Below are positions 1 through 64,000 of a DNA stretch of 64,000 nucleotides, in pieces. Source of the stretch: Methylacidiphilum caldifontis. GTDB taxonomy: Bacteria; Verrucomicrobiota; Verrucomicrobiia; Methylacidiphilales; Methylacidiphilaceae. Below the pieces are notes generated by a model. That model had not been told where the DNA came from. It saw only the letters and a program-made list of their open reading frames with translations, and ran no database searches. Every line of letters starts with the position of its first letter. The first letter of the stretch is position 1. The stretch is from the NCBI RefSeq assembly GCF_017310505.1, contig NZ_CP065957.1, positions 2,170,001 through 2,234,000 on the forward strand, given 5' to 3'. The position numbers and the translations under genes are program-made.

Positions 1-214
1 TAATGTTTGCCTTTTTAAGGACATCATAGCCATGAGCTAAAATTTTAGCTCCTTTATCGACATAGGACTCGTCGAAATAGCCTGCACCAGCTCCAGCCCC
101 AGATTCAATAAAAACCTCTAATCCTAATTTTAAAAAAGAGGGAAGAACTTCAGGGACTATGGCAACCCGATTTTCACCGGGGACTTTTTCTTTAAGAATG
201 CCAAGGGATGCCAT
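1..214 (-). CDS. pntA: NAD(P) transhydrogenase subunit alpha, N-terminal part (runs off left edge)
   Basis: The first 71 codons of a minus-strand gene are present; the rest lies beyond the window. The start ATG is the complement of 212-214, with a purine-rich GAGAAG stretch about 8 bases upstream. The N-terminus reads like the PntA/alanine-dehydrogenase N-terminal domain: an ILKEKVPGENRVAIVPE-type segment followed by a GLEVFIESGAGAGAGY segment. The GENRVA form fits the alpha subunit of proton-translocating transhydrogenase better than alanine dehydrogenase. The family couples hydride transfer between NADH and NADP to proton movement and supplies NADPH. The 260 bases upstream (215-474) hold no gene that I can see and probably contain the promoter. 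The family is fairly clear; distinguishing pntA from its split-subunit forms needs the missing part. Confidence 0.75.
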   Translation of the reverse strand, partial: MASLGILKEKVPGENRVAIVPEVLPSFLKLGLEVFIESGAGAGAGYFDESYVDKGAKILAHGYDVLKKANI

Positions 215-474
215 AATTTTTACTTCTCATTTAATGAAGGAATAGGACACTATTATTTTATCATAAAGAAATCAAGTCTAGATTGCTCTGTTTTTTTCTA
301 ATCAATTTACTGTTTTTTTTGATCCCTCTTAACGAGTAGTATAAACAAAACTCCATAATAGCTTAAAATTCTATTGTTTCAAAATAAAAGAAATCTTTTA
401 ATCCTTTGCCCATGTGTTATCTGAGGGAAGGAAAAAAAGATTTAGCTGAAGCGTTTTGAAGTTTTTCTTGATTT

Positions 475-999
475 TTATTTAATGGAAAGATTGTGGAGTT
501 CTTCAAGGGCATGATTTAAGTCGCTTTCTGTATTGCTTCCATAATTATGCCGACAAAAATACATGCACCGAAGCGTAACAACTTGTCTCATCAGATCCCT
601 TACTTTGAGAAGTTTTTGATGCCAATTTTTTAGGCTTTCTTTTGTTATGGGAGCGTTGAAATCAAGGGTAGAGTTATCTTTTAATTGGAATCGTCCAGCT
701 CCATTGATTTCTTCAGTGTCTAATGTCGATGGAGGATGAAAAAGGGGCTTATAATGAAGCCCATCATCTACAAGATGTGCACGCCATGAAACGAATACTT
801 CGGCTGAGTTTTTCTTTCTTTTCGTTTCTATGTTTAAAATAGTTAATTTTTCGCCCGCTTCCGGGAATAGATCTTTATAAAGAAAATCTGACACTTTTTG
901 TTTAATCGCTTCCATATTATAAGCAGTACTCTGGGGATTTGTGACATTTCCACAAATGAACAAAAAAGGGAAAATCAAAAAGATTAAACTTTTATTCAC
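475..999 (-). CDS. Small secreted protein of unknown function
   Basis: A 174-residue protein with an N-terminal hydrophobic segment (about residues 4-18, LIFLIFPFLFICG) that looks like a signal peptide. A Cys at 16 could be a lipoprotein site, but the preceding Ile makes a poor lipobox. The mature part is polar and has a predicted alpha/beta pattern, with a WRAHLVDDG segment near residue 72 and a Cys pair (CMYFC) near residues 145-149. I do not recognise the family. It lies 67 bases downstream of the TonB-dependent receptor gene on the same strand, so the two may be co-transcribed, which would place it in the envelope with that receptor. The coding call rests on length, signal peptide and a plausible composition. 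Confidence 0.6.
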   Translation of the reverse strand: MNKSLIFLIFPFLFICGNVTNPQSTAYNMEAIKQKVSDFLYKDLFPEAGEKLTILNIETKRKKNSAEVFVSWRAHLVDDGLHYKPLFHPPSTLDTEEINGAGRFQLKDNSTLDFNAPITKESLKNWHQKLLKVRDLMRQVVTLRCMYFCRHNYGSNTESDLNHALEELHNLSIK

Positions 1000-1066
1000 T
1001 CAATAATATAGCCAGAAAAATCGATTAAATCTAGTATTCGAATAAACTATCCACTGGTGGCTTATA

Positions 1067-3652
1067 TCAGAACTTATAAACCAAAGTGGCTTGAATCCAA
1101 AAAGGCATTCCGGCTACAATATCTTCATAATTAAATGTTCTTGTTCCGTTTGCTCCCATGCCAAAAGCAAGCCAATAGGGTTCGTTAGTAAAGTTATAAA
1201 AATAAAGCCTAGCTTCCCATCTCTGAGCGGTATAAAAAAGGGTGGAATTGAGGATGAACTGCGTAGGGATGTGGGTTGTATAGTTGTATCCTAAATACTG
1301 TTCGCTCATGAGAAGCGCTCCCATGGTTATTCCAATACCGCTATCGTGTCTATAGGTGATAAGGCCGCTGAAAATTTGATCTGGAAAGCCTAAAAAATTG
1401 TAAATACCTGCTGGATACATCTGGTTGTTATTCAAGGGGAGATTAGACTGCAGGGCCAAAGCTGTCGAATAAGTTTGATACATGGGAGGTCCATGCCCCA
1501 CAGAGGTCCAGTCTTCTGTACCATGCATATAGGCATAACCGAGCTTTGCCCAGAAATGGCGGTTAGGTTGGTAATTTATACTGGCCTCAAAACCGTTGAC
1601 GGTGGATGGGGTGGCTGGTCCAGTCCTATTGTTAAGATAGGTGAACTGGGAAAAGCTATCCACGGCAGCAAACAGGGAATGATTGAGGAGATCAAATTTA
1701 AAACCACCTTCATAAAGCTCGTTGAGCAAGTGGAACTGTGAGGGACCGAAAAAAGGGGAAAACCCTCCCATGTCTGCGGCATTTACGACATATCCCCAGT
1801 TAAAATCGAAATAAGCACTTAACCATGGAAAAATTTTGTATACTGTTCCCACATCCACAAGAGGAGTAAGTTGAGTAGTTGAAAGCTGTTGAAAGAGGAT
1901 AGGGGGGGTTCCAGGGGGAGTTTGTGCAGAAATAAAATAACCTGTTGCCCGGGCTCCTAGAATGAGAGAAAGCTTATCGGTTATATTTATATTATCCAGC
2001 AAGAAAGGAGAAACGGCTCCATAATGGCAGTCTGTGCTTCCAGCCGCCAAATTGGCTGGCTCAAAATAGTATCCAGCTGGAGCCCCCGGAATAGGCCATT
2101 CACCCCCAAAAGGAGCTTTGGGATTACCAATCCGTGCTTGAAAATATTTTGATAGTTCCGCATTCCAGAGCAATGGATTTTGGTTGATAAGACTATAACT
2201 ATTAAGCACGATAAAAGAGTCGGAATTGTAATCGAGATTTTTTTGATAATGCATTTCTATTCCTGTATCTAGGGCATGGGAAAAAAGGAGATGGCCTATA
2301 ACAGGATAGCTCTTTTCTCCATTCTCTTGAGGAAGGCTGTAAATGTTAAGTCGGCATTCAGTCCGGTTGTCAATTTCATAATCACCTCGGCAAGATTCGT
2401 CGTAAAAAAGGGGATGGAGGATCCATTGATCGTTGTGATACCAAAAAAAGGTATTGTTTATGATTTGGAAGTCTTCATTGATGGAAAGCCTTTGTATGAC
2501 TTGAGTAAGCCCGGTTGTTCCATAGCCTCCATCGGTTGGGTTGAGTAGGACATTTCTGCGGCTAATCCCTACGGGAGTACCTAGGTAAGAAGAGGCTGGA
2601 GGGTTGTTGACTATCCCAGTGTTGGCAAGGGTAGGGGAGAGCGCTCCAGGGAAATAAAGACCGTTATCAATTAATTGTTGAGTGGGTCTATTGATCATTC
2701 CCCACATTGGGGTAAAATCGTAGGTTCCTAAATCCGCATAGAGGTCTATAGAATAAGAGTCTTGAGGATGATAACCCAGAGCTAAATAAAAATTTTGCTG
2801 ATCATTTCTTTGATATTGGTAATAACTGCCGTTTTCTTGTCCCATGTAGCTAAACCGGTAAGCCAATTTCTTATCTTTGTCGATAGGCCCCCCAATGTCT
2901 GCTCCCCACATGTATTCTTGATACATTCCAATTGTATCCCACACGTAACCTCGAAAATTGTCGAAGTAGGGCTGCTTGGTGATATAATTGATGTAACCTC
3001 CAGAAACTTGTGTCGCTCCAAAGACTGCATTAGAAGGTCCCTCAACAATATCCATGGATTCAACCATGTTGTAGTTCCATGGGATATTTTGTTCGGAGTT
3101 GTTGTTCAAAGTTTCTTCAATCCCATTAATTAGGGTTAGCCCGTTACGTCCACGGATGGTGGGGGCACTGGCAATACCGTAGTTTATTTGAGTAAGAGCG
3201 GCAGGGACAATGAAAGCTGTAGAAAGCGGATCTAGATATCCAAACTGCCCTATGCCAGCTGACTGTGCCAATCCATGGGAAATCGGTGTCACATTTCGAG
3301 GAATATCGATGACATCCAGGGGTATGGCATAGACCGAGGTATTGGAATGGGCGGTAGGCAAGATATTTTCATTGGGTCCTACCGCTGTTACAGTAATTTC
3401 TGGAAGGGAATTGGTCTGTTTATTCTTTGTTTTTTTATCACTTCCAACGGTCGAATCTGTTGTGTCCGCTGAATCTGGACTATTTGTAGCCGCACTTGGA
3501 TTCAGGGGCAAAGAAGAGGTATTATCCGGATATCCTTGGTTTGAGGGCCAAAAGCAGAGGCTTAAAAAAATGATAACAGCTCTTTGCGGGGCAAGAAAAA
3601 GAGAAAAAAGATCTTTGATCTTCAAATGCGTAAAGATAAATAAAATTTTCAT
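1067..3652 (-). CDS. TonB-dependent outer-membrane receptor
   Basis: An 861-residue protein with an N-terminal hydrophobic export segment (about residues 20-38), a low-complexity Ser/Thr/Asp/Asn linker, then a plug domain at roughly 85-230. The plug shows the conserved pieces LPEITVTA, TIRGRNGLTLINGIEE, VESMDIVEGPSNAVFG and SGGYINYITKQP. The rest is a beta-barrel rich in aromatic residues and alternating patterns, ending in YKF with the C-terminal Phe typical of outer-membrane proteins. Such receptors bind a scarce ligand (siderophore, cobalamin, metal chelate) and import it using TonB energy. There is no FecA-type signalling domain before the plug. The ligand cannot be told from sequence; the nearby copper genes make a metal complex plausible but this is only inference. 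No clear Shine-Dalgarno precedes the ATG at 3652, so the start is uncertain by some residues. Confidence 0.9.
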   Translation of the reverse strand: MKILFIFTHLKIKDLFSLFLAPQRAVIIFLSLCFWPSNQGYPDNTSSLPLNPSAATNSPDSADTTDSTVGSDKKTKNKQTNSLPEITVTAVGPNENILPTAHSNTSVYAIPLDVIDIPRNVTPISHGLAQSAGIGQFGYLDPLSTAFIVPAALTQINYGIASAPTIRGRNGLTLINGIEETLNNNSEQNIPWNYNMVESMDIVEGPSNAVFGATQVSGGYINYITKQPYFDNFRGYVWDTIGMYQEYMWGADIGGPIDKDKKLAYRFSYMGQENGSYYQYQRNDQQNFYLALGYHPQDSYSIDLYADLGTYDFTPMWGMINRPTQQLIDNGLYFPGALSPTLANTGIVNNPPASSYLGTPVGISRRNVLLNPTDGGYGTTGLTQVIQRLSINEDFQIINNTFFWYHNDQWILHPLFYDESCRGDYEIDNRTECRLNIYSLPQENGEKSYPVIGHLLFSHALDTGIEMHYQKNLDYNSDSFIVLNSYSLINQNPLLWNAELSKYFQARIGNPKAPFGGEWPIPGAPAGYYFEPANLAAGSTDCHYGAVSPFLLDNINITDKLSLILGARATGYFISAQTPPGTPPILFQQLSTTQLTPLVDVGTVYKIFPWLSAYFDFNWGYVVNAADMGGFSPFFGPSQFHLLNELYEGGFKFDLLNHSLFAAVDSFSQFTYLNNRTGPATPSTVNGFEASINYQPNRHFWAKLGYAYMHGTEDWTSVGHGPPMYQTYSTALALQSNLPLNNNQMYPAGIYNFLGFPDQIFSGLITYRHDSGIGITMGALLMSEQYLGYNYTTHIPTQFILNSTLFYTAQRWEARLYFYNFTNEPYWLAFGMGANGTRTFNYEDIVAGMPFWIQATLVYKF

Positions 3653-3803
3653 TACAATAGACTTTTTAAAATATGTAATTTATAAAAGACACATGTTTTT
3701 TAAATAATACACAAGCTAATTTTATGCCAGGATTTAATCGATTTGCATGCAGTAGCTAAAAAAACTGCAATGACGAACTGAAAAGAAAATGATCGGCTTT
3801 GAG

Positions 3804-3850
3804 TTTTGACAAACCCATAAGATTTTGACAAACTATGCCTATAGGATAGT
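3804..3850 (+). promoter_or_regulatory. Tandem TTGACA-containing repeat upstream of tRNA-Gly
   Basis: The 11-base string TTTTGACAAAC occurs twice, at 3804-3814 and 3823-3833, exactly 19 bases apart. Each copy holds a perfect -35-like TTGACA. The second (3825-3830) is followed about 14-16 bases later by GATAGT/TAGTTC (3845-3852), a weak -10, with the tRNA beginning at 3870. This could be a tandem promoter or an operator repeat. The -10 match is poor, so the exact promoter is uncertain. Confidence 0.35.
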
Positions 3851-3869
3851 TCTGGGGAATTTCCTCTTA

Positions 3870-3940
3870 GCGGGTGTAGTTCAATGGTAGAACACGGGCT
3901 TCCCAAGCCTGAAGCGAGGGTTCGATTCCCTTCACCCGCT
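3870..3940 (+). tRNA. tRNA-Gly (anticodon CCC)
   Basis: Folds as a complete cloverleaf. The acceptor stem GCGGGTG pairs with CACCCGC and the discriminator is T at 3940. The D-arm is GTTC/GAAC. The anticodon stem CGGGC/GCCTG encloses the loop TTCCCAA, giving anticodon CCC at 3902-3904. The T-arm is GAGGG with loop TTCGATT and CCCTT. CCA is not encoded. A T-rich tract (3941-3957) follows immediately and may help termination. Reads GGG codons. Confidence 0.95.
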
Positions 3941-4008
3941 CTTTTTTTTCTTTTTTGTCATTGTTGTTCAACACAGATGGCTATATTTTTAGTGAATGAA
4001 AGAGATGT

Positions 4009-5565
4009 ATGGGTAGATTTGTAATTAAAAGACTTTTTTTGTTCTTTATTCTACAATTGTTTTTTGTGTTTTGTTTGTCTCTTCAACAAGGAATTTCTGC
4101 TCCTTCATCTAAAAGTTCACCTCTTGTTCCCCAGGATCTTTTTTTGGATATCTATGTGACTATTCAAGAGGGAGATAGAAGTTTAGAAAAGCATGATTAT
4201 AGGGAAGCTTCTTCTAAGTATAAAGAAGCTGAGAGTAAACTCCTTGAATTGAAGAAAAGTAACCCAAAATGGGAACCAAGGCTAGTGGATTACCGCTTGA
4301 AATATGTACAAGATAAAGAGCAAGAAATACAAAAGAGGTTGGCAGGCCTGCCGGTTAGCGAGACGCAACCCTCTATAGCGGAGGAGTCGGCTGAAAATAA
4401 GGCTTTAGAAAACAGGCTTAAGGAAATTGAAGATAAGTTAGCTAGTTTAGAAAAAGAGAGATCCCAGTCTTCAACGAACCCTGAAACGAACAAGCAGGCA
4501 ATGGAACTTCAAAATCTTTTTCAAACCCTTCAAAAAGAACTTGTTCAAGCTAAGGCGGCCAGAAAAAAGCAACTTGAAGCTCAGCAAGAAAGGATCAATG
4601 AGTTAACCGCTTCGGTGAGTTCTTTACAAAAAGAGCTGGCCCAAGCTAAGTCACAAAATAGGGACAAGTCAGAAGTGCTCGGCCTGCAGAAAAGACTCAA
4701 TGAGTTGGAAGAAGAATTAAGAAGGGCAAATGCGATGAAAACAAATGCCAAGCTGGCTGAAAGTGAAGTGGCCAAAATGAGGGATCTTACCCAAAAAGTG
4801 CAATCCCTTGAGCTTGCTCTTCAGCATATGAAGGATGAACAACTCCAGATTATACAAAAAAACCTGGAACAAAGTACAAAAGCCAAACAAGTAGTCCTTC
4901 TTGAAGAGCGAGTTCAACAGTTGGAAACAGAACTTGCTCAAGCTAAGCAGGAGCAGTATCGGATGGCCCAACTTAATCCCTCCCTAGTGGATTACCAACA
5001 GCTTAATATTTTAAAAGAACATATGCAGAAGATTGAGCAGCAGATGGAAAAGCTTTCCAAGAAGAGTGAGATTCAGAGCCTTCAAACAAGGACCACGGAA
5101 AATGCGACAGAGATGGAAGCGTTGAAAAGCAGGGTCAACAAACTTGAAGAAGAACTTGCTCGGAGTAAAAAAAGAGAGGAGCAACTCTTGGGATCTGTTA
5201 CGAGTCAAAACGTTGCCCTTCAGAAAAGGGTTATAGAGTTAGAACAGCAATTAGCCAAAGAAAAAGAAAAGATGTTGGCAAGGAATCAACCCCTGGGGTT
5301 AAATCATCAATCCTCATCTTCCCTAGCTCTCCCTAGTACGGAAAGTAGATCAGAGCAGCTCCAGGAAGTTTCTCCTCCTTTGGAACAAAAAGAAGTGAAG
5401 GAAAATCCAAAAGAACAACCTGGACAGCTAAAAAGCGGCTCTCAAATCTCTTCTTCACAAACCCATCCTAAAAAGAGAAGAACTCATCGAAGTCGTTCTG
5501 CCGAAGAGGAACTTGTTCATTCATGGAGAAAAGTCAGAAGGGAATTCATTTCTCTTTTTAGGTGA
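4009..5565 (+). CDS. Exported long coiled-coil protein with repeated heptad blocks
   Basis: A 518-residue protein. Residues about 7-30 form a signal peptide or anchor. Residues 45-105 look like a helical TPR-like domain (QEGDRSLEKHDYREASSKYKEAE). Residues about 125-425 are coiled coil built from recurring blocks of the form LxxRVxxLExELAxAK (near residues 165, 205, 230, 305, 375 and 405). The C-terminus is Ser/Gln/Pro-rich and ends with a basic stretch. An AAAGAGA element lies 5 bases before the ATG. The following gene overlaps its stop (TGATG), so the two are translationally coupled. A role as a periplasmic scaffold or envelope spacer is inference; I do not recognise a named family. Confidence 0.75.
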   Translation: MGRFVIKRLFLFFILQLFFVFCLSLQQGISAPSSKSSPLVPQDLFLDIYVTIQEGDRSLEKHDYREASSKYKEAESKLLELKKSNPKWEPRLVDYRLKYVQDKEQEIQKRLAGLPVSETQPSIAEESAENKALENRLKEIEDKLASLEKERSQSSTNPETNKQAMELQNLFQTLQKELVQAKAARKKQLEAQQERINELTASVSSLQKELAQAKSQNRDKSEVLGLQKRLNELEEELRRANAMKTNAKLAESEVAKMRDLTQKVQSLELALQHMKDEQLQIIQKNLEQSTKAKQVVLLEERVQQLETELAQAKQEQYRMAQLNPSLVDYQQLNILKEHMQKIEQQMEKLSKKSEIQSLQTRTTENATEMEALKSRVNKLEEELARSKKREEQLLGSVTSQNVALQKRVIELEQQLAKEKEKMLARNQPLGLNHQSSSSLALPSTESRSEQLQEVSPPLEQKEVKENPKEQPGQLKSGSQISSSQTHPKKRRTHRSRSAEEELVHSWRKVRREFISLFR

Positions 5566-6293
5566 TGCAGCTTTTAGTTCGTCTGTTCTTTCTTGGTTTA
5601 ATGTACCTTTTGCTATACGAGTTTGTTTACCCTTTAGAGAAGAAAGGGGCTGGCATTAAAAATTGTTGTCAAGATCCTTTACCCGAAGGCCATTGGCATA
5701 GGGATATACCCGCTACTGTCTTCTGGATAGGAACTGACATCACCCAGTGGAGCCCAAAAGGCATTTTTAGAAGTGCTTGGGATGAGCATTGGATTAGAAA
5801 CTATGGAGGAGAAGATAGTCCTAAAGCAAGGGCCGGTTTACTTCCAGGAACGCATGCGGCTACTCTCAATCCCTTTTATGTAGCTCTTCCCTTTAATGAC
5901 CTTGCTTATCCACGGATAGCTAAAAGGTGGATTCCTTGGTATGATGGGGGCTTTTCCTATGGCAAATCTCAGTGCAAAGGACATTGGGTGGAGATCAAAA
6001 ATCGATGGGGTAGAGTGGTCTATGCTCAATGGATGGATGTTGGTCCCTATGTTGCGGACGATTACTGTTATGTTTTTGGATCCTGTAGACCCAAATCGAA
6101 GTCTGGGATTGATGTTTCTCCTGCGGTTAAAGAATACTTGGGTCTTGATGGGTTTGATAGAGTAAGCTGGCGATTCGTTTCAGAAAAAGACGTGCCTCAA
6201 GGTCCATGGATAAAATATCTTGAAGAGGCGATCCTTTATTCGGTAATTAAAAGAAAAGAGTTAGAAGAAGGCCGATCCCGGAAAAAGAAATAA
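5565..6293 (+). CDS. Membrane-anchored double-psi beta-barrel (RlpA-like) protein
   Basis: A 242-residue protein with one N-terminal hydrophobic helix (about residues 3-20). The soluble part carries a pattern seen in double-psi beta-barrels such as RlpA and EG45 domains: a WMDVGPYV segment near residue 160 followed by SGIDVSPAVKEYLGL near 185 and DRVSWRFV. Cys residues (CC near 33; QC, YC, SC in the second half) may form disulfides. The start chosen is the ATG at 5565, which overlaps the upstream stop as TGATG; a GTG one codon earlier is possible. Coupled with the coiled-coil gene upstream, suggesting a shared envelope job. Binding or trimming of peptidoglycan is inference from the fold; no catalytic residues can be assigned with confidence. 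Confidence 0.6.
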   Translation: MQLLVRLFFLGLMYLLLYEFVYPLEKKGAGIKNCCQDPLPEGHWHRDIPATVFWIGTDITQWSPKGIFRSAWDEHWIRNYGGEDSPKARAGLLPGTHAATLNPFYVALPFNDLAYPRIAKRWIPWYDGGFSYGKSQCKGHWVEIKNRWGRVVYAQWMDVGPYVADDYCYVFGSCRPKSKSGIDVSPAVKEYLGLDGFDRVSWRFVSEKDVPQGPWIKYLEEAILYSVIKRKELEEGRSRKKK

Positions 6294-6335
6294 AACCTAG
6301 AGACTATACAATCCTCAAAAATTTGTTCAATCAAG

Positions 6336-7133
6336 GTGAAGCTTTTTTTCAGACAAACAGGGAGAGCTAAAAACAGTGTATTTTTATTTCATGGTTTGTA
6401 TGGCAGTAGTTTTAATTGGGCTTCAATTGCTAGTCATCTTAGCCAGTTGTATCAGGTCTTTGCTTTTGACTTAAGAAACCATGGGCTGTCTCCAACGGCA
6501 ACTTTTATGGATTATCAACTTATGGCCGAAGATATCCTGCAAACAGTTGGTCATCTTGATATTTTCCCCGTCCATGTTGTGGGTCATTCAGTTGGTGGTA
6601 AATTGGCAATGGTGTTGGCTCTGGTTTTTCAAAGCCGGATAAAAAGCATAGTTATCGAGGATATCGCTCCAGTTGATTATGGACAGGCAGGATTGGAGTT
6701 GCATTTGAAAATACTTAAGGCATTGAAGCAGCTACCTATAGAGAATATAAAAACTCGGAAAGAGGCTGAACGATTGCTCTTTAAAGAAATCGACGATTTG
6801 TCGATTGTGCAGTTCCTCCTTACAAACCTTATTTATGAAAAGGCTAAATATGCATGGAGGATAAAATGGGAGGGAATCGAAAATTCGATTGAAAAATTAA
6901 ATTCTTTTCCTGAAATAAATAGCTCGTTCAATGGAGAAAGCCTTTTTGTTTTTGGTGAAAAATCCTCTTATTTTCATCCTTCATTTATCCCTAAAATAAA
7001 GTTTTATTTTCCCAAAGCTTCTTGTGTTAGGCTTCAAGGAACTGGACATTGGGTTCATTATGAAAAACCCAAAGAGTTTTGCGACCTTTTATGCCTTTTT
7101 TTTGAAAAGGTGCAAAATACTCTATTCACTTGA
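6336..7133 (+). CDS. Alpha/beta hydrolase (YbfF-like esterase family)
   Basis: A 265-residue protein with an alpha/beta-hydrolase layout: oxyanion segment FLFHGLYGSSFNW near residue 16, DLRNHG near 45, and nucleophile elbow GHSVGG with Ser near 84. The acid is probably in the FVFGEKSSY region or earlier, and the catalytic His lies in GTGHWVHYEKP near residue 238. The family cleaves small esters or thioesters; the natural substrate is unknown. The start is GTG at 6336, with AAGG directly before it rather than a well-spaced ribosome site. It lies 42 bases after the double-psi-barrel gene, and its stop overlaps the TTG of a possible small frame leading to the ABC exporter gene. Confidence 0.8.
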   Translation: MKLFFRQTGRAKNSVFLFHGLYGSSFNWASIASHLSQLYQVFAFDLRNHGLSPTATFMDYQLMAEDILQTVGHLDIFPVHVVGHSVGGKLAMVLALVFQSRIKSIVIEDIAPVDYGQAGLELHLKILKALKQLPIENIKTRKEAERLLFKEIDDLSIVQFLLTNLIYEKAKYAWRIKWEGIENSIEKLNSFPEINSSFNGESLFVFGEKSSYFHPSFIPKIKFYFPKASCVRLQGTGHWVHYEKPKEFCDLLCLFFEKVQNTLFT

Positions 7134-7270
7134 CAGATCATGTCGCTTGGTTCTATTTAAAGGTTTTGTCTTTTTATGGTTATATGAGATATCACTTTTA
7201 TCGAGGCAGCAGAGCGAGTTGTATTAATAAGGTAGTGAGAAGGATTTGCTGCGATCCAGAGCGTGATTAA
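7130..7270 (+). CDS. Possible 46-codon ORF between hydrolase and ABC exporter genes
   Basis: An open frame starts with TTG at 7130, overlapping the hydrolase stop as TTGA, and ends at TAA 7268-7270, 15 bases before the ABC exporter ATG. The peptide begins LTDHVAWFYLKVLSFYGYMR and has a basic, Cys-containing end (RRICCDPERD). An internal ATG lies at 7184. There is no Shine-Dalgarno. The perfect fit into the gap and the coupled start argue for it; the short length and lack of a recognised family argue against. Confidence 0.2.
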   Translation: MTDHVAWFYLKVLSFYGYMRYHFYRGSRASCINKVVRRICCDPERD

Positions 7271-7285
7271 AACAGCATATATTCA

Positions 7286-9133
7286 ATGCAAGAGCTTAAA
7301 AAGATTATAATCTTCTCTATTCCCTTTTTAAAAAGACGCATGCCCTTGATATTCTCTGGATTGATTGCGGGTTTCTTGTTTGGAGCCTTTAATGGAGCCT
7401 ATCTTTTTATCCTTAAGGCGGCTATCGATAATTTTTCTTCACCGCCACCGCAGGCCACAGCGTCTTCGGTTAGTCCTTCAAAAAAATATTTTTACCAACA
7501 GGCTATGGATGAACTGGGAAGATGGCTTCCCAAAGCTAAAGAACCTCTTGATTGGAAAAGGATTTGTGGGGGTATTTTCATTTTGCCCTTAATCGCTCTG
7601 GTACGAGGTGCATTAAGGCTACTTAATTCTTATTTTATGACACTTGCAGCGGCAAAAATTGTTGCCGATCTCCAGACAGCCATATTGTCCAAGTTACACT
7701 CTCTTTCCATCGATTTTTTCCATAAATCAACCACGGGTGATCTAGCGATTCGTATTTTGAATGACACTAAAGCCTTTTACGATTCGGTGAGTGTCCTTTT
7801 TACAGATGTAGCAAAAGATCCGATTACCATAGCGGCCATTCTTTTTTCCTGTGCGCTTATCGATTGGAGGCTAACCATTCTTGCTATTCTTCTTGTTCCT
7901 GGATGTATCATTCCAGCTGTAAGTTTGGCAAAAAAGGCTAGAGAAGCATCGATGGGAATCATATCCTCTTCAGTGGCACAGAGTAATTTGCTCTTTGAAT
8001 CCTTGTCTGGTATTCATGTCATTAAAGCCTTTTGTCTTGAAAAGAAAAATATTGAGACCTTTAGGCACCAGGCCAACGAATTAGCCAAGCATGCGGCAAA
8101 GATGTCCATAGCGGGCTCCATGGTCAGCCCAATCATAGATATTGTAGCTAGCCTAGCTCTGTCATTATTAATCCTCTGTGTGATATGGCAAAATATTAGC
8201 ATCGCCAATATGGCGGCGATAGCTAACGGAGCGATTCTCTTTTTTGCACCAATCAAAAGGTTAGCCGATGCCAATGTGAAAATCCAGGAAGGGGCTTTAA
8301 GTGCAAGGCGGCTTACGGATTTACTCGATACCCAATCGACAGTCACTGAAAGACCTGGAGCAAAACCGATTAAAACATTCAAAAAGCAGATTGAATTTTC
8401 GAACGTCTCTTTTAGTTATGGAAATGAGCTGGTCATCAAAAATCTTTCTTTTGTTATTCCGAAAGGGAAAAAAGTAGGGATAGCCGGTAGAAGCGGAGCG
8501 GGAAAAACGACACTGACAAGCCTGCTTTTCCGGTTTTATGATCCGGTTTCTGGTGCCATTTTGATCGATGGAGAAGATCTAAGAGATCTTAAGATAGCAG
8601 ACCTGAGAAATCTGTTTTCCCTTGTGAGTCAAGATGTTGTTATTTTTAATCGCTCTATTGCCGAAAACATTGCTGTAGGAAGATCGGGAGCTACGCGCCA
8701 AGAAATTGAACAAGCAGCCAAGTTGGCAGGAGCAGCTGAATTTATCGAAAAATTGCCTCAAGGATACGATACCTTCATTGGTGAAAGAGGGGTTAAGCTT
8801 TCTGGAGGACAAAGACAGCGGTTATCTATAGCCAGGGCATTTATTCGGAATAGCCCTGTGATTATCCTTGATGAGGCCACATCGAGCCTCGACTCTCACA
8901 GTGAATCCATTGTGCAACAAGCGATTTATGAGTTGGAAAAAGGTAAAACCGTACTCATTATTGCCCACCGGCTTTCCACGCTCGCCGATTGCGATGAAAT
9001 TCTTGTTATCGATCGAGGTCAAATTGTCCAGAGAGGGACCTTTGGAGAATTGATCACCCAAGAAGGGTTGTTTAAATCTATGGCTATTCATCAAGGCATT
9101 GTGAACAACTCGGTTGAGGGAATCCCATCTTGA
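7286..9133 (+). CDS. ABC exporter, fused permease-ATPase (MsbA-like)
   Basis: A 615-residue half-transporter. Residues 1-340 form the membrane domain with about six hydrophobic segments; a short Ser/Pro/Gln-rich loop near residues 50-65 follows the first. The ATPase domain (about 360-600) has Walker A GRSGAGKTT near 404, Q-loop VSQD near 450, signature LSGGQRQR near 505, Walker B VIILDEATSSLD near 527 and H-loop AHRLST near 560. Such exporters act as homodimers in the inner membrane, flipping lipid A-core, lipids or drugs. The lipid-flippase (MsbA) reading is likely but not proven, since no lipid A gene is adjacent. It closes the group that starts at 4009. Confidence 0.92.
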   Translation: MQELKKIIIFSIPFLKRRMPLIFSGLIAGFLFGAFNGAYLFILKAAIDNFSSPPPQATASSVSPSKKYFYQQAMDELGRWLPKAKEPLDWKRICGGIFILPLIALVRGALRLLNSYFMTLAAAKIVADLQTAILSKLHSLSIDFFHKSTTGDLAIRILNDTKAFYDSVSVLFTDVAKDPITIAAILFSCALIDWRLTILAILLVPGCIIPAVSLAKKAREASMGIISSSVAQSNLLFESLSGIHVIKAFCLEKKNIETFRHQANELAKHAAKMSIAGSMVSPIIDIVASLALSLLILCVIWQNISIANMAAIANGAILFFAPIKRLADANVKIQEGALSARRLTDLLDTQSTVTERPGAKPIKTFKKQIEFSNVSFSYGNELVIKNLSFVIPKGKKVGIAGRSGAGKTTLTSLLFRFYDPVSGAILIDGEDLRDLKIADLRNLFSLVSQDVVIFNRSIAENIAVGRSGATRQEIEQAAKLAGAAEFIEKLPQGYDTFIGERGVKLSGGQRQRLSIARAFIRNSPVIILDEATSSLDSHSESIVQQAIYELEKGKTVLIIAHRLSTLADCDEILVIDRGQIVQRGTFGELITQEGLFKSMAIHQGIVNNSVEGIPS

Positions 9134-9142
9134 ATATTTTTT

Positions 9143-10015
9143 GTGAAGTTGTCGGTGCCACTCAATGAAAATTTTATTTTGGGCATTTTTTTCCCCTTAA
9201 TGAAAATATTCCCAGCTTTTGAGAATCGGTTTTTAAGGTTTGTGAAAAGTAGCCATTTAATTCAAAAAACAGGGGCTACTTACTGGGTAGAAAAAGAAAA
9301 GATTTTTTTCCGGTCTTTTCGTTGGTGTAACGCTTCAAGGACGCGTGTTTTTCTTTTTTTTATTTTTGGATTTCTTTTTCAACCGGCGTTTGCTTGGGAT
9401 TTGCAAAAGACAGTTAATCAAGCGGCAACGATCATCCGGAGGTTTAAGCAGATGCCAGAAAAATCCATTCCTCAATCTGTTTTTAGGGATGCTAAGGGTT
9501 TTGCTATTTTGACGGTGATTAAGGCTGGATTTATTTTTAGTGGCAGAGGAGGAACAGGATTAGTTGTAGCAAGAACCTCCAAAGGATGGTCTGGCCCTTC
9601 AGCCATATCGGTTGGAGGAGTCGGTTTTGGATTTCAAATTGGAGTAAATGCAACAGAGTTTATTCTTGTACTTAATACCCCTGAAGCGGTGGAAGCCTTT
9701 GCTAAAGGAGGAAATTTTAATATTGGAGGAAGCATTAGTGCAACCGCAGGTCCTATTGGTAGAACGGCTGAAGCGGGTGTAATGCCAATGGCTGCCATTT
9801 ATACTTATAGCCAAAGCCAAGGCATTTTTGGAGGAATATCTATAGAGGGTACAGCGATTGTCGAGGCTCCCGATACAAATAGAGAATATTATAATAGGGA
9901 AGTCAGTCCTTCGGAGATCCTCTCTGGAAACATTAAACCTCCTCCGGGTGCAAAAATACTCATTAATGCTTTAGAAGCACCCTATAAACAGGAAGAAGAG
10001 ATTGACGAAAAGTAG
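9143..10015 (+). CDS. SYLF (YSC84) domain lipid-binding protein
   Basis: The C-terminal 190 residues form a SYLF/YSC84 domain: IPQSVFRDAKGFAILTVIK, FSGRGGTGLVVAR, WSGPSAISVGGVGFGFQIG, EFILVLNTPEAV and the Gly-rich GGSISATAGPIG. Bacterial members are exported proteins thought to bind lipids. A signal-like hydrophobic stretch (FLFFIFGFLFQPAFA) sits near residues 70-85, far from the GTG at 9143, and none of the in-frame starts (GTG 9143, ATG 9200, GTG near 9241) has a good ribosome site. The true start is therefore unsure and the protein may be about 220-290 residues. It follows the ABC exporter by 9 bases and is probably in the same transcript. The end is acidic and Lys-rich. Confidence 0.85.
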   Translation: MKLSVPLNENFILGIFFPLMKIFPAFENRFLRFVKSSHLIQKTGATYWVEKEKIFFRSFRWCNASRTRVFLFFIFGFLFQPAFAWDLQKTVNQAATIIRRFKQMPEKSIPQSVFRDAKGFAILTVIKAGFIFSGRGGTGLVVARTSKGWSGPSAISVGGVGFGFQIGVNATEFILVLNTPEAVEAFAKGGNFNIGGSISATAGPIGRTAEAGVMPMAAIYTYSQSQGIFGGISIEGTAIVEAPDTNREYYNREVSPSEILSGNIKPPPGAKILINALEAPYKQEEEIDEK

Positions 10016-10456
10016 AAAAAATATATAAAGAACAACATCGGCTCTTGTTCTTTAGAGGCCTGATTAGAGATAAAAACAAGAATGGGAGAACATCAGCTGG
10101 AATGACTTGAGGGAATGGCAGAAGAAAGTTAACCGCAAGCCTGCCCTGAACCAAAATACAAAGACTCTGTGGCCAGATCCTGTTTCTGCCAGTGGGAAAC
10201 CATACGCAAAGCAATAAATTTACCCATGGCTGAATAACTTTGGAGGCATAGTTTTAGGAACAGCTGCGGATTGCCTAAGGGTTTTTTTTAAGAGACGTAA
10301 TGATTTTCCCTAGGAACGAAAACTATTTTTTAATTAGGGTATATTTTTTAGGCTTAAAGAATTTTGCAATTGTTTTTTCTTTGGAATTTCTGTTTATTAG
10401 TCTAGATATTAAAATTTTTTTCATTTTAACCTATTATATTCATCGAAAGGAGAAAG
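10016..10456 (+). other. Gene-free stretch of about 440 bases before the copper cassette
   Basis: No convincing gene is visible. Near the left end is an inverted repeat (10027-10053). The central part (10060-10260) is less AT-rich than usual spacer and could hold an RNA or a gene remnant, but I recognise no known RNA. The last 150 bases are very AT-rich and probably contain the promoter for the gene at 10457, which has a strong AAAGGAG ribosome site. Confidence 0.4.
10027..10053 (+). terminator. Inverted repeat after the SYLF gene
   Basis: AAAGAACAA (10027-10035) is perfectly complementary to TTGTTCTTT (10045-10053), with a 9-base loop. It starts 11 bases after the stop codon, where a terminator is expected. 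No T-run follows on the plus strand, so it may be a weak terminator or an mRNA 3' stabiliser. Confidence 0.45.
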
Positions 10457-11137
10457 ATGGAGATATTTATGTTTCCTATATCAAGAGCAGAGTGTAAAAA
10501 CAATCAATCTTTTCAACCTCAAGAAAGAAAAAAAGGGGTGAGAACTCATTTTATTTTTATGTCTATTAAAAAGTTAGCTGTATTTATTTTTCTTTTAGCA
10601 AGTTTTCCTCTCCTCTGTTTTGGGCATGGGGGTAGTGATAATGGGGGAATGGAATGTGGAATACTTTCCCAGGGAGGTTATGCCATACATCTTGATGTTT
10701 ATGTTTATGGTCGGATGGGACAATTTAAGACCTACTGTCAAAATATCCCCAATACGGGGAAAATGACCATGGTCTTTGACCTGATAACCCCGGATTTAAA
10801 GAGTATCCCTCTGGATGTCAAGGTCATAGATCTTGCGACGGGCAAATCGATCTTGGAAGTTCCGCCCAAGCTCTATTCTACGGGCGTGGCTTCGATCGAT
10901 GTCAATTTTGAAAAGACAGGCAAGTATATGACTAATATTACCTTGGTTAAAGGAGATGGCTCTAATCCAATGGTTTTCAAGTTCCCGATTAATGTGGGAC
11001 TTTCGAGTTTCTTGACGAGTCCAACGGCCATCATTGTCATGGTTCTTGGAGGAGTAGTTGTTGGCTTGGGTATTTTTGTTTTCCTTTCCAGAAAGAAAAA
11101 GGTCACCCCATCACCTATTGCTTCAAGTAAAGCTTGA
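10457..11137 (+). CDS. Periplasmic domain protein with C-terminal membrane anchor, putative copper-related
   Basis: A 226-residue protein. The ATG at 10457 has an excellent AAAGGAG ribosome site 5 bases upstream, but the signal-like helix (KLAVFIFLLASFPLLCFG) begins only at residue 37, just after an internal ATG at 10559 with no ribosome site. So either the n-region is unusually long or the inner ATG is used. The mature part starts GHGGSDNGGMECG, then forms a beta-sandwich-like domain of about 120 residues with possible metal ligands His, Met and Cys (CGILSQGGYAIHLDVYVYG, KTYCQNIPNTGKM). A membrane helix (about 190-212) and a short basic tail end the protein. It resembles FixH/YtkA-type or CopC-like periplasmic domains only in outline. 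It lies 44 bases before the multicopper oxidase gene, which suggests copper delivery; that role is inference. Confidence 0.6.
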   Translation: MEIFMFPISRAECKNNQSFQPQERKKGVRTHFIFMSIKKLAVFIFLLASFPLLCFGHGGSDNGGMECGILSQGGYAIHLDVYVYGRMGQFKTYCQNIPNTGKMTMVFDLITPDLKSIPLDVKVIDLATGKSILEVPPKLYSTGVASIDVNFEKTGKYMTNITLVKGDGSNPMVFKFPINVGLSSFLTSPTAIIVMVLGGVVVGLGIFVFLSRKKKVTPSPIASSKA

Positions 11138-11181
11138 AAAACCTGAAATATGTTATATCATGATATTAACAATAAGCCGAT

Positions 11182-12834
11182 ATGAATGGTTTTTTTAGAT
11201 TCATTAATTTACAAACCGCAAAGGGTAAAACTAAGCTTTCTTATCTTTTGGGCTTTCTTTTGCTTTTTCTTGTGGGGGCTTTGTTTTTATGGTTCAAAGG
11301 TGCTAAGCCTAAGTATGATTTTTCTGTTGATCCCGATCAATACCCTATGGTTAAAGAAACCGAGACGGTTTATTTAAAAAATGGGGATAATTATGCGATA
11401 ACTGCTCAGAAACTTCAGGCCAAGATAGGCAATGCACAGATTAAAATGCTTGGCTACAATGGATCTGTTCCCGGTCCCTTTATTTGGGTTCATCAGGGGG
11501 ATGAAATTACCCTTGAATTTAAAAATTTAACCGGATTGCCTTCTACTATCCATCACCATGGAGTTAGAGTGGATAATCGCTATGATGGGGTGCCTGAGGT
11601 CACTCAGCCTGTAGTTCCAAGCGGTAAGAGCTTTACGTATAAACTGAAGTTTGATGACCCAGGAGTTTATTGGTATCACCCTCATTATAGGGATGACTAT
11701 GCTCAGGAACTTGGGCTGTATGGGAATTATATTGTTATTCCAAAAGATCCTAATTATTGGGCTCCTGTAAATAGAGAAATTCCTCTTATATTGACGGATA
11801 TTCTCATCAAAGATGGGAAGCTTCCCGAATACTATCAAGATTATTCAAATTTTGTTTTCATGGGAAGGTATGGGAATACGTTTCTCATCAATGGCCAGCA
11901 AAAACCCACTATAGATATACAAAAGGGCGAAGTCGTTCGATTCTACTTGACCAATACATCGAGTGTAAGGCCTTTTCGTGTCTTTGTTCCCGGCATAAAG
12001 ATGAAGCTAGTGGGAGGAGATAATGGCCGGGTTGAAAAAGAACAATACGTTGATACTTTGACAATCGCTCCGTCGGAAAGACAAATTGTGGAGATGTATT
12101 TTCCTGTTGCAGGTGATTACAAATTGACTCATCATGCCGTTGATCCTCTTGTCGGTGCCCGGACTTATGAATTGGCTACATTTCATGTTGGGGACAAAGC
12201 GGTAAGTGTTTCTTATGAAAAAGAATTTCAACAATTAAGGGAGAATAAAGAAGTTATTGATGAAATTGAACCTTTGGTTTCCAAGTATAAATCAGCAAGG
12301 CCGGATCGGACGATCCGTCTCTCGGTAGCGGTCTCTAAAAAAGAGGCTTCCCGTTTTTCGGAACCCGGCAGTTCTACACCTACTCAATCTTCAGCTTTTC
12401 CAGGTCTAATAACCATACTTGCAAAAACAGGAGCTAAAGTGGAATGGGAAGATCACATGTATCTGCAGAATAAAATGTCAACTTCCAAAGAAATTACCTG
12501 GCAGATTACTGACCTAGGGACCATGAAAACCAATGGGGCGATCATGGATTGGAATTATAAGCGGGGTAGCTACATAAAGGTGCGGATTATCAATGATATT
12601 CATTCGCTCCATCCTATGCAGCATCCGATGCATTTCCATGGAAATAGGTTTCTGGTCCTTGCGGTTAATGATGTTGAAGAGACCAACCATGTTTGGAAAG
12701 ATACTTTTATGGTGGGCGCAGGAGATGTCGTGGATATCCTTTTAGAATTATCCAACCCTGGAAAATGGATGTCTCATTGCCATATCCTTGAACATCTTCA
12801 CAGTGGAATGATGTTCATGTATTCTGTGGATTAA
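11182..12834 (+). CDS. Membrane-anchored multicopper oxidase
   Basis: A 550-residue protein with one N-terminal membrane helix (about 20-38) and three cupredoxin domains. Copper-ligand motifs are all present: TIHHHG near 122, WYHPH near 166, HPMHFHG near 482 and SHCHILEHLHSGMM near 531. The last includes the type-1 Cys, two His and the axial Met. The first domain carries GYNGSVPGPF, typical of CueO/laccase-like enzymes. Such enzymes oxidise Cu(I), Fe(II), Mn(II) or phenols while reducing oxygen to water in the periplasm. A pre-C-terminal linker (about 355-410) is Ser/Pro/Lys-rich. With the Met/His-rich and DUF3347 genes downstream, a copper detoxification or loading role is likely. It could also serve as a laccase; the sequence does not decide. 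Confidence 0.9.
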   Translation: MNGFFRFINLQTAKGKTKLSYLLGFLLLFLVGALFLWFKGAKPKYDFSVDPDQYPMVKETETVYLKNGDNYAITAQKLQAKIGNAQIKMLGYNGSVPGPFIWVHQGDEITLEFKNLTGLPSTIHHHGVRVDNRYDGVPEVTQPVVPSGKSFTYKLKFDDPGVYWYHPHYRDDYAQELGLYGNYIVIPKDPNYWAPVNREIPLILTDILIKDGKLPEYYQDYSNFVFMGRYGNTFLINGQQKPTIDIQKGEVVRFYLTNTSSVRPFRVFVPGIKMKLVGGDNGRVEKEQYVDTLTIAPSERQIVEMYFPVAGDYKLTHHAVDPLVGARTYELATFHVGDKAVSVSYEKEFQQLRENKEVIDEIEPLVSKYKSARPDRTIRLSVAVSKKEASRFSEPGSSTPTQSSAFPGLITILAKTGAKVEWEDHMYLQNKMSTSKEITWQITDLGTMKTNGAIMDWNYKRGSYIKVRIINDIHSLHPMQHPMHFHGNRFLVLAVNDVEETNHVWKDTFMVGAGDVVDILLELSNPGKWMSHCHILEHLHSGMMFMYSVD

Positions 12835-12874
12835 AAAAAAGCACAGAATTTTAATCTTAATTAGGAATTTAACT

Positions 12875-13273
12875 ATGAAAAGTAGGTCCCTTTTAAAGTC
12901 GGCTTTCCTTTTGATTTTCCTATCGGGGATAGCTTTATTTAGCCCGTCTTTACATGCTCAGCATGAAAAACATAAAGGAATGGAAAGCGACAAGCAATCC
13001 GTCGAAGAAAAGGATGAGCATGAAGGCCATAAAATGGGAGGAATGGAACATGGGATGATGGGACATGGGATGGGTGGTCATGGAATGATGGGAGGCGCTA
13101 AGGGATCTTGCTGTGGAGAAGCTGATAATTTCGATCAGATTCTAAAAGAAGTGGAGGAAGCCAAAAATCCTAAGGCTACAGCAAGAAAATTAAGAATGAA
13201 AGCGGATCTGATGAAAGCCATTGCCGACGTCTATGAAAAATATGCAAAAGAGCTTGAATCTTCTCATCCCTGA
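12875..13273 (+). CDS. Small exported Met/His-rich protein, probable copper binder
   Basis: A 132-residue protein with a clear signal peptide (cleavage probably after LHA near residue 28). The middle (about 45-85) is packed with His, Met and Gly (GHKMGGMEHGMMGHGM and following), then a Cys pair in GSCCGE near 83. The C-terminal 45 residues are a charged helix (ATARKLRMKADLMKAIADVYEKY). Met/His clusters of this kind bind Cu(I) and Cu(II) in CopA/PcoA/CusF-type periplasmic proteins. It starts 40 bases after the multicopper oxidase and precedes a DUF3347 gene, so a periplasmic copper buffer is the natural reading. No exact family is assigned. Confidence 0.75.
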   Translation: MKSRSLLKSAFLLIFLSGIALFSPSLHAQHEKHKGMESDKQSVEEKDEHEGHKMGGMEHGMMGHGMGGHGMMGGAKGSCCGEADNFDQILKEVEEAKNPKATARKLRMKADLMKAIADVYEKYAKELESSHP

Positions 13274-13321
13274 GTTTTAATAGAGATCAGTCGGTGTTAT
13301 TGTATCCTAGAATAGAAAATT

Positions 13322-13783
13322 ATGAAAAAATTCTCCCAATACCTTACTCTTATTGTTTTTCTAGGCGTGGTTTTCCCTTTATTTGCTGAAGGTTCAACTC
13401 CTGTATTGGATTCTGTACTCCAAGAATATTTTAAAATTGGCAAGCTCCTTTCAGATGATTCTCTTAAAGGACTATCTCAAATAGCAACAACTATGGGAGA
13501 TATTGTTCAGAAAAATACCCCCTCTTATTTTCCAGAGTCTTTGCCTGGAAAAATAAAATTGCTTGCTCAAGCCAAAGATCTTGATTCAGCAAGACTCGCC
13601 TTCAAGGATATTAGTGACATTTTAATAGAGCTTTTAAGATCCAAAAAGATTAAAACGGGTAAGTATTTTGTTCTGACTTGCCCAATGGCCCAGAGCAGTT
13701 GGATTCAGCCAGATAAGGAGGTTAGAAATCCCTATTATGGGTCGGCGATGCTTCTTTGTGGAGATGTAACTGAAGAATTTTAG
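13322..13783 (+). CDS. Exported DUF3347-type protein, putative copper binding
   Basis: A 153-residue protein with a signal peptide (cleavage probably after LFA, near residue 22). The mature part matches the DUF3347 pattern seen alone or fused to CusB-like copper efflux proteins: VLQEYFKIGKLLSDDS near 32, AFKDISDILIELLRS near 100, then KYFVLTCPMAQSSWIQPDKEVRNPYYGSAMLLCG. The CPM, W and CG positions are the likely metal site. It is the last gene of the putative copper cassette; its stop overlaps by 4 bases the stop of the convergent gene. Role in copper binding follows from the family context and is otherwise untested. Confidence 0.8.
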   Translation: MKKFSQYLTLIVFLGVVFPLFAEGSTPVLDSVLQEYFKIGKLLSDDSLKGLSQIATTMGDIVQKNTPSYFPESLPGKIKLLAQAKDLDSARLAFKDISDILIELLRSKKIKTGKYFVLTCPMAQSSWIQPDKEVRNPYYGSAMLLCGDVTEEF

Positions 13784-14481
13784 CGGCTACCAAGATTCTC
13801 TTTTTTCTTTTGGGCTGTTGTTTGAGTAAAGATCTCAGGTGTGGTTTGTGCCATTTCAAAACGAACCACGGTCAGCGTTAGAGAAAGCCGATCGTAGGGA
13901 TTCAGTCGTATTTGAGGAGGAATAGAAAAGGGATGAAGGCTGCTAAAAAGGTAGTGAATTTTATCTTTTTTAGAAACGAAAACCAGTATGAGCGCTTCAT
14001 CGGTTTTTTGGGTCTTTTCAGCAAAGAGAAGGTAGCTCCTGTCAAGGGAATCGGTTTTGCCGACAAAAGCATGAATAGCATCCCGATGAAACTTTTTTTC
14101 AATTATTTTTCTCTGGTCTGCAGTCAAAGAATCAAGGACAGATTTTAACCCATTGGTAGGATCAGGAAGCTCTTCGGTAAATTCAATAGGAGAGGAAGTG
14201 GTTTGCGAGTTTTTGTCCGTTTTTTTCCCATAAATATGGGTATTTGCATGGCTTTTGGGGTATTGATTTTCTTGAGGAGATTGAGAATTGTATTGAATGG
14301 GGTTAAGAGGAGACTGGGTTTGGGCATTGGATTGTGAAGGTAGAGGATAATCGGATTGAGTCTCAAGGTTGCCATCCTGTGCAGAGAGGTTATGCTCTGA
14401 GAATGCAGAAAGACAAAAAACTACCAAAAAGAGAAAAAAGAAAATAAATGGGTTTTTCTTTCGTCTCATTTTTGGATCCAT
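13780..14481 (-). CDS. Exported protein with Gln/Ser/Asn-rich linker, unknown
   Basis: A 233-residue protein with a signal-type helix (FIFFFLFLVVFCLSAF, about residues 12-28). A linker of about 80 residues follows, rich in Gln, Ser, Asn and Pro. The C-terminal domain (about 115-225) has LTADQRKIIEKKFHRDAI and alternating beta-type segments (EALILVFVSKKDKIHYLF, LSLTLTVVRFEMAQ). I do not recognise the family. It overlaps the upstream ynbE-ydbL fusion by 16 bases, so it is very probably co-translated with the YdbH/YnbE/YdbL system; E. coli has no fourth gene like this as far as I know. The start may be ATG 14481 or ATG 14469. Confidence 0.6.
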   Translation of the reverse strand: MDPKMRRKKNPFIFFFLFLVVFCLSAFSEHNLSAQDGNLETQSDYPLPSQSNAQTQSPLNPIQYNSQSPQENQYPKSHANTHIYGKKTDKNSQTTSSPIEFTEELPDPTNGLKSVLDSLTADQRKIIEKKFHRDAIHAFVGKTDSLDRSYLLFAEKTQKTDEALILVFVSKKDKIHYLFSSLHPFSIPPQIRLNPYDRLSLTLTVVRFEMAQTTPEIFTQTTAQKKKENLGSR

Positions 14482-14978
14482 TTTCCGTTATATTCCTGAA
14501 TATACTCTCCAGGATAACTCATTTCTTGCCATTTTTTTGCATATTCTTTTTCGATCTCCTCAAGGGGCTTCCCCTGGATTTTAGCCTGGGTCATGTAGAG
14601 TTTTGTCCTATCTTCATTTTCCTCTGAAACAACTTTTTTAGCCCAATTTCTATAATTTTCTTCTTTAGGAGGGTTGATGATTTCAAGATATCCATCTCGG
14701 TTTTCTCCAATCACTCGAGCATTTTTTAAACTTTGAACTTCCCCTGAGCGCAACCTCCGTCGGTCAGCTACCTGAGGATCGAGTGTGATACGATTGGGAG
14801 ATTCTTTTTCGGTAACCACCACTCCCATATTTACATTAATTTTGACAGGCTCGGGGGTTGTGAGTTTTACGGTTGGACTACAACTATAGAGGAAGAGAGA
14901 AAGAATAAGAATTCTTTCTTTTGAGAAGCAATTTAACAATAAAGTAATTCTAAGGTTGGAAAAAAATTGTTTTTTCAC
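14466..14978 (-). CDS. YnbE-YdbL fusion lipoprotein (DUF1318)
   Basis: A 170-residue protein. Residues 23-33 form a lipoprotein signal ending LYSC, with Cys33 as the lipidation site. Directly after it comes a YnbE-like segment (SPTVKLTTPEPVKINVNMGV), as in the small E. coli outer-membrane lipoprotein YnbE. Residues about 68-168 match YdbL/DUF1318: DRRRLRSGEVQSLKNARVIGE, GYLEI, EENEDRTKLYMTQA, and the end GEYIQEYNGKWIQK. In E. coli ydbH-ynbE-ydbL are three genes; YdbH and YnbE form a bridge between the membranes implicated in phospholipid transport and YdbL modulates it. Here ynbE and ydbL appear as one chain. It overlaps the ydbH-like gene by 29 bases. Domain assignment is from motif memory. 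Confidence 0.8.
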   Translation of the reverse strand: MKKQFFSNLRITLLLNCFSKERILILSLFLYSCSPTVKLTTPEPVKINVNMGVVVTEKESPNRITLDPQVADRRRLRSGEVQSLKNARVIGENRDGYLEIINPPKEENYRNWAKKVVSEENEDRTKLYMTQAKIQGKPLEEIEKEYAKKWQEMSYPGEYIQEYNGKWIQK

Positions 14979-16728
14979 TCGTATTATAAAAATTTCGGCC
15001 GATAGGAGGGCCTAATTTCGGGTCTTGAATCCAATGAATGGAGAAATTCCTCTTACCTTGAGGTCCATATAATCCTAAAAGAAGATCACTCTTAGGATAA
15101 CTATAGTTTAATTTAATAAAGCCGTTTTTAAATGAATAATTACGGAAAGAATCGGCGAGCAGAGCAAAAAGCTGGCTAGCAGTTTTATTCCAGGAAGGGG
15201 GGATATTTTTCGTCAGAAATGCCATGTCTTTTATGTCCATATATCCAGGAGATGAAAGAAGGAAAAAGCCTTCTAGGTTTTCAAGATAAGATCCGGTTGC
15301 TTTCATTCTTAATCTTCCATCTATATTTCCTCTGAATACAATATCTTTTTTGCCCATACAAAGCTTTTCTATTAAAGAGTCCATTTTAGATCCACTAACA
15401 GTTAACCAACCCTCCCAAGGAAATCCTCTTTCGAACTCCACTTGAAATCCTCCATGGGTATATCCATCGAAAAGAGAGAATCCATAAAATCCATGGATAG
15501 CTTCTTTTTGAAAGGTGATCGATAACCAACCATCTGTTGCGCTAAAACCTTTCCAATTTATTTCTTTTAGCCTTACAGAGTGGACAAGGTTATTAGCTGT
15601 TTGACTTTCTGGGGGTAAATTAAAGGCGATTTCTCCTCCTGCTACATCCATAGAAAGGCCAAGCTGGGGATAGTCCACTCTTCCAGGAACAACCCGAATC
15701 AGGTTTTTCAAGCTCACTTCTTTCCAATTATTCAAAGGAAAATCATGAGCGGTCGTTTCAAAAATGAAGGGAAGTTCAAAACTAGGCTCTCCAAAGGCAG
15801 TAATGGTCAATTTTCCGTATCTCAACTGCAGATTTTTTATATACCACTCCTCCAAGATATTTTCGGTTTTGCCTTTTGCTTTTATCTGGCGTTGCAATTC
15901 ACGAAATTGATCAACATACCAGAATAGATCAGGGCCTATGAAAAGAGTGGGATGAACGATTGTGATCTCTTCGACTCTATGGTGCACGAGGCCTGACCAG
16001 GAAAATTTTACTTTTATGGACTCTATCTCTAGGATCTTGCTCAAAGGATCGTAAGGGGAAAGTAAAACGATATTTCCTCCCGTAGCTTGCTCAAGGATTT
16101 CATTATGCCTAGCTATGTCGAGTAAAGGGACATTGGAAAGAATAAGGGGAGTTTCTTTATAGCCAAGAAGAAGGGGAATGGGGGGCAGCTGAGGATGAAG
16201 TCGATCAATATTTAAAATGGCTTTTCTGAGTTCAAGTATACGGACAACAGGATTAAACTTGAATGTCCATAGGATAAAATGAAATTCAACAGGACTAGGG
16301 GGAGCAATGTTTTCTTGGGTCCCGATTTTATCTTCCAAGAACTTTATCCATTCACTAGTCCAAATTTCAGGGGAATCAACGACTATTTTTTTGATAACTT
16401 GTTTAGTTCCCAGCTCCATCCAGTCCCATTCAATTTCCGCTCCCTTGATTTTGGCTATCTCGCCAAACTCTATCGTCTTGAGTTTTAAGCTGTGCGGGGA
16501 TATCCACTGGGCTTCCTCGAATTGAAGTGGGACATGGTAATGGTGAGCGATGCCTAGCAGGAAAGTTTTGGGATTATGATATATAATGTAAGCAACCGAA
16601 AGGATTAAACAGATAGCAAGAGAACTAAAGAGCAGAATATTAAATATGAGATCAAGAAAAAATCTTTGGTTACGGGCTGGGTGATCTTTTTTTTCTTTTT
16701 TTGAATTATTTTTTTCCCCAAACAACAT
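14950..16728 (-). CDS. ydbH: YdbH-like AsmA-type intermembrane protein
   Basis: A 592-residue protein with an N-terminal membrane helix (about residues 25-50) after a Lys/Asn-rich cytoplasmic start, followed by a long beta-rich periplasmic region with repeating short strands (for example SLKLKTIEFGEIAKIKGAEIEW). This is the look of AsmA-like bridge proteins. The C-terminal third (GSKMDSLIEKL, FRGNIDGRLRMKATG, GYMDIKDMAFL, FALLADSFRNYSFKNGFIKLNYSYPKSDLLLGLYGPQGKR) matches the conserved end of YdbH. It is shorter than E. coli YdbH (about 880 residues). Gene order with the YnbE-YdbL fusion supports the call. The family is thought to move phospholipid from inner to outer membrane. It is divergent from the bactofilin gene, with about 164 bases between starts. 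Confidence 0.75.
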   Translation of the reverse strand: MLFGEKNNSKKEKKDHPARNQRFFLDLIFNILLFSSLAICLILSVAYIIYHNPKTFLLGIAHHYHVPLQFEEAQWISPHSLKLKTIEFGEIAKIKGAEIEWDWMELGTKQVIKKIVVDSPEIWTSEWIKFLEDKIGTQENIAPPSPVEFHFILWTFKFNPVVRILELRKAILNIDRLHPQLPPIPLLLGYKETPLILSNVPLLDIARHNEILEQATGGNIVLLSPYDPLSKILEIESIKVKFSWSGLVHHRVEEITIVHPTLFIGPDLFWYVDQFRELQRQIKAKGKTENILEEWYIKNLQLRYGKLTITAFGEPSFELPFIFETTAHDFPLNNWKEVSLKNLIRVVPGRVDYPQLGLSMDVAGGEIAFNLPPESQTANNLVHSVRLKEINWKGFSATDGWLSITFQKEAIHGFYGFSLFDGYTHGGFQVEFERGFPWEGWLTVSGSKMDSLIEKLCMGKKDIVFRGNIDGRLRMKATGSYLENLEGFFLLSSPGYMDIKDMAFLTKNIPPSWNKTASQLFALLADSFRNYSFKNGFIKLNYSYPKSDLLLGLYGPQGKRNFSIHWIQDPKLGPPIGRNFYNTSEKTIFFQP

Positions 16729-16892
16729 ATGTTAAAAATTCTTTTTCTTCTTTTTGGCTTATCATTTTATGCTATATAAGAAAAGAAAAAGAAAAGGCGA
16801 AGATTTTTCCTTTTTTCATTAATTCTAAGACTTGCACATCGAAATCGATTAAGATAAAAGGAAAAAGAAACTTCGAAAAGAGGAGTACTTCA

Positions 16893-17447
16893 GTGAATTT
16901 AGCTCATTTAGAGAAGGAAGAGACACAAAAGAGTACCGATGAGTCTTCAAAAGTTACAATTCTTGATCAATACAGTGAATTTAAAGGTTCCGTAGGATTT
17001 AGTGGGCAGTTGCAGTTAAATGGGAAACTTGAAGGTGATATCCATTCCGAAGATGGGGTTTTACTTATTGGCCCTCAGGCCATAGTGAAAGCAGAAATAA
17101 AAGCCAAGACGATTATTGTTAGAGGGCAAGTCGAAGGTAATCTTTTTGCTCAAGAAAGATTAGAACTCCTTAATACTTCTAGGGTTTTTGGTGACATTAA
17201 GACCTCTTCCCTTTTAATTGAACCGGGGGCAATTTTTGTTGGCCGCTCTGAAAGTCTGCTTCTTGATCGGATTGAAAAACCTAATTTTAGTTCCTTTTTC
17301 AAGATTCTTTCTTCGCCTAAAACAGAACCTCCTCCAAAAAAGGTTCCCGCTCCCCAGGATTCTTCTTCCCCAAAACCTTCTACTTCTAATAAACCACCGG
17401 AGCCTAAATCGGTTTCATCTGACATTCGTCAGGTTTCGGGCAGATAG
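16893..17447 (+). CDS. Bactofilin
   Basis: About 184 residues from the GTG at 16893, which has an AGAGGAG ribosome site 7 bases upstream. The frame is open back to 16701, but that would overlap the divergent ydbH-like start and add a Lys-rich tail without homology. The core (about residues 30-130) is the right-handed beta-helix of bactofilins: FKGSVGFSGQLQLNGKLEGDIHSEDGVLLIGPQA, KAKTIIVRGQVEGNLFAQERLELL and FGDIKTSSLLIEPGA. The C-terminal 50 residues are Pro/Ser-rich. Bactofilins polymerise without nucleotide and organise cell shape, stalks or wall enzymes. Confidence 0.88.
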   Translation: MNLAHLEKEETQKSTDESSKVTILDQYSEFKGSVGFSGQLQLNGKLEGDIHSEDGVLLIGPQAIVKAEIKAKTIIVRGQVEGNLFAQERLELLNTSRVFGDIKTSSLLIEPGAIFVGRSESLLLDRIEKPNFSSFFKILSSPKTEPPPKKVPAPQDSSSPKPSTSNKPPEPKSVSSDIRQVSGR

Positions 17448-17642
17448 ACCTGTGGGATATGGTTAGAGACTCTTAAATGGTTTTCTAAATATTAGCTAAA
17501 TCTCCCTTTATCCCTATATTAATATTTAATGTAAGTCGATATGAGTTCCAAATTAACCAATCTTGATTTTTCTGGCTGATCAGGCTGAAGGGAAGGGATG
17601 AGAAGAAAAATAATTTTAAAAAAGTAAAAAAGATAAGAAACT

Positions 17643-18641
17643 ATGGGATTAAAGTTAGGCATTGTTGGAGCAACAGGAGCTGTTGGTATTGAAGCTATAA
17701 AACTGTTGGAAAAAAGCAGAATAGAAATTTCTGAACTTCGCTTGTTTGCTTCGTCAAGATCGGTAGGGAAAAAAATTTCTTTTCTAGGGGAAGAGCTCGC
17801 AGTGCAGGAACTTTCCAGTAATGCTTTGAGGAATCTTGATTTTGTATTTTTTAGTGCTGGAAGTTCTATTTCGGCTATTTTTGCCCCTAAGGCAAAGGAA
17901 AATGGAGCGGTTGTTATTGATAATTCTTCTTTCTTTAGAATGAAACCGGAAGTTCCCTTGGTTGTTCCTGAAGTCAATGGGGAAGATCTTAAGAATCATC
18001 AAGGGATTATTGCTAATCCCAATTGTACGACTGCTTTGCTTTCCGTTGCTCTATGGCCGATTCATAAAATAGCAACCGTGGAAAGAGTCATTGTATCCAC
18101 CTATCAAGCAGTAAGCGGGGCGGGTGCTAAAGCCCTGTTAGAACTGGATACGCAAGTTAGGCATTATGTCCAGGGGAAACCGATTGTCCCAGAGGTATTC
18201 CCTGAGCAGATCGCTTTTAATGTTTTTTCACATAACAGTCCTATTGCTGAAAATGGGTATAATGGAGAGGAGAATAAGGTCATCCAGGAACTAAAGAAAA
18301 TCTTTCATTGCCCTGGATTAAATGTGTGTGCGACCTGTATTCGAGTTCCAGTATTTAGAGCTCATTGCGAATCTGTTGTGGTGGAAACAGCTCGGAAAAT
18401 TACTGCTGAAGAGACAAGAAGGATTTTGGCCTCTTCCCCTGGAGTGGAGGTTATCGATGATCCACAGAATGGGTTGTTCCCCACACCTATTAAAGCTTCG
18501 GGGAAAAAGGAAGTATTGGTAGGAAGGATTAGAGAAGATTTATCTCATCCTCGATCGATATCATTCTTTTTAAGTGGAGACCAGCTTCTTAAGGGTGCAG
18601 CCTGGAATGCCCTTCAAATTCTTCAGTGCCTGATTAACTGA
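17643..18641 (+). CDS. asd: Aspartate-semialdehyde dehydrogenase
   Basis: A 332-residue enzyme that makes L-aspartate semialdehyde from aspartyl phosphate with NADPH, on the way to lysine/diaminopimelate, threonine and methionine. Seen: the nucleotide-binding GATGAVG at about 9-15, SAGSSIS near 75, FRMKPEVPLVVPEVN near 100, active-site NPNCTT near 125-130, and QAVSGAGAKALLEL near 158. The length is normal for the bacterial family. The gene appears to stand alone: the bactofilin stop is 195 bases upstream and copA lies after a 320-base gap. Confidence 0.95.
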   Translation: MGLKLGIVGATGAVGIEAIKLLEKSRIEISELRLFASSRSVGKKISFLGEELAVQELSSNALRNLDFVFFSAGSSISAIFAPKAKENGAVVIDNSSFFRMKPEVPLVVPEVNGEDLKNHQGIIANPNCTTALLSVALWPIHKIATVERVIVSTYQAVSGAGAKALLELDTQVRHYVQGKPIVPEVFPEQIAFNVFSHNSPIAENGYNGEENKVIQELKKIFHCPGLNVCATCIRVPVFRAHCESVVVETARKITAEETRRILASSPGVEVIDDPQNGLFPTPIKASGKKEVLVGRIREDLSHPRSISFFLSGDQLLKGAAWNALQILQCLIN

Positions 18642-18964
18642 TACCCTCAAACGCTTTAAAGCGAGTAAGCTTCTTGCTGACTAGCCTGAAGACCCTATTA
18701 AGGGACATGCTCAAAGAAGAGCTCATAAAGTTATGCTGAGGTGATTGTTGGCCATTTATGACTATGTTTTTTTAGATTCTCTGCCAAACCATGCAAAGAC
18801 TTCGGATCCAAGTTGAAGCTCCAATTCCTCTAAGGGGATGAGAATTTAACGGCCATTTTTTATTAAATCGCTACTTATTCTTTCAAATCCAGGTTTTGGT
18901 TCGTAAGGGTATAGGGTATCGATTTTTTTTGGGTAGAGTTCTTTCTTTTGCATATATTTTCAAA
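18642..18964 (+). other. Spacer of about 320 bases between asd and copA
   Basis: Contains a perfect 12-base palindrome CGCTTTAAAGCG (18652-18663) just after asd, not followed by a T-run. A short open frame, ending at the TGA near 18737, would encode a helical peptide (LKTLLRDMLKEELIKLC) that looks like a gene fragment; I cannot name it. The last 100 bases include an in-frame TTG at 18896 that extends the copA frame, judged not to be its start. A promoter for copA is likely here but not obvious. Confidence 0.4.
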
Positions 18965-21145
18965 ATGAAAGTAAAATTACGCATTGAAGGAATGACCTGT
19001 AATAATTGTGTGAGGCATGTGAGAAATGCCTTGAGTCGAGTGCCCAGAGTTATATCTGCTCATGTCGATTTAGAAAAATCACAAGCCGTAGTGACAGCCG
19101 AGGAAGGTTGCCAACCTTCCCAGCTTATTGGTGCCGTTGAAGAAGCAGGCTACGGGGCAAAATTGATTGAAGGAGAAGATGAAGATAGTGCCTCAAAACG
19201 TTGGACACGCTCCCTGGTACTAGGCATTATACTTACGACGGCTCTTTATCTTAGCCAATTCTTGATTCGATCCCCACCCCTGTGGCTGGGTAATATTCTT
19301 TTTGCTCTTTCAATTCCTTCTTCATGGATGACCCTTCTTTATTCCCAGTGGAACTTTTTTTTTGGATTATACCTTTTCCTTTTAGCTCTTCCTGTTCAAC
19401 TTGTCAGCGGCTATTCGTTTTATTTAGGGGCGTATAGGCAGATCCGCAGTGGCCGACTAGATATGGATACCCTTGTTTCACTTGGAAGTTCATCAGCTTT
19501 TCTACTTAGCACTTTTGGACTTTTTTTCCCTGGTATTATAGAGCATTATTATTACGACGAAGCTGCAGCGATTATAACCTTGGTGAGTGCGGGTCATTGG
19601 CTGGAGGCAAGAGTATCGCGAAGGGCCAATAGGACGTTGAAAAAGCTATTGGAGTTGGCTCCAGCTTACGCCACTGTCCTTGAAGATAATGGTATCGAAA
19701 AAAAAGTTCCCGTTTCAGAGCTTGTTATTGGGCAAAGGGTCGTATTGAAACCAGGAGAGAGAATTCCAGTTGATGGAGAAGTCATAGAAGGTCAAGGACT
19801 GGTGGATGAAAGCATGCTTACAGGAGAGAGTAGGCCAATAGAGAAATTTCCTGCTGAAAAGGTGTTTGCAGGTACTCTTAATCTTAATTCCCGTATCGTG
19901 ATGCGTGTCAGTGCAGCGGGAGAAAAAACTGTCCTTGCGCATATCGCGGAGGTCGTTTTAAAAGCCCAAGAAAGCCGGGCAAGCATCCAGAATTTTGTCG
20001 ATAAACTAAGCAGTGTATTTGTTATTTTTGTCATTGGCATAGCTATTGCAACGGCTTTGGGATGGGGATTCTCGACCAAGTGGGAAACAGCTCTAATAAG
20101 GGCTGCATCAGTTCTTGTTGTTGCTTGCCCTTGTGCCATGGGCCTGGCTACGCCAGCAGCCATAATGGTAGCCTCAAACCGACTCGCTTCATTGGGGATA
20201 TTGATCCGAGACGGCTCTGCTCTTGAAAAGTGTGGAAAAATAAGGGAAGTGATTTTTGACAAGACAGGTACATTGACCCAACCGAAGTTAACCGTAGGCG
20301 ATCCTGAGTATTTTTTAAAGGATCCACTTCTTGCTAACAGCTTGGCTTATTCTCTTGCAAAATCAAGTTTGCATCCCGTAAGTCGTGCGGTAATCGAAAA
20401 ATTTGAAAATTATCCTTTGCTTAGCTTAGAACATTGGCAAGAAAAACCAGGAGCGGGCATACAGGCTCTTTATCAAGACCATGTAGTGAGATTGGGTTCT
20501 TTGTCATGGTTAAAAAGCTTGGGGATAAATATCGATGAGTTGAAATTGCAATCTTTGAGTGGAATTGGCTTGGCCATGGATGACAGCCTTGTTGCTTACT
20601 ATCCAGTAAGTGCACCTCTTAAACCCGCCGCCAAGAAAGTCATCGAAAGGCTTTCAGCCAATGGATATATTGTCTATATCCTTTCTGGGGACAAAAAGGA
20701 AATTGCTCTTGAGTTAGGTGCTCAAATAGGAATTAACTCCGAAAACATAATCGCTGAAGTTCGACCTGAAGAAAAAGCCAAGGTAGTAAGGAGCTTACAA
20801 CAGCAAGGCAAATCCGTTGCTTTTATTGGAGATGGGATCAACGATGGTCCAGCCCTCGCCCAGGCAGATCTTGGAATTGCTGTTCTCAATGCGAGCGACA
20901 TTGCTAAAGAGTCTGCAGATATTGTGCTACTGAATGCCGATATTGAAATTATTCCTCTTTTGCTGGAGATTAGCGACAAGACCCTAAAAACGATAAAAGA
21001 AAATCTTTTTTGGGCTTTTTTTTATAATACCCTAGCCATTCCTCTTGCTGTAATGGGAAAACTCTCTCCTTCTGTATGTGCCGCAGCGATGGGATTATCC
21101 GATCTTTTTGTTATTGGCAATGCCCTCAGGCTTTATAAAAGATAA
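18965..21145 (+). CDS. copA: Copper-transporting P-type ATPase
   Basis: About 726 residues from the ATG at 18965. The open frame extends to a TTG at 18896, but the heavy-metal-associated domain begins naturally at MKVKLRIEG, so the ATG is preferred although no ribosome site is seen for either. One HMA domain carries GMTCNNC (about 9-15). Eight membrane helices are expected. The transport motif is CPCAMG near 387, phosphorylation site DKTGTLT near 432, an HP motif (LHPVSRAV) near 470, and hinge GDGIND near 622. The CPC motif and conserved later segments fit Cu(I) export (CopA, PIB-1). Fits with the copper genes at 10457-13783, although about 5 kb separate them. Confidence 0.93.
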   Translation: MKVKLRIEGMTCNNCVRHVRNALSRVPRVISAHVDLEKSQAVVTAEEGCQPSQLIGAVEEAGYGAKLIEGEDEDSASKRWTRSLVLGIILTTALYLSQFLIRSPPLWLGNILFALSIPSSWMTLLYSQWNFFFGLYLFLLALPVQLVSGYSFYLGAYRQIRSGRLDMDTLVSLGSSSAFLLSTFGLFFPGIIEHYYYDEAAAIITLVSAGHWLEARVSRRANRTLKKLLELAPAYATVLEDNGIEKKVPVSELVIGQRVVLKPGERIPVDGEVIEGQGLVDESMLTGESRPIEKFPAEKVFAGTLNLNSRIVMRVSAAGEKTVLAHIAEVVLKAQESRASIQNFVDKLSSVFVIFVIGIAIATALGWGFSTKWETALIRAASVLVVACPCAMGLATPAAIMVASNRLASLGILIRDGSALEKCGKIREVIFDKTGTLTQPKLTVGDPEYFLKDPLLANSLAYSLAKSSLHPVSRAVIEKFENYPLLSLEHWQEKPGAGIQALYQDHVVRLGSLSWLKSLGINIDELKLQSLSGIGLAMDDSLVAYYPVSAPLKPAAKKVIERLSANGYIVYILSGDKKEIALELGAQIGINSENIIAEVRPEEKAKVVRSLQQQGKSVAFIGDGINDGPALAQADLGIAVLNASDIAKESADIVLLNADIEIIPLLLEISDKTLKTIKENLFWAFFYNTLAIPLAVMGKLSPSVCAAAMGLSDLFVIGNALRLYKR

Positions 21146-21171
21146 TCCATTCTCTCTAAAATAGCATTTTT

Positions 21172-21828
21172 ATGCAGCTAGACATTTTTCTTTTTTATTC
21201 ACTCAATGGGTATCACTCTCCTTTTTTAGATTGGCTCATGCCTTTTATATCTGATTTGGGCAATTTTAGCTTATCCTTGTGGATCTTGGGTTTGTTGTTG
21301 TTTATTTTTGGAAAATTTAGAGGACGGCTTTTTGTTGTTTTAGCCCTTATTTCCGTTATTGTCGGAGACCGATTGATTATCGACACGATCAAGCAACTGG
21401 TGCATAGGCCAAGACCATTCCAAGTTCTTCCTCATGTTAGAGTGGTGGAAAAACAAGATAAAATCTACTATTCTAATCCTCCATTAACAAAAGGGTCACT
21501 CAAGGGAAGGTCCTTTCCGTCAGGCCATGCAGCTAATAACACCGCCGCAGCGGTTATGCTGACCGCTGTGTATGGATTGTCTGCTTTATGGATCTGGCTT
21601 TGGGTCTTGTTAGTTAGCTATTCGAGGATTTACATGGGAGTTCATTACCCATCAGATATTTTGGCAGGCTGGCTCATTTCATTAGTTTATTCTTATGCTT
21701 TTCTTTATTTTATTTGTTGGTTTTGGGAAAAATATGGACCGAAACTCTTTCCTCGTCTTCATCGTAGCTATCCAACTTTACCCTTGCACCTACCCAGGAT
21801 AAATAAAAACTTAAAGCTTTCTTCATAG
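21172..21828 (+). CDS. PAP2-family membrane phosphatase
   Basis: A 218-residue integral membrane protein with about five or six helices. The PAP2 signature is complete: KQLVHRPRPF near 74-83, FPSGHAANN near 115-123 and SRIYMGVHYPSDILAG near 150-165, giving the catalytic Arg, two His and Asp. Members remove phosphate from undecaprenyl diphosphate, phosphatidic acid or lipid A. Which substrate applies is not clear. The insertion between the first two motifs (about 30 residues, with EKQDKIYYSNPPL) faces the periplasm. It starts 26 bases after copA and may share its transcript. Confidence 0.88.
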   Translation: MQLDIFLFYSLNGYHSPFLDWLMPFISDLGNFSLSLWILGLLLFIFGKFRGRLFVVLALISVIVGDRLIIDTIKQLVHRPRPFQVLPHVRVVEKQDKIYYSNPPLTKGSLKGRSFPSGHAANNTAAAVMLTAVYGLSALWIWLWVLLVSYSRIYMGVHYPSDILAGWLISLVYSYAFLYFICWFWEKYGPKLFPRLHRSYPTLPLHLPRINKNLKLSS

Positions 21829-22026
21829 CAATCTGTTCCATGGAAAAATGAGCAAGAATCGAGATAAAGAAAAGATAGGGAATGATTCGTAGGGAATGGT
21901 TTACTGTTCTAGCAGGACAAAGGAAAGCATTTGTTTGATCACTTTTGACTAGGAAGTAGAGCTGTAGTGCTTGCTTTCTGCTCTCTTCCTTAGATCTCTA
22001 ATAGTGCACACGATCTTTGAAGGAAA
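21829..22026 (+). other. Spacer with no gene seen
   Basis: About 200 bases after the PAP2 gene; together with the doubtful small gene that follows (22027-22250), the gap to the amidohydrolase is about 430 bases. No frame, RNA or clear terminator is recognisable here. A longer frame (21971-22162) exists but overlaps the better candidate at 22027 in another phase. Confidence 0.4.
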
Positions 22027-22250
22027 ATGGCTAATTCAGCAAGTTTGCGAAAGCTGGCTAAGGCGGTTCAAATGGATAGCAAACCATGGTGTGGAAGCAT
22101 CTGGTTGGAGACTAACCTATTGCATGGAGGATTTCTCCGGCCTTGAAAGGCAAATCGATTAAAGGCATACAGATAGGTTATCGAGTCAAGCCCAAACAGG
22201 CTTATGAGCCTATTATTGTTTTTTCTTTGCGCGGGGTGGATAACGACTAA
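22027..22250 (+). pseudogene. Probable small gene split by one frameshift
   Basis: A frame starts at ATG 22027, with AAGGA 3 bases upstream, and runs 39 codons (MANSASLRKLAKAVQMDSKP...) to a TGA at 22144-22146. A second frame, one base back, begins with TTG at 22143 (TTGA overlap) and runs 35 codons (KSIKGIQIGYRVKPKQAYEP...) to a TAA at 22248-22250, ten bases before the amidohydrolase start. Joined, they give about 74 residues of ordinary composition. This could be a decayed small gene, a programmed frameshift, a coupled pair, or a sequencing error. Function unknown. Confidence 0.3.
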
Positions 22251-22260
22251 ATTTTAAAAG

Positions 22261-23487
22261 ATGCCTATTCTTAAAGCTTCGCACGTTATATGTAGACCCG
22301 ATTTGATCCTGACTCCAGGCTGTGTACGCATCGAGGGAAACAAGATCATCGAGGTTTCAAGATCATTAGAAGTCAATCCAAAAGAAAAAGTCTTGGATCT
22401 GGGCAGTGCGATTATTTCCCCTGGACTGATCAATGCGCATTGTCATCTCGAATATACACTTTTTGACGGCAGATTGAATTCTTTCCAGGGGTCGTTTGTG
22501 GAATGGATAAAGGGGATTGTCCAGTTAAAAAAAACTTTTTCGGCTAGGGACTATCTCAATTCTTTTAAAACGGGTATGAAGTTAGCTTTGGAGTCGGCTA
22601 CAACCTGTTTATTTGATGTCCTATCCATGCCCGAAATTCTCCTTTTTAATTTTCATGTTCCGCTGCGCATTTTTAGCTTTCTTGAACTTATTGATATAAG
22701 CAAACCAATATGGACTGATGAGAGGTTAGCGGGTTTTCTTCTTTTTTTTCAGGGTCGTTCTCCATTTACCCCCTTAGGCCTTTCTCCCCATTCTCCTTAT
22801 ACTGCAAGTGAGGATTTGTATTCGCTGACAAGAGCATGGTGTACAAAAGAAAAGGGTTTTGTGATGACTCATGTGGCGGAGTCTTTTGAAGAATACCAGA
22901 TGTTTAAAGAGAAAAAAGGGATGCTTTTTGAATTTATATCCCAATTGAACCCCCAATTTCTGAATTTTACCGCATCAAGTCCACTCCGCTATCTGGCAGA
23001 AAAAGATCTTATAGGTCCCAATTCATTGCTCATCCATTTGAATTACCTGGATCAGTCGGATTACAAACTGCTTGAAGAAAACACTTGGAGTGTCGTTTAT
23101 TGCCCAAAGTCTCACGCTTTTTTTGGGCATGATCCTTTCCCTCTGGCCGATCTGTTGACTAGGAAAATCAATGTTCTATTAGGTACAGACAGTCTTGCCT
23201 CTAATGATTCTTTGGACATGAGAAAAGAGATCTGGGTTGCCCATCGTTCTAATCCTTCTGTTTCGATTGTTGAATGGTGGAAGATGCTTACCCTTAATCC
23301 TGCAAAGGCGATAGGGATGGAAGGTAAGCTGGGAGAGATTAAGGCTGGAGCTTATGCCGATTTGGTCATCACCCTTATCGATTCAGCCTCTTTAAATCAT
23401 CCCTTGGAATTTCTTCTCTTTGAGGACAAAAAACCTTTTATGATTATGGTTGATGGCAATATCGTGCATTGTTCAGAAACCCTTTGA
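22261..23487 (+). CDS. Amidohydrolase / ATZ-TRZ-type deaminase
   Basis: A 408-residue protein of the metal-dependent amidohydrolase superfamily. N-terminal composite sheet, then the metal site GLINAHCHLEYT near 57-68, THVAES near 202-207, LIHLNYLD near 259 and GTDSLASNDSL near 308-318; the C-terminus has the usual GKLGEIKAGAYADLVI turn. The His/His/His/Asp ligands needed for a cytosine-deaminase-like enzyme are present. Possible roles include aminodeoxyfutalosine deaminase (menaquinone route), S-adenosylhomocysteine/methylthioadenosine deaminase or guanine deaminase; the sequence alone does not decide. It is 9 bases upstream of bioF, so it shares the biotin transcript. Confidence 0.8.
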   Translation: MPILKASHVICRPDLILTPGCVRIEGNKIIEVSRSLEVNPKEKVLDLGSAIISPGLINAHCHLEYTLFDGRLNSFQGSFVEWIKGIVQLKKTFSARDYLNSFKTGMKLALESATTCLFDVLSMPEILLFNFHVPLRIFSFLELIDISKPIWTDERLAGFLLFFQGRSPFTPLGLSPHSPYTASEDLYSLTRAWCTKEKGFVMTHVAESFEEYQMFKEKKGMLFEFISQLNPQFLNFTASSPLRYLAEKDLIGPNSLLIHLNYLDQSDYKLLEENTWSVVYCPKSHAFFGHDPFPLADLLTRKINVLLGTDSLASNDSLDMRKEIWVAHRSNPSVSIVEWWKMLTLNPAKAIGMEGKLGEIKAGAYADLVITLIDSASLNHPLEFLLFEDKKPFMIMVDGNIVHCSETL

Positions 23488-23496
23488 AAGGAAAAG

Positions 23497-24660
23497 ATGA
23501 AAAAGGCTTATTTTGATTTTTCTTCAAGACTGCAGGATCTTCAGGAAAAGTCTTTGTTGCGCAGGCTCAGGGAGTTTAAGCCTACCGAAGGCATGAGTGC
23601 CCTTTTTGATGGAAAGGAAAGCATTCATTTTTCATCAAATGATTATCTTGGTCTCTCCAGGCATCCCATGGTCATTGAGAGGGCGGTTAAGGCAACAAAA
23701 GAATATGGTACAAGCTGCTCGGCCTCTCGGCTCATTTCCGGGAATAATCCTCTTTTTTCTGCCTTGGAACGAACCGTTGCCCAGTGGAAGGGAAAACAAA
23801 AAGCCTTGATTTTTCCCTCGGGCTACATGGCTGCCTTAGCCAGTGTATCATCTCTTGTGGGGAAAGCTGATATGATTTTGATGGATAGCTTCAGTCATGC
23901 CTCTTTGTGGGAGGGAGCTCGCCTAAGTCATGCAACCCTTCGGGTGTTTGACCATAACGAGCCAAAAAATCTAAAGAAACTTTTAGAAAGGTATGCGGGG
24001 GATTTTAAAAAAATTCTGATCATTACCGAATCCCTTTTTTCCATGGATGGGGACATAGCTCCACTTGAAGAGATTGTTGAACTTAAGGAGCATTTTGAGG
24101 CCTATCTTCTGCTTGATGATGCCCATGCTGAAGGCATTCTTGGAGAGAACGGAGGAGGTTTGGCTACTGCACTAGACTTAGCGGACAAAGTGGATGTGAT
24201 TTTAGGAACGTTTTCCAAAGCTTTAGGTTCTCAAGGAGGCTATGTCGCTGCAGAACAATCAATTATAGATTGGATGATTAATAGCGCAAAATCTTTCATT
24301 TTTACGACAGCTCTTAGCCCTTCATGCGTTGCTGCAGCTGCTTCTGCTCTTGATATTATCCAATCCAAAGAAGGAGCGATGCTCAGAAGAAAACTCAAGG
24401 ATAACATAAGTCATTTCTTTGAAGAAAATCTGGCCAACTCTTTTTTTTGTTCTCCCATAATACCAATAAAAATAGGAACAGAGTCCAAAACCATTGAGGT
24501 TTCAGCTATTCTTGAGCAAAAAGGAATCTATTTGCCCCCTATTCGTTATCCAACAGTACCAAGGGGAGAAGCAAGACTTAGGATTTCTCTTACCGCTATC
24601 CACCGCGCTGATCAGATCGATTACCTCAAAGAGGCTCTAAAAAAGCTTGGTGTTTTGTAA
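23497..24660 (+). CDS. bioF: 8-amino-7-oxononanoate synthase
   Basis: A 387-residue PLP enzyme of the alpha-oxoamine synthase family. Seen: FSSNDYLGLSRHP near 45, SASRLISGNNPLF near 78, LDDAHAEGILG near 206, and the PLP lysine in TFSKALGSQGG near residue 240. BioF condenses pimeloyl-ACP (or CoA) with alanine, the first ring-forming step of biotin synthesis. The family also includes glycine C-acetyltransferase and 5-aminolevulinate synthase, but the bioA gene 21 bases downstream favours bioF. AAAGGAAAAG gives a strong ribosome site. Confidence 0.9.
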   Translation: MKKAYFDFSSRLQDLQEKSLLRRLREFKPTEGMSALFDGKESIHFSSNDYLGLSRHPMVIERAVKATKEYGTSCSASRLISGNNPLFSALERTVAQWKGKQKALIFPSGYMAALASVSSLVGKADMILMDSFSHASLWEGARLSHATLRVFDHNEPKNLKKLLERYAGDFKKILIITESLFSMDGDIAPLEEIVELKEHFEAYLLLDDAHAEGILGENGGGLATALDLADKVDVILGTFSKALGSQGGYVAAEQSIIDWMINSAKSFIFTTALSPSCVAAAASALDIIQSKEGAMLRRKLKDNISHFFEENLANSFFCSPIIPIKIGTESKTIEVSAILEQKGIYLPPIRYPTVPRGEARLRISLTAIHRADQIDYLKEALKKLGVL

Positions 24661-24681
24661 GAATAAAACTCTAGTTATTTT

Positions 24682-26082
24682 ATGTTACCTTCCTTAGTTT
24701 CTTTAGACAAGCAATACCTTTGGCATCCGTTTACTCCTTATGATCGGTGGTTTAGTCCTACTTATGAACCCCTTGTCATAGAGAAAGCCCAAGGGTGTTA
24801 CCTCTACGACTCTAAAGGAAAGAAGTATTGGGATGGCAACTCTTCAATATGGACTACTACCCATGGCCATTGTCATCCAAGGATTGTCAAAGCGATCATT
24901 GAGTGTTTGTCCCAAGTCGATCACATTTCTTTTCTTGGCAATACTCATCCTTGGGCGGTCAAGCTTGGACAAAAACTTGTATCCATGGTTTCGGAAGACA
25001 ACCAAACAAGCTATAGGGTTTTCTTTTCAGATAATGGTTCTACAGCTATAGAAGCTGCAATCAAAATAGCTTGGCAAGCTTTACAACAAAGAGGTGAAAA
25101 ACAACGCAATTTATTTTTATGCCTGAAAGGGGGTTATCATGGGGATACGGTTGGAGCGATGAGCGTTTCTTCGGTTCCTTTTCAAAACCGGTTCAATGAG
25201 CTGCTTTTTGACTCTCTGGACGTTGCTTCGCCTTCCTGTTTTCATTGCCCTTGGAATAGATCGAAAAGAGAAAAGGGAAAGGATGCCCGGCTATCAAAAG
25301 AGTGCTTCTGGGAATGTCTTGAAGAACTAAAAAGAATAGTAGCCGAGAATGGCCATAGGCTAGCTGCGATGATCGTTGAGCCTAAAATACAAGGAGCATC
25401 AGGAATGTGGATGCACCCTGAAGGATACATCAAAGAAGCCTTTCAACTTGTTCGGGATGCAGGAGCTTTTTTTATTGTCGATGAGGTATTTAGTGGTATG
25501 GGTAGAGCTGGGAGTAAGATCGCAGCTTCGCAAAAAGAGAATGTGAATGCCGATTTTATCTGCTTTGCTAAGGGACTATCTGGAGGAACGTTGCCTATAG
25601 CCGTAACCTTGGTTAAAGAGGAGATTTTTGAATGTTTTAAGGGTGGGTATAACGAAGCTTTCCTCCATGGACATAGCTATACGGCCAATCCGGTTGCTTG
25701 TGCGGCGGCGTATGAAAATTTAGCAATCTTTGAAGAAGAAAACACGTTTGATCGGATAGCTGGGCTATCTCGTGATTTACAATCTTTTTCTCAAGTTTTT
25801 TGGAATCATCCTCTTGTCGGTGATGTAAGAGTGGAAGGAGCGGTTTTGGCCATTGAGCTCTTGAAGGATAAAAAATGTTCCTCTTTGGATTCCCATTTTG
25901 ATAGGGGTTGGGCAGTGACTGAAAGAGCAAAAGCCTATGGCCTAGTCAGTCGCCCCATCAAGGATGTACTTATCCTTGTGCCTCCCTATTGCTCTACTAG
26001 GGATGATATTGAAGGCATGGTATCGGCCTTGTATCGAGCCTTGACTGATGTTTTGCCTCCAAGCAGCTCTTCTTCTTTTTAA
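24682..26082 (+). CDS. bioA: Adenosylmethionine-8-amino-7-oxononanoate aminotransferase
   Basis: A 466-residue class-III PLP aminotransferase. It opens with LWHPFTPYDRW, the BioA hallmark, then DGNSSIWTTTHGHCHPRI near 52, GGYHGDTVGAMSVS near 150, IVEPKIQGASGMWMHPEGY near 230, DEVFSGMGRAG near 268 and the PLP lysine in FAKGLSGGTLP near 297. It converts 8-amino-7-oxononanoate to 7,8-diaminononanoate using SAM (or lysine in some lineages) as amino donor. bioD and bioB are not in the window. The Ser-rich tail (SSSSSF) is a minor oddity. Confidence 0.93.
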   Translation: MLPSLVSLDKQYLWHPFTPYDRWFSPTYEPLVIEKAQGCYLYDSKGKKYWDGNSSIWTTTHGHCHPRIVKAIIECLSQVDHISFLGNTHPWAVKLGQKLVSMVSEDNQTSYRVFFSDNGSTAIEAAIKIAWQALQQRGEKQRNLFLCLKGGYHGDTVGAMSVSSVPFQNRFNELLFDSLDVASPSCFHCPWNRSKREKGKDARLSKECFWECLEELKRIVAENGHRLAAMIVEPKIQGASGMWMHPEGYIKEAFQLVRDAGAFFIVDEVFSGMGRAGSKIAASQKENVNADFICFAKGLSGGTLPIAVTLVKEEIFECFKGGYNEAFLHGHSYTANPVACAAAYENLAIFEEENTFDRIAGLSRDLQSFSQVFWNHPLVGDVRVEGAVLAIELLKDKKCSSLDSHFDRGWAVTERAKAYGLVSRPIKDVLILVPPYCSTRDDIEGMVSALYRALTDVLPPSSSSSF

Positions 26083-26133
26083 GCGAAATGCTGGAGCGAT
26101 TGAAAGGATAATCTTTTATCCTTATTTTAGAAG

Positions 26134-27495
26134 TTGATTATGAACAGTTTTGATTACTTGGCTAGCGGCTTCTTTTTTCTTGCCGTTGTACATACCCTTT
26201 TTTCACCCTTCCTTTTTCACAAGGGCAGTTCAATGATTGATTATGCTCTACAAAAAAGAAATATCCACAAAACTCTTCCCCAAAGGGTTTATTTTTGGGG
26301 AGCGCTCTTGCGGTTTGTAGGTGAAGTAGAGATCATTTTTGGGCTCTGGCTCCTTCCCCTTTTTTTCGTACTTGTTTTTCAAGTCGGCTGGGACAAAGCC
26401 TTCGAAGTAATGAAACTAAAAGGAGAATATCCTGAAGCTTTTTTTGTTTCCCTTCTGATGATTATTTCCTCAACTAATCCGATTCTCTCTACTTTTCAAA
26501 GACTTATTGGGTTATTTTGTCCTAAAAAAGTTGAAAGTGCAGCCAGGTGGTGGTTTTGGATACTGACTCTGGGACCTATTTTTGGCTCTTTGATTACGGA
26601 AGCTTCAGCAATGACTTTAACTGCACTTTTGTTAAAAAAAAATTTTTTTGTGCTCAACCCTAATCCCTCGCTCGCTTATGGAACAATTGGCCTTCTTTTT
26701 TTCAACATTTCGATCGGCGGAGCTCTGACTAATTTTGCAGCTCCACCCGTCGTTCTTGTGGCTAATAAATGGCAATGGGACAGTCTTTACATTTTGATTC
26801 ATTTTGGAGCGCTGTTTATCTTGGGAATGATCATTACAAATCTTGCTTATTATTTCTTTTTTAGGAAAGAATTTAATAGGTTAGAAACAGAGAGAAAAAG
26901 TCTTATAGCTGAAGCGGGAAATGAGCTACTTTCCCCTTTTGATGAAGAAATGCCTTTATGGATCAGATTTGTCAATTTTGCTTTTCTCGCAGCCGTAACG
27001 CTCATCCCGAAGCATTTTGTATTGATGCTTGGAGAACTTATTTTTTTCTTTGCTTTTATGGAAGCAACAAAAGATTATCAAGGAGAAGTCCCATGGCTCA
27101 AGGCTTTCTTGGTAGGTTTCTTTCTTTTCTCCTTGGAAGTATTTGGCAATCTTCAATCTTGGTGGGTAAACCGGCTATTAAGCCATTTGAGTTTTTTCCC
27201 TCTCTATCTTTCTTCTGTTCTTCTTTCTTCTTTTAATGACAACGCTCTGGTGTCTTATGTGGCCACTTTGATCGTTCCCGAAATGGATGAATCAAGAAAA
27301 AGGGCAATCATAGCGGGAGCTTTATCTGGAGGGGGATTAACGATTTTAGCTAACGCTCCGAACCTAGCGGGCTTATCCTTGCTTAGGGATTTCTTCCCCG
27401 AAGGTTTTTCCCCAATAAAACTTTTCAAGATGGCTGTTATTCCCACGGCTTTTGTTACTATTCTTTTTATATTGAAAGAGGTTTTTGTTAGATAG
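26134..27495 (+). CDS. Putative Na+/H+ antiporter (PF07399 type)
   Basis: A 453-residue integral membrane protein with roughly ten to twelve helices. Characteristic stretches are TLGPIFGSLITEASAMTLTALLL near 150, FFNISIGGALTNFAAPPVVLVA near 190, and SSFNDNALVSYVATLIVP near 365, followed by AGALSGGGLTILANAPNLAG. These match my memory of the putative Na+/H+ antiporter family within the ion-transporter superfamily. It would exchange protons for sodium at the inner membrane. It follows bioA by about 50 bases. The end overlaps the convergent DUF763 gene by 8 bases. Confidence 0.8.
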   Translation: MIMNSFDYLASGFFFLAVVHTLFSPFLFHKGSSMIDYALQKRNIHKTLPQRVYFWGALLRFVGEVEIIFGLWLLPLFFVLVFQVGWDKAFEVMKLKGEYPEAFFVSLLMIISSTNPILSTFQRLIGLFCPKKVESAARWWFWILTLGPIFGSLITEASAMTLTALLLKKNFFVLNPNPSLAYGTIGLLFFNISIGGALTNFAAPPVVLVANKWQWDSLYILIHFGALFILGMIITNLAYYFFFRKEFNRLETERKSLIAEAGNELLSPFDEEMPLWIRFVNFAFLAAVTLIPKHFVLMLGELIFFFAFMEATKDYQGEVPWLKAFLVGFFLFSLEVFGNLQSWWVNRLLSHLSFFPLYLSSVLLSSFNDNALVSYVATLIVPEMDESRKRAIIAGALSGGGLTILANAPNLAGLSLLRDFFPEGFSPIKLFKMAVIPTAFVTILFILKEVFVR

Positions 27496-28693
27496 GAATA
27501 GTTTCTTGGCTAAGCCGTGCAAGTCTTTTGAGGGCCTCTTTCTTTTCGCTATAGCCAATCTTTGCTTTTTGAAGGGCCTTTTCAAGAATTTCGATGTTGC
27601 GATCATAGCTGGCACGGTCCACGGGATAAGGAATACCGTCTTTGCCCCCATGGGCAAAAGAATAATCAGCCCAGCTTCGACCTTCCACCCGCTTGGGAAC
27701 ATTTTCAAGAGGATCTTTCCTACTAAAAGGGATTCCAAAAACGAGCTCGGCTATTAGGGCAAGACTACGAATCGTGGCAGGACCAACAAGTGGAGTTTCA
27801 AGTAGGGATTGGAAATCTTTTGGGTCTCTTTCGTAAGCGGCAATAAGGGCTTTATGGAGAGCTTTAAGCCTGGTGGGGAAAAAATCAGCGGGGGTGAGTT
27901 GATGCCTGGAAGGAGCAAAGAGTGTAGACTCATCCCTCATTTCGGAAATGAGATTTAGAGTTTTTTGAGGATTTTCCCGTGCAAGAGTACTGCAAGCTTG
28001 CCTTGAGTTTTCAGACTCAGAAGAAATCATGTTAAGTATAAAACTTTTATCATAAAAGGAAGGATTGGAGCTAGAGCTATTGGAGGGATCTAAAAAATCT
28101 TCGTTAGTTTCTTTAAGGTCTTCTATGGCGAAATGCGGATTACATACAAAATCTTTGGTATGCTCGCTTAGCCAATGGTATCGGCGTGCATAGCCGGTTG
28201 ATTCGTTCATTCCTTGTTGGATAACGCACCATGATCCTGAAGAATTAAAAAAGAAACAATGGTGATAAAGGGAAAAACCATCCTGAAGAGCAGCAGAATC
28301 CACTTTTGCCACCAGTTTGGAAGTACGAACAAGATCTTCCCCTTGGCTTATGCCTATCTGGTCAGCAATTTCGATAATCTCCAATGGAGTTTTCCTTGAT
28401 TGTCTTCCTTTTCCTCCAGCAACAAAAATGCCTATATCTCTGTATCTTTTTTGGGCTTCTTTTAGAGCTCCACAACAGACTGTAGTTAGCCCCGATGAGT
28501 GCCAGTCAAAACCAAGAATACAACCAAATGCTTGGAACCACCAAGGATCAGAAAGCCTCCGGAGCATTTCTTCGCTGCCGTATTCCTCTATGATAAGACT
28601 TGTCATTGCTCCAGAAAGCCTAACCATTCTTTCGAAAAGATAGGCTGGAGCTCTGCCCTCATGTAAGGGCAGATATGCGGTATTTCTTTTCAT
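27488..28693 (-). CDS. DUF763 family protein
   Basis: About 401 residues. The frame is open to 28738, but that part lies inside tRNA-Glu, so the ATG at 28693 (MKRNTAYLPLHEGRAPAYLFERM) is chosen; it matches the family N-terminus. Other conserved pieces are DWHSSGLTTVCCGALKE near 85, an FVAGGKGRQSRKTP segment near 115, YARRYHWLSEH near 190, and a helix-hairpin-helix-like TPLVGPATIRSLALIAELVFG near 310, then GGKDGIPYPVDRASYD. DUF763 is widespread in archaea and some thermophilic bacteria; its function is not established, although the HhH-like piece hints at nucleic acid binding. There is no ribosome site: only nine bases separate the encoded CCA of the tRNA from the ATG. Confidence 0.88.
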   Translation of the reverse strand: MKRNTAYLPLHEGRAPAYLFERMVRLSGAMTSLIIEEYGSEEMLRRLSDPWWFQAFGCILGFDWHSSGLTTVCCGALKEAQKRYRDIGIFVAGGKGRQSRKTPLEIIEIADQIGISQGEDLVRTSKLVAKVDSAALQDGFSLYHHCFFFNSSGSWCVIQQGMNESTGYARRYHWLSEHTKDFVCNPHFAIEDLKETNEDFLDPSNSSSSNPSFYDKSFILNMISSESENSRQACSTLARENPQKTLNLISEMRDESTLFAPSRHQLTPADFFPTRLKALHKALIAAYERDPKDFQSLLETPLVGPATIRSLALIAELVFGIPFSRKDPLENVPKRVEGRSWADYSFAHGGKDGIPYPVDRASYDRNIEILEKALQKAKIGYSEKKEALKRLARLSQETIPI

Positions 28694-28702
28694 GGGAGAA
28701 TG

Positions 28703-28777
28703 TGGCGACCCCAACGGGATTCGAACCCGTGCTGCCACCGTGAAAGGGTGGAGTGCTGACCACTACACCATGGGGTC
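28703..28777 (-). tRNA. tRNA-Glu (anticodon TTC), CCA encoded
   Basis: On the minus strand the acceptor stem GACCCCA pairs with TGGGGTC; the discriminator G at 28706 is followed by encoded CCA (28705-28703). The D-arm contains GTGTAGTGGTCAGCAC. The anticodon stem is CCACC/GGTGG with loop CTTTCAC and anticodon TTC at 28744-28742. The T-loop is TTCGAAT within CGGG/CCCG. The DUF763 gene begins nine bases after the CCA. Confidence 0.96.
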
Positions 28778-28867
28778 AAACTTCTTCTTATAACTTTAGC
28801 AAAGCAGACAAAGTAGAATGGTGCAAGAAAATTAAGGAAAATACAAAGTCATGAATAAAAATCAAGC

Positions 28868-30337
28868 TTAAAATAAAAAGGCCATTCCTAAAATAAAAAG
28901 GGCTGAACAAAACGTTGTGCATCGGGAGCGAAAATTTGGCCCCAGGTAGTTGATCATAATTTTAGCTTCATGGTCGTAAGATTTCCAGATTTGTGTAGCT
29001 TGAACGAAAAGCGCACTAAACCTATACAAATAGAAAAAAAGAAAAATAATTGCCAAGGAAAAGCTCAATATAAAAAGCAGGGATGAGAGGAATGTCCAGT
29101 TATAGGAGTAGGACTTCCATCCTGAGGGAATGTTGAGTGTAAAAAAAAGTTCTTGATGAAAAGGGCTCTTTTCTTTTGTTTTCGTCATCACTTTAATCTC
29201 CCAGTTTCCTGGATGAGAAAAATTTGTTGCCGAGAAAGAATAAGTGGTTTCCTTTTCTTTCCTCATAGCCGGGGCAACAACGTGGTAGGGACTAGTCCTA
29301 TCTTTTAAGATCACAACCACGCTTTGCGCTAAATGAGGAGAGTTAATTTTGGCATCTGGAAATTGTAATTTAAAAGGAAGAGAAGAAAAGGGATTAAAGG
29401 AAAAGGAAACGATATTCGTTTTGCCTGTGATCTGTTCATGAAAGGGCAGAAGTGTGGAAGAAAAAGAGAACAAAGATGTCCCCTTGAAAGCGATCAAGAA
29501 AAGAAGAATGCAAGCGATCCAGCACTCTAAAACATAACTGGGAAGGGAAAAGGAGGACATTTTGTTAAACCGAACAGCGTTAATGGGAAAAGAACAGAAA
29601 TGATCGGGGCCTAAGGATCGCATAAGGATACCTGTAGAGCTTGGTTCAGCAAAAAATTGGTGATAGAGCCGAAAAAAGAGCAGCAGGCCACTTAAGAGCA
29701 AGAACCAAGGAAAAGAGGAAAAAAATGAAGTGGAATAAAGAGAAACCTCAAAGGAAAACCAGCCTAAGCTTAGGAAGAAAAGACCCATGGGTAGATCCAA
29801 AAGCTTTCCAAGATAGGCTAAAGAAAAGCAAAGTAGCTTTCGTCCATAATGTTGTTCTTCAATAAAGGGGATAAGAACAAAAAGAAAGATCAAATAACTG
29901 CCAGCTATAATCTCCAAGCAAAAAAGTCCAAGAAAAGGGAAAAAAAAATGAGAAGGGAATGATTCCAACCCTCTCAGCCGGAAGGCTTCGGTTAAAAAAA
30001 AGAGTATACTGAACAAAAGGTCAAAGAGTTTGGTAACTATAGATTTCTTTCTTTTAAACTGCTGCAGTCTTATAAAAAAAAGAACAAAACAAAGACTGAC
30101 TAAAATTAAAGGATAAGTAAAGGGGTCTCGGAGCAAGATTAAACCAGTAAGGACTAGTAAAAAAGACAAGAGAAGAATGAGAAATAACTTTTTTTTGAGT
30201 TTTTGAAATCCCTCTTCTTTAATATCCATGACCATCAGGAGCTTGGGGAAAAATAAAAAAAAGTTCAAAAATACACCCAAGCCCACTGAAATGCCAAGAG
30301 TGATTAAAAAAGAGAAGATATCTCTAAACATGATCAA
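28868..30337 (-). CDS. Large multi-pass membrane protein, unknown function
   Basis: A 489-residue, very hydrophobic Phe/Leu-rich protein with about nine membrane helices. The N-terminal 290 residues form an array of helices; residues about 300-405 make a soluble beta-rich domain (VSFSFNPFSSLPFKLQFPDAKI, NFSHPGNWEIKVMTK) which then returns to the membrane (about 410-440), and the C-terminus has a final short helix. The arrangement resembles CopD/YcnJ-type copper proteins in outline only. It is the third gene after the sensor/regulator pair on the same strand (50 bases downstream), so it may be controlled by it. No named family is claimed. Confidence 0.65.
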   Translation of the reverse strand: MIMFRDIFSFLITLGISVGLGVFLNFFLFFPKLLMVMDIKEEGFQKLKKKLFLILLLSFLLVLTGLILLRDPFTYPLILVSLCFVLFFIRLQQFKRKKSIVTKLFDLLFSILFFLTEAFRLRGLESFPSHFFFPFLGLFCLEIIAGSYLIFLFVLIPFIEEQHYGRKLLCFSLAYLGKLLDLPMGLFFLSLGWFSFEVSLYSTSFFSSFPWFLLLSGLLLFFRLYHQFFAEPSSTGILMRSLGPDHFCSFPINAVRFNKMSSFSLPSYVLECWIACILLFLIAFKGTSLFSFSSTLLPFHEQITGKTNIVSFSFNPFSSLPFKLQFPDAKINSPHLAQSVVVILKDRTSPYHVVAPAMRKEKETTYSFSATNFSHPGNWEIKVMTKTKEKSPFHQELFFTLNIPSGWKSYSYNWTFLSSLLFILSFSLAIIFLFFYLYRFSALFVQATQIWKSYDHEAKIMINYLGPNFRSRCTTFCSALFILGMAFLF

Positions 30338-30387
30338 TATTTCAGGCCTTTTTTATAATAGAACATAAAGCTTATTCCAAGCTTTTA

Positions 30388-31071
30388 TTAGCCAGGAGAA
30401 ATGTTTGTTTGATGCCAAGAAATGGCGTAATGGACCAGTTCGGTTCCACTTTGGAGTTTTAGTTTTTGCTTTATGCTTGCCCGGTAAGCCTCAATGGTCT
30501 TGATACTTAAATGGAGTTGATCGGCGATCTGTCTTGAACTTAGCCCTTTGCCGATGAGTTGAAAAACTTCCAGTTCACGGTCGCTTAATTTTCCCAAGGG
30601 ACTAGACTTAAAAGGGGAGCTCTTTTTGCCTGTAAATCCTTCCAGGATTCGCGATGAAATTTCATCGCTAACAAATATGTTTCCTTCTAGAATTTTGTGT
30701 ATGGCATGAAGAAGTTTATCCGCTCCTTCTGATTTCATGAGGTAACCCTTTGCGCCTGCCCGCAGTAGCCTTTCAGCAAAAAGCGATTCCTCATGCATGG
30801 ACAGGACAAGAATAGGTATTTCAGGATATATAGCATGAATATCTTTGACAAGCTCAAGACCACTTTTCCCCGGTAATGAAATATCGACCAGGACAATATC
30901 CGGTTTTAGTTTTTCGACAAGTTCAAATCCCTTTTGAGCGTTCTGAGCCATTCCGATTACCTTTAAAGAGGGATCACTACTAATTATTTGTGCTATGCCC
31001 TCTAGAAGGATGGCATGGTCGTCGATAACAAGAACTCCTTTTTTGTTGGTCTCTGCAAGGTTTTCCTTCAT
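30388..31071 (-). CDS. NarL/FixJ-family response regulator
   Basis: A 227-residue two-domain regulator. Receiver: IDDHAIL near 16-22 with the acidic pocket, phosphoacceptor Asp63 in VLVDISLPG, Ser/Thr in VLSMHEE near 93, and Lys in AKGYLMKSEGA near 112. A LuxR-type helix-turn-helix occupies about 155-215: LSDRELEVFQLIGKGLSSRQIADQLHLSIKTIEAYRASIKQKL (given here as one motif in shortened sense: LSDRE...KTIEAYRA). The start overlaps the kinase stop (ATGA), so the two are translationally coupled. Target genes unknown; the next gene is the large membrane protein at 28868. Confidence 0.92.
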   Translation of the reverse strand: MKENLAETNKKGVLVIDDHAILLEGIAQIISSDPSLKVIGMAQNAQKGFELVEKLKPDIVLVDISLPGKSGLELVKDIHAIYPEIPILVLSMHEESLFAERLLRAGAKGYLMKSEGADKLLHAIHKILEGNIFVSDEISSRILEGFTGKKSSPFKSSPLGKLSDRELEVFQLIGKGLSSRQIADQLHLSIKTIEAYRASIKQKLKLQSGTELVHYAISWHQTNISPG

Positions 31072-32171
31072 ACCTTTTCTCGGGATTCGGTTTTAGATTT
31101 TACAAAAGAAGGCAGACTGCAAATGACTTTAGTCCCTTTGCCCGGCAAAGAGTCGATAGTCAAATTTGCTCCAATCATTGCTGCCCTGTAAAGCATTGAT
31201 CGAAATCCTAAACCTTTATTTAGTCCTTCTTTGATTTTCATGCCCATCCCGTTATCTTCGACTTGAAGAAAAATAGTTCCAGCTGTCTCTCCAAAAGTTA
31301 TATTGATCTGTGTAGCCTGGGAATGTTTTATTGCATTGTTTATGGCCTCTTGGGCGATGCGATAAATTTGGATAATGAAAGAGGGATTAGGGATAATAGG
31401 CTCTCCAATCAAATGGAACTGGCAACCAATATGAGTATTTTTCGATGTATTTTGTGAAAGATCCATCAATGAAGAAATGAGATCCGAGGTGGTCATTGCC
31501 AGGGGTGCAAGGCCCTTTGCAATGTCCCGAGCAGAAGTAGCTGCTTGCCTAGCTAACTTAGCTATTTCGGTAGCGAGTTCTTTTCCCTTTTCGGTCTTTT
31601 CATGAAGTTCTTGAGCAAGAAATTGGGCTTTGAATTCAATACCAATAAGCAGTTGGCAAAGGCTATCATGAATGTCTTGACCAATTCTTTGCCTTTCCTG
31701 TTCACTCGCTTCTAAAGCCGCCTTTTCTAGGGCTTTTCTTTCCCTAATGTCCCTGACTAACACGCTCACTATTTTGCCTTCTTGCAAAACCACTTCGCTG
31801 GTAGAAATTTCCATGAAAAAAGTGGTTTTATCTTTCTTTTGCCCAAGCAGCTCGTATTGGTTAATCCTGTTTTTTTTCTTTTTGGATAAAAAATTACGCA
31901 TCCATTTTTGTCGATAAGGAGGAGCGAGTAATTCGACAAAAGGCTTTTTGTAAAGCTCCATCCTATAATATCCAAAGAGTTCCTCAGCTGTCTTGTTTGA
32001 AAGTTTAATATTCCCTTCGCTATCTAAGACCAATAACCCTTCTCCAATATTGTGAATGACATTAAAAATCCATTGAGCAATGCTGCAGTAAGAAGGTTCG
32101 GTTTCATGTTGAAGGCATTGGGATATAGTTAAACTGCATTTTTTATCCTCATCCAACCAACTATTTTCCAT
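31068..32171 (-). CDS. Soluble PAS sensor histidine kinase (NarX/HisKA_3 type)
   Basis: A 367-residue kinase without membrane helices. A PAS domain spans about 33-145 (GEGLLVLDSEGNIKLSNKTAEELFGY, then VLVRDIRERKALEKA). The HisKA_3 dimerisation domain has ERQRIGQDIHDSLCQLL with the phosphorylated His168. The ATPase domain (about 260-355) shows EAINNAIKH, DNGMGM and GLGFRSMLYRA. The PAS probably senses a cytosolic signal or redox/ligand state; no heme or flavin motif is evident. It is paired with the response regulator by a 4-base overlap. Confidence 0.92.
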   Translation of the reverse strand: MENSWLDEDKKCSLTISQCLQHETEPSYCSIAQWIFNVIHNIGEGLLVLDSEGNIKLSNKTAEELFGYYRMELYKKPFVELLAPPYRQKWMRNFLSKKKKNRINQYELLGQKKDKTTFFMEISTSEVVLQEGKIVSVLVRDIRERKALEKAALEASEQERQRIGQDIHDSLCQLLIGIEFKAQFLAQELHEKTEKGKELATEIAKLARQAATSARDIAKGLAPLAMTTSDLISSLMDLSQNTSKNTHIGCQFHLIGEPIIPNPSFIIQIYRIAQEAINNAIKHSQATQINITFGETAGTIFLQVEDNGMGMKIKEGLNKGLGFRSMLYRAAMIGANLTIDSLPGKGTKVICSLPSFVKSKTESREKV

Positions 32172-32339
32172 TTTTGGAGTAATAAATATGATGTTTATAA
32201 ATGATTTCCTTATACAATATAGGCAATAATCGTATGAGGCAATAAAAAATGATTATCTTATAAAAAAGATTATAGCAATAGTTTTTTAAAAGGTATCCTC
32301 TTTGATTTGAAGCAGTTGAGATGGGGGAAAAGGTTGAGA

Positions 32340-34085
32340 TTACATTTCTTGAAGTGCTTCGATGCCAAGAAGATTAAGTCCTAAGGCAAGGGTTTGAGCG
32401 GTGCATTCGCAGAAGGCGATCCGGCGTTCTCTTATATAGGGTGTGGGTGCTCCAAGAACAGGACAAAGTTCATAAAACTTATGAAAGTCCTTGGCCAAGG
32501 AATACAAATAGTTGCATAAATGGTGCGGAGAGTTTTCTTCAATTGCAAGGTTCAGTGCATATTTAAAACTTAATAGAGTTTTGAGTAATTCTATTTCCTG
32601 GGGTTGAAGTTCTTCGGTTTCAAATTTTAAAGATGTAAATCCAAGGGTAGAATAGTAACCCTGGGAAGAGGCTTTTTTTAAAATAGAACAGATTCGTACA
32701 TGGGCATTGATAAGGTAAGGTGCGGTGTTGCCATCAAAGGAAAGAAGTTTTTCCCATTTGAAAATATAATCGAGGATACGGTTTTGAGAAAGATCAGCAT
32801 ACTTTAGAGCTCCTACACCGACAGCTCTAGCGATTTCTCTTTTTTTTTCTTCAGATAGATCCTTTCGTTTGGCTTCAATGAGCTCATAAGCCCGGTTTTC
32901 TGCTTCCTCAAGAAGTTCTCTAAGCTTTATCGAAGTGCCTTCTCTTGTTTTGAGTGGCTTTTTGTCTTCTCCAAGTATAGAACCAAAGTAGACATGTTCC
33001 AACCGAACATTAATCCCCAAAATTTGAGCAAGGGCAAAGAGTTGACTGAAATGGAGTTTTTGTCTTGCATCGGTAACGTAAATAATTCTTTGGGCATTCC
33101 AATTTTGTATCCGGAAAAGCAGAGTCGCTATGTCTGTTGTGGCATAAAGAAATGCACCGTCACTTTTGCGAATGAGCATGGGCTTGTCGGTTAATTCGGG
33201 AAAATCTTTTCCAAAAAAAACGCAAACAGCTCCTTCACTCTGTTGGGCTATCCCCTTTTTAAGGAGCTCTTCGACAATTTGGCCAAGCATGGGGTTATAA
33301 AAACTCTCTCCCAGGGAAAAATCGAATTTTACGTTTAATCGTTTGTAAATTTTGTCCAATTCTCCAAGGGAAGCGTTGACGAAATTTGCCCAAAGCCTTG
33401 TGTTCTCAGCATCTCCAGACTGTAATTTTTGCAACTCTTTTTTTGCTTCTTCTCTTAGTTGTCCAGAGTCGATAGATTCTTTCTGGATTTTTACATAAAG
33501 TTCTTCGAGGTATTCCAGGGGTCTTGTGAGCAGGTCGGACTCATTACCATATTTTTTGTATCCCAAGATAACCATTCCAAACTGTGTTCCCCAATCTCCA
33601 AGATGATTATCGGAAATAACGCGGTGGCCTAAAAACAAGTTTAATCTACGCAGGACATCTCCAAGAATTGTACTCCGAAGATGGCCCACATGTAACTGCT
33701 TAGCTATATTTGGACTCGAAAAGTCCAGGACAATGGTCTGGGGTTCTTTTGTCTGCTCGATCCCCAGCCGTGGATCGGAGCGCATAGCTAAAAAGGCCTT
33801 AAGATAGGCATTGGGTTTTACTTTGAAATTTAAAAACCCATTGCCTCCTACCTCAGGATGAAAAATAACAGAGCTTTCTCCCATGGCATTGGCTAATTCT
33901 AAAGCTAATTTCCTTGGATTTTCTTTGAGTGCTTGGGCGATAACAAAGGCGATGTTGCTTTGAAAGTCACCAAAAGAAGGGTTGGAACAGGGTTCGACAA
34001 TCGGGCTAAAGGGAATGTCCTGACCAAACTTTTGGTCAAGGGCGTTTTTCAATGATTCTAAAATCAAATCGAGAGGGAATTTCAT
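32340..34085 (-). CDS. argS: Arginyl-tRNA synthetase
   Basis: A 581-residue class-I synthetase. An N-terminal additional domain (about 1-110) is followed by the HIGH-type motif in SPNIAKQLHVGHLRST near 125-140, DNHLGDWGTQFG near 160, and a catalytic core with AFLYATTDIATLLFR-like segment (DGAFLYATTD) near 315. As usual for ArgRS there is no canonical KMSKS; its place is taken by DKKPLKTREG near 385. The C-terminal anticodon-binding helices include YADLSQNR near 440. Attaches arginine to tRNA-Arg. Stands alone with about 170 bases to the kinase gene downstream. Confidence 0.95.
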   Translation of the reverse strand: MKFPLDLILESLKNALDQKFGQDIPFSPIVEPCSNPSFGDFQSNIAFVIAQALKENPRKLALELANAMGESSVIFHPEVGGNGFLNFKVKPNAYLKAFLAMRSDPRLGIEQTKEPQTIVLDFSSPNIAKQLHVGHLRSTILGDVLRRLNLFLGHRVISDNHLGDWGTQFGMVILGYKKYGNESDLLTRPLEYLEELYVKIQKESIDSGQLREEAKKELQKLQSGDAENTRLWANFVNASLGELDKIYKRLNVKFDFSLGESFYNPMLGQIVEELLKKGIAQQSEGAVCVFFGKDFPELTDKPMLIRKSDGAFLYATTDIATLLFRIQNWNAQRIIYVTDARQKLHFSQLFALAQILGINVRLEHVYFGSILGEDKKPLKTREGTSIKLRELLEEAENRAYELIEAKRKDLSEEKKREIARAVGVGALKYADLSQNRILDYIFKWEKLLSFDGNTAPYLINAHVRICSILKKASSQGYYSTLGFTSLKFETEELQPQEIELLKTLLSFKYALNLAIEENSPHHLCNYLYSLAKDFHKFYELCPVLGAPTPYIRERRIAFCECTAQTLALGLNLLGIEALQEM

Positions 34086-34190
34086 AAGGATCTCTATTTT
34101 TTTTATAAGGCCAATCTAAAATCTTTTTACAAATATGACTGGAAAGAAAAAAGAGGCGAGGTAAAAATTTTAAAACAAGCTCTATTTTAC

Positions 34191-34217
34191 TTGACATAGG
34201 CTAAAATTTTTTAAGAT
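34191..34217 (+). promoter_or_regulatory. Candidate promoter of rpsT
   Basis: A perfect -35 TTGACA (34191-34196) is followed after about 15 bases by TAAGAT (34212-34217), a 4 of 6 match to the -10 consensus. The rpsT ATG is only 11 bases after it, so transcription would begin at or next to the start codon. Spacing is short, hence moderate confidence. Confidence 0.4.
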
Positions 34218-34228
34218 TAATTCTTCCT

Positions 34229-34498
34229 ATGCCCAATACAAAATCGGCTGAAAAACATTTACGGAAAAGTTCAAGGAAAAGAATTTTTAATCTGAAAGCA
34301 AAAAAAGAACTTAAAGAGCATCTTAAACAGCTTAAAGATTTGATGGAAGCCAAAAAGAAGGATGAGGCATTAGCCTTTTTTCCTAAAATTCAATCCTTGC
34401 TCGATCGGTTAGTAAAGAGAAAAAAGCTTGTCGCTAATAATGCAAATCGTAAAAAAAGAAGAATATTAGAAAAAATATCAAAAATAAACGGTTCTTGA
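34229..34498 (+). CDS. rpsT: Ribosomal protein S20
   Basis: An 89-residue basic helical protein of the small subunit that binds 16S rRNA. Seen: PNTKSAEKHLRKSSRKRIFNL at the N-terminus, and LVKRKKLVANNANRKKRRI near the end, matching S20. Length is normal. There is no Shine-Dalgarno before the ATG, and the candidate promoter sits so close that the message is probably leaderless or nearly so. It precedes map and the ribosomal/rpoA block but probably has its own terminator. Confidence 0.93.
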   Translation: MPNTKSAEKHLRKSSRKRIFNLKAKKELKEHLKQLKDLMEAKKKDEALAFFPKIQSLLDRLVKRKKLVANNANRKKRRILEKISKINGS

Positions 34499-34514
34499 AT
34501 TCCTTGATCTTATG

Positions 34515-34555
34515 GTTTAATTATATTAAACTTTACCATTATATCAATTTTTTTT
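34515..34555 (+). terminator. AT-rich hairpin and T-run after rpsT
   Basis: GTTTAAT (34515-34521) pairs with ATTAAAC (34525-34531) around a TAT loop; an eight-T run follows at about 34548-34555. The stem is weak in GC and the T-run is displaced, so it is a plausible but not certain terminator between rpsT and map. Confidence 0.4.
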
Positions 34556-34571
34556 ACCCATTAATCCAACC

Positions 34572-35351
34572 GTGATTCCCATTAAGAGAGGTAGAGACAT
34601 TGAGGCGATGCGGCGCAGTTGCCGTGTAGTTACTGAAGTTATCGAAAAAATTAAACAGGTTCTTGCTCCAGGCATCACTACTGCCGAAGTGGATCAATAT
34701 GCCGCCCATGTTATCCAATCCTATGGGGCTAAAAGTGCGTTTCTTGGGTACAGGGGTTTTCCAGGAAACATCTGTATATCCATTAACGAAGAAGTAGTTC
34801 ATGGGATTGGAGGAAAACGCAAAATCTGCTATGGTGATCTTGTCAAACTCGATGTAGGTATTGTGCTGGATGGTTGGATTGGGGACACCGCAAAAACTTA
34901 TCCGGTTGGAACGGTCGATGTCGAAGATTTGAGGTTAATGGAGGTGACAAGTACCGCCCTTATGGTGGGAATAGCTCAAGCGCGTGTGGGGAACAGGGTA
35001 GGTGATATTTCTTCAGCCATAGAGAGGTATGTGTTAGAGCAGGGATTCCAGGTTGTCAAAGATTTTGTTGGTCATGGCGTTGGTCGTAAACTTCATGAAG
35101 AACCACCTATTCCTAATTTTGGTAAGGCAGGCCATGGGCCAAAGTTAAAAGAGGGTATGATCCTTGCCATAGAGCCGATGGTCAATCGGGGTACAGCAAA
35201 GGTGTTAATCCTTCAAGATGGTTGGACAGCGGTGACAGAAGATAGGCAAAGGTCGGCTCACTTTGAGCATACTGTATTGGTCACAAAGAAAGGACCTGAA
35301 ATTTTGACTTTGTTGGAGAAAGATATAGAGTTAGATTGTTGTATACATTAA
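34572..35351 (+). CDS. map: Methionine aminopeptidase, type I
   Basis: A 259-residue enzyme that removes the initiator methionine. Metal ligands and surroundings are all visible: KLDVGIVLDGWIGDTAKTY near 95-112, FVGHGVGRKLHEEPPIPNF near 170-188, LAIEPMV near 202 and AHFEHTVLV near 236. The start is GTG at 34572; no strong ribosome site is seen. The gene precedes rpmJ as it commonly does in the alpha operon region of bacteria (map-infA-rpmJ), here without an adjacent infA. The C-terminal tail (LEKDIELDCCIH) is slightly longer than usual. Confidence 0.95.
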   Translation: MIPIKRGRDIEAMRRSCRVVTEVIEKIKQVLAPGITTAEVDQYAAHVIQSYGAKSAFLGYRGFPGNICISINEEVVHGIGGKRKICYGDLVKLDVGIVLDGWIGDTAKTYPVGTVDVEDLRLMEVTSTALMVGIAQARVGNRVGDISSAIERYVLEQGFQVVKDFVGHGVGRKLHEEPPIPNFGKAGHGPKLKEGMILAIEPMVNRGTAKVLILQDGWTAVTEDRQRSAHFEHTVLVTKKGPEILTLLEKDIELDCCIH

Positions 35352-35428
35352 AAAACTCTTGAATTTTTTTCTTTTTTGAATATTTAAGACCTTCTGCATT
35401 TATTTATTAAATAACTCTAGGAAAGACA

Positions 35429-35545
35429 ATGAAAGTAAGAGCTTCAGTCAGAAGAAGAACGGCTGATTGTCAAGTCGTTCGAAGAAAAGGTAGAATTTAC
35501 ATCATAAACAAGAAGAATCCTCGATTAAAACAAAGACAGGGATAA
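35429..35545 (+). CDS. rpmJ: Ribosomal protein L36, zinc-free form
   Basis: A 38-residue protein starting [20 protein letters not shown] and ending NPRLKQRQG, which is the L36 pattern. Three of the four zinc ligands (Cys/Cys/Cys/His) of the usual form are absent; only one Cys remains, so this is the C-minus type. It sits between map and rpsM as expected. AGGA lies 8 bases upstream of the ATG. Confidence 0.93.
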
Positions 35546-35570
35546 TTTTTATCTGAAAGGGTAAATCACC

Positions 35571-35966
35571 ATGGCCAGGATATTGGGAGTCGAAATACCG
35601 GGAAACAAGCCTTTAATTTCAGCTCTTCCTGTTATATATGGGATAGGGAGATCTCGAGCTAAACTCATTTGTGAGCAAGCTGAACTCAATCCTCAAATGA
35701 GGGCAAAGGATTTGACCAATCAGCAGATCAACCGGATCATACAGGTGATTGAAGAGAATGGGTTTGTTATTGAAGGCGACTTAAGAAGAGAGATTCAACA
35801 GAATATTAAAAGGCTTCAATCCATCCGTTGTTATAGGGGAATAAGGCATATCAGAGGTCTTCCTGTAAGAGGACAGAGAACTTCAACCAATGCCCGGACA
35901 AGAAAAGGTCCAAGAAAGACTATTGGGGTTGTAAGAAGAAAAGAAGCCAAGAAAGGAAAAGTTTAA
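35571..35966 (+). CDS. rpsM: Ribosomal protein S13
   Basis: A 131-residue small-subunit head protein contacting 16S rRNA and the tRNAs. Typical stretches are [27 protein letters not shown] near 26, and the conserved C-terminal [28 protein letters not shown]. Length slightly above the common 118-126 because of a Lys-rich tail. Part of the rpmJ-rpsM-rpsK-rpsD-rpoA-rplQ operon. Confidence 0.96.
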
Positions 35967-36017
35967 ATGTTCCATCGAAGGACAAGATTATAAAATCTAA
36001 TGTAAAACGAGGATGCG

Positions 36018-36554
36018 ATGGCGGATAACAATCAAGAAAAGAAAGTTAAAGCTAAAGAGGGAAATTCCCAGCCAACGGCTAGTGATTCAGCCGAGAAGAA
36101 GCAGGGGGTAAAGAAAAAAGAAAATCAAGGGGAGGTTGTTTCTTCGACTGTTTTGTTGAATCAAGAACAAGAGAAAGTAAAGATCCCTAAAGTTCGTGCA
36201 AGCAAAGCGATATATAATGGGATAGTGAACATTTTGGCGACATTCAATAATACGATTGTGACGATCACTGATATGTCAGGAAAAACTATCGCTTGGTCTA
36301 GTGCAGGAAAATGTGGATTCAGAGGAACAAAAAAGTCAACAGCTTATGTAGCCCAGCTTGTTGCCCAAGATGCCGCAAGGCAGGCTATGGGTCATGGCAT
36401 GAAAGAAGTTATTGTAAAAGTTAAGGGTCCAGGAACAGGCAGGGAGTCGGCGATAAGGGCCCTTCAGGCTGTGGGTTTGGAGGTTACATCGATACTTGAT
36501 GTGACACCCATACCCCATAACGGCTGTCGACCCAAAAAGCAACGAAGGGTATAA
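36018..36554 (+). CDS. rpsK: Ribosomal protein S11 with long N-terminal extension
   Basis: A 178-residue protein; the S11 core (about 62-178) has [54 protein letters not shown] and the end [13 protein letters not shown]. The common bacterial form is about 129 residues. Here about 50-60 extra residues rich in Lys, Glu, Gln and Ser precede the core. The ATG at 36018 follows AACGAGGATGCG, with GAGG 5 bases upstream, so the extension seems to be translated. Part of the S13-S11-S4-rpoA-L17 operon. Confidence 0.95.
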
Positions 36555-36577
36555 TATTATAAAAGGGAAAGAAAGTC

Positions 36578-37186
36578 ATGGCGAAGTACATCGGTCCAAA
36601 GGCAAAAATTTCGAGACGTTTCAATGTCGCTCTGTTTGGTCCCAATAAGGCGTTGGAGCGTAAACCTTATCCTCCTGGTATCCATGGTCAAAGGACAGGC
36701 AAAAAGAAAACTGATTATGCGATTGCCTTGGGGGAAAAGCAAAAGTTAAGGTTTATGTATGGGATTACGGAGAGGCAGTTTAATCGTTATTTTAACATTG
36801 CCCATAAGAAAAAAGGGGTAACCGGAGAGGTTCTTCTCCAGATTCTTGAAGAAAGGTTGGATAACGTGGTTTATCGGTTGTGTTTTGCAACAAGTAGGAT
36901 GGAAGCCAGGCAGCTGGTTAATCACGGTCATATTTTTGTCAATGGTAAAAAAGTGAATATTCCAAGTTTCAGGACTAAGCCAGGTGATGTGATCGAGATT
37001 TGCCCCAGACCTCAATCAAGGAAACTTGCTTTACGTAATCTTGAAGCGATGAAAGGGGTGAAGATTCCCGATTGGCTTTCTTTGGAAGCAGATAATCTTA
37101 AAGGGATGGTTAAGAGAGTTCCCACACGGGATGAAATACAACCCATTGTCAACGAACAGCTTGTTGTTGAATTTTACTCGAAATAA
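36578..37186 (+). CDS. rpsD: Ribosomal protein S4
   Basis: A 202-residue rRNA-binding primary assembly protein. Seen: MAKYIGPKAKISRRFN, PPGIHGQRTGKKKTDYAIALGEKQK near 28, YGITERQFNRYF near 62, the S4 RNA-binding domain with RLDNVVYRLCFATSRMEARQLVNHGHIFVNGKK near 90, and the C-terminal VPTRDEIQPIVNEQLVVEFYSK. No zinc-type Cys cluster at the N-terminus. GGGAAAGAAAG precedes the ATG. S4 usually autoregulates this operon. Confidence 0.96.
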   Translation: MAKYIGPKAKISRRFNVALFGPNKALERKPYPPGIHGQRTGKKKTDYAIALGEKQKLRFMYGITERQFNRYFNIAHKKKGVTGEVLLQILEERLDNVVYRLCFATSRMEARQLVNHGHIFVNGKKVNIPSFRTKPGDVIEICPRPQSRKLALRNLEAMKGVKIPDWLSLEADNLKGMVKRVPTRDEIQPIVNEQLVVEFYSK

Positions 37187-37242
37187 TACATACAAGTTGA
37201 GAAAAATCATTAATATCCTTTGTGAAGGAGTTTTAGGGTGTT

Positions 37243-38256
37243 ATGGCTATACGTTTAGGAAGATTTGAAATGCCCCGTTCCATCATTAAAGATGAAACGG
37301 TATCGAATGCGACATTTGGTAAATATATTATAGAACCTTTTGAATCTGGGTATGGTCATACTCTAGGTAATTCTTTGCGCCGTATTCTATTGTCTTCTCT
37401 GGAAGGAGCGGCTATATCTTCGGTTAAAATCGATGGGGTCATGCATGAGTTTACGACTATAGAAGGTGTCGTTGAAGATGTCGTGGACATTGTTTTAAAC
37501 CTTAAAAAAGTGTTGATTAAAATGCCAGATAGGCAGACACGGGTTTTTCGCATCGATGTTGTCAAAGAAGGTGCTGTTAGTGCTGGGGATATTCAAGTTG
37601 ATCCCGGGGTAGAGATTGTCAATCCCGATCAACTGATCTGCACACTAGATAAAAAACAGCATTTTGTTATGGAGCTTGAAGTCAAGGTGGGCAGAGGTTT
37701 TCTTTTGAGTGAGTATAACAAAAAACAGGATCAGTCGATTGGTGTTATTCCGATCGATTGTCTTTTTTCTCCGGTCCGACACGTGAAATATGCGGTTGAA
37801 AATACTCGGGTGGGACAAAGGACTGACTACGATCGGTTGATTTTCGAGATATGGACGGATGGGAGGATTAATCCTGATGATGCTTTAGTTCAATCAGCTG
37901 CGATCTTGCAGCATCATCTTGATATTTTTGTGCAATATGGCAAAGAACCGGTTGAATTTGAAAAGCCCAAACCTCCTATTAAAGAAGAAGAAAACAGGCT
38001 TCGTAAGATCCTTAATATGAGTGTAAATGAAATTGAGCTTTCAGTTAGAGCTGCCAACTGTTTAAACAATGCGAACATAACAACGGTTGGCCAGCTGGCA
38101 ATGAAGACAGAAGCCGAAATGCTCAAATATAGGAATTTTGGGAAAAAATCCTTGAACGAGATTAAAGAAAAACTGGCTTCTCTTGGTCTTTCCTTGGGGA
38201 TGAAATTTGATCCTAGTCTTCTTGAGCAGACTGAAGAGAAAGTATTTAAGGAATAA
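37243..38256 (+). CDS. rpoA: RNA polymerase subunit alpha
   Basis: A 337-residue subunit. The N-terminal assembly domain has PFESGYGHTLGNSLRRILLSSLEGAA near 32-57 and IDCLFSPVRHVKYAVENTRVGQ near 168. The C-terminal domain (about 255-325) that contacts UP elements and activators has NELSVRAANCLNNANI and FGKKSLNEIKEKLASLGLSLG. AAGGAG lies upstream of the ATG. Length is typical. Confidence 0.97.
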   Translation: MAIRLGRFEMPRSIIKDETVSNATFGKYIIEPFESGYGHTLGNSLRRILLSSLEGAAISSVKIDGVMHEFTTIEGVVEDVVDIVLNLKKVLIKMPDRQTRVFRIDVVKEGAVSAGDIQVDPGVEIVNPDQLICTLDKKQHFVMELEVKVGRGFLLSEYNKKQDQSIGVIPIDCLFSPVRHVKYAVENTRVGQRTDYDRLIFEIWTDGRINPDDALVQSAAILQHHLDIFVQYGKEPVEFEKPKPPIKEEENRLRKILNMSVNEIELSVRAANCLNNANITTVGQLAMKTEAEMLKYRNFGKKSLNEIKEKLASLGLSLGMKFDPSLLEQTEEKVFKE

Positions 38257-38283
38257 AAGTTTTTATTTGGTTCAGGAGGGATC

Positions 38284-38682
38284 ATGCGACATCAAAAACG
38301 AACCCAAAAATTAGGTAGGGACTCTCAACATAGATCTGCACTCATTGCGAATTTAGCCACCGAGCTGATCGAACACAAAAGAATCAGAACCACCTTAGCG
38401 AAAGCCAAGGCGTTACGTCCTTTTGCCGAGAAGTTAGTTACTCTTGCTAAAAAGGGAACTTTGCATTCAAGAAGGCTTGTAGTTCAAAAAATCCATAACA
38501 AGAAAGCCGCACGAGTTCTTTTCAGGGATATTACTCCCCTGATGCAAAACAGGATTGGAGGCTATATTCGGATTTACAAAATTGGTCATCGCCCTTCTGA
38601 TGGTGCTGAAATGGCTTTAATTGAATGGACTGAAGGACAGGTAGTTCCAGAAACTTCTCAGAAAGCAGAGAAACCTCAATAA
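38284..38682 (+). CDS. rplQ: Ribosomal protein L17
   Basis: A 132-residue large-subunit protein: MRHQKRTQKLGRDSQHRSAL, TTLAKAKALRPFAEKLVTLAK near 38, and GGYIRIYKIGHRPSDGAEMALIE near 85. The C-terminal extension past the core is short. The ATG has AGGAGG 4 bases upstream. It closes the ribosomal/rpoA operon and converges on ppk with only 25 bases between stops. Confidence 0.96.
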   Translation: MRHQKRTQKLGRDSQHRSALIANLATELIEHKRIRTTLAKAKALRPFAEKLVTLAKKGTLHSRRLVVQKIHNKKAARVLFRDITPLMQNRIGGYIRIYKIGHRPSDGAEMALIEWTEGQVVPETSQKAEKPQ

Positions 38683-38707
38683 ATGTCCTGGAGCTTTTCA
38701 ATTTGCA

Positions 38708-40828
38708 TTAAGGATGGATGGGTTTGATAGTAATTTCTGACTCTTCCTTTCCTTTTGATTGTCTTTGTTGTTCTTTGCGCGCTTTATCCCTGAAATAGAG
38801 CTGAGCCTGAAAAGGTTCTTTGTCGGGCTTTATCCTTTTATATTTTCCATTCGGCAACAGTTCCCTGGCCTTGACGTTATCTGAAAGATAAGCATTGAGA
38901 ATTTCGTTTAGTTTTTCCTTAAGTTTAGGATCTTCTATAGGAAAAACGATTTCGATTCTTCTATAAAAATTTCTTTGCATCCAGTCTGCACTTCCAGAGT
39001 AAAATTCAGGATTACCCCCGTTTTCGAAATAAAAAATCCGGCTGTGCTCAAGAAATCTCCCCACAATACTAATGACCCTAATATTTTCACTCATCTTGGG
39101 GATCCCAGGTCTTAAACAGCATATTCCTCTGACGATCAAATCAATTTTTACCCCTGCACTTGAAGCCGCATAGAGGAGTTGAATAATATCTTCATCAACT
39201 AGTGCATTGATCTTGGCTATAATCCTCGACTTTTTACCTTCTTTGGTATTTTCTATTTCTCTTTGAATGAGTTCTTTTATTCTTCTTGCCATGTTAAAAG
39301 GGGAAACGATGAGCTTTTTGATACCATGAAATCGAGAAAGGCCAGTAAGTATATTAAAAAGGGTCGCTACTTCTTTAGTTATTTCTTCATTAGTAGTAAG
39401 AAGACTAAGATCGGTATATAGTCTTGCAGTGCTTGGATGGTAGTTTCCGGTAGCTAAATGCACATAAAGCCTAATTCCATCTTGATCTTTCCGTATGATT
39501 TCGAGCATTTTACAGTGAGTTTTCAACCCGACGATTCCATAAAGGACATGTATTCCCGCTTCTTCCATGCGTTTTGCCCAAAGTATGTTATTTTCTTCGT
39601 CAAATCTTGCCTTGATTTCGACGAGGGCGGTTACCTGTTTGCCGTTTTGTGCAGCACGGATTAAAGCATGGACGATAGGTGAGTCTCCGCTTGTCCTGTA
39701 AAGGGTCATTCTTATTCCCAGGACAGCGGGATCAACCGCAGCTTTCTGAAGGAGATCGACTATGATCCCGAAGCTTTCGAAAGGATGATGGAGCAGAATG
39801 TCTTCTTTGCGAATAACTTCGAAAAGATCGGGTTTCCCGCTAAGTTCAGCAGGAATGACAGGTGTCCATGGTCTATCTCTTAAATGAGCAAAAGCTTCAT
39901 GATTGCAAATCGATAGGAGATGGAGAAAATTTAAAGGATCGGGATTGCGATAAGAGTCTCGATAATCCAGATGAAGAGCGTTAAGAAGAATTTTTTCTAA
40001 TTCTTTGGGACAGTTGGCTTCAATTTCTAACCGTACGGCGTTTCCCCGATTTCGTTTTTTTAATTCTTCTTCAACGGTTTGCAGTAGGTTTTCGGCTTCT
40101 TCCTCATCGATATAGAGCTCACTATTACGAGTGATTCTAAAGAAGTTAACTGCTTGAATTTCATCACCAGGAAAAAGGGAATCTAAAAAGTTTACAATCA
40201 GTTCACTTAAAAGAATGAATCGGAATCCAGTTTGAGCATTGCTTCCGGGTAGAGTAATCAATCGAGGTAAAATTCTAGGGATTTGGACAATACCGAAGTT
40301 AACTGAGTGAAAGTTATGGGGTCTTTTTAATGTCAAAATGAGATTGAGACATTTATTGACCAGCTGCGGGAAAGGATGGCTTGAATCTACAGCCAATGGT
40401 GTAAGAACAGGAAATATCTCTTTGTCGAAGTAGTTTTTACACCACACTAACTCAGGTTGGCTTAATTCCTTGTGGTTGCATAAAAAAATTCCATGCTCTT
40501 TCAAAGCGGGATTAATTTCTTCGTTCCATATTTTATATTGAGTCTCAACCAGTTCTCTTGTCCTTTTTTCTATTCCTTCAAAAACTTCAAGAGGGGTCAG
40601 TCCATCGGCTGTCTGTTCTTCATTGCCATTTTCTATCTGCTGCTTAATGCCTGCAACCCGAATTTCGAAGAATTCATCCAGGTTAGAGCTAAATATGCAA
40701 AGAAATCTCAGCCTTTCGAGAAGAGGTTGTTTAGGGTCAGCCGCTTCTTCGAGAACTCGAGCATTGAATTCTAGCCAACTCAGTTCTCGGTTGATAAAAT
40801 ACTCAGCTTTGTTAAAGAGGGAAGTCAT
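38708..40828 (-). CDS. ppk: Polyphosphate kinase 1
   Basis: A 706-residue enzyme that polymerises ATP gamma-phosphate into polyphosphate. N-terminal domain: FINRELSWLEFNARVLEEA near 11, then FSSNLDEFFEIRVAG near 50. Catalytic domains show LLHHPFESFGIIVDLLQKAA near 345, TLYRTSGDSPIVHALI near 378, VEIKARFDEENNI near 402 and the phosphohistidine in GLKTHCKM near 437. Further on are HLATGNYHPSTARLYTDL near 455 and SADWMQRNFYRRIE near 610. Length is normal for PPK1. The Lys/Gln-rich tail is non-conserved. Confidence 0.95.
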   Translation of the reverse strand: MTSLFNKAEYFINRELSWLEFNARVLEEAADPKQPLLERLRFLCIFSSNLDEFFEIRVAGIKQQIENGNEEQTADGLTPLEVFEGIEKRTRELVETQYKIWNEEINPALKEHGIFLCNHKELSQPELVWCKNYFDKEIFPVLTPLAVDSSHPFPQLVNKCLNLILTLKRPHNFHSVNFGIVQIPRILPRLITLPGSNAQTGFRFILLSELIVNFLDSLFPGDEIQAVNFFRITRNSELYIDEEEAENLLQTVEEELKKRNRGNAVRLEIEANCPKELEKILLNALHLDYRDSYRNPDPLNFLHLLSICNHEAFAHLRDRPWTPVIPAELSGKPDLFEVIRKEDILLHHPFESFGIIVDLLQKAAVDPAVLGIRMTLYRTSGDSPIVHALIRAAQNGKQVTALVEIKARFDEENNILWAKRMEEAGIHVLYGIVGLKTHCKMLEIIRKDQDGIRLYVHLATGNYHPSTARLYTDLSLLTTNEEITKEVATLFNILTGLSRFHGIKKLIVSPFNMARRIKELIQREIENTKEGKKSRIIAKINALVDEDIIQLLYAASSAGVKIDLIVRGICCLRPGIPKMSENIRVISIVGRFLEHSRIFYFENGGNPEFYSGSADWMQRNFYRRIEIVFPIEDPKLKEKLNEILNAYLSDNVKARELLPNGKYKRIKPDKEPFQAQLYFRDKARKEQQRQSKGKEESEITIKPIHP

Positions 40829-40935
40829 CGAATTTCAACTTATTCCCGGTATTATCGTCTTTCAAGAGCAGAAAACCATAGAATAAAAACAGCCCTTTCT
40901 TTTTTTTATTAAGAAAACCTTAAGCCTAGAATTTA

Positions 40936-42249
40936 TCAAGCCGATTCAATATTTTTCAGGGTTGTCATTTCTATAGGGTAAACGTCAGGAATGTTCTTGG
41001 ATAACGCTCCGCATGATTGGATTTTTCTGCTTGAAGGTATAATTTTTTCTTGGCAGATAGTTGAAGCTTTATTGAAAAGGTCGATTGTTGTTTCCAAAGC
41101 TTTTCTGAGCTTGATAAAGGTGGTAAGAAGTTCAACAAAATAATCATAAAGTTTTTTAATTTCTTCCGAGATCTTTTCTACCTCTTGGGTCATCCGTTGT
41201 TGTTGCCAACCCAAAGCGATGGCTTTCAGCAGTGCCAGGAAATTGATAGGTGAGGCAAGAAGAACATTCCTTTCTAGACCATATTGAAAAATGTCTGGAT
41301 CAGCTTCAAAAGCAAGGGAAAGCAGTCCTTCACTGGGTAAAAACATGATGATGTACTCAAAAGCCTCGGCTTGAGTGCGAGCATACTCTTTTTTCCCTAA
41401 GTCCCTAATTCTTTCCTTGACTGCGGAAAGGTGTTCTTTAATTTTTTCTTTCCTGAGGGTCTCATTCTCGGCCGAAATCGCTTCTAGATACGCTCGCATA
41501 GGCGTTTTGGCATCAACAAATATTTTTCTGTTACCGGGGATGGAAATGATCATATCGGCTCTTTTGTCTTCAGTTAAAGGTTGGTTTAAGTAGCTAACGT
41601 GTTCTTCCATCCCTGCCATTTCAACGAGACGCTGGAGTTGGTACTCTCCCCATGATCCTCTCACAAGAGGTGATTTTAAAGATTGTTCGAGCTTTATTGC
41701 CGATTGATGCAACTCTTTATAAGCTTCTGCTAGCTGATTCAAATGGCTACTCAGCGCGCTATAGGCTCCTTCCCTTTTCTTTTCAAGGTTTTGTATTTGA
41801 TTATCCAAGGATTGGAGTTCTTTTTCTATGGGGGATACGATGTTTTTGATTTCCTCTTTTTTTAGGCTCCAATCCGTTTTCAAATTTTCAAAAAGGGATT
41901 GAAACTGAAAAGTGACCTGGCTCAAAATATTTTTGGAGTTAGATTCCAATACTTCAGAGGCTAAGGATTGAAACAGGGTTTTTAGAGTTTCTTGAGCATT
42001 CGACATCCAAACGATCTTTTCTTGTTGGGCCTGTTTTTCAGCTTCAAGAGAAGCAATCTTAAGTTCTAGATTCTTATTCTTATCCAGCAAGGGAACCAAA
42101 TTTTCATTTTCTTTGCTCTGCCTTTCTAATTCTGATTTAAGAAGCATGATTTTGGGCCTTAGGGCTAAATATGTCAAAAAAACACCGATACTTGACCCTC
42201 CAAGAAAACTAAGGATTACGAAAAGAGTCATTATAAATTTTTCCTTCAA
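40936..42249 (-). CDS. rmuC: DNA recombination protein RmuC
   Basis: A 437-residue protein with an N-terminal membrane helix (about 5-27), a long coiled coil (about 30-170) and the RmuC nuclease-like core: SPLVRGSWGEYQLQRLVEMAGM near 190, RADMIISIPGNRKIFVDAKTP near 228, YIIMFLPSEGLLSLAFEADPD near 297 and VLLASPINFLALLKAIALGWQQ near 325. RmuC limits DNA inversions at short inverted repeats. It runs downstream of, and divergent to, the flippase-like gene. Confidence 0.92.
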   Translation of the reverse strand: MKEKFIMTLFVILSFLGGSSIGVFLTYLALRPKIMLLKSELERQSKENENLVPLLDKNKNLELKIASLEAEKQAQQEKIVWMSNAQETLKTLFQSLASEVLESNSKNILSQVTFQFQSLFENLKTDWSLKKEEIKNIVSPIEKELQSLDNQIQNLEKKREGAYSALSSHLNQLAEAYKELHQSAIKLEQSLKSPLVRGSWGEYQLQRLVEMAGMEEHVSYLNQPLTEDKRADMIISIPGNRKIFVDAKTPMRAYLEAISAENETLRKEKIKEHLSAVKERIRDLGKKEYARTQAEAFEYIIMFLPSEGLLSLAFEADPDIFQYGLERNVLLASPINFLALLKAIALGWQQQRMTQEVEKISEEIKKLYDYFVELLTTFIKLRKALETTIDLFNKASTICQEKIIPSSRKIQSCGALSKNIPDVYPIEMTTLKNIESA

Positions 42250-42399
42250 ATAAGGCTTTCTTTCAAGAAATAACTAGTCCAATTTCTCGCTTTAGGCTTG
42301 AGATTGAATTTCAAAATTGGGAACAAAAAAGTCTGTTTTAAAAAAGATGTTCAATAACATTCTTCTCCGATATGAATAGAAGAAGAGGAGAAGCTAGAG

Positions 42400-43449
42400 T
42401 TGAAAAACAAAGCACATGATCAAGAACATAAAATATTGACTGTCAATTCAACTGATTTGAGATCTTTTGAAAATTTCCCCAAAGAACAAAAGAAGAAAAA
42501 TTTTTTAGGTCTTCTATTCAAGAGCTTTGTATCCATAAGCCTTCTTTTGTATCTAGGTTCAAAGCTTCAATGGAACAAGTTTTTTTCTTATTGCCATTCA
42601 ATAGATATCAGGTTGTTATGCCTTTCTTTCTTTTTCTGTGCTTTTCAGACGGTTCTATCTGCGCTGCGTTGGAAAATTCTGCTCTATGCTTTAAATACAA
42701 AAATCAAGAGTTGGACCTCTATTCAACTGGCGATGATTGGAAAATTTTTTAATGCGGTATTACCAGGGGGAACAAGTGGAGATCTTGTCAGGATATATTA
42801 TGCGCTCAAACTGTTCCCTGCTCAAAAGACAATGATATCCGTTTCGATTATCGTTGATCGGTTGATTGAAGGGATAGTTCTTCTTGTCCTGGGCTCTTTG
42901 TTCGGTTTGTTATTTTATCGTCAGCTTGAAGGCCAACCTCTTGTTCAAAAAGCTGTTCTTTTTCTTTTCATCCTTACAGTTTTAACGCTTCTCTTTTTAG
43001 CTTCCCTCAGGACCACTTTAAGGTGGGGCCTAAAACTCTCAGAAATTTTCTTTAGCAAAAGAAAAGGAATAATCGTGGGGGTTCTGGAAGAAATTATTCA
43101 GGTGTTGGATGCTTTAAAAAATGCATATGGAAAGGTTTTTTGGGCCTGTATGCTTTCTGTCGGAGTTCAGCTTTCAGCCATTATGATGTTTGTTTTTATT
43201 GCTGGCTCTTTACACATGCAGTTGCCGTTATGGCTTCTAGTGGTGGTGATGGTGGAAATAACACTAGTCGTATCACTTCCGATCAGTATTTCTGGACTTG
43301 GTGTCAGGGAGGGCTCGGTCATACTCCTGCTGAGTCCATATGGAATAAGTCCAGAACTTGCCCTTGGGTTTTCACTCCTGTCATTTACTATCGGTGTTTT
43401 TTGGAGCCTTGTAGGAGGGTTATTTTTTTTAACATGGAGGAAAAAATAA
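42400..43449 (+). CDS. Lysylphosphatidylglycerol synthase TM/AglD-like flippase family membrane protein
   Basis: A 349-residue integral membrane protein with about seven or eight helices. It has the UPF0104/LPG-synthase-TM pattern: RWKILLYALNTKI near 85, AMIGKFFNAVLPGGTSGDLVRIYYALK near 110 and SISGLGVREGSVILLLSPYGIS near 297. The lysyltransferase domain of MprF is missing, so it is the stand-alone transmembrane type, usually linked to lipid or glycolipid flipping. The start is TTG at 42400 with GAGGAG about 10 bases upstream. It precedes the SAM-hydrolase lipoprotein gene by 48 bases. Confidence 0.82.
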   Translation: MKNKAHDQEHKILTVNSTDLRSFENFPKEQKKKNFLGLLFKSFVSISLLLYLGSKLQWNKFFSYCHSIDIRLLCLSFFFCAFQTVLSALRWKILLYALNTKIKSWTSIQLAMIGKFFNAVLPGGTSGDLVRIYYALKLFPAQKTMISVSIIVDRLIEGIVLLVLGSLFGLLFYRQLEGQPLVQKAVLFLFILTVLTLLFLASLRTTLRWGLKLSEIFFSKRKGIIVGVLEEIIQVLDALKNAYGKVFWACMLSVGVQLSAIMMFVFIAGSLHMQLPLWLLVVVMVEITLVVSLPISISGLGVREGSVILLLSPYGISPELALGFSLLSFTIGVFWSLVGGLFFLTWRKK

Positions 43450-43497
43450 GAAAAATGCATTTTCTCTGCTTTAAACCCCGAATAGAAATTTGTTTTT

Positions 43498-44403
43498 ATG
43501 ATTTTTAGGTTCCATTACCCAAAAAGCTATTGCTTTTTACTATCTCTGGTATTGATTATGCTTGGCTGTAGCAGAAATGAAAAAAGGGATTTGAAGAGCA
43601 ATTTGCGACCTGTCATTGGACTGATTACCGATTTTAGCACAAAAGACCCTTATGTGTCACAAATGAAAGGGGTCATCTATTCATTGGATCCCTATGCCCG
43701 GGTCATAGATCTTAATCATGAAATTGATCCCTTTAATCTTGCTGAAGCAGCCTTTATTGTTGACCAGGCGAGCAGAGAATTTCCAGCCGACTCTATTTTT
43801 ATTGCGGTTATTGATCCGGGTGTAGGGACGGATCGAAAAGCTATTCTTTTTGAATCTAAAGCACGCAAATTTTATATCGGTCCGGATAATGGAATTTTTA
43901 GTCTTGTTATGGATAGAGAAGGCATAATGGGAGCGTGGATTCTTGATAAGCCTGAAATATGGAGAAATAGGCAGCCTAGCCAGACTTTTCATGGAAGGGA
44001 TATTTTTAGTCCCGTAGCAGCCTTTTTGAGTAAAGGAGGAAAACCTCAAAACGTGGGTTCAAAAGTTTCCCAAGACAAGCTTCATTTCTTGAGTTTTTCT
44101 CCGGCTTCGATTATAGGAGAAAGTGTTTCCGCTCAGGTTCTCTATGTTGATCATTATGGCAATATTATTACCAATATTCCTTTAGGACTTGTATCCTGGA
44201 TAAAAGAGGGAAACCTCCTGCGTATTCAAATTGGCAAAATAACGCTTGCTGCTCCCTGTGTAAAAACCTATAGTGATTTGCCTTTAGGTAAGATTGGAGT
44301 ATTATATAATAGTAGCGGTTATCTTGAGATTGCGTCAAATCAGGGATCAGCCGCAAAAGTATTTAAAGCCCAATCGGGTGTTTCCCTATTAATTCATCCA
44401 TAG
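43498..44403 (+). CDS. DUF62-family SAM hydrolase, predicted lipoprotein
   Basis: A 301-residue protein of the S-adenosylmethionine hydroxide adenosyltransferase/halogenase fold. Family motifs: GLITDFSTKDPYVSQMKG near 40-57, VIDLNHEIDPFNLAEAAF near 72, FIAVIDPGVGTDRKAI near 103, YIGPDNGIFSLV near 128, TFHGRDIFSPVAAFL near 165 and VDHYGNIITNIP near 225. The relatives split SAM into adenosine and methionine. Unusually there is an N-terminal signal with the lipobox IMLGC (Cys24, Ser25). If processed, the enzyme would be outside the cytoplasm, where SAM is not expected. The downstream typA starts 3 bases after its stop. Confidence 0.85.
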   Translation: MIFRFHYPKSYCFLLSLVLIMLGCSRNEKRDLKSNLRPVIGLITDFSTKDPYVSQMKGVIYSLDPYARVIDLNHEIDPFNLAEAAFIVDQASREFPADSIFIAVIDPGVGTDRKAILFESKARKFYIGPDNGIFSLVMDREGIMGAWILDKPEIWRNRQPSQTFHGRDIFSPVAAFLSKGGKPQNVGSKVSQDKLHFLSFSPASIIGESVSAQVLYVDHYGNIITNIPLGLVSWIKEGNLLRIQIGKITLAAPCVKTYSDLPLGKIGVLYNSSGYLEIASNQGSAAKVFKAQSGVSLLIHP

Positions 44404-44405
44404 AC

Positions 44406-46274
44406 ATGGATCTTGGAAAGAATGAATCACATTTATTAGGTATGGAAAAGATTAGAAATATAGCCATCATAGCTCATGTCGACCATGGAAAGACAACTTT
44501 GGTTGACCAGCTTTTGAAACAGTCAGGTGCTTTCAGACAAAACCAACAGCTTGCTGAAAGAATAATGGATAGCATGGATCTTGAAAAAGAGAAAGGAATA
44601 ACCATAAAAGCGAAGAACGCCTCTTTTCAATATGCTGACTACAAGATCAATATCATTGATACGCCAGGTCATGCTGATTTTGGAAGCGAGGTAGAAAGAA
44701 GCCTTGGGATGGTCGATGGAGTGTTGTTGCTTGTGGATTCTGTAGAGGGTCCACAGGCTCAGACTAAATTCGTTTTAAAAAAAGCGTTAGCTCAAAATCT
44801 TCCGGCTTTGGTTCTTATCAACAAAATAGATAGACCAAATGCCCAGCCTATACAGGTGTTAGATCAGGTATTTGAGCTTTTTCTCGAATTAGAAGCTTCT
44901 GAAAAGCAACTGGATTTTCCTGTTTTATACGTTTCTGCCAAAGAAGGAGTTGCCCTTAAGGAATGGAAAAAGGGGATTTCTGAGCAGGATAGGGAAAATG
45001 GGTTCAGGCCCCTTTTTGAGGCGATCATTACCCATATTCCTTCTCCAACCATTTATCCCGACTCTTCGTTTAAACTTTTAGTCGCCAACTTGGATTACAG
45101 CGATTATCTTGGCCGAATAGCTATAGGAAAAGTATTTTCTGGAAGTATTCGGGTAGGTTCTCCACTTTTTTGCCATCATAAGTCTTCACAACTCTCTTGC
45201 GGCAGCGTTACGGCTATTTTGGGATTTAAAGGATTAGAGAGAGTAGCCCTTAACGAAGCTTCTGCTGGGGATATTGTGGGCATTGCGGGATTAGAAGAGG
45301 TGTATATCGGAGACACCCTCTCCGATTCAGAAAAAGTTATTCCTCTACCCCGAGTTGAAGTGGATCCTCCAACCGTTAGAATGAGGATTGTCGTAAACGA
45401 CTCTCCTTTGGCTGGAAAAGAGGGAAAATTTTTAACAGCAAGGCATATCTATGAAAGGCTTCAGAAAGAAGCCAGGACTAATGTTGGACTGAGAGTTCAA
45501 GAGACGGATATTCCGGGAACTTTCGAGGTCAATGGGAGAGGAACCATGCAGATCGCTGTTCTTGTCGAACAGATGCGTAGGGAGGGATTTGAGCTGATGG
45601 TGAGTAGACCTGAAGTAATCTATAAAGAAGATGCTTCGGGGATTATTTATGAACCCATTGAGTTGCTTTTAGTAGATATTCCTCAGGAGAATTTAGGTGG
45701 AGTGATGGAAATGCTTTCGAAAAGGGCAGGCAATATTCGGTTAATGAAGAATAGTCAAAGTAGGGTTTTTATAGAATGTTTAATTCCTACGAGAGGATTG
45801 ATCGGATTCAAAACAGAGTTTATCAATTTGACTCGAGGAGAAGGCTATTGCAGTCATCTTTTCCATGAATATGGCCCAAAACAGGGAGAGGTAGAGATTA
45901 GGAAAAGAGGAGTGCTCGTTTCGATGGAAAGAGGGCTGTCAACGACCTATGCTTTAGAAAATCTCCAGCAACGAGGAGTCCTTTTTATTGGCCCCGGGGT
46001 GGAGGTGTATGAGGGCATGGTTGTTGGCGAACATAAGCGACCCGGCGATCTTCTGGTAAATCCCTGCAAGGCAAAACATTTAACCAACATTCGTTCTCAA
46101 GGTGAAGGCAAAGCCATTGGACTTGAACCTCCAAGGATATTTAGGCTTGAAGAGGCACTCGAATTTATTGACGCTGACGAGTTTGTTGAACTGACACCTA
46201 CGAAAATGAGGATTAGAAAAAAAATACTGGATGCACATGAACGCAAAAAAGCCTCTCTGAAAGTAGGGTCCTGA
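44406..46274 (+). CDS. typA: Ribosome-associated GTPase TypA/BipA
   Basis: A 622-residue GTPase; homologs begin at the Met at 44442 (MEKIRNIAIIAHVDHGKTT), so the true protein is probably 610 residues. G-domain motifs: AHVDHGKTTL (G1), GITIKAKN near 62 (G2), IDTPGHADFG (G3), NKIDRPNA (G4) and VSAKEG (G5). The later domains show TVRMRIVVNDSPLAGKEG near 335, EVNGRGTMQIAVLVEQMRREG near 385, and the C-terminal GPGVEVYEGMVVGEH and NPCKAKHLTNIRS. BipA helps 50S assembly and stress growth. Its position tight behind the SAM-hydrolase lipoprotein gene suggests one transcript. Confidence 0.95.
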   Translation: MDLGKNESHLLGMEKIRNIAIIAHVDHGKTTLVDQLLKQSGAFRQNQQLAERIMDSMDLEKEKGITIKAKNASFQYADYKINIIDTPGHADFGSEVERSLGMVDGVLLLVDSVEGPQAQTKFVLKKALAQNLPALVLINKIDRPNAQPIQVLDQVFELFLELEASEKQLDFPVLYVSAKEGVALKEWKKGISEQDRENGFRPLFEAIITHIPSPTIYPDSSFKLLVANLDYSDYLGRIAIGKVFSGSIRVGSPLFCHHKSSQLSCGSVTAILGFKGLERVALNEASAGDIVGIAGLEEVYIGDTLSDSEKVIPLPRVEVDPPTVRMRIVVNDSPLAGKEGKFLTARHIYERLQKEARTNVGLRVQETDIPGTFEVNGRGTMQIAVLVEQMRREGFELMVSRPEVIYKEDASGIIYEPIELLLVDIPQENLGGVMEMLSKRAGNIRLMKNSQSRVFIECLIPTRGLIGFKTEFINLTRGEGYCSHLFHEYGPKQGEVEIRKRGVLVSMERGLSTTYALENLQQRGVLFIGPGVEVYEGMVVGEHKRPGDLLVNPCKAKHLTNIRSQGEGKAIGLEPPRIFRLEEALEFIDADEFVELTPTKMRIRKKILDAHERKKASLKVGS

Positions 46275-46306
46275 AGAATTTTGTTTTATCGGGAAGGGGG
46301 TATCCA

Positions 46307-46867
46307 ATGATAGAAAGCCACTGCATCATTGTTGTGGACATGCTTGAAGATTTTATTCGTGGGAAGCTTGCCACAGGAGAACTAAAAAAAATTATCGATC
46401 CGATAAGGGAGTTGATCGCTGATGCAAGGTCTAGCAAAATACCTATTATTTATGTAGGAGATGCACACCTGCCCTATGATCCGGAAATGACGATCTGGGG
46501 GGAACATGCAATGAAAGGATCGGAGGGAGCTTCAATAATTAAAGAACTGGCACCTTGCCCTGGTGATATTGTCCTGGAGAAAAGGACGTATAGTGGATTT
46601 AGAGAAACGGGTTTAGATTTGATCTTAAGATCGCTCAAAATTGATTCCCTTATTTTAGTCGGTCTTCATACTCATCTTTGTATAAAGCATACGGCCGCTG
46701 ATGGCTTTTTTTTAAATTACCACATTGTAGTCCCTGTAGATTGTGTATGTGCCTTTAGTATGGAGGAACACGAAAGTGGGCTTGAGTATCTTCATAAGTT
46801 TTATGGGGTTGAACTCACCACCTCCCAATCCCTTAGGGAAAGATGGAAAAGTCAAAAAGGCAGTTGA
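46307..46867 (+). CDS. Cysteine hydrolase, isochorismatase/nicotinamidase-like
   Basis: A 186-residue protein of the cysteine hydrolase superfamily. The catalytic triad is visible: Asp11 in VVDMLEDF, Lys near 92 in LEKRTYSGF and Cys near 124 in LHTHLCIKHTA. The HLPYDPEMTIWGEHAMKG loop near 55 fits nicotinamidase-like members, which hydrolyse amides such as nicotinamide. The metal ligands of true nicotinamidase are only partly recognisable (Asp, His), so the substrate is left open. AAGGGGG lies upstream of the ATG. It stands 32 bases after typA. Confidence 0.82.
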   Translation: MIESHCIIVVDMLEDFIRGKLATGELKKIIDPIRELIADARSSKIPIIYVGDAHLPYDPEMTIWGEHAMKGSEGASIIKELAPCPGDIVLEKRTYSGFRETGLDLILRSLKIDSLILVGLHTHLCIKHTAADGFFLNYHIVVPVDCVCAFSMEEHESGLEYLHKFYGVELTTSQSLRERWKSQKGS

Positions 46868-47144
46868 GTGTTGAGTGCAAAATGTAAAGATAACAAAAAT
46901 CCTGGAATAAGGCCTTTATTTTCATAATGCCAATGAGTCTTGCTTTAAAAGAAGAAAAAAAAGGTTATGGCCGTAGAGGTGTGATCAATGACGTTTTTTT
47001 TCTTTAAGTTAGTGAAAGCTCGCAAACCCATAGAAAAACATAGAGATCATTAAAGACTAAAAAAACTTTTTTTTAAAGTAGGGATTTAAACTGGAATATA
47101 AAGATGTTTTCAATTTGATTAATTTTCTATTTAAAAATTAACAA

Positions 47145-48149
47145 GTGTCAGTACTTTATCTTTTAAGCCTTTTATATTTCTTTGTCCTCCCCGAGAAAAT
47201 AAAAGGCTCATTCGGCTCTTTTTTTCATTTTTTCTTCTTCCTGATTTTTGTTTATGGAGTAATACTTTTTTTGTCCTGTTCTTTTATGTTGACTGTCAGG
47301 GCTGATCCCATCTTTTGGCCTGGGGAAGAAATAGCGGTCCAGGATATCGTCGAAACGATGGATCAGTCGGATCCGGGAAAAGGTTGGTTAGGAAAATGGA
47401 GAAAAATGACCCAGGAAACACGGAACCGACAAACCCGTTGGCTTACACCCCTTGTTACAGAAACACCAAGACTTGAGCAGCGTATCCGTTATGATGTCTA
47501 TGACGAAACATTGCCTAATGGTAACAAGAAGTGGAATGTAGGAGCAGGTAAAGGGGTAAATTTGATTGTTGGGCCGACCCTTGAGTTTGCTTTTTCCCTT
47601 CCTCAGTATATTTATTTTCCTTCCCAGGGAAGACTTGATGGGTTTCAAGGAGAAAGCTTTTTAATTAAAAACAGGATTATGTCTTCCCCAGAAGGGCAAA
47701 AAAATTACGTATTTTCAGTCATGCTTGCTGCCCATTCTCCCTTGGGACAAACCCTTCCTGATTATCCCGCCCATTGGATATGGGATCCCATTATTCTTTT
47801 TGGAAAGGGGTTTGGGAATTTTGATTTCATGATTAATTTGGGTAGTCAGTGGGCTGATGGAGCAAATAGAACATTTGGAATCCCATATTTTTATAATATC
47901 GCTTTACAGTATAAAATTGGGAAGGTAGTTCCGACGATTGAGATCAATTCGACATCGAGTATCGACCAACTTTTTTTTATTGGCGCTCCAGGTCTTTTTA
48001 TTACTCCAGAAGTCTTGGTGGGTAGGTTTCGGTTTAAAGATGACTGGAAGCTTTATTTCGGATTTGGTTACCAGATTGCAATAGATGCAAAAACAGTTGA
48101 AAAAGAATATTCCAATGCATTTGTCATGAAGTTTCATTTGCTTTTTTAA
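47145..48149 (+). CDS. Putative outer-membrane beta-barrel protein
   Basis: A 334-residue protein. From the GTG at 47145 there are two hydrophobic stretches (about 3-17 and 27-50), the second ending at LTVRADPIFWPGEE, like a signal peptide with cleavage after RA; an ATG at 47286 (MLTVRADP) is probably too late. The start could therefore be a little downstream of the GTG. The mature part has many short alternating strands (YDVYDETLPNG, WNVGAGKGVNLIVGPTLEF, LYFGFGYQIAI) and ends FHLLF, with C-terminal Phe. The form resembles transporter-type barrels of the Phenol_MetA_deg kind. Function unknown. It precedes a TPR/protease-like gene by 27 bases. Confidence 0.65.
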   Translation: MSVLYLLSLLYFFVLPEKIKGSFGSFFHFFFFLIFVYGVILFLSCSFMLTVRADPIFWPGEEIAVQDIVETMDQSDPGKGWLGKWRKMTQETRNRQTRWLTPLVTETPRLEQRIRYDVYDETLPNGNKKWNVGAGKGVNLIVGPTLEFAFSLPQYIYFPSQGRLDGFQGESFLIKNRIMSSPEGQKNYVFSVMLAAHSPLGQTLPDYPAHWIWDPIILFGKGFGNFDFMINLGSQWADGANRTFGIPYFYNIALQYKIGKVVPTIEINSTSSIDQLFFIGAPGLFITPEVLVGRFRFKDDWKLYFGFGYQIAIDAKTVEKEYSNAFVMKFHLLF

Positions 48150-48176
48150 AGATTATGGATCAAAAGAAGAACAAAA

Positions 48177-49562
48177 ATGTTATCTAACCCTCTAAAGAGA
48201 AGTTCAAGGCGTCGGGGAAAAAAGGTCAAATTTTTTTGGTTCTTTGTTGTTCTCTTTGTGACATATCCCTTATCTGTTGGCCATTCTACTTCATTTGCCG
48301 ATGGAAAGAGGGAAACGGATTATGTGAAGCTTTTTCATGAGGCAAAGATAGAAGAAGCAGCTCAAGTGGCTCGCTGGCAGCTCTTGCAAAATCCAGAAGA
48401 TGGGAGAGCATGGAAAACCCTTGGATGGATCGAATTAATGAAAAACCATCTTGAAGAAGCACAATATGCCCTTCAGAAAGGACTTAAAGCTAATCCCGAT
48501 GATACGGAAATGAAGAGGCTCTTAGCCATCTGTTTTTATAGAGAAAATAACCTAGAACAGTCTGCCGAGCTCTTAGATGAAATTAAAGAAAAATGGACAG
48601 CCAATCTTTTAAGGCATTTAGAACCTAAAGCCTTTGACATCCAGGGAGATTTTTCTTATGTCAAGCTCAATGAATCTAATCCTTTTGTCGTTATTCCTGT
48701 AACTATTTGTAATAAAACGGTACCTCTTTTTTTAGATACTCGGGGGTCATTTACCGCCTTAGATAGGGATCTTTATGAAAAAATGAAAAAGATTAGGCTT
48801 CTGGATGTGATTGCCCTGCAATTTTGGTTCAATTTTGCTGGGAAATGGTCTATCCGGTCGCGAATAGGAACGTTCGATATGAAAGTTGGAAATTTAAAGA
48901 TCGAAAATGTTCCTGTTTTATTGGCAAGATGGCAAGGAACATATCTTTTCCCTAGGCACGTTCCTCAGATTGTCCATGGCGTATTAGGAACCGATTGGAT
49001 GAGGCAGTTTAATATCACGATAGATTATCCCCAAAAAGTGCTTTTGCTGCGAAAAAAAGAAAGCCTTTCAGAAAATGCCAACGTGGACAAAGAGGGTGAG
49101 CAGACAACAAAAATTCCCTTTTATTTAACTCCAGGAGGACAAATCGTTATCGAGGGGAAAATCAACGATCAAGGGGGGAACTTTTTTTTGATTGACACCC
49201 TGAGTGTGGGCAGAGCATTTAGCTGTTCAGAATGGATAATCCATAAATATCATTTGGCTCGTTATGGAGGATGGATTATTGGTCAAAGACGGGGATCGAT
49301 GTATCCTCATGTTTATGCGGTTATTCCCAAAATCCAGATCGGGAATATCATAAGGGAAAATGTTCCCGCAAGTATAGGAAAGAACTATGATTTTCCTCCA
49401 TCGATTGATCATAAACAGGGATTTCCAATAGGGGTAATAGTGGGTAATGGGTTTTTCAAGTCTTTCGAGGTCACTTTCGATTTCCAGAAAATGGAGCTGG
49501 TATTGAAATCCAAAAAGACAGTAGAGGAAAAATCAGAAAATCCTTTGGCCTTAAAACAGTAA
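48177..49562 (+). CDS. TPR protein with aspartyl-protease-like domains
   Basis: A 461-residue exported protein: basic N-terminus and signal helix (about 17-40), two to three TPRs (about 48-145; ARWQLLQNPEDGRAWKTLGWI and EEAQYALQKGLKANPDD), then two retropepsin-like repeats. The first has IPVTICNKTVPLFLDTRGSFTALD near 180-200; the second has GKINDQGGNFFLIDTLSVG near 330. The usual active-site form is DTGAS or DTGGS; here the first is DTRGS and the second DTLSV, so catalysis is doubtful. VHGVLGTDWMRQFNITIDYPQK near 265 and VIVGNGFFKSFEVTFDF at the end are hallmarks of this fold. It follows the barrel gene, suggesting a joint envelope role. Confidence 0.75.
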   Translation: MLSNPLKRSSRRRGKKVKFFWFFVVLFVTYPLSVGHSTSFADGKRETDYVKLFHEAKIEEAAQVARWQLLQNPEDGRAWKTLGWIELMKNHLEEAQYALQKGLKANPDDTEMKRLLAICFYRENNLEQSAELLDEIKEKWTANLLRHLEPKAFDIQGDFSYVKLNESNPFVVIPVTICNKTVPLFLDTRGSFTALDRDLYEKMKKIRLLDVIALQFWFNFAGKWSIRSRIGTFDMKVGNLKIENVPVLLARWQGTYLFPRHVPQIVHGVLGTDWMRQFNITIDYPQKVLLLRKKESLSENANVDKEGEQTTKIPFYLTPGGQIVIEGKINDQGGNFFLIDTLSVGRAFSCSEWIIHKYHLARYGGWIIGQRRGSMYPHVYAVIPKIQIGNIIRENVPASIGKNYDFPPSIDHKQGFPIGVIVGNGFFKSFEVTFDFQKMELVLKSKKTVEEKSENPLALKQ

Positions 49563-49624
49563 GGCACTCATCCTAGCCAAAGTAAAACTTATAATTGTCT
49601 ATTTTTGATTAACCCCTTTTCCAC

Positions 49625-50575
49625 CTATTTTTTCCAACAAAAAGCCAAGAGAGTAAAAAGTAAAGGAAGATAGGCAATGGAAGAAAAAAAGAGGATGCGT
49701 GCCGTCTTTAAATCTCCACGAAGATGAAATAGACAGGCAGAACTGAAAAATAATAGACCAAGAATAAGCGATCCACCCAGGTATGTTGGGCTAGCATGTC
49801 CCGTGAAATAAGGCAAAGTGGAAACGGACAATAACAAAAAGGAAAAAATGAGACTTTGCAGAGTTAATTTTTTCCCTGTAGAGTCAACCACGACGAGCAT
49901 TTTGAAACCAGCTTTCTTGTAATCATTCCTATAGATCCATGCGATGGCATAAAAATGGGGCATTTGCCATAAAAATAGAATGCTAAAAAGAAACAAAGGA
50001 GTGAAACGAACTAAATGCTCATCCTGAGCAGCATAACCAATGACGGGTGGAAGAGCTCCAGATACTGCTCCAATCCATGTATTCCATGGGCTGATGCGTT
50101 TGAAAGGAGTGTAAATCGCAACATAGCTAATTAGACTGAAAAGGGCAACGGAAGCAGCCACAAGATTAGAAAAATTCCAGAGATAAAGGAAACCGACCAG
50201 GGCTCCAATTATAGAGGTTATCGTCGCTTCGATAGCATCGATACGTTGTGCAGGAATAGGCCTATCTTTTGTTCGTGACATTTGGCTATCATGGCGCCTT
50301 TCAAGCACTTCATTGAGGACGGCTGCAGAAGCTGCTACAAGGCCAGTTCCTACCAGGACATGGATCGCTTTAGCCAAATCAAGGGGTCCTACCGGGGCCA
50401 ATACAAAACCAAAGAAAGTAGTCGTAAGGACTAAAAGGGTGAGACGAAACTTGATGAGTTGTGCGATGTCCCCAACTAGTGAGTAGGAATGTGGGCGGGG
50501 AGTGGATAAGAAAGTCGGAAAATTTTCTATTTTTTCACAGCCTCTTTTTGATTCGTTATCTTTATGGGTATTCAT
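49625..50575 (-). CDS. ctaB: Protoheme IX farnesyltransferase (heme O synthase)
   Basis: A 316-residue UbiA-family prenyltransferase with about eight or nine helices. Motifs: LIKFRLTLLVLTTTFFGF near 36, the first Asp-rich NEVLERRHDSQMSRTKDRPIP near 88-108, NTWIGAVSGALPPVIGYAA near 170 and the second motif IYRNDYKKAGFKML near 218. It makes heme O from heme B for aa3/bo-type oxidases. It lies 24 bases downstream of ctaA on the same strand. Confidence 0.93.
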   Translation of the reverse strand: MNTHKDNESKRGCEKIENFPTFLSTPRPHSYSLVGDIAQLIKFRLTLLVLTTTFFGFVLAPVGPLDLAKAIHVLVGTGLVAASAAVLNEVLERRHDSQMSRTKDRPIPAQRIDAIEATITSIIGALVGFLYLWNFSNLVAASVALFSLISYVAIYTPFKRISPWNTWIGAVSGALPPVIGYAAQDEHLVRFTPLFLFSILFLWQMPHFYAIAWIYRNDYKKAGFKMLVVVDSTGKKLTLQSLIFSFLLLSVSTLPYFTGHASPTYLGGSLILGLLFFSSACLFHLRGDLKTARILFFSSIAYLPLLFTLLAFCWKK

Positions 50576-50599
50576 AACAAAACAAAACGCTATTCCTTG

Positions 50600-51655
50600 T
50601 CAGTTCTTCGGGTTTGAATAAGGAGAAGAAGGATAGAACGGTATTTCTAACTCTTTTTGCTTGGCTTTTAAAAGCCATTCTTTCCTATAAAGCAAAGTTG
50701 TCGCAAGGGAGGATAACAGCAATATAAGAGCTCCAACTACCACGTGCGTAGTCGTAATGAAATTTTCTTTTCCACTCCAGATTACAAAAGCACCCAATGC
50801 AATTTGCAAGCCAACAAGGAGAAGTAATAATCGGGTTATAAAGAAAATGGTATCCTTTTTTTCCCTTTTTTTAATGGAGAAAAACAAAAAGAGGCCGAGT
50901 AGAAAAATGATTAATGCGCTAAATCGATGTGCCAGTTGCAGATGAATCTGGACAAGAGTAGTCGGGGGCAGTCCTATAGCCTCCCTTTTTGTATTTATCT
51001 TTGAAAGTTCTTCAGCGGTGATATGGGGAAAAATTTGTCCATAAGCTAGCGGGAAATCGGTGATCGAAAGACCAAGATGGGCATGGCGCATAGCCGCTCC
51101 AAGCAGAAGCTGGATATATATAACCACTGAAAGGATTAAAAATAAAAGGGGTACTGTTTTGTTGTTATGGGCTTTGTAAGAAGGCTCATCGAGGTTATCG
51201 AGAATCCAAAATCTAGAGGTCGCTAACCATATGAGGCCTATAAGGACTAAAAAACCTTGGGCAAGAGCAGCATGAATAATTCCAATCTGATCTTTCATCC
51301 ATACCACTCTTAGCCCCCCTAATACTCCTTGCAAAACAACAAGCAGAAGAGCCGCAGTTCCTGCTGTTTTAAGCCACATTCTTTTTTCTTTAAATAAGAT
51401 CAACAAAAATAGAACGATCGTCATCAACCCAACGGCTGAAGCCACAAGCCTATGGCTATGTTCATAAAAAACTCCTCCAATCCAACGTGAAAAGGGAAAA
51501 CTAAACATGTTATAGCCAAAAGTTGTTGGCCAATCAGGCACAGCCATTCCGGAGTTGGTGGTCGTAACCATAGCTCCAACCGCTATGAGTAAAAGTACAA
51601 AAAAAGTAAGAATCGCTGAAAAGATGTTTACACTACTCTTTTTCACATTTCCCAT
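50600..51655 (-). CDS. ctaA: Heme A synthase (CtaA/Cox15)
   Basis: A 351-residue membrane protein with eight helices. The heme-ligand His residues are present: YEHSHRLVASAVG near 63, IGIIHAALAQGF near 125, AAMRHAHLGLSITDFP near 180, QIHLQLAHRFSALI near 228 and TTTHVVVGALILL near 287. The N-terminal TNSGMAVPDWPTTFGYNMF is the family's conserved loop. It oxidises the methyl group of heme O to make heme A. With ctaB it implies a heme-A cytochrome oxidase elsewhere. It is divergent from the moxR operon. Confidence 0.92.
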   Translation of the reverse strand: MGNVKKSSVNIFSAILTFFVLLLIAVGAMVTTTNSGMAVPDWPTTFGYNMFSFPFSRWIGGVFYEHSHRLVASAVGLMTIVLFLLILFKEKRMWLKTAGTAALLLVVLQGVLGGLRVVWMKDQIGIIHAALAQGFLVLIGLIWLATSRFWILDNLDEPSYKAHNNKTVPLLFLILSVVIYIQLLLGAAMRHAHLGLSITDFPLAYGQIFPHITAEELSKINTKREAIGLPPTTLVQIHLQLAHRFSALIIFLLGLFLFFSIKKREKKDTIFFITRLLLLLVGLQIALGAFVIWSGKENFITTTHVVVGALILLLSSLATTLLYRKEWLLKAKQKELEIPFYPSSPYSNPKN

Positions 51656-51867
51656 CCTTTTATAATGATTTAATGCTCTAGAAAGAGGTTGATTTCATTA
51701 ATTTTTTTGACGGAACTTTTCTTAATTAAGACTCTTATTTTACTATAGTCTTTTTAAGTTAGACTTCCTAGAAAAAGTAAGAGTCCGATTGGATTAACTA
51801 TACACCAATTTTTACAGACTGGGTTATAAAACTCTTTTGATTGTAAAGGGATTGTCCGTTAAGTTAG

Positions 51868-52863
51868 ATGAATTGTATGACAAGAGGACAAGAGTGGGCT
51901 GAAAGAGTATCGTCGGAAATTAAAAAGGCGGTCATTGGGCAGGAAGTCATTATTGAACGGCTCTTAATTGGTTTGCTTACGGGGGGGCATATTTTGATCG
52001 AAGGTATGCCGGGCTTAGCAAAAACGCTTCTTGTTAAAACGATAGCTAAAGCTGTAGGTCTAAAATTCGAGCGGATTCAATTTACTCCGGATCTCCTACC
52101 GAGTGATGTGGTAGGAACGATGATCTTTCAACCTAAAGAAGGTCGTTTTTCGCCTCATCTTGGACCTATTTTTGCCAACCTGGTATTGGCCGATGAAATA
52201 AATAGGGCACCGGCTAAAGTGCAAAGTGCTTTACTTGAGGCCATGCAGGAAAAACAGGTAACCATTGGGGGGACATCGCATAGGCTTCCTGATCCCTTTC
52301 TTGTTATGGCAACTCAAAATCCAATCGAACAGGAAGGGACCTATCCTTTGCCTGAAGCGCAATCGGATCGATTTTTATTTAAACTCATCATCAATTATCC
52401 CTCAGAGGAAGAAGAAAGAAAAATGCTGAGACTATGGGGAAAACTGACCGAAGAACCACAAATTAGTCCTGTTTCTTCTCCAGAGGAAATTCAGGAACTT
52501 CGAAAAGAAATCGACAAGATTTTTGTCAGCCCCATTGCCGAATATTATATCCTTGCTTTGGTCAGGGAAACTCGAGAAATTGTAGGGATTCATGCTGATG
52601 GAATCCAAAAACTCAGTTACGGTGCTTCTCCCAGGGCTTCTTTAGCCCTTTTTCAAGCGAGTCGTGCTCTTGCTTGGATTAGAGGATCGGATTTCCTAAG
52701 CCCCCAATTTATTCAAGAAGTCTATATTGATTGTTTGAGACACCGTGTGGGCTTGAGTTATGAGTCTGAAGCCGAAGGCAAAACCGTAGAAAATATATTG
52801 GAAGAAATCCTTAAAAATACTTCTATTCCTACCGAAAATGTCGGAGAAATCAGCAGATCATAA
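51868..52863 (+). CDS. MoxR-family AAA ATPase
   Basis: A 331-residue ATPase. Motifs: IGQEVIIERLLIGLLTGGHILIEGMPGLAKT (Walker A) near 25-55, RIQFTPDLLPSDVVG near 78, LVLADEINRAPAKVQSALLEAMQE (Walker B) near 110 and ATQNPIEQEGTYPLPEAQSDRF near 150. MoxR proteins act as chaperones for VWA-domain proteins, and here the DUF58 and VWA genes follow directly. The ATG at 51868 has no strong ribosome site; ATG 51877 is the alternative. Its 3' end overlaps the DUF58 start by 26 bases. Confidence 0.94.
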   Translation: MNCMTRGQEWAERVSSEIKKAVIGQEVIIERLLIGLLTGGHILIEGMPGLAKTLLVKTIAKAVGLKFERIQFTPDLLPSDVVGTMIFQPKEGRFSPHLGPIFANLVLADEINRAPAKVQSALLEAMQEKQVTIGGTSHRLPDPFLVMATQNPIEQEGTYPLPEAQSDRFLFKLIINYPSEEEERKMLRLWGKLTEEPQISPVSSPEEIQELRKEIDKIFVSPIAEYYILALVRETREIVGIHADGIQKLSYGASPRASLALFQASRALAWIRGSDFLSPQFIQEVYIDCLRHRVGLSYESEAEGKTVENILEEILKNTSIPTENVGEISRS

Positions 52864-53752
52864 TGTTTTTTCGAAAGAGAAGATCAAAGAAGCGGCGAGG
52901 CTTTTGCGTCGCATTGAATGGAAAGTCAAAAAATCCTCTACGCATCTTTTTTTGGGAGAATATCGATCTGTATTTAAAGGAAAAGGGAAAGAATTTGATC
53001 AGGTCGTTGCGTATGAATTTGGAGATGACATAAGGGATATTGACTGGAATGTAACGGCTAGGCTAGGTGCTCTTTACAGGAAAAAATTTGTCGAAGAACG
53101 GGAACTGATTTTAACCCTTGTTGTAGAAGATAGTCCTTCGCTGTTGTTTGGTTCGGGTAGCCTCACTAAAAGAGATGCGATAATGGAAATCGCCGGTTAT
53201 CTCTCGATTCTAGCAACGGGATTTTCACATCGGCTTTCCATTGTTCATGTGTTCCCGGGAGGCTATTTTTTTATGCCTCCGATGAAGGGAAAGAAAAAAA
53301 TTTTATCGAGTATGGTCAAATTATTTTCTCTCGATCCTCCTTCATTATGGCCGATCAAATCGACTGAAATTCCGTGGTCTTTTTTATACCGAACACTGCC
53401 ACGAAACTCGGTTGTTTTTTGGCTTGGAGACTTCCCGCGACGTCCTATATCCAGGGATTGGATCGCCCTCTCTGAACGGTTTGAAATTATAGGTTTTCGG
53501 GTAGAAGATCCGTGGGAATATGCATTACCTGAAAAGGAGAGGTTCTTAGCCTACGATCCAGTAGCTGGAAAGGTCGTTAAAGTGGATACGGCTAATTTGG
53601 ATACCCAAAAAAGACAACAAAAATGGAGGTTAGAAAAAGAGAATTATTGGAAAAGTTTGTTTCCCAAAAGGTTTTCCCGGTGTTCCTTTATGTTAGGGAC
53701 CCCGATTTTTCCCAAATTTATGCAATTTTTTATTGAGAGATCGCTCGCTTAA
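52838..53752 (+). CDS. DUF58 protein
   Basis: A 304-residue protein with the DUF58 core: STHLFLGEYRSVFKGKGKEFDQVVAYEFGDDIRDIDWNVTARLGALYRKKFVEERE (about 30-90, seen in shorter pieces GEYRSVFKGKG, GDDIRDIDWNVTAR and KKFVEERE) and LVVEDSPSLLFGSG near 95. It lacks membrane helices. DUF58 proteins always accompany MoxR and VWA proteins in Bat-type systems; their exact role is not settled. It begins inside the moxR gene and ends 5 bases before the VWA gene start. Confidence 0.9.
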   Translation: MSEKSADHNVFSKEKIKEAARLLRRIEWKVKKSSTHLFLGEYRSVFKGKGKEFDQVVAYEFGDDIRDIDWNVTARLGALYRKKFVEERELILTLVVEDSPSLLFGSGSLTKRDAIMEIAGYLSILATGFSHRLSIVHVFPGGYFFMPPMKGKKKILSSMVKLFSLDPPSLWPIKSTEIPWSFLYRTLPRNSVVFWLGDFPRRPISRDWIALSERFEIIGFRVEDPWEYALPEKERFLAYDPVAGKVVKVDTANLDTQKRQQKWRLEKENYWKSLFPKRFSRCSFMLGTPIFPKFMQFFIERSLA

Positions 53753-53757
53753 AGGTT

Positions 53758-54777
53758 TTGCTTTTAAAAAAAATGGTTGGTCATCTATCCTTTGCCTATC
53801 CCTACTTCTTTTTGTTACTCCTGCTTGTCCCTGCAATCAGTCTTTTACGAAAGCGAAGGGTTCAGCAGCCCTTTTTATTCCCCTTTGCTTATGAATGGAT
53901 GGTTAAGAGAAACCAAAGAATAACCGATAGGCTTTCTCTGCTCTTTATTTACATAGCTTTTGTGTTCTTTATCATTGCACTGGCAAGACCCCAAGAGGAA
54001 AAGGGCAAAGTTCCTCTAAGAAAAGAGGGATATGATATCATGCTTGTGCTTGATATTTCCGGTAGCATGCTTGCCGAAGACTATGAAATTGATCAAAAGA
54101 TGGTTAGCCGGTTGGACATTGTTTTGGAAGTCGTTAAGACTTTTTTAGATAAAAGAACAACTGATCGGATTGGCTTGATTGCTTTTGCGGGAAGAGCTTA
54201 CACGGTTTGTCCATTAACTTTTGATCATAGTTGGTTGAAGCGCAAAATTGATCAATTGCAGGCGGGGACTATCGAAGATGGCACGGCTATTGGGGATGCC
54301 TTGGGCTTGGCTTTAAGTCGGCTTGAAGGAAAGCGGGAATTAGAAGGGAGAAAAAAAATCGGTTCTTTTTTGATCCTGTTGACAGATGGGGCCAATAACT
54401 GCGGAAATCTTACCCCACTGGAGGCTGCACAATTGGCTGCCAATGCTTCTGTTCCTATTTTTACCATTGGTGCAGGGATCAATGGAGAGGTAATGATGCC
54501 TGTAATGGACGAAGAAAGGAGAAAGATCGGCAGTCAAACCGTGGTTTCTGAAGTCGATGAAGAACTTTTACGTAAGATAGCTCAACTGACGGGTGGAGAA
54601 TATTTCAGGGCCACTGATAGCAATGCGATTGTTTCGGCTTTTCAGGCTATTGATGCCCAGAAAAAGCTCCCTTTTGAGCCCGTAGTGGTGACCAAGAAAG
54701 AAGAGCTTTTTGCCGGGTTTTTAGCAATTGGGCTTTTTTTTTGGTTGTTAGCCTTTATCTTTTCAAAAAGGACATAA
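53758..54777 (+). CDS. BatA-like VWA-domain membrane protein
   Basis: A 339-residue protein with two N-terminal helices (about 9-27 and 57-77), a VWA domain (about 90-285) and a C-terminal helix (about 317-335). The MIDAS site is intact: DISGSM near 100, threonine in GTAIGDALGLALSR near 175, and LTDGANN near 208. Such proteins (BatA/Aerotolerance) assemble with MoxR and DUF58. The start is TTG at 53758, with AAAGG three bases before; ATG 53773 is an alternative. The IS200/IS605-type element begins just after its stop, so any further bat genes may have been displaced. Confidence 0.9.
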   Translation: MLLKKMVGHLSFAYPYFFLLLLLVPAISLLRKRRVQQPFLFPFAYEWMVKRNQRITDRLSLLFIYIAFVFFIIALARPQEEKGKVPLRKEGYDIMLVLDISGSMLAEDYEIDQKMVSRLDIVLEVVKTFLDKRTTDRIGLIAFAGRAYTVCPLTFDHSWLKRKIDQLQAGTIEDGTAIGDALGLALSRLEGKRELEGRKKIGSFLILLTDGANNCGNLTPLEAAQLAANASVPIFTIGAGINGEVMMPVMDEERRKIGSQTVVSEVDEELLRKIAQLTGGEYFRATDSNAIVSAFQAIDAQKKLPFEPVVVTKKEELFAGFLAIGLFFWLLAFIFSKRT

Positions 54778-54790
54778 AAGATATGAACTA

Positions 54791-54838
54791 CTCCCGCCAA
54801 CCTGATGGTATAGCGTGAGTTTCGCGCTTCTACGGGAG
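54791..54838. repeat. Left-end stem-loop of the IS
   Basis: CTCCCG (54791-54796) pairs with CGGGAG (54833-54838); an inner AGCG (54812-54815)/CGCT (54825-54828) pair adds a second stem. IS200/IS605 ends are recognised by TnpA as subterminal hairpins rather than inverted repeats, so this is a fitting left (tnpB 3') end. The tnpB reading frame stops inside it. Confidence 0.45.
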
Positions 54839-55902
54839 TGCCGGGTTGCCTCGAAGGCTTGCCGGTCTTACCTCCCTCAACGCCTTGGCCGGTTCCCGGC
54901 CACCAATCTGTTTCATGACCCAGCTCAAAAGCAGCTTGGCGGCGTTCTCATCACCTGAACAAGATGCGCCACAAGGACAATCATGCCAGCGCTGCGACAA
55001 GGGCTTTTTCTGCAGCCTGCCGCACAGCTGTCAGCGCTGGCTGGGCTTATGCTTGCGGCTATCCGCCTCCATCGCCCAGCCACCAGCCTCTTGCGCTTTG
55101 TACCTGAGCATCTGATGGAGCATGCCGCCTGCGGCACCTTTTCATGCAACCTGCCCAAAAGGGCGTATTCCTTCCTCAGACGGTTGGAGAGGGGAAAGCC
55201 TTTCATCTTGCCGCTGGCCTTTTTCACCGCTTTCTCCTTGCGGCAGATGCGATTTTGTACGGCGCCGATTCGTTCTAGAGAGCGCTGCAAATGCCGGGGA
55301 TTTTCGATCCGCTCCACCCCTTCCGGCGTGGCCAGTGTGGCGAACGTTTCCACACCCCAATCCAGGCCACCGATCCGTTCCCCATGTAATCTCTCGGGCT
55401 CGCACTCCACCGTAACCGAGGCGTACCATGTGCCGCGGCGGTGCAGAATCTCGCAGGTTTTGGGTGCGCCAACCCTCCGGGCCTTGCCTCGGATGCGCAG
55501 CTCGCCAACGCCAGAGAGGCGCAACTTGCCGTGTTTCATCCCAGGACCGGCAAGCAAGCGCTAGCCATCTCCGTGGGTCTTGTAACCCCATCCTTTGAAA
55601 CGATGCAGCGGCTTGAAGCGGGGAAACCCCGGCTCCTCACCGTTCTTCACCCGGCCGAAGAAGTGCCGGAAGGCTAGATCCAGGCGCTTTAACGTCAGCT
55701 GTTCGGATTGGGCGTTGACCGACCGAAGCAAGGGCGATTGGGCCAGCCAGTCGGTCAATGCTTTGCACTGATCGAAGAAAGACAGGGATTTTTGCTGCTG
55801 AATCCAGCCCCTGCGGCGTTCATCCATCGCCGTGTTCCACAGCAGGCAATGCACCCAGCGCAACCACTCCAGCGTCTTGATCTGGCGCAGGGTGGGATAC
55901 AA
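54830..55902 (-). pseudogene. tnpB: tnpB, RNA-guided nuclease gene inactivated by stops and a deletion
   Basis: Begins RLYPTLRQIKTLEWLRWVHCLLWNTAMDER (as YRLYPT-type N-terminus; start probably the TTG at 55900-55902, with an in-frame TAG four codons before). After 113 codons an in-frame TAG (55558-55560) replaces what should be Trp in a GDGWRLLAG-type segment, and the same frame continues through GGLDWGVET (first RuvC Asp) to RLHEKV near 55145. There the frame breaks: the middle region with the second RuvC acid is missing. Another phase resumes at GGMLHQMLRYKAQEAGG, has a TGA exactly where the first zinc-ribbon Cys should be (SQR*QLCG), then DCPCG and SGDENAAKL, and ends at 54830. No active protein is expected. 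Confidence 0.8.
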
Positions 55903-56304
55903 TCGATAGGTCTATACTACTGTGTTTTCAAACTTCAATACCATTTGGTTCTTGTCACCAAGTACCGCCGCAAGTGCATCACCGCCTCCATGCTGGAACG
56001 GCTGGAAGAGATTACCCGCAGCACCGTGGCCAAGTGGGGCGGAGAATTTCTGGAATTCAATGGAGAGGCCGATCATGTCCATTTCCTGTTGGAGCTGACA
56101 CCAAAAACCGCGCCCTCCGCTCTGGTCAACAACCTCAAGACCGTCACTTCCAGGCTGATCCGCAAGGAGTTCTCCAAGCATCTGCGGAAGTTCTATTGCC
56201 AAAAGCCTCTCTTCTGGAGCCACAGCTACTGCATCATCACCGTGGGTTGCGCCCCGCTTGCAGTCCTAAAACAATACATCGAGGGACAAAATAGGCCGGA
56301 CTGA
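55849..56304 (+). CDS. tnpA: IS200/IS605 TnpA, Y1 single-strand transposase
   Basis: The Y1/HUH core is intact: LQYHLVLVTKYRRKCI near 55930, HUH motif DHVHFLLEL near 56070, and the catalytic Tyr in FWSHSYCIITVG near 56222; it ends EGQNRPD. Core length about 129 residues is normal. No canonical start lies close to the core: the nearest upstream in-frame ATG is at 55849, which would add about 23 odd residues and overlap the tnpB 5' end. The proper N-terminus may have been lost or an unusual start is used. The enzyme cuts and joins single-stranded element ends. Confidence 0.8.
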   Translation: MHPAQPLQRLDLAQGGIQSIGLYYCVFKLQYHLVLVTKYRRKCITASMLERLEEITRSTVAKWGGEFLEFNGEADHVHFLLELTPKTAPSALVNNLKTVTSRLIRKEFSKHLRKFYCQKPLFWSHSYCIITVGCAPLAVLKQYIEGQNRPD

Positions 56305-56323
56305 TCGCCCTGACGGACGATAG

Positions 56324-56378
56324 CGCCGCTTCATCACCACCTCAATCGCCGCGCGATTATTGGTGGAGCACTGCGGCG
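56324..56378. repeat. Right-end stem-loop of the IS
   Basis: CGCCGC (56324-56329) pairs with GCGGCG (56373-56378). Within it CCACCTCAATCGC pairs imperfectly with GCGATTATTGGTGG around a CGC loop. The structure is strong and lies 20-75 bases after tnpA, where a subterminal hairpin for TnpA binding is expected. Confidence 0.5.
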
Positions 56379-56392
56379 TAGGCTCGGGTAGC

Positions 56393-57082
56393 TCAAAGAA
56401 TTTCTAGCTCTTGCTTATATTTTATAACTTTTCCCTCCTCTAGAAGGACACCATGCCAAATAACTCCTGGAAAAATCAGAGTTTTCTTTCCAAGCATCGA
56501 TCCTGGATTAAGCACGGCATTGCAACCAATTTGGGTTTCATCTCCAAGAATTGCTCCGAATTTTCTTAAACCAGTCGAATAAATTTTCCCATCGAACTTG
56601 ATTTTGACCTCGGTTCCGTTGAGTTTTAGGTTCGATAAAATGACTCCTGCTCCCAGATGAACATGGCCGCCCAAGATCGAGTCTCCAACATAATTGAAAT
56701 GAGGCACCTGGCAGTGCTTAAAAAGAAAGGAGTTTTTGAGCTCAGAAGAATTACCAAGAACAGAGCCCTCTTCAACAATGACATTTTGTCTAATAAAACA
56801 GCCCGTGCGTATTTGGCAGTTTTCCCCAATCCATGCTGGACCTTCAATCATTGCGCCGGGATAAATGCGTGTTCCTTTACCTATAAAGACTTTCGGGCCA
56901 ATGTAACTGTTCTTCGAAACTTCACCTTGAATGCCAGGAACAAGAATTTCTTCAAGATAGTCTTTGATTCTTGCGATGATAAGCCAAGCGTTTTCAGCAT
57001 CTTCGAATAATCGTGGATGTGAAGTTTGTGAAAGATCAAAAAAACATCGGGGATGAAAAAGAGAAAGAGAATGGTCTTCCAT
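56393..57082 (-). CDS. Left-handed beta-helix protein related to GlmU/sugar-nucleotide transferases
   Basis: A 229-residue protein, mostly hexapeptide repeats: NSYIGPKVFIGKGTRIYPGAMIEGPAWIGENCQI (about 60-95), FIRQNVIVEEGSVLGNSSELKNSFL, and YVGDSILGGHVHLGAGVILSNLKLNG, then IGCNAVLNPGSMLGKKTLIFPGVIWHG. The start (FFDLSQTSHPRLFED) and the N-terminal helices fit a short relative of GlmU C-terminal halves, without the uridylyltransferase domain. It would acetylate or bind a sugar nucleotide; the true substrate is unknown. The IS ends at or next to its stop codon (56393-56395), but the C-terminus KQELEIL looks natural. Confidence 0.8.
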   Translation of the reverse strand: MEDHSLSLFHPRCFFDLSQTSHPRLFEDAENAWLIIARIKDYLEEILVPGIQGEVSKNSYIGPKVFIGKGTRIYPGAMIEGPAWIGENCQIRTGCFIRQNVIVEEGSVLGNSSELKNSFLFKHCQVPHFNYVGDSILGGHVHLGAGVILSNLKLNGTEVKIKFDGKIYSTGLRKFGAILGDETQIGCNAVLNPGSMLGKKTLIFPGVIWHGVLLEEGKVIKYKQELEIL

Positions 57083-57263
57083 AAAGGATATGATGAATGA
57101 ACAAAGCAGTTCTTTAAAGATTTTTCTTTTAGACTTAGCTCGATACTAATCCCGGTTTTGAATTTCCCTACCCTAAGAAAAAAATCATTAAAAAAGAACA
57201 ACTTAGAGAACTGATTGAAAAAACAAAAATAATAGATTTTTAATGACAACCCTTTGATTTTAG

Positions 57264-57311
57264 TATTAAATAGGAGTGGGGAAAAATGGAACAGAATAGA
57301 GAAAAGTGGAG
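57264..57311 (+). promoter_or_regulatory. MraZ-box-like operator and likely promoter of mraZ
   Basis: Four boxes at exact 10-base spacing precede mraZ: TGGGG (57277), TGGAA (57287), TAGAG (57297) and TGGAG (57307). MraZ is known to bind repeated TGGGN boxes separated by about 5 bases upstream of its own gene. Just before the boxes is TATTAA (57264-57269), a candidate -10, so the boxes would cover the transcription start. The -35 is not clear. The ATG follows 12 bases after the last box, with no strong Shine-Dalgarno other than the boxes themselves. Confidence 0.55.
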
Positions 57312-57323
57312 TAAAATGATTCC

Positions 57324-57761
57324 ATGGGCAAAAAATGGGCGACTTACACAGATATTTTTGAACATGCCTTTGATGAGAAAGGCAGGATAACCGTCCCTTC
57401 TGAATGGAGACAGGAAGGTTATGATAGCCGCCTATTTGTATTTCCATCTAAGTTTAACCACTTAAAGGTTTATCCTGAGAGTTGGATGGAAGAAATACGG
57501 CAGAAGATTGAAACTGTAAAGTTACAGGATCCAATCCGGATGCAATTAGAGCTTCTTGCCCAACTTTCCCAAACTGTTTGTTGGGATCAGCAGGGAAGAA
57601 TTTCTATCAAAGAAAGATTAAGAAAACATGCTCAAGTTGGCAAAGAAGCAGTTCTTGTGGGACGTTTAGATCATTTTGAAATTTGGGACCAGAAAAAATG
57701 GAAAGAAACTGCATTGAAAGTGACCTCCTTTGAGGAGGCCATTGAAAGCATGGGATTATAG
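57324..57761 (+). CDS. mraZ: Division/cell-wall cluster repressor MraZ
   Basis: A 145-residue SpoVT-AbrB-type DNA-binding protein. Two repeats are visible: EHAFDEKGRITVPSEWRQE near 13 and VCWDQQGRISIKERLRKHA near 86, followed by VGRLDHFEIWDQKKW. It autoregulates the dcw operon by binding the TGGGN-type boxes upstream. First gene of the cluster, 69 bases before rsmH. Confidence 0.93.
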   Translation: MGKKWATYTDIFEHAFDEKGRITVPSEWRQEGYDSRLFVFPSKFNHLKVYPESWMEEIRQKIETVKLQDPIRMQLELLAQLSQTVCWDQQGRISIKERLRKHAQVGKEAVLVGRLDHFEIWDQKKWKETALKVTSFEEAIESMGL

Positions 57762-57830
57762 ATACAAATAGAGAGCAAATGAACTGATGAATCTTTTTTA
57801 GAAAAAAAGCAATGAGAAGAAAAAAAGGTA

Positions 57831-58781
57831 ATGACCAGAAATACGGAAGAAATGCAGTCCCATATCCCAGTAATGTTGAGGGAATTTTTAGAATATTGTT
57901 CACCGCAAAGGGATGAGCGGTGGATTGATGGAACGTTTGGCTATGGTGGACATGCGATGGCTTTACTGGAAAGAGGCTGCAAAGTTTTGGCCTTGGATTG
58001 GGATGAAGAGGCGCAAAAAAGGGCAGAACTTTTGAAAGAAAAAAGAGAGCAATTTTATTTTTTCCGAAAAAATTTTTCGGAAATGGCGGAAGCTTGTTTT
58101 CAAATAGGTTGGAAAGATGTCGATGGAATTCTGTTAGATCTAGGTGTTTCGCTTGGCCAATTAAAAGACCCAAAGAGGGGCTTTAGTTTTCATCATCCTG
58201 AAGCCCCTCTGGATATGAGGATGAATCAGCAGAGCGAAAAGACGGCTGCGGTTTTGTTAAACAATCTAACTGAAGAAGAGTTGATCAAACTTTTTTCTGT
58301 GGTTTGCAACAGCAAGGAAAGTAGGAAACTGGCAACCGGACTTGTTGGTTTGCGTTCAACAAAGCTTATTCAAAAAGTTGGAGATTTTTTAGAAGTGATC
58401 AAAAAAGCTCATCTGTTCAAAAAAAAGGGTAGTCATGCGGCAACAAAACCCTTTTTGGCTTTGCGAATCGCAGTTAATGAAGAACTTGAACATCTTGAAA
58501 GAGGGCTTCTAGAAGGCACAAGACTTTTGAAAGGTGGGGGAAGAATAGCGATTATTAGCTTTCATTCAACCGAAGACCGCATCGTTAAAGAATTTTTGCG
58601 TAGTCATTGTGTGCCGAAGCACCGGAGAGGGCAGGGGGAAGAAAAGCAAAGTCAAGAAATGTTCTTTTACAAAATCGAGAAAATTCTTGTTTCTTCAGAA
58701 GAAAGCAAAAGAAATCCCCGGTCAAGAAGTGCGCGATTACGCATTGGTTGGAAAATAATTTCGCAAGGGAAATCGACTTAG
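57831..58781 (+). CDS. rsmH: 16S rRNA (cytosine-1402-N4) methyltransferase
   Basis: A 316-residue SAM-dependent enzyme: SHIPVMLREFLEYC near 10, the glycine loop DGTFGYGGHAMALLE near 33, LALDWDEEA near 55, DGILLDLGVSLGQLKDPKRGFSF near 100, MRMNQ near 133, and IISFHSTEDRIVKEFL near 240. It modifies the decoding centre of 16S rRNA. As in other bacteria it lies in the dcw cluster between mraZ and ftsL. Confidence 0.95.
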   Translation: MTRNTEEMQSHIPVMLREFLEYCSPQRDERWIDGTFGYGGHAMALLERGCKVLALDWDEEAQKRAELLKEKREQFYFFRKNFSEMAEACFQIGWKDVDGILLDLGVSLGQLKDPKRGFSFHHPEAPLDMRMNQQSEKTAAVLLNNLTEEELIKLFSVVCNSKESRKLATGLVGLRSTKLIQKVGDFLEVIKKAHLFKKKGSHAATKPFLALRIAVNEELEHLERGLLEGTRLLKGGGRIAIISFHSTEDRIVKEFLRSHCVPKHRRGQGEEKQSQEMFFYKIEKILVSSEESKRNPRSRSARLRIGWKIISQGKST

Positions 58782-58817
58782 GAGGGAAATAATAAGCAGA
58801 TTAAAAAAGGAGAAGAA

Positions 58818-59159
58818 ATGATGAAAAACCGGATTAAAGATCAAGAATCGATCAAGTTATCCATGCTGTTTATTTGGATATTGGTGCTATTAATAATGAT
58901 GATAGCGGGGGTGGAGTTCCTTTATTTAAAGAACAGGATTCTTCGTCTTTCTGAAGAAATGAAACTTCAAGAAGAAGAACTTGCTGACATAAAAAGGAAA
59001 AACAATCGATTAGAAGCTATGCTTGCAAAGGGAAGTTCTCCACAGGAGTTGGAAAACAGATTGAAAGAGTGGAAAATAGGGTTAGTGAAAATGTCGGAAC
59101 TAGAAGTGATTGTGATGGAAGAGTCGCCTACGCTCGATTTTTTCGCTGGGAATGAATAG
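58818..59159 (+). CDS. ftsL: Putative cell-division protein FtsL
   Basis: A 113-residue bitopic protein: short cytoplasmic start, one helix (about 16-37), a leucine-zipper-like coiled coil (about 38-75; LKNRILRLSEEMKLQEEELADI) and a short tail. The sequence is too short and variable for certain homology, but size, topology and position between rsmH and ftsI are those of FtsL. It would join FtsB and FtsQ at the septum. Its stop overlaps the ftsI start by 8 bases; GGAG lies before its ATG. Confidence 0.75.
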   Translation: MMKNRIKDQESIKLSMLFIWILVLLIMMIAGVEFLYLKNRILRLSEEMKLQEEELADIKRKNNRLEAMLAKGSSPQELENRLKEWKIGLVKMSELEVIVMEESPTLDFFAGNE

Positions 59160-60963
59160 CGTTTTTCTGCAACCTCCACGAACAAAAAAAAATCCACAAA
59201 AGGATAATCCTAGAGTTAGGGCATTAATTGTATTTGTGCTGCTAGGTTTAGGGTTTACGGTTATTTCTTTACGACTCATTTATATTCAGCTCATTAATCA
59301 TGAAAAGTTTATGAGTATGGCGACCACTATTCATAGTGTACGCAAAATGTTGCCGGCAAAAAGAGGACAGATCTTGGATTGTAAAAATGTTCCCTTAGCC
59401 CAGAGTTTTTTGACTTATAGGGTCAGGTTGGATGGGATGAATGTCCAGGAGCCAACAGTTACAATAAAACAGCTCGAACGGATTCTTGGCCTGAAGGAAG
59501 ATTCCCTTTTGCAGAATTTCCGGCGCATGGATAGGGCTTATCTCTTGGCGAAGGGGATCCAAGAAGAAAAGATGCAATCACTTGAAGAATTTCAAAAAGG
59601 AAAACTAAGGGAATGGAAGAAAAAAAGGCTACCTGCACAAAATTTTTTAACATTTGAAGAAGAATATAGCCGGATTTATCCCTGTGGAAGGGAAGCTGCA
59701 CAACTGATCGGATATCTTGACGAAAATGGCAAAGGAGCATCGGGCATTGAAAAAGCTTTGAATTCTTTTTTGCAAGGAACCCCGGGAGAAAGATGGATAG
59801 AAAAAGATGTTTTTGGCAAAGAAATTGCTGCTTATAGAGGCTTAGAAGTCAAACCGATCGATGGGCTTAACATCATCTTAACACTGGATAGCGTGATCCA
59901 ACATATAGTCGAAGAGGGCATTGATAGGGTTGAAAAAGAATTTTCCCCCAATGGCATCGTGGCCGTGGTTATGAATCCCAAAACGGGCGAAATTCTAGCC
60001 ATGGCTCAAAGGCCTTCTTTTGATCCCAATAAAAGACAAGAATGGGCTATAGCTTCTACCCGAAATAAGAGCCTGACCGATCCTGTTGAGCCTGGCTCAA
60101 TTTTTAAAATAGTTACTCTATCGGCTGTCCTTGAAGAAAAGCTCTTTAGTTTGGATGATAGCTACATCAACTGTGAAAACGGGGCTTTTTTCTATGGAGG
60201 AAAAATTCTTCATGATAGCCATCCTTATGGGATCCTTAGCGTGAGAGAAATCGTCATGAAATCGAGCAATATTGGTTTTGCAAAAATGGGATTGGAGCTG
60301 GGGGAGAATCGACTTTATCGCTATGCCAGAGCCTTTGGTTTTGGTGAACAGAGCGGTATGTTGTCAGGACAGGGTGAATCTTCGGGCATACTTTATCCAC
60401 CGCGATTATGGTCAAAACTTTCTATAACGAGAATACCAATAGGGCAAGAAATTGCGGTTACTCCCATCCAGATGGTTCGAGCGATGGCTGCTATAGCCAA
60501 TCATGGTTATTTAATCAAGCCTATGATCGTTAAGGAAATCAGGGATCAACAAGGTAAAATTATTCAAAGCTTTTCTCCGAATATCGTCAGAAGAGTGGTT
60601 TCTGACAGGACGGCAAAGTTGGCTACTTCCGCACTTGTTTCAGTCATCTCACCAAAAGGGACAGGTGCCAAAGCGGCGGTCACGGGTTTTACCGTTGCGG
60701 GCAAGACGGGAACGGCTCAAAAAGCTATTCATGGAAATTATATAAAAGGCAAATATATTTCTTCATTTATCGGTTTTCTTCCTGCCGAAGATCCGGAGTT
60801 TGTTCTTATGATTATGGTTGATGAACCTCATGGTTCTCAGTACTATGCGGCTTCAGTAGCTGCTCCGGCATTTAGTGTAATTGCTTCTGATATTGCTCAA
60901 GCACTCAATTTAACCCCTCAATGTGTTCCTGCACAGGCTATTCGAATAGAAAAAAACAAATAA
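59152..60963 (+). CDS. ftsI: Septal penicillin-binding protein 3
   Basis: A 603-residue class-B penicillin-binding protein. An N-terminal anchor (about 25-45), a dimerisation domain with KRGQILDCKNVPLA near 70, then the transpeptidase: SxxK in EPGSIFKIV near 317, SSN in MKSSNIGFAKMG near 370, and KTGTAQ near 517. FtsI cross-links septal peptidoglycan. The length is normal. It follows ftsL with an 8-base overlap; after it lies a 270-base gap before murE. An extra ORF frame inside this gap is listed separately. Confidence 0.94.
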   Translation: MNSVFLQPPRTKKNPQKDNPRVRALIVFVLLGLGFTVISLRLIYIQLINHEKFMSMATTIHSVRKMLPAKRGQILDCKNVPLAQSFLTYRVRLDGMNVQEPTVTIKQLERILGLKEDSLLQNFRRMDRAYLLAKGIQEEKMQSLEEFQKGKLREWKKKRLPAQNFLTFEEEYSRIYPCGREAAQLIGYLDENGKGASGIEKALNSFLQGTPGERWIEKDVFGKEIAAYRGLEVKPIDGLNIILTLDSVIQHIVEEGIDRVEKEFSPNGIVAVVMNPKTGEILAMAQRPSFDPNKRQEWAIASTRNKSLTDPVEPGSIFKIVTLSAVLEEKLFSLDDSYINCENGAFFYGGKILHDSHPYGILSVREIVMKSSNIGFAKMGLELGENRLYRYARAFGFGEQSGMLSGQGESSGILYPPRLWSKLSITRIPIGQEIAVTPIQMVRAMAAIANHGYLIKPMIVKEIRDQQGKIIQSFSPNIVRRVVSDRTAKLATSALVSVISPKGTGAKAAVTGFTVAGKTGTAQKAIHGNYIKGKYISSFIGFLPAEDPEFVLMIMVDEPHGSQYYAASVAAPAFSVIASDIAQALNLTPQCVPAQAIRIEKNK

Positions 60964-61022
60964 TATGGCTTAAATTAGCCTTTCTAAAACGGAGAACCGA
61001 TTCAGATTTTTATCCTCTCTCC

Positions 61023-61163
61023 ATGAGCCAATCGATTATGAGCAAAATCCAAAGATTAGTCTTGCATCTTTGTTGTATTGTTGTTCTTCTACTTAAAAGA
61101 AAAACAGAAGCTGTCTTTTACCATATTCAAGGGATTGCTCGGTTATTTTCTCAAGGGAAATAA
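61023..61163 (+). CDS. Possible 46-codon ORF between ftsI and murE
   Basis: An open frame with ATG at 61023 and a stop at 61161-61163. The peptide is basic with one possible membrane helix (LVLHLCCIVVLLL) and ends YHIQGIARLFSQGK. No ribosome site is clear. It may be a real small membrane protein or chance; the gap is otherwise empty apart from the region before murE. Confidence 0.2.
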   Translation: MSQSIMSKIQRLVLHLCCIVVLLLKRKTEAVFYHIQGIARLFSQGK

Positions 61164-61235
61164 GGGTAAGGTAAGCTTCCTGTTGTGTCCTTTTGAACTT
61201 TACCCAATGTAATTGAAAAAGGTTAACTTTTTAGT

Positions 61236-62741
61236 GTGAAACTCACTCAGTTGTTATCTTCTTTTGATCCGCTTGAAATCATAGGAAACAGCGAGGTTGA
61301 GATCTCCTCGCTGTGTTATGATTCTAGAAAAGTTTCAGCAGGGGCCATGTTTTTTGCCTGGAAAGGAGAGAAAACGGATGGTCATCTTTATATAGGAGAG
61401 GCAATCAAAAAAAAAGCCCAAGTAATTGTCTGTTCAGAAATTCCCCCGGAGTATACTCATCGTTCGGTTACCTTCGTAAAGGTCAGAGACCCTCGAAGAG
61501 TCCTTGGTAAAGTGGCATCTGAATACTATGGTAAGCCTTCTGACCGTTTAGCACTTGTGGGTGTAACCGGAACGAATGGGAAAACGACCACTTCCTTTCT
61601 GATCCGGTATCTTTTAGAAAAACAAGGGATGAAATCGGGTATTATAGGAACGGTTTTTTATGATACAACGCAGAGTTGTGTTAGCTCTAACCGCACAAGC
61701 CCGGAAGGAAGTGATCTTCAATATTTATTATACCAGATGGTTCAAGCGGGCTGTGGAGCTGGGGTAATGGAGGTTTCCAGTCATGCCATAGATCAAGGCA
61801 GGATTGAGGGGACAAATTTTCAAGTGGGTATTTATACCAACCTTAGCCAGGATCATCTCGATTATCATCGTACCATGGAGCAATACCAGAGAAGCAAAGA
61901 AAATTTCGTTTCTTATATTCAAGGTGGGCAAAGAAATACAGGAGCGGTAGTGATTAATGTTGATGATCCGCGATGGGGGCTGTTTGCTGAAAAGTTAAGA
62001 GGAAAGAAAGAAATGATTACTGTCAGCGCGGAGGGAAGAAAAGAAGCCACTCTTAAAGCCAGTTCTATTCTTTGTGACAGATTTTCAACGACTTTTAACT
62101 TAGAATGGGCAGGAAAGATCTTCAAAGCCAGAAGTTCTCTTTTGGGTTATTTCAATGTGGAAAACACATTGCTTGCTTTAGGAGCTACGCTTTTGCTAGG
62201 TTTTCCTCTAGAACGCTCGATTAGCCTTTTGGAATCTTTTCCTGGGGTTCCTGGCAGAATGGAAAGGTATTATTCTAAAGATGGTCTTTTAGCTATTATA
62301 GATTATGCCCATAGCGAAGATGCTCTGAGTAAATTGTTACATACACTAAGAAGTTTCCAGCCTAGCCGAATTATTCTAGTGGTTGGTTGTGGAGGGGATA
62401 GGGATAGAACAAAAAGACCAAAGATGGCCAAAGTTGCTTCTGATCTTGCTGATATTGTTCTTTTTACTTCTGATAATCCCCGAAGTGAATCCCCAGAGCA
62501 GATTTTTGATGACATGAGGCCGGGGGTTGAAGTATCTAAAAAAGTGCATTGGATTGTTGATCGTGAGGAGGCGATTAGAAAAGCGATAATAATGGCCAAC
62601 TCGAAGGACATTGTTTGTGTTGCGGGTAAGGGACATGAGAGTTATCAAGAAATAGCAGGAGTGTTTTATCCTTTTAGTGACAGGCTTGTGGTCGAAAAGC
62701 TTTTAAAGGAAAGATCCGAATATGGAGTTGCTCTCGATTGA
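61236..62741 (+). CDS. murE: UDP-N-acetylmuramoyl-tripeptide synthetase (meso-DAP adding)
   Basis: A 501-residue Mur ligase: N-terminal ISSLCYDSRKVSAGAMFFAWKG near 24, P-loop GVTGTNGKTTTSFL near 107, MEVSSHAIDQGRIEGTNF near 178, and the C-terminal DNPRSESP motif near 415. DNPR is the signature of the meso-diaminopimelate-adding form, so the wall is of the DAP type. It starts with GTG at 61236 and its 3' end overlaps murF by 20 bases. Confidence 0.95.
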   Translation: MKLTQLLSSFDPLEIIGNSEVEISSLCYDSRKVSAGAMFFAWKGEKTDGHLYIGEAIKKKAQVIVCSEIPPEYTHRSVTFVKVRDPRRVLGKVASEYYGKPSDRLALVGVTGTNGKTTTSFLIRYLLEKQGMKSGIIGTVFYDTTQSCVSSNRTSPEGSDLQYLLYQMVQAGCGAGVMEVSSHAIDQGRIEGTNFQVGIYTNLSQDHLDYHRTMEQYQRSKENFVSYIQGGQRNTGAVVINVDDPRWGLFAEKLRGKKEMITVSAEGRKEATLKASSILCDRFSTTFNLEWAGKIFKARSSLLGYFNVENTLLALGATLLLGFPLERSISLLESFPGVPGRMERYYSKDGLLAIIDYAHSEDALSKLLHTLRSFQPSRIILVVGCGGDRDRTKRPKMAKVASDLADIVLFTSDNPRSESPEQIFDDMRPGVEVSKKVHWIVDREEAIRKAIIMANSKDIVCVAGKGHESYQEIAGVFYPFSDRLVVEKLLKERSEYGVALD

Positions 62742-64000
62742 GGAAATTGCGAAGTGGGTTGATGGAGAAATTGTTGGGGCTAAAACTCCGGTATTGGTTT
62801 CAGATATCTCTACTGACTCTAGAACGCTAAAAACGGGTGATTGTTTTATAGCCTTAAGGGGAAGAAATTTCGATGGCATGGATTTTGTCGCTGATGCGGT
62901 ACAAAAGGGGGCAGTTGCCGTGGTGGTTGATCGAGAACCCCGTTCTTCGGCCTCTCTATCTATTCCGGTCATTAGGGTTAGGGATAGCTTAGAGGCCTTA
63001 CAACGGCTTGCCCGATTTTATAGAAAAGAACTTAAGGCTAAGATCGTAGCCATTACAGGCAGTAGCGGCAAAACAAGCACTAAGGAAATGGTCAGTAGCG
63101 TTTTAAGTCAAAAATACAAAACGGTTTGTACGTCTGGGAATTTCAACAATCAGATAGGTTTGCCTCTTTCTCTTTTACGGATGGATAAAACAACCGAATA
63201 TGGGGTTTTTGAATTAGGAACAAATCATCCGGGAGAAATTGGAGTTTTAGCTCAATTGGCTGCACCTGATATCGTTATAATAACGAATATTGGCAGTGCC
63301 CATGTAGGCAATTTTGGTTCGGTTGACACCCTAGCCAAAGAAAAGACCGATCTGCTTAGTTTTGTGTCAGCAAAGGGCGTGGCGATTCTAAGTGATGATG
63401 ATTATTGGTCAAAGCGACTACATACTCGCAGTGTTGGACAGGTTATATGGGTAGGAAACCAGCAAAATTCAGTTTGTTGGCTTGACCGCTTAGAGATGAC
63501 GGAAAGGGGAATTCGATACGGTATTTGCCGGCATAAAGAAAAATTTGAAGTTTTTCTGCCCACCGTTTCTAGAGAAATGGCAAAAAATTCTCTTTTTGCT
63601 GCAGCGGTTGGGTTTTTATCTTGCCTTTCTTCTGAAGAAATAGCAGCCGGTCTTCGAAAAACATACTTTCCTGCGGGTCGGCTGACTGTTCATCCTATTA
63701 AAAATGGATTTTTAATCGACGACAGCTATAATGCAAATCCCGAATCGATGTTAAGTGCCTTAAGGGCGCTGATTGAATTTCCTTTTCCTTCAAAAAAGAT
63801 CGCTATAATGGGATCCATGGGTGAGTTAGGATCAAAATCGAGCGCATTTCATTCCATGATCGGATCGTTTGCTGGAGGACTGCCTCTTTGGTCAGTGATT
63901 TTGATTGGTCCTAATTGGAAAGATATGTTGGAGGGGTTTCAAAGCTCTTCTTTCCCGACAGATTGTATTTTTGGAGCAGAAGATATAGAAGAAGCTTATT
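62722..64000 (+). CDS. murF: UDP-N-acetylmuramoyl-tripeptide--D-alanyl-D-alanine ligase (runs off right edge)
   Basis: The first 426 codons are present, from ATG 62722, which overlaps murE by 20 bases and has AAAGGAAAG about 10 bases upstream. Seen: STDSRTLKTGDCFIALRG near 32, P-loop ITGSSGKTSTKEMV near 113, GNFNNQIGLPLSLL near 140, FELGTNHPGEIG near 165, NIGSAHVGNFGS near 190 and the C-terminal DDSYNANPESMLSAL near 335. It attaches D-Ala-D-Ala to the UDP-MurNAc-tripeptide. The end of the gene lies beyond the window, and the rest of the dcw cluster probably follows. Confidence 0.93.
   Translation, partial: MELLSIEEIAKWVDGEIVGAKTPVLVSDISTDSRTLKTGDCFIALRGRNFDGMDFVADAVQKGAVAVVVDREPRSSASLSIPVIRVRDSLEALQRLARFYRKELKAKIVAITGSSGKTSTKEMVSSVLSQKYKTVCTSGNFNNQIGLPLSLLRMDKTTEYGVFELGTNHPGEIGVLAQLAAPDIVIITNIGSAHVGNFGSVDTLAKEKTDLLSFVSAKGVAILSDDDYWSKRLHTRSVGQVIWVGNQQNSVCWLDRLEMTERGIRYGICRHKEKFEVFLPTVSREMAKNSLFAAAVGFLSCLSSEEIAAGLRKTYFPAGRLTVHPIKNGFLIDDSYNANPESMLSALRALIEFPFPSKKIAIMGSMGELGSKSSAFHSMIGSFAGGLPLWSVILIGPNWKDMLEGFQSSSFPTDCIFGAEDIEEAY

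Follow-up and report, generated by a model that had tools for sequence, protein, structure and literature searches.

A predicted DUF62-family lipoprotein from Methylacidiphilum caldifontis and its signal-bearing relatives

The DUF62 family is known for enzymes that degrade SAM, the methyl donor of the cell. Several of its members have been characterized structurally or enzymatically, among them the SAM hydroxide adenosyltransferases, or (R)-SAM hydrolases, PH0463 (PDB entries 1wu8 and 2wr8) and MJ1651, and a protein from T. maritima (PDB entries 2zbu and 2zbv). In PH0463 the hydrolase triad Asp-Arg-His is formed by Asp68, Arg75 and His127, and the presence of this triad separates the hydrolases from the SAM halogenases, which do not contain it (PMC4859513, PMC10491745). 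StDUF62 from Salinispora tropica, an (R,S)-SAM hydrolase, is treated as an intracellular enzyme, and it is disputed whether any DUF62 enzyme, a cytoplasmic one included, naturally serves to hydrolyse (R,S)-SAM (PMC12120602). The physiological role of the family is debated because the destruction of SAM in the cytoplasm looks wasteful.

The gene described here occupies positions 43498–44403 on the forward strand of the window, by which we mean the whole 64 000-nucleotide stretch of M. caldifontis DNA that was analysed. It opens with an ATG, its frame is intact and it encodes a product of 301 amino acids followed by a stop codon. The host genome (2.25 Mb, a single contig) contains no other DUF62 gene, so that the predicted exported protein would be the only DUF62 protein of the organism. 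Comparison of the core codons with those of a locus from the same genus (L015) gave 82 synonymous and 36 non-synonymous differences, from which it is clear that the core is under purifying selection. An intact and constrained core rules out a pseudogene.

Domains, catalytic triad and fold

To the initial annotation the DUF62 core looked complete, and domain, residue and fold comparisons all bear this out. Both Pfam domains score well above their cut-offs: SAM_HAT_N (PF01887) is matched over its full length at 172.4 bits (cut-off 26.3) and SAM_HAT_C (PF20257) over model positions 2–80 of 84 at 75.8 bits (cut-off 25.5), giving a two-domain core that spans residues 40–294. The SAM_HAT_N catalytic domain (residues 40–187; 43615–44058, forward strand) carries Asp106, Arg113 and His165, which the phmmer alignment places opposite Asp68, Arg75 and His127 of PH0463. 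It also contains the PDNG motif at residues 129–132, while the SAM_HAT_C domain (residues 213–294; 44134–44379, forward strand) contains the VDHYGN motif at residues 217–222; both of these SAM-pocket motifs (the latter of the form xDxxxGN) are intact. The triad positions are retained in 153 to 158 of 162 aligned relatives, in signal-bearing and signal-free groups alike. This conclusion is unaffected by the fact that group A of our residue-conservation table includes four loci (L056, L124, L125 and L154) which belong to the Sec-signal group. We do note two relatives in which the triad has been lost, L037 (Vicingaceae) and L165 (G016), the second of which retains its lipoprotein signal; judging from the sequence of L165, some exported members may serve a noncatalytic role.

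The T. maritima protein is the closest solved structure both by sequence (35% identity over residues 40–296; phmmer E value of 1e-52 for 2zbu, compared with 1e-40 for PH0463) and by fold. A structure model built from eight sequences has a pLDDT of 78, with values below 50 only at residues 1–9 and 23–34, and its best match in the PDB is 2zbu (Foldseek E value of 3e-30; TM score by target of 0.86). Each of the best 40 PDB matches is either a DUF62 protein or a SAM halogenase, and the model has no significant match beyond these two groups. In 2zbu/2zbv the aligned core begins at chain residue 2, leaving no room for the signal and tether that are present in the M. caldifontis protein. PH0463 and MJ1651 share both domains and the triad with it, but their cores start among the first residues of the chain and they have no lipobox. 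StDUF62 has PF01887 and the proposed activity in common with our protein, which is predicted to be exported. The fluorinase FlA and the chlorinase SalL share its fold and SAM-binding core, but lack both the water-activating triad and an export signal. We also note that the protein scores far below the cut-offs of the NCBIfam (R)-SAM hydrolase equivalog models (NF053629, 170.8 of 470 bits; NF058624, 165.4 of 350 bits), and functional equivalence with PH0463 and MJ1651 is putative.

Signal peptide and lipobox

The core is preceded by a signal peptide, MIFRFHYPKSYCFLLSLVLIMLG, and a lipobox cysteine, Cys24 (together 43498–43569, forward strand; Cys24 codon 43567–43569), after which the chain continues as SRNEKRDLKSNLRPV into the core. 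The segment MIFRFHYPKSYCFLLSLVLIMLG-C24-SRNEK has a positively charged n-region, a hydrophobic stretch free of charged residues and the lipobox Ile-Met-Leu-Gly-Cys24, with the LspA cut predicted between Gly23 and Cys24. The Met and Leu at positions -3 and -2 are acceptable, although they are not the commonest residues there. In our own implementation of a PROSITE-type lipoprotein rule, which accepts three of the 55 window ORFs of at least 150 amino acids, the protein is recognized as a lipoprotein. One further candidate in the window is a short ORF on the reverse strand (14466–14978) with a lipobox-like LYSC after a hydrophobic stretch, which is possibly another lipoprotein. Both Lgt and LspA are encoded in the genome. 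The 15-residue linker (residues 25–39; 43570–43614, forward strand) is modelled mostly at low confidence, as would be expected of a flexible segment, and residues 9–21 are helical in the model, also at low confidence. The +2 residue is Ser25 rather than aspartate; by the sorting rule established in E. coli, which belongs to another phylum, a serine at this position directs a lipoprotein to the outer membrane.

A comparison inside the genus shows more rapid divergence in the signal region (18 of 38 residues differ from L015) than in the core (36 of 263), yet the signal stays hydrophobic and keeps its Gly-Cys pair. The hydrophobic segment and Gly-Cys also persist in two sister species groups, the remainder of the signal having diverged. 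The strict lipobox rule passes over L015 (IVHGC), as it does L004 (LVQC). A lipobox arising by chance was considered and ruled out by the signals found in relatives and by the way in which the signal tracks the tree of the catalytic core. The lipoprotein signal with the lipobox IMLGC reported in the initial annotation thus stands, on the strength of the PROSITE-type rule and of the signals in relatives of the same order.

Distribution and ancestry of predicted export

A DUF62 gene was found in 33 of 40 relatives, members of the family and of the order included, and a search of genome contigs with the single protein as query gave seven loci. The signals in these relatives were assigned by our own rule and not by SignalP. 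Nearly all same-order relatives with a readable N-terminus bear a signal, in most cases with a lipobox (LAGC, LTGC, YSGC, LGGC, FTAC and others); three loci of one family (L003, L008 and L105) have a Sec signal without the cysteine. Elsewhere in the class, families f12, f21 and f83 have mostly Sec signals, and in its other families, as in other classes of the phylum, the N-terminus mostly begins directly at the core. Among Bacteroidota the common copy lacks a signal, and a Sec signal is seen in a second type that often occurs where a genome carries two copies. Exported copies of this second type were seen at L123–L126, L128–L131 and L134, several of the genomes having two DUF62 matches, which suggests that a cytoplasmic and an exported copy coexist there.

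The exported type extends to Aeromonas and to E. coli; of 5426 complete E. coli genomes, 2381 (about 44%) have a chromosomal DUF62 gene with a Sec signal next to uvrD. The E. coli protein (WP_000751627.1) and that of Aeromonas fall on the same branch as the M. caldifontis protein, share about 34% identity with it and retain the triad; they differ in having a tryptophan in place of Ile224 and a cleavable-type Sec signal without a lipobox cysteine (MKKTLATLFLLTCLGSSSAYADNA). The E. coli gene (L064/L181) also adjoins yigE, which belongs to the phosphodiester glycosidase family. DUF62 genes were also noted in records deposited as Helicobacter prophages (H11 and H18).

A tree was calculated from 115 catalytic cores with the signal regions left out. 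The initial annotation had called for a survey of signal-bearing DUF62 proteins, and in this tree 54 of the 56 members of a single branch (SH-aLRT 97) bear a signal, compared with none of the 59 cores outside it. The two exceptions are L158, the hydrophobic N-terminus of which is missed by our rule for want of a lysine or arginine, and L067 (Listeria), which has none. A more careful tree of 73 rows reproduces the division with 100/97 support. The branch consists of a lipoprotein half (95/77) and a Sec-signal half made up of other Verrucomicrobiota, the second copies of Bacteroidota, Aeromonas and E. coli, and it has residues of its own, for example Phe101 and Asn271. The Sec-signal half sits on a long branch. 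Under the simpler LG+F+G4 model the best topology joins the two halves, but an AU test under that model did not reject a placement of the Sec branch basal to the cytoplasmic rows (AU 0.107). A single origin of export is favoured by these sequences, with two origins possible; under either, export is inherited rather than the product of a chance reading frame. The signal follows the core tree and cannot be put down to a quirk of this single gene.

Upstream of the M. caldifontis gene lies one for a flippase-like membrane protein of the LPG_synthase_TM type (42400–43449, forward strand) and downstream, two bases past the DUF62 stop codon, typA/bipA (44406–46274, forward strand). Most of the family's loci have the arrangement flippase-like gene, DUF62, typA, and the pair DUF62–typA is preserved in parts of the order. 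We considered reading a function from these neighbours, but neither of them, though conserved, points to a substrate.

Proposed function and alternative readings

In our view, the best reading of the data, and one that we consider probable, is that the protein is a membrane-anchored extracytoplasmic hydrolase of SAM or (R)-SAM. The elements on which it is based, namely the ORF, the domains, the fold, the triad, the lipobox, the presence of Lgt and LspA and the inheritance of export with the core, were each tested; from these we infer the location and substrate, while for the activity, the stereochemistry, the oligomeric state and the benefit we extrapolate from characterized relatives. The protein would be exported by Sec as a lipoprotein, lipidated at Cys24 by Lgt and relieved of residues 1–23 by LspA, whereupon the 15-residue tether would hold the DUF62 domain in the periplasm on a membrane. 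The domain is probably a homotrimer, as in its relatives, and Asp106, Arg113 and His165 would activate water for the cleavage of SAM, perhaps preferentially its (R,S) epimer, with release of adenosine and methionine. The benefit could be the salvage or detoxification of SAM leaked by cells or encountered in their surroundings. SAM survives better in acid than at neutral pH, which would fit an acidophile, but as many of the exported proteins belong to organisms of other habitats we have not used this as evidence.

On a broader scale we propose, tentatively and with somewhat more doubt than belief, that one ancient branch of the family acts beyond the cytoplasm, its members being lipoproteins in the order to which Methylacidiphilum belongs and periplasmic proteins exported by Sec in E. 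coli, Aeromonas, Bacteroidota and the other Verrucomicrobiota, and that it represents an undescribed extracytoplasmic activity for salvage or detoxification of SAM or (R)-SAM. The DUF62 family itself is well known; the surprise lies in the compartment and in the extent of the branch. The initial annotation knew of no described exported member, and in agreement with this we found no description of one in the open-access papers that we searched. A branch that is exported throughout cannot serve to clear cytoplasmic SAM; its existence would mean that SAM or a close analogue is encountered beyond the cytoplasm, and it bears in this way on the disputed role of SAM hydrolysis by DUF62 enzymes. The E. 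coli member makes an extracytoplasmic role testable in laboratory strains of that species.

The alternative that survives best is that the protein is exported but has another natural substrate, a different 5'-adenosyl (sulfonium) or nucleoside compound, or that the domain merely binds adenosine or methionine for uptake. We know of no periplasmic source or free periplasmic pool of SAM, and this, together with the residues particular to the exported branch and a physiological DUF62 substrate that is unsettled (PMC12120602), lends the alternative some weight. Against it, the triad, PDNG and xDxxxGN are all intact, and a pure binder need not retain the triad; we regard it as unlikely, though it deserves to be taken seriously. 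A different substrate, one of the possibilities raised in the initial annotation, is not required by export, given that this protein and nearly all of its exported relatives have the Asp-Arg-His triad intact. The simplest substrate for the extracytoplasmic hydrolase that we propose would be SAM arriving outside the cytoplasm, whether leaked or environmental, and leaked SAM was also among the possibilities that the initial annotation listed.

The initial annotation also allowed for translation starting after the lipobox, in which case the upstream hydrophobic codons would be untranslated and the product an ordinary cytoplasmic SAM hydrolase. Such a start could be made at an ATG at codon 21, inside the lipobox, or at TTG codons 32 or 36, all of which precede the core, and the ATG at 43498, which has no other start codon beside it ahead of the hydrophobic stretch, lacks a clear Shine–Dalgarno sequence. 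However, nearly all same-order relatives keep the hydrophobic segment and the cysteine whatever the surrounding sequence, the segment retaining its character in many genera, substitutions in the segment in the sister genus preserve its hydrophobic residues and one lysine, and the signal co-segregates with the core phylogeny. Furthermore, in seven of the 37 relatives with a lipobox the stretch from the cysteine to the first core strand offers no start codon at all; five of these seven are close homologues with intact cores. Conservation thus argues against a late start, which we consider improbable but to which we still assign a little weight.

Several of the sister-genus loci (L007, L009, L013, L014, L017 and L029) have no ATG, GTG or TTG directly before the hydrophobic segment. 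An ATC or ATA codon is conserved in its place, mostly after a GGAG-like or GGGGA-like motif, and if used as a start this codon would open a neat lipoprotein signal (I-AKLFWALGLAMVLAGC). A conserved non-canonical start codon is possible in these sequences.

An exported SAM-dependent halogenase of the chlorinase or fluorinase type, suggested by the shared fold superfamily and by Foldseek matches to SalL, ClA1 and FlA (E values of about 1e-27 to 1e-23), is rejected as highly improbable on the triad, which is present here and absent from halogenases (PMC10491745, PMC4859513), and is further opposed by the hydrolase-type nature of the nearest solved relatives by sequence and by an NCBIfam fluorinase score of 88.6 bits, far under the 400-bit cut-off.

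Two minor observations were made in the course of the analysis. The AMO/PmoA family has three matches in the M. caldifontis genome, and a gene at 48177–49562 on the forward strand of the window encodes a protein in which a signal-like N-terminus is combined with TPR repeats and with an aspartyl-protease-2 domain.
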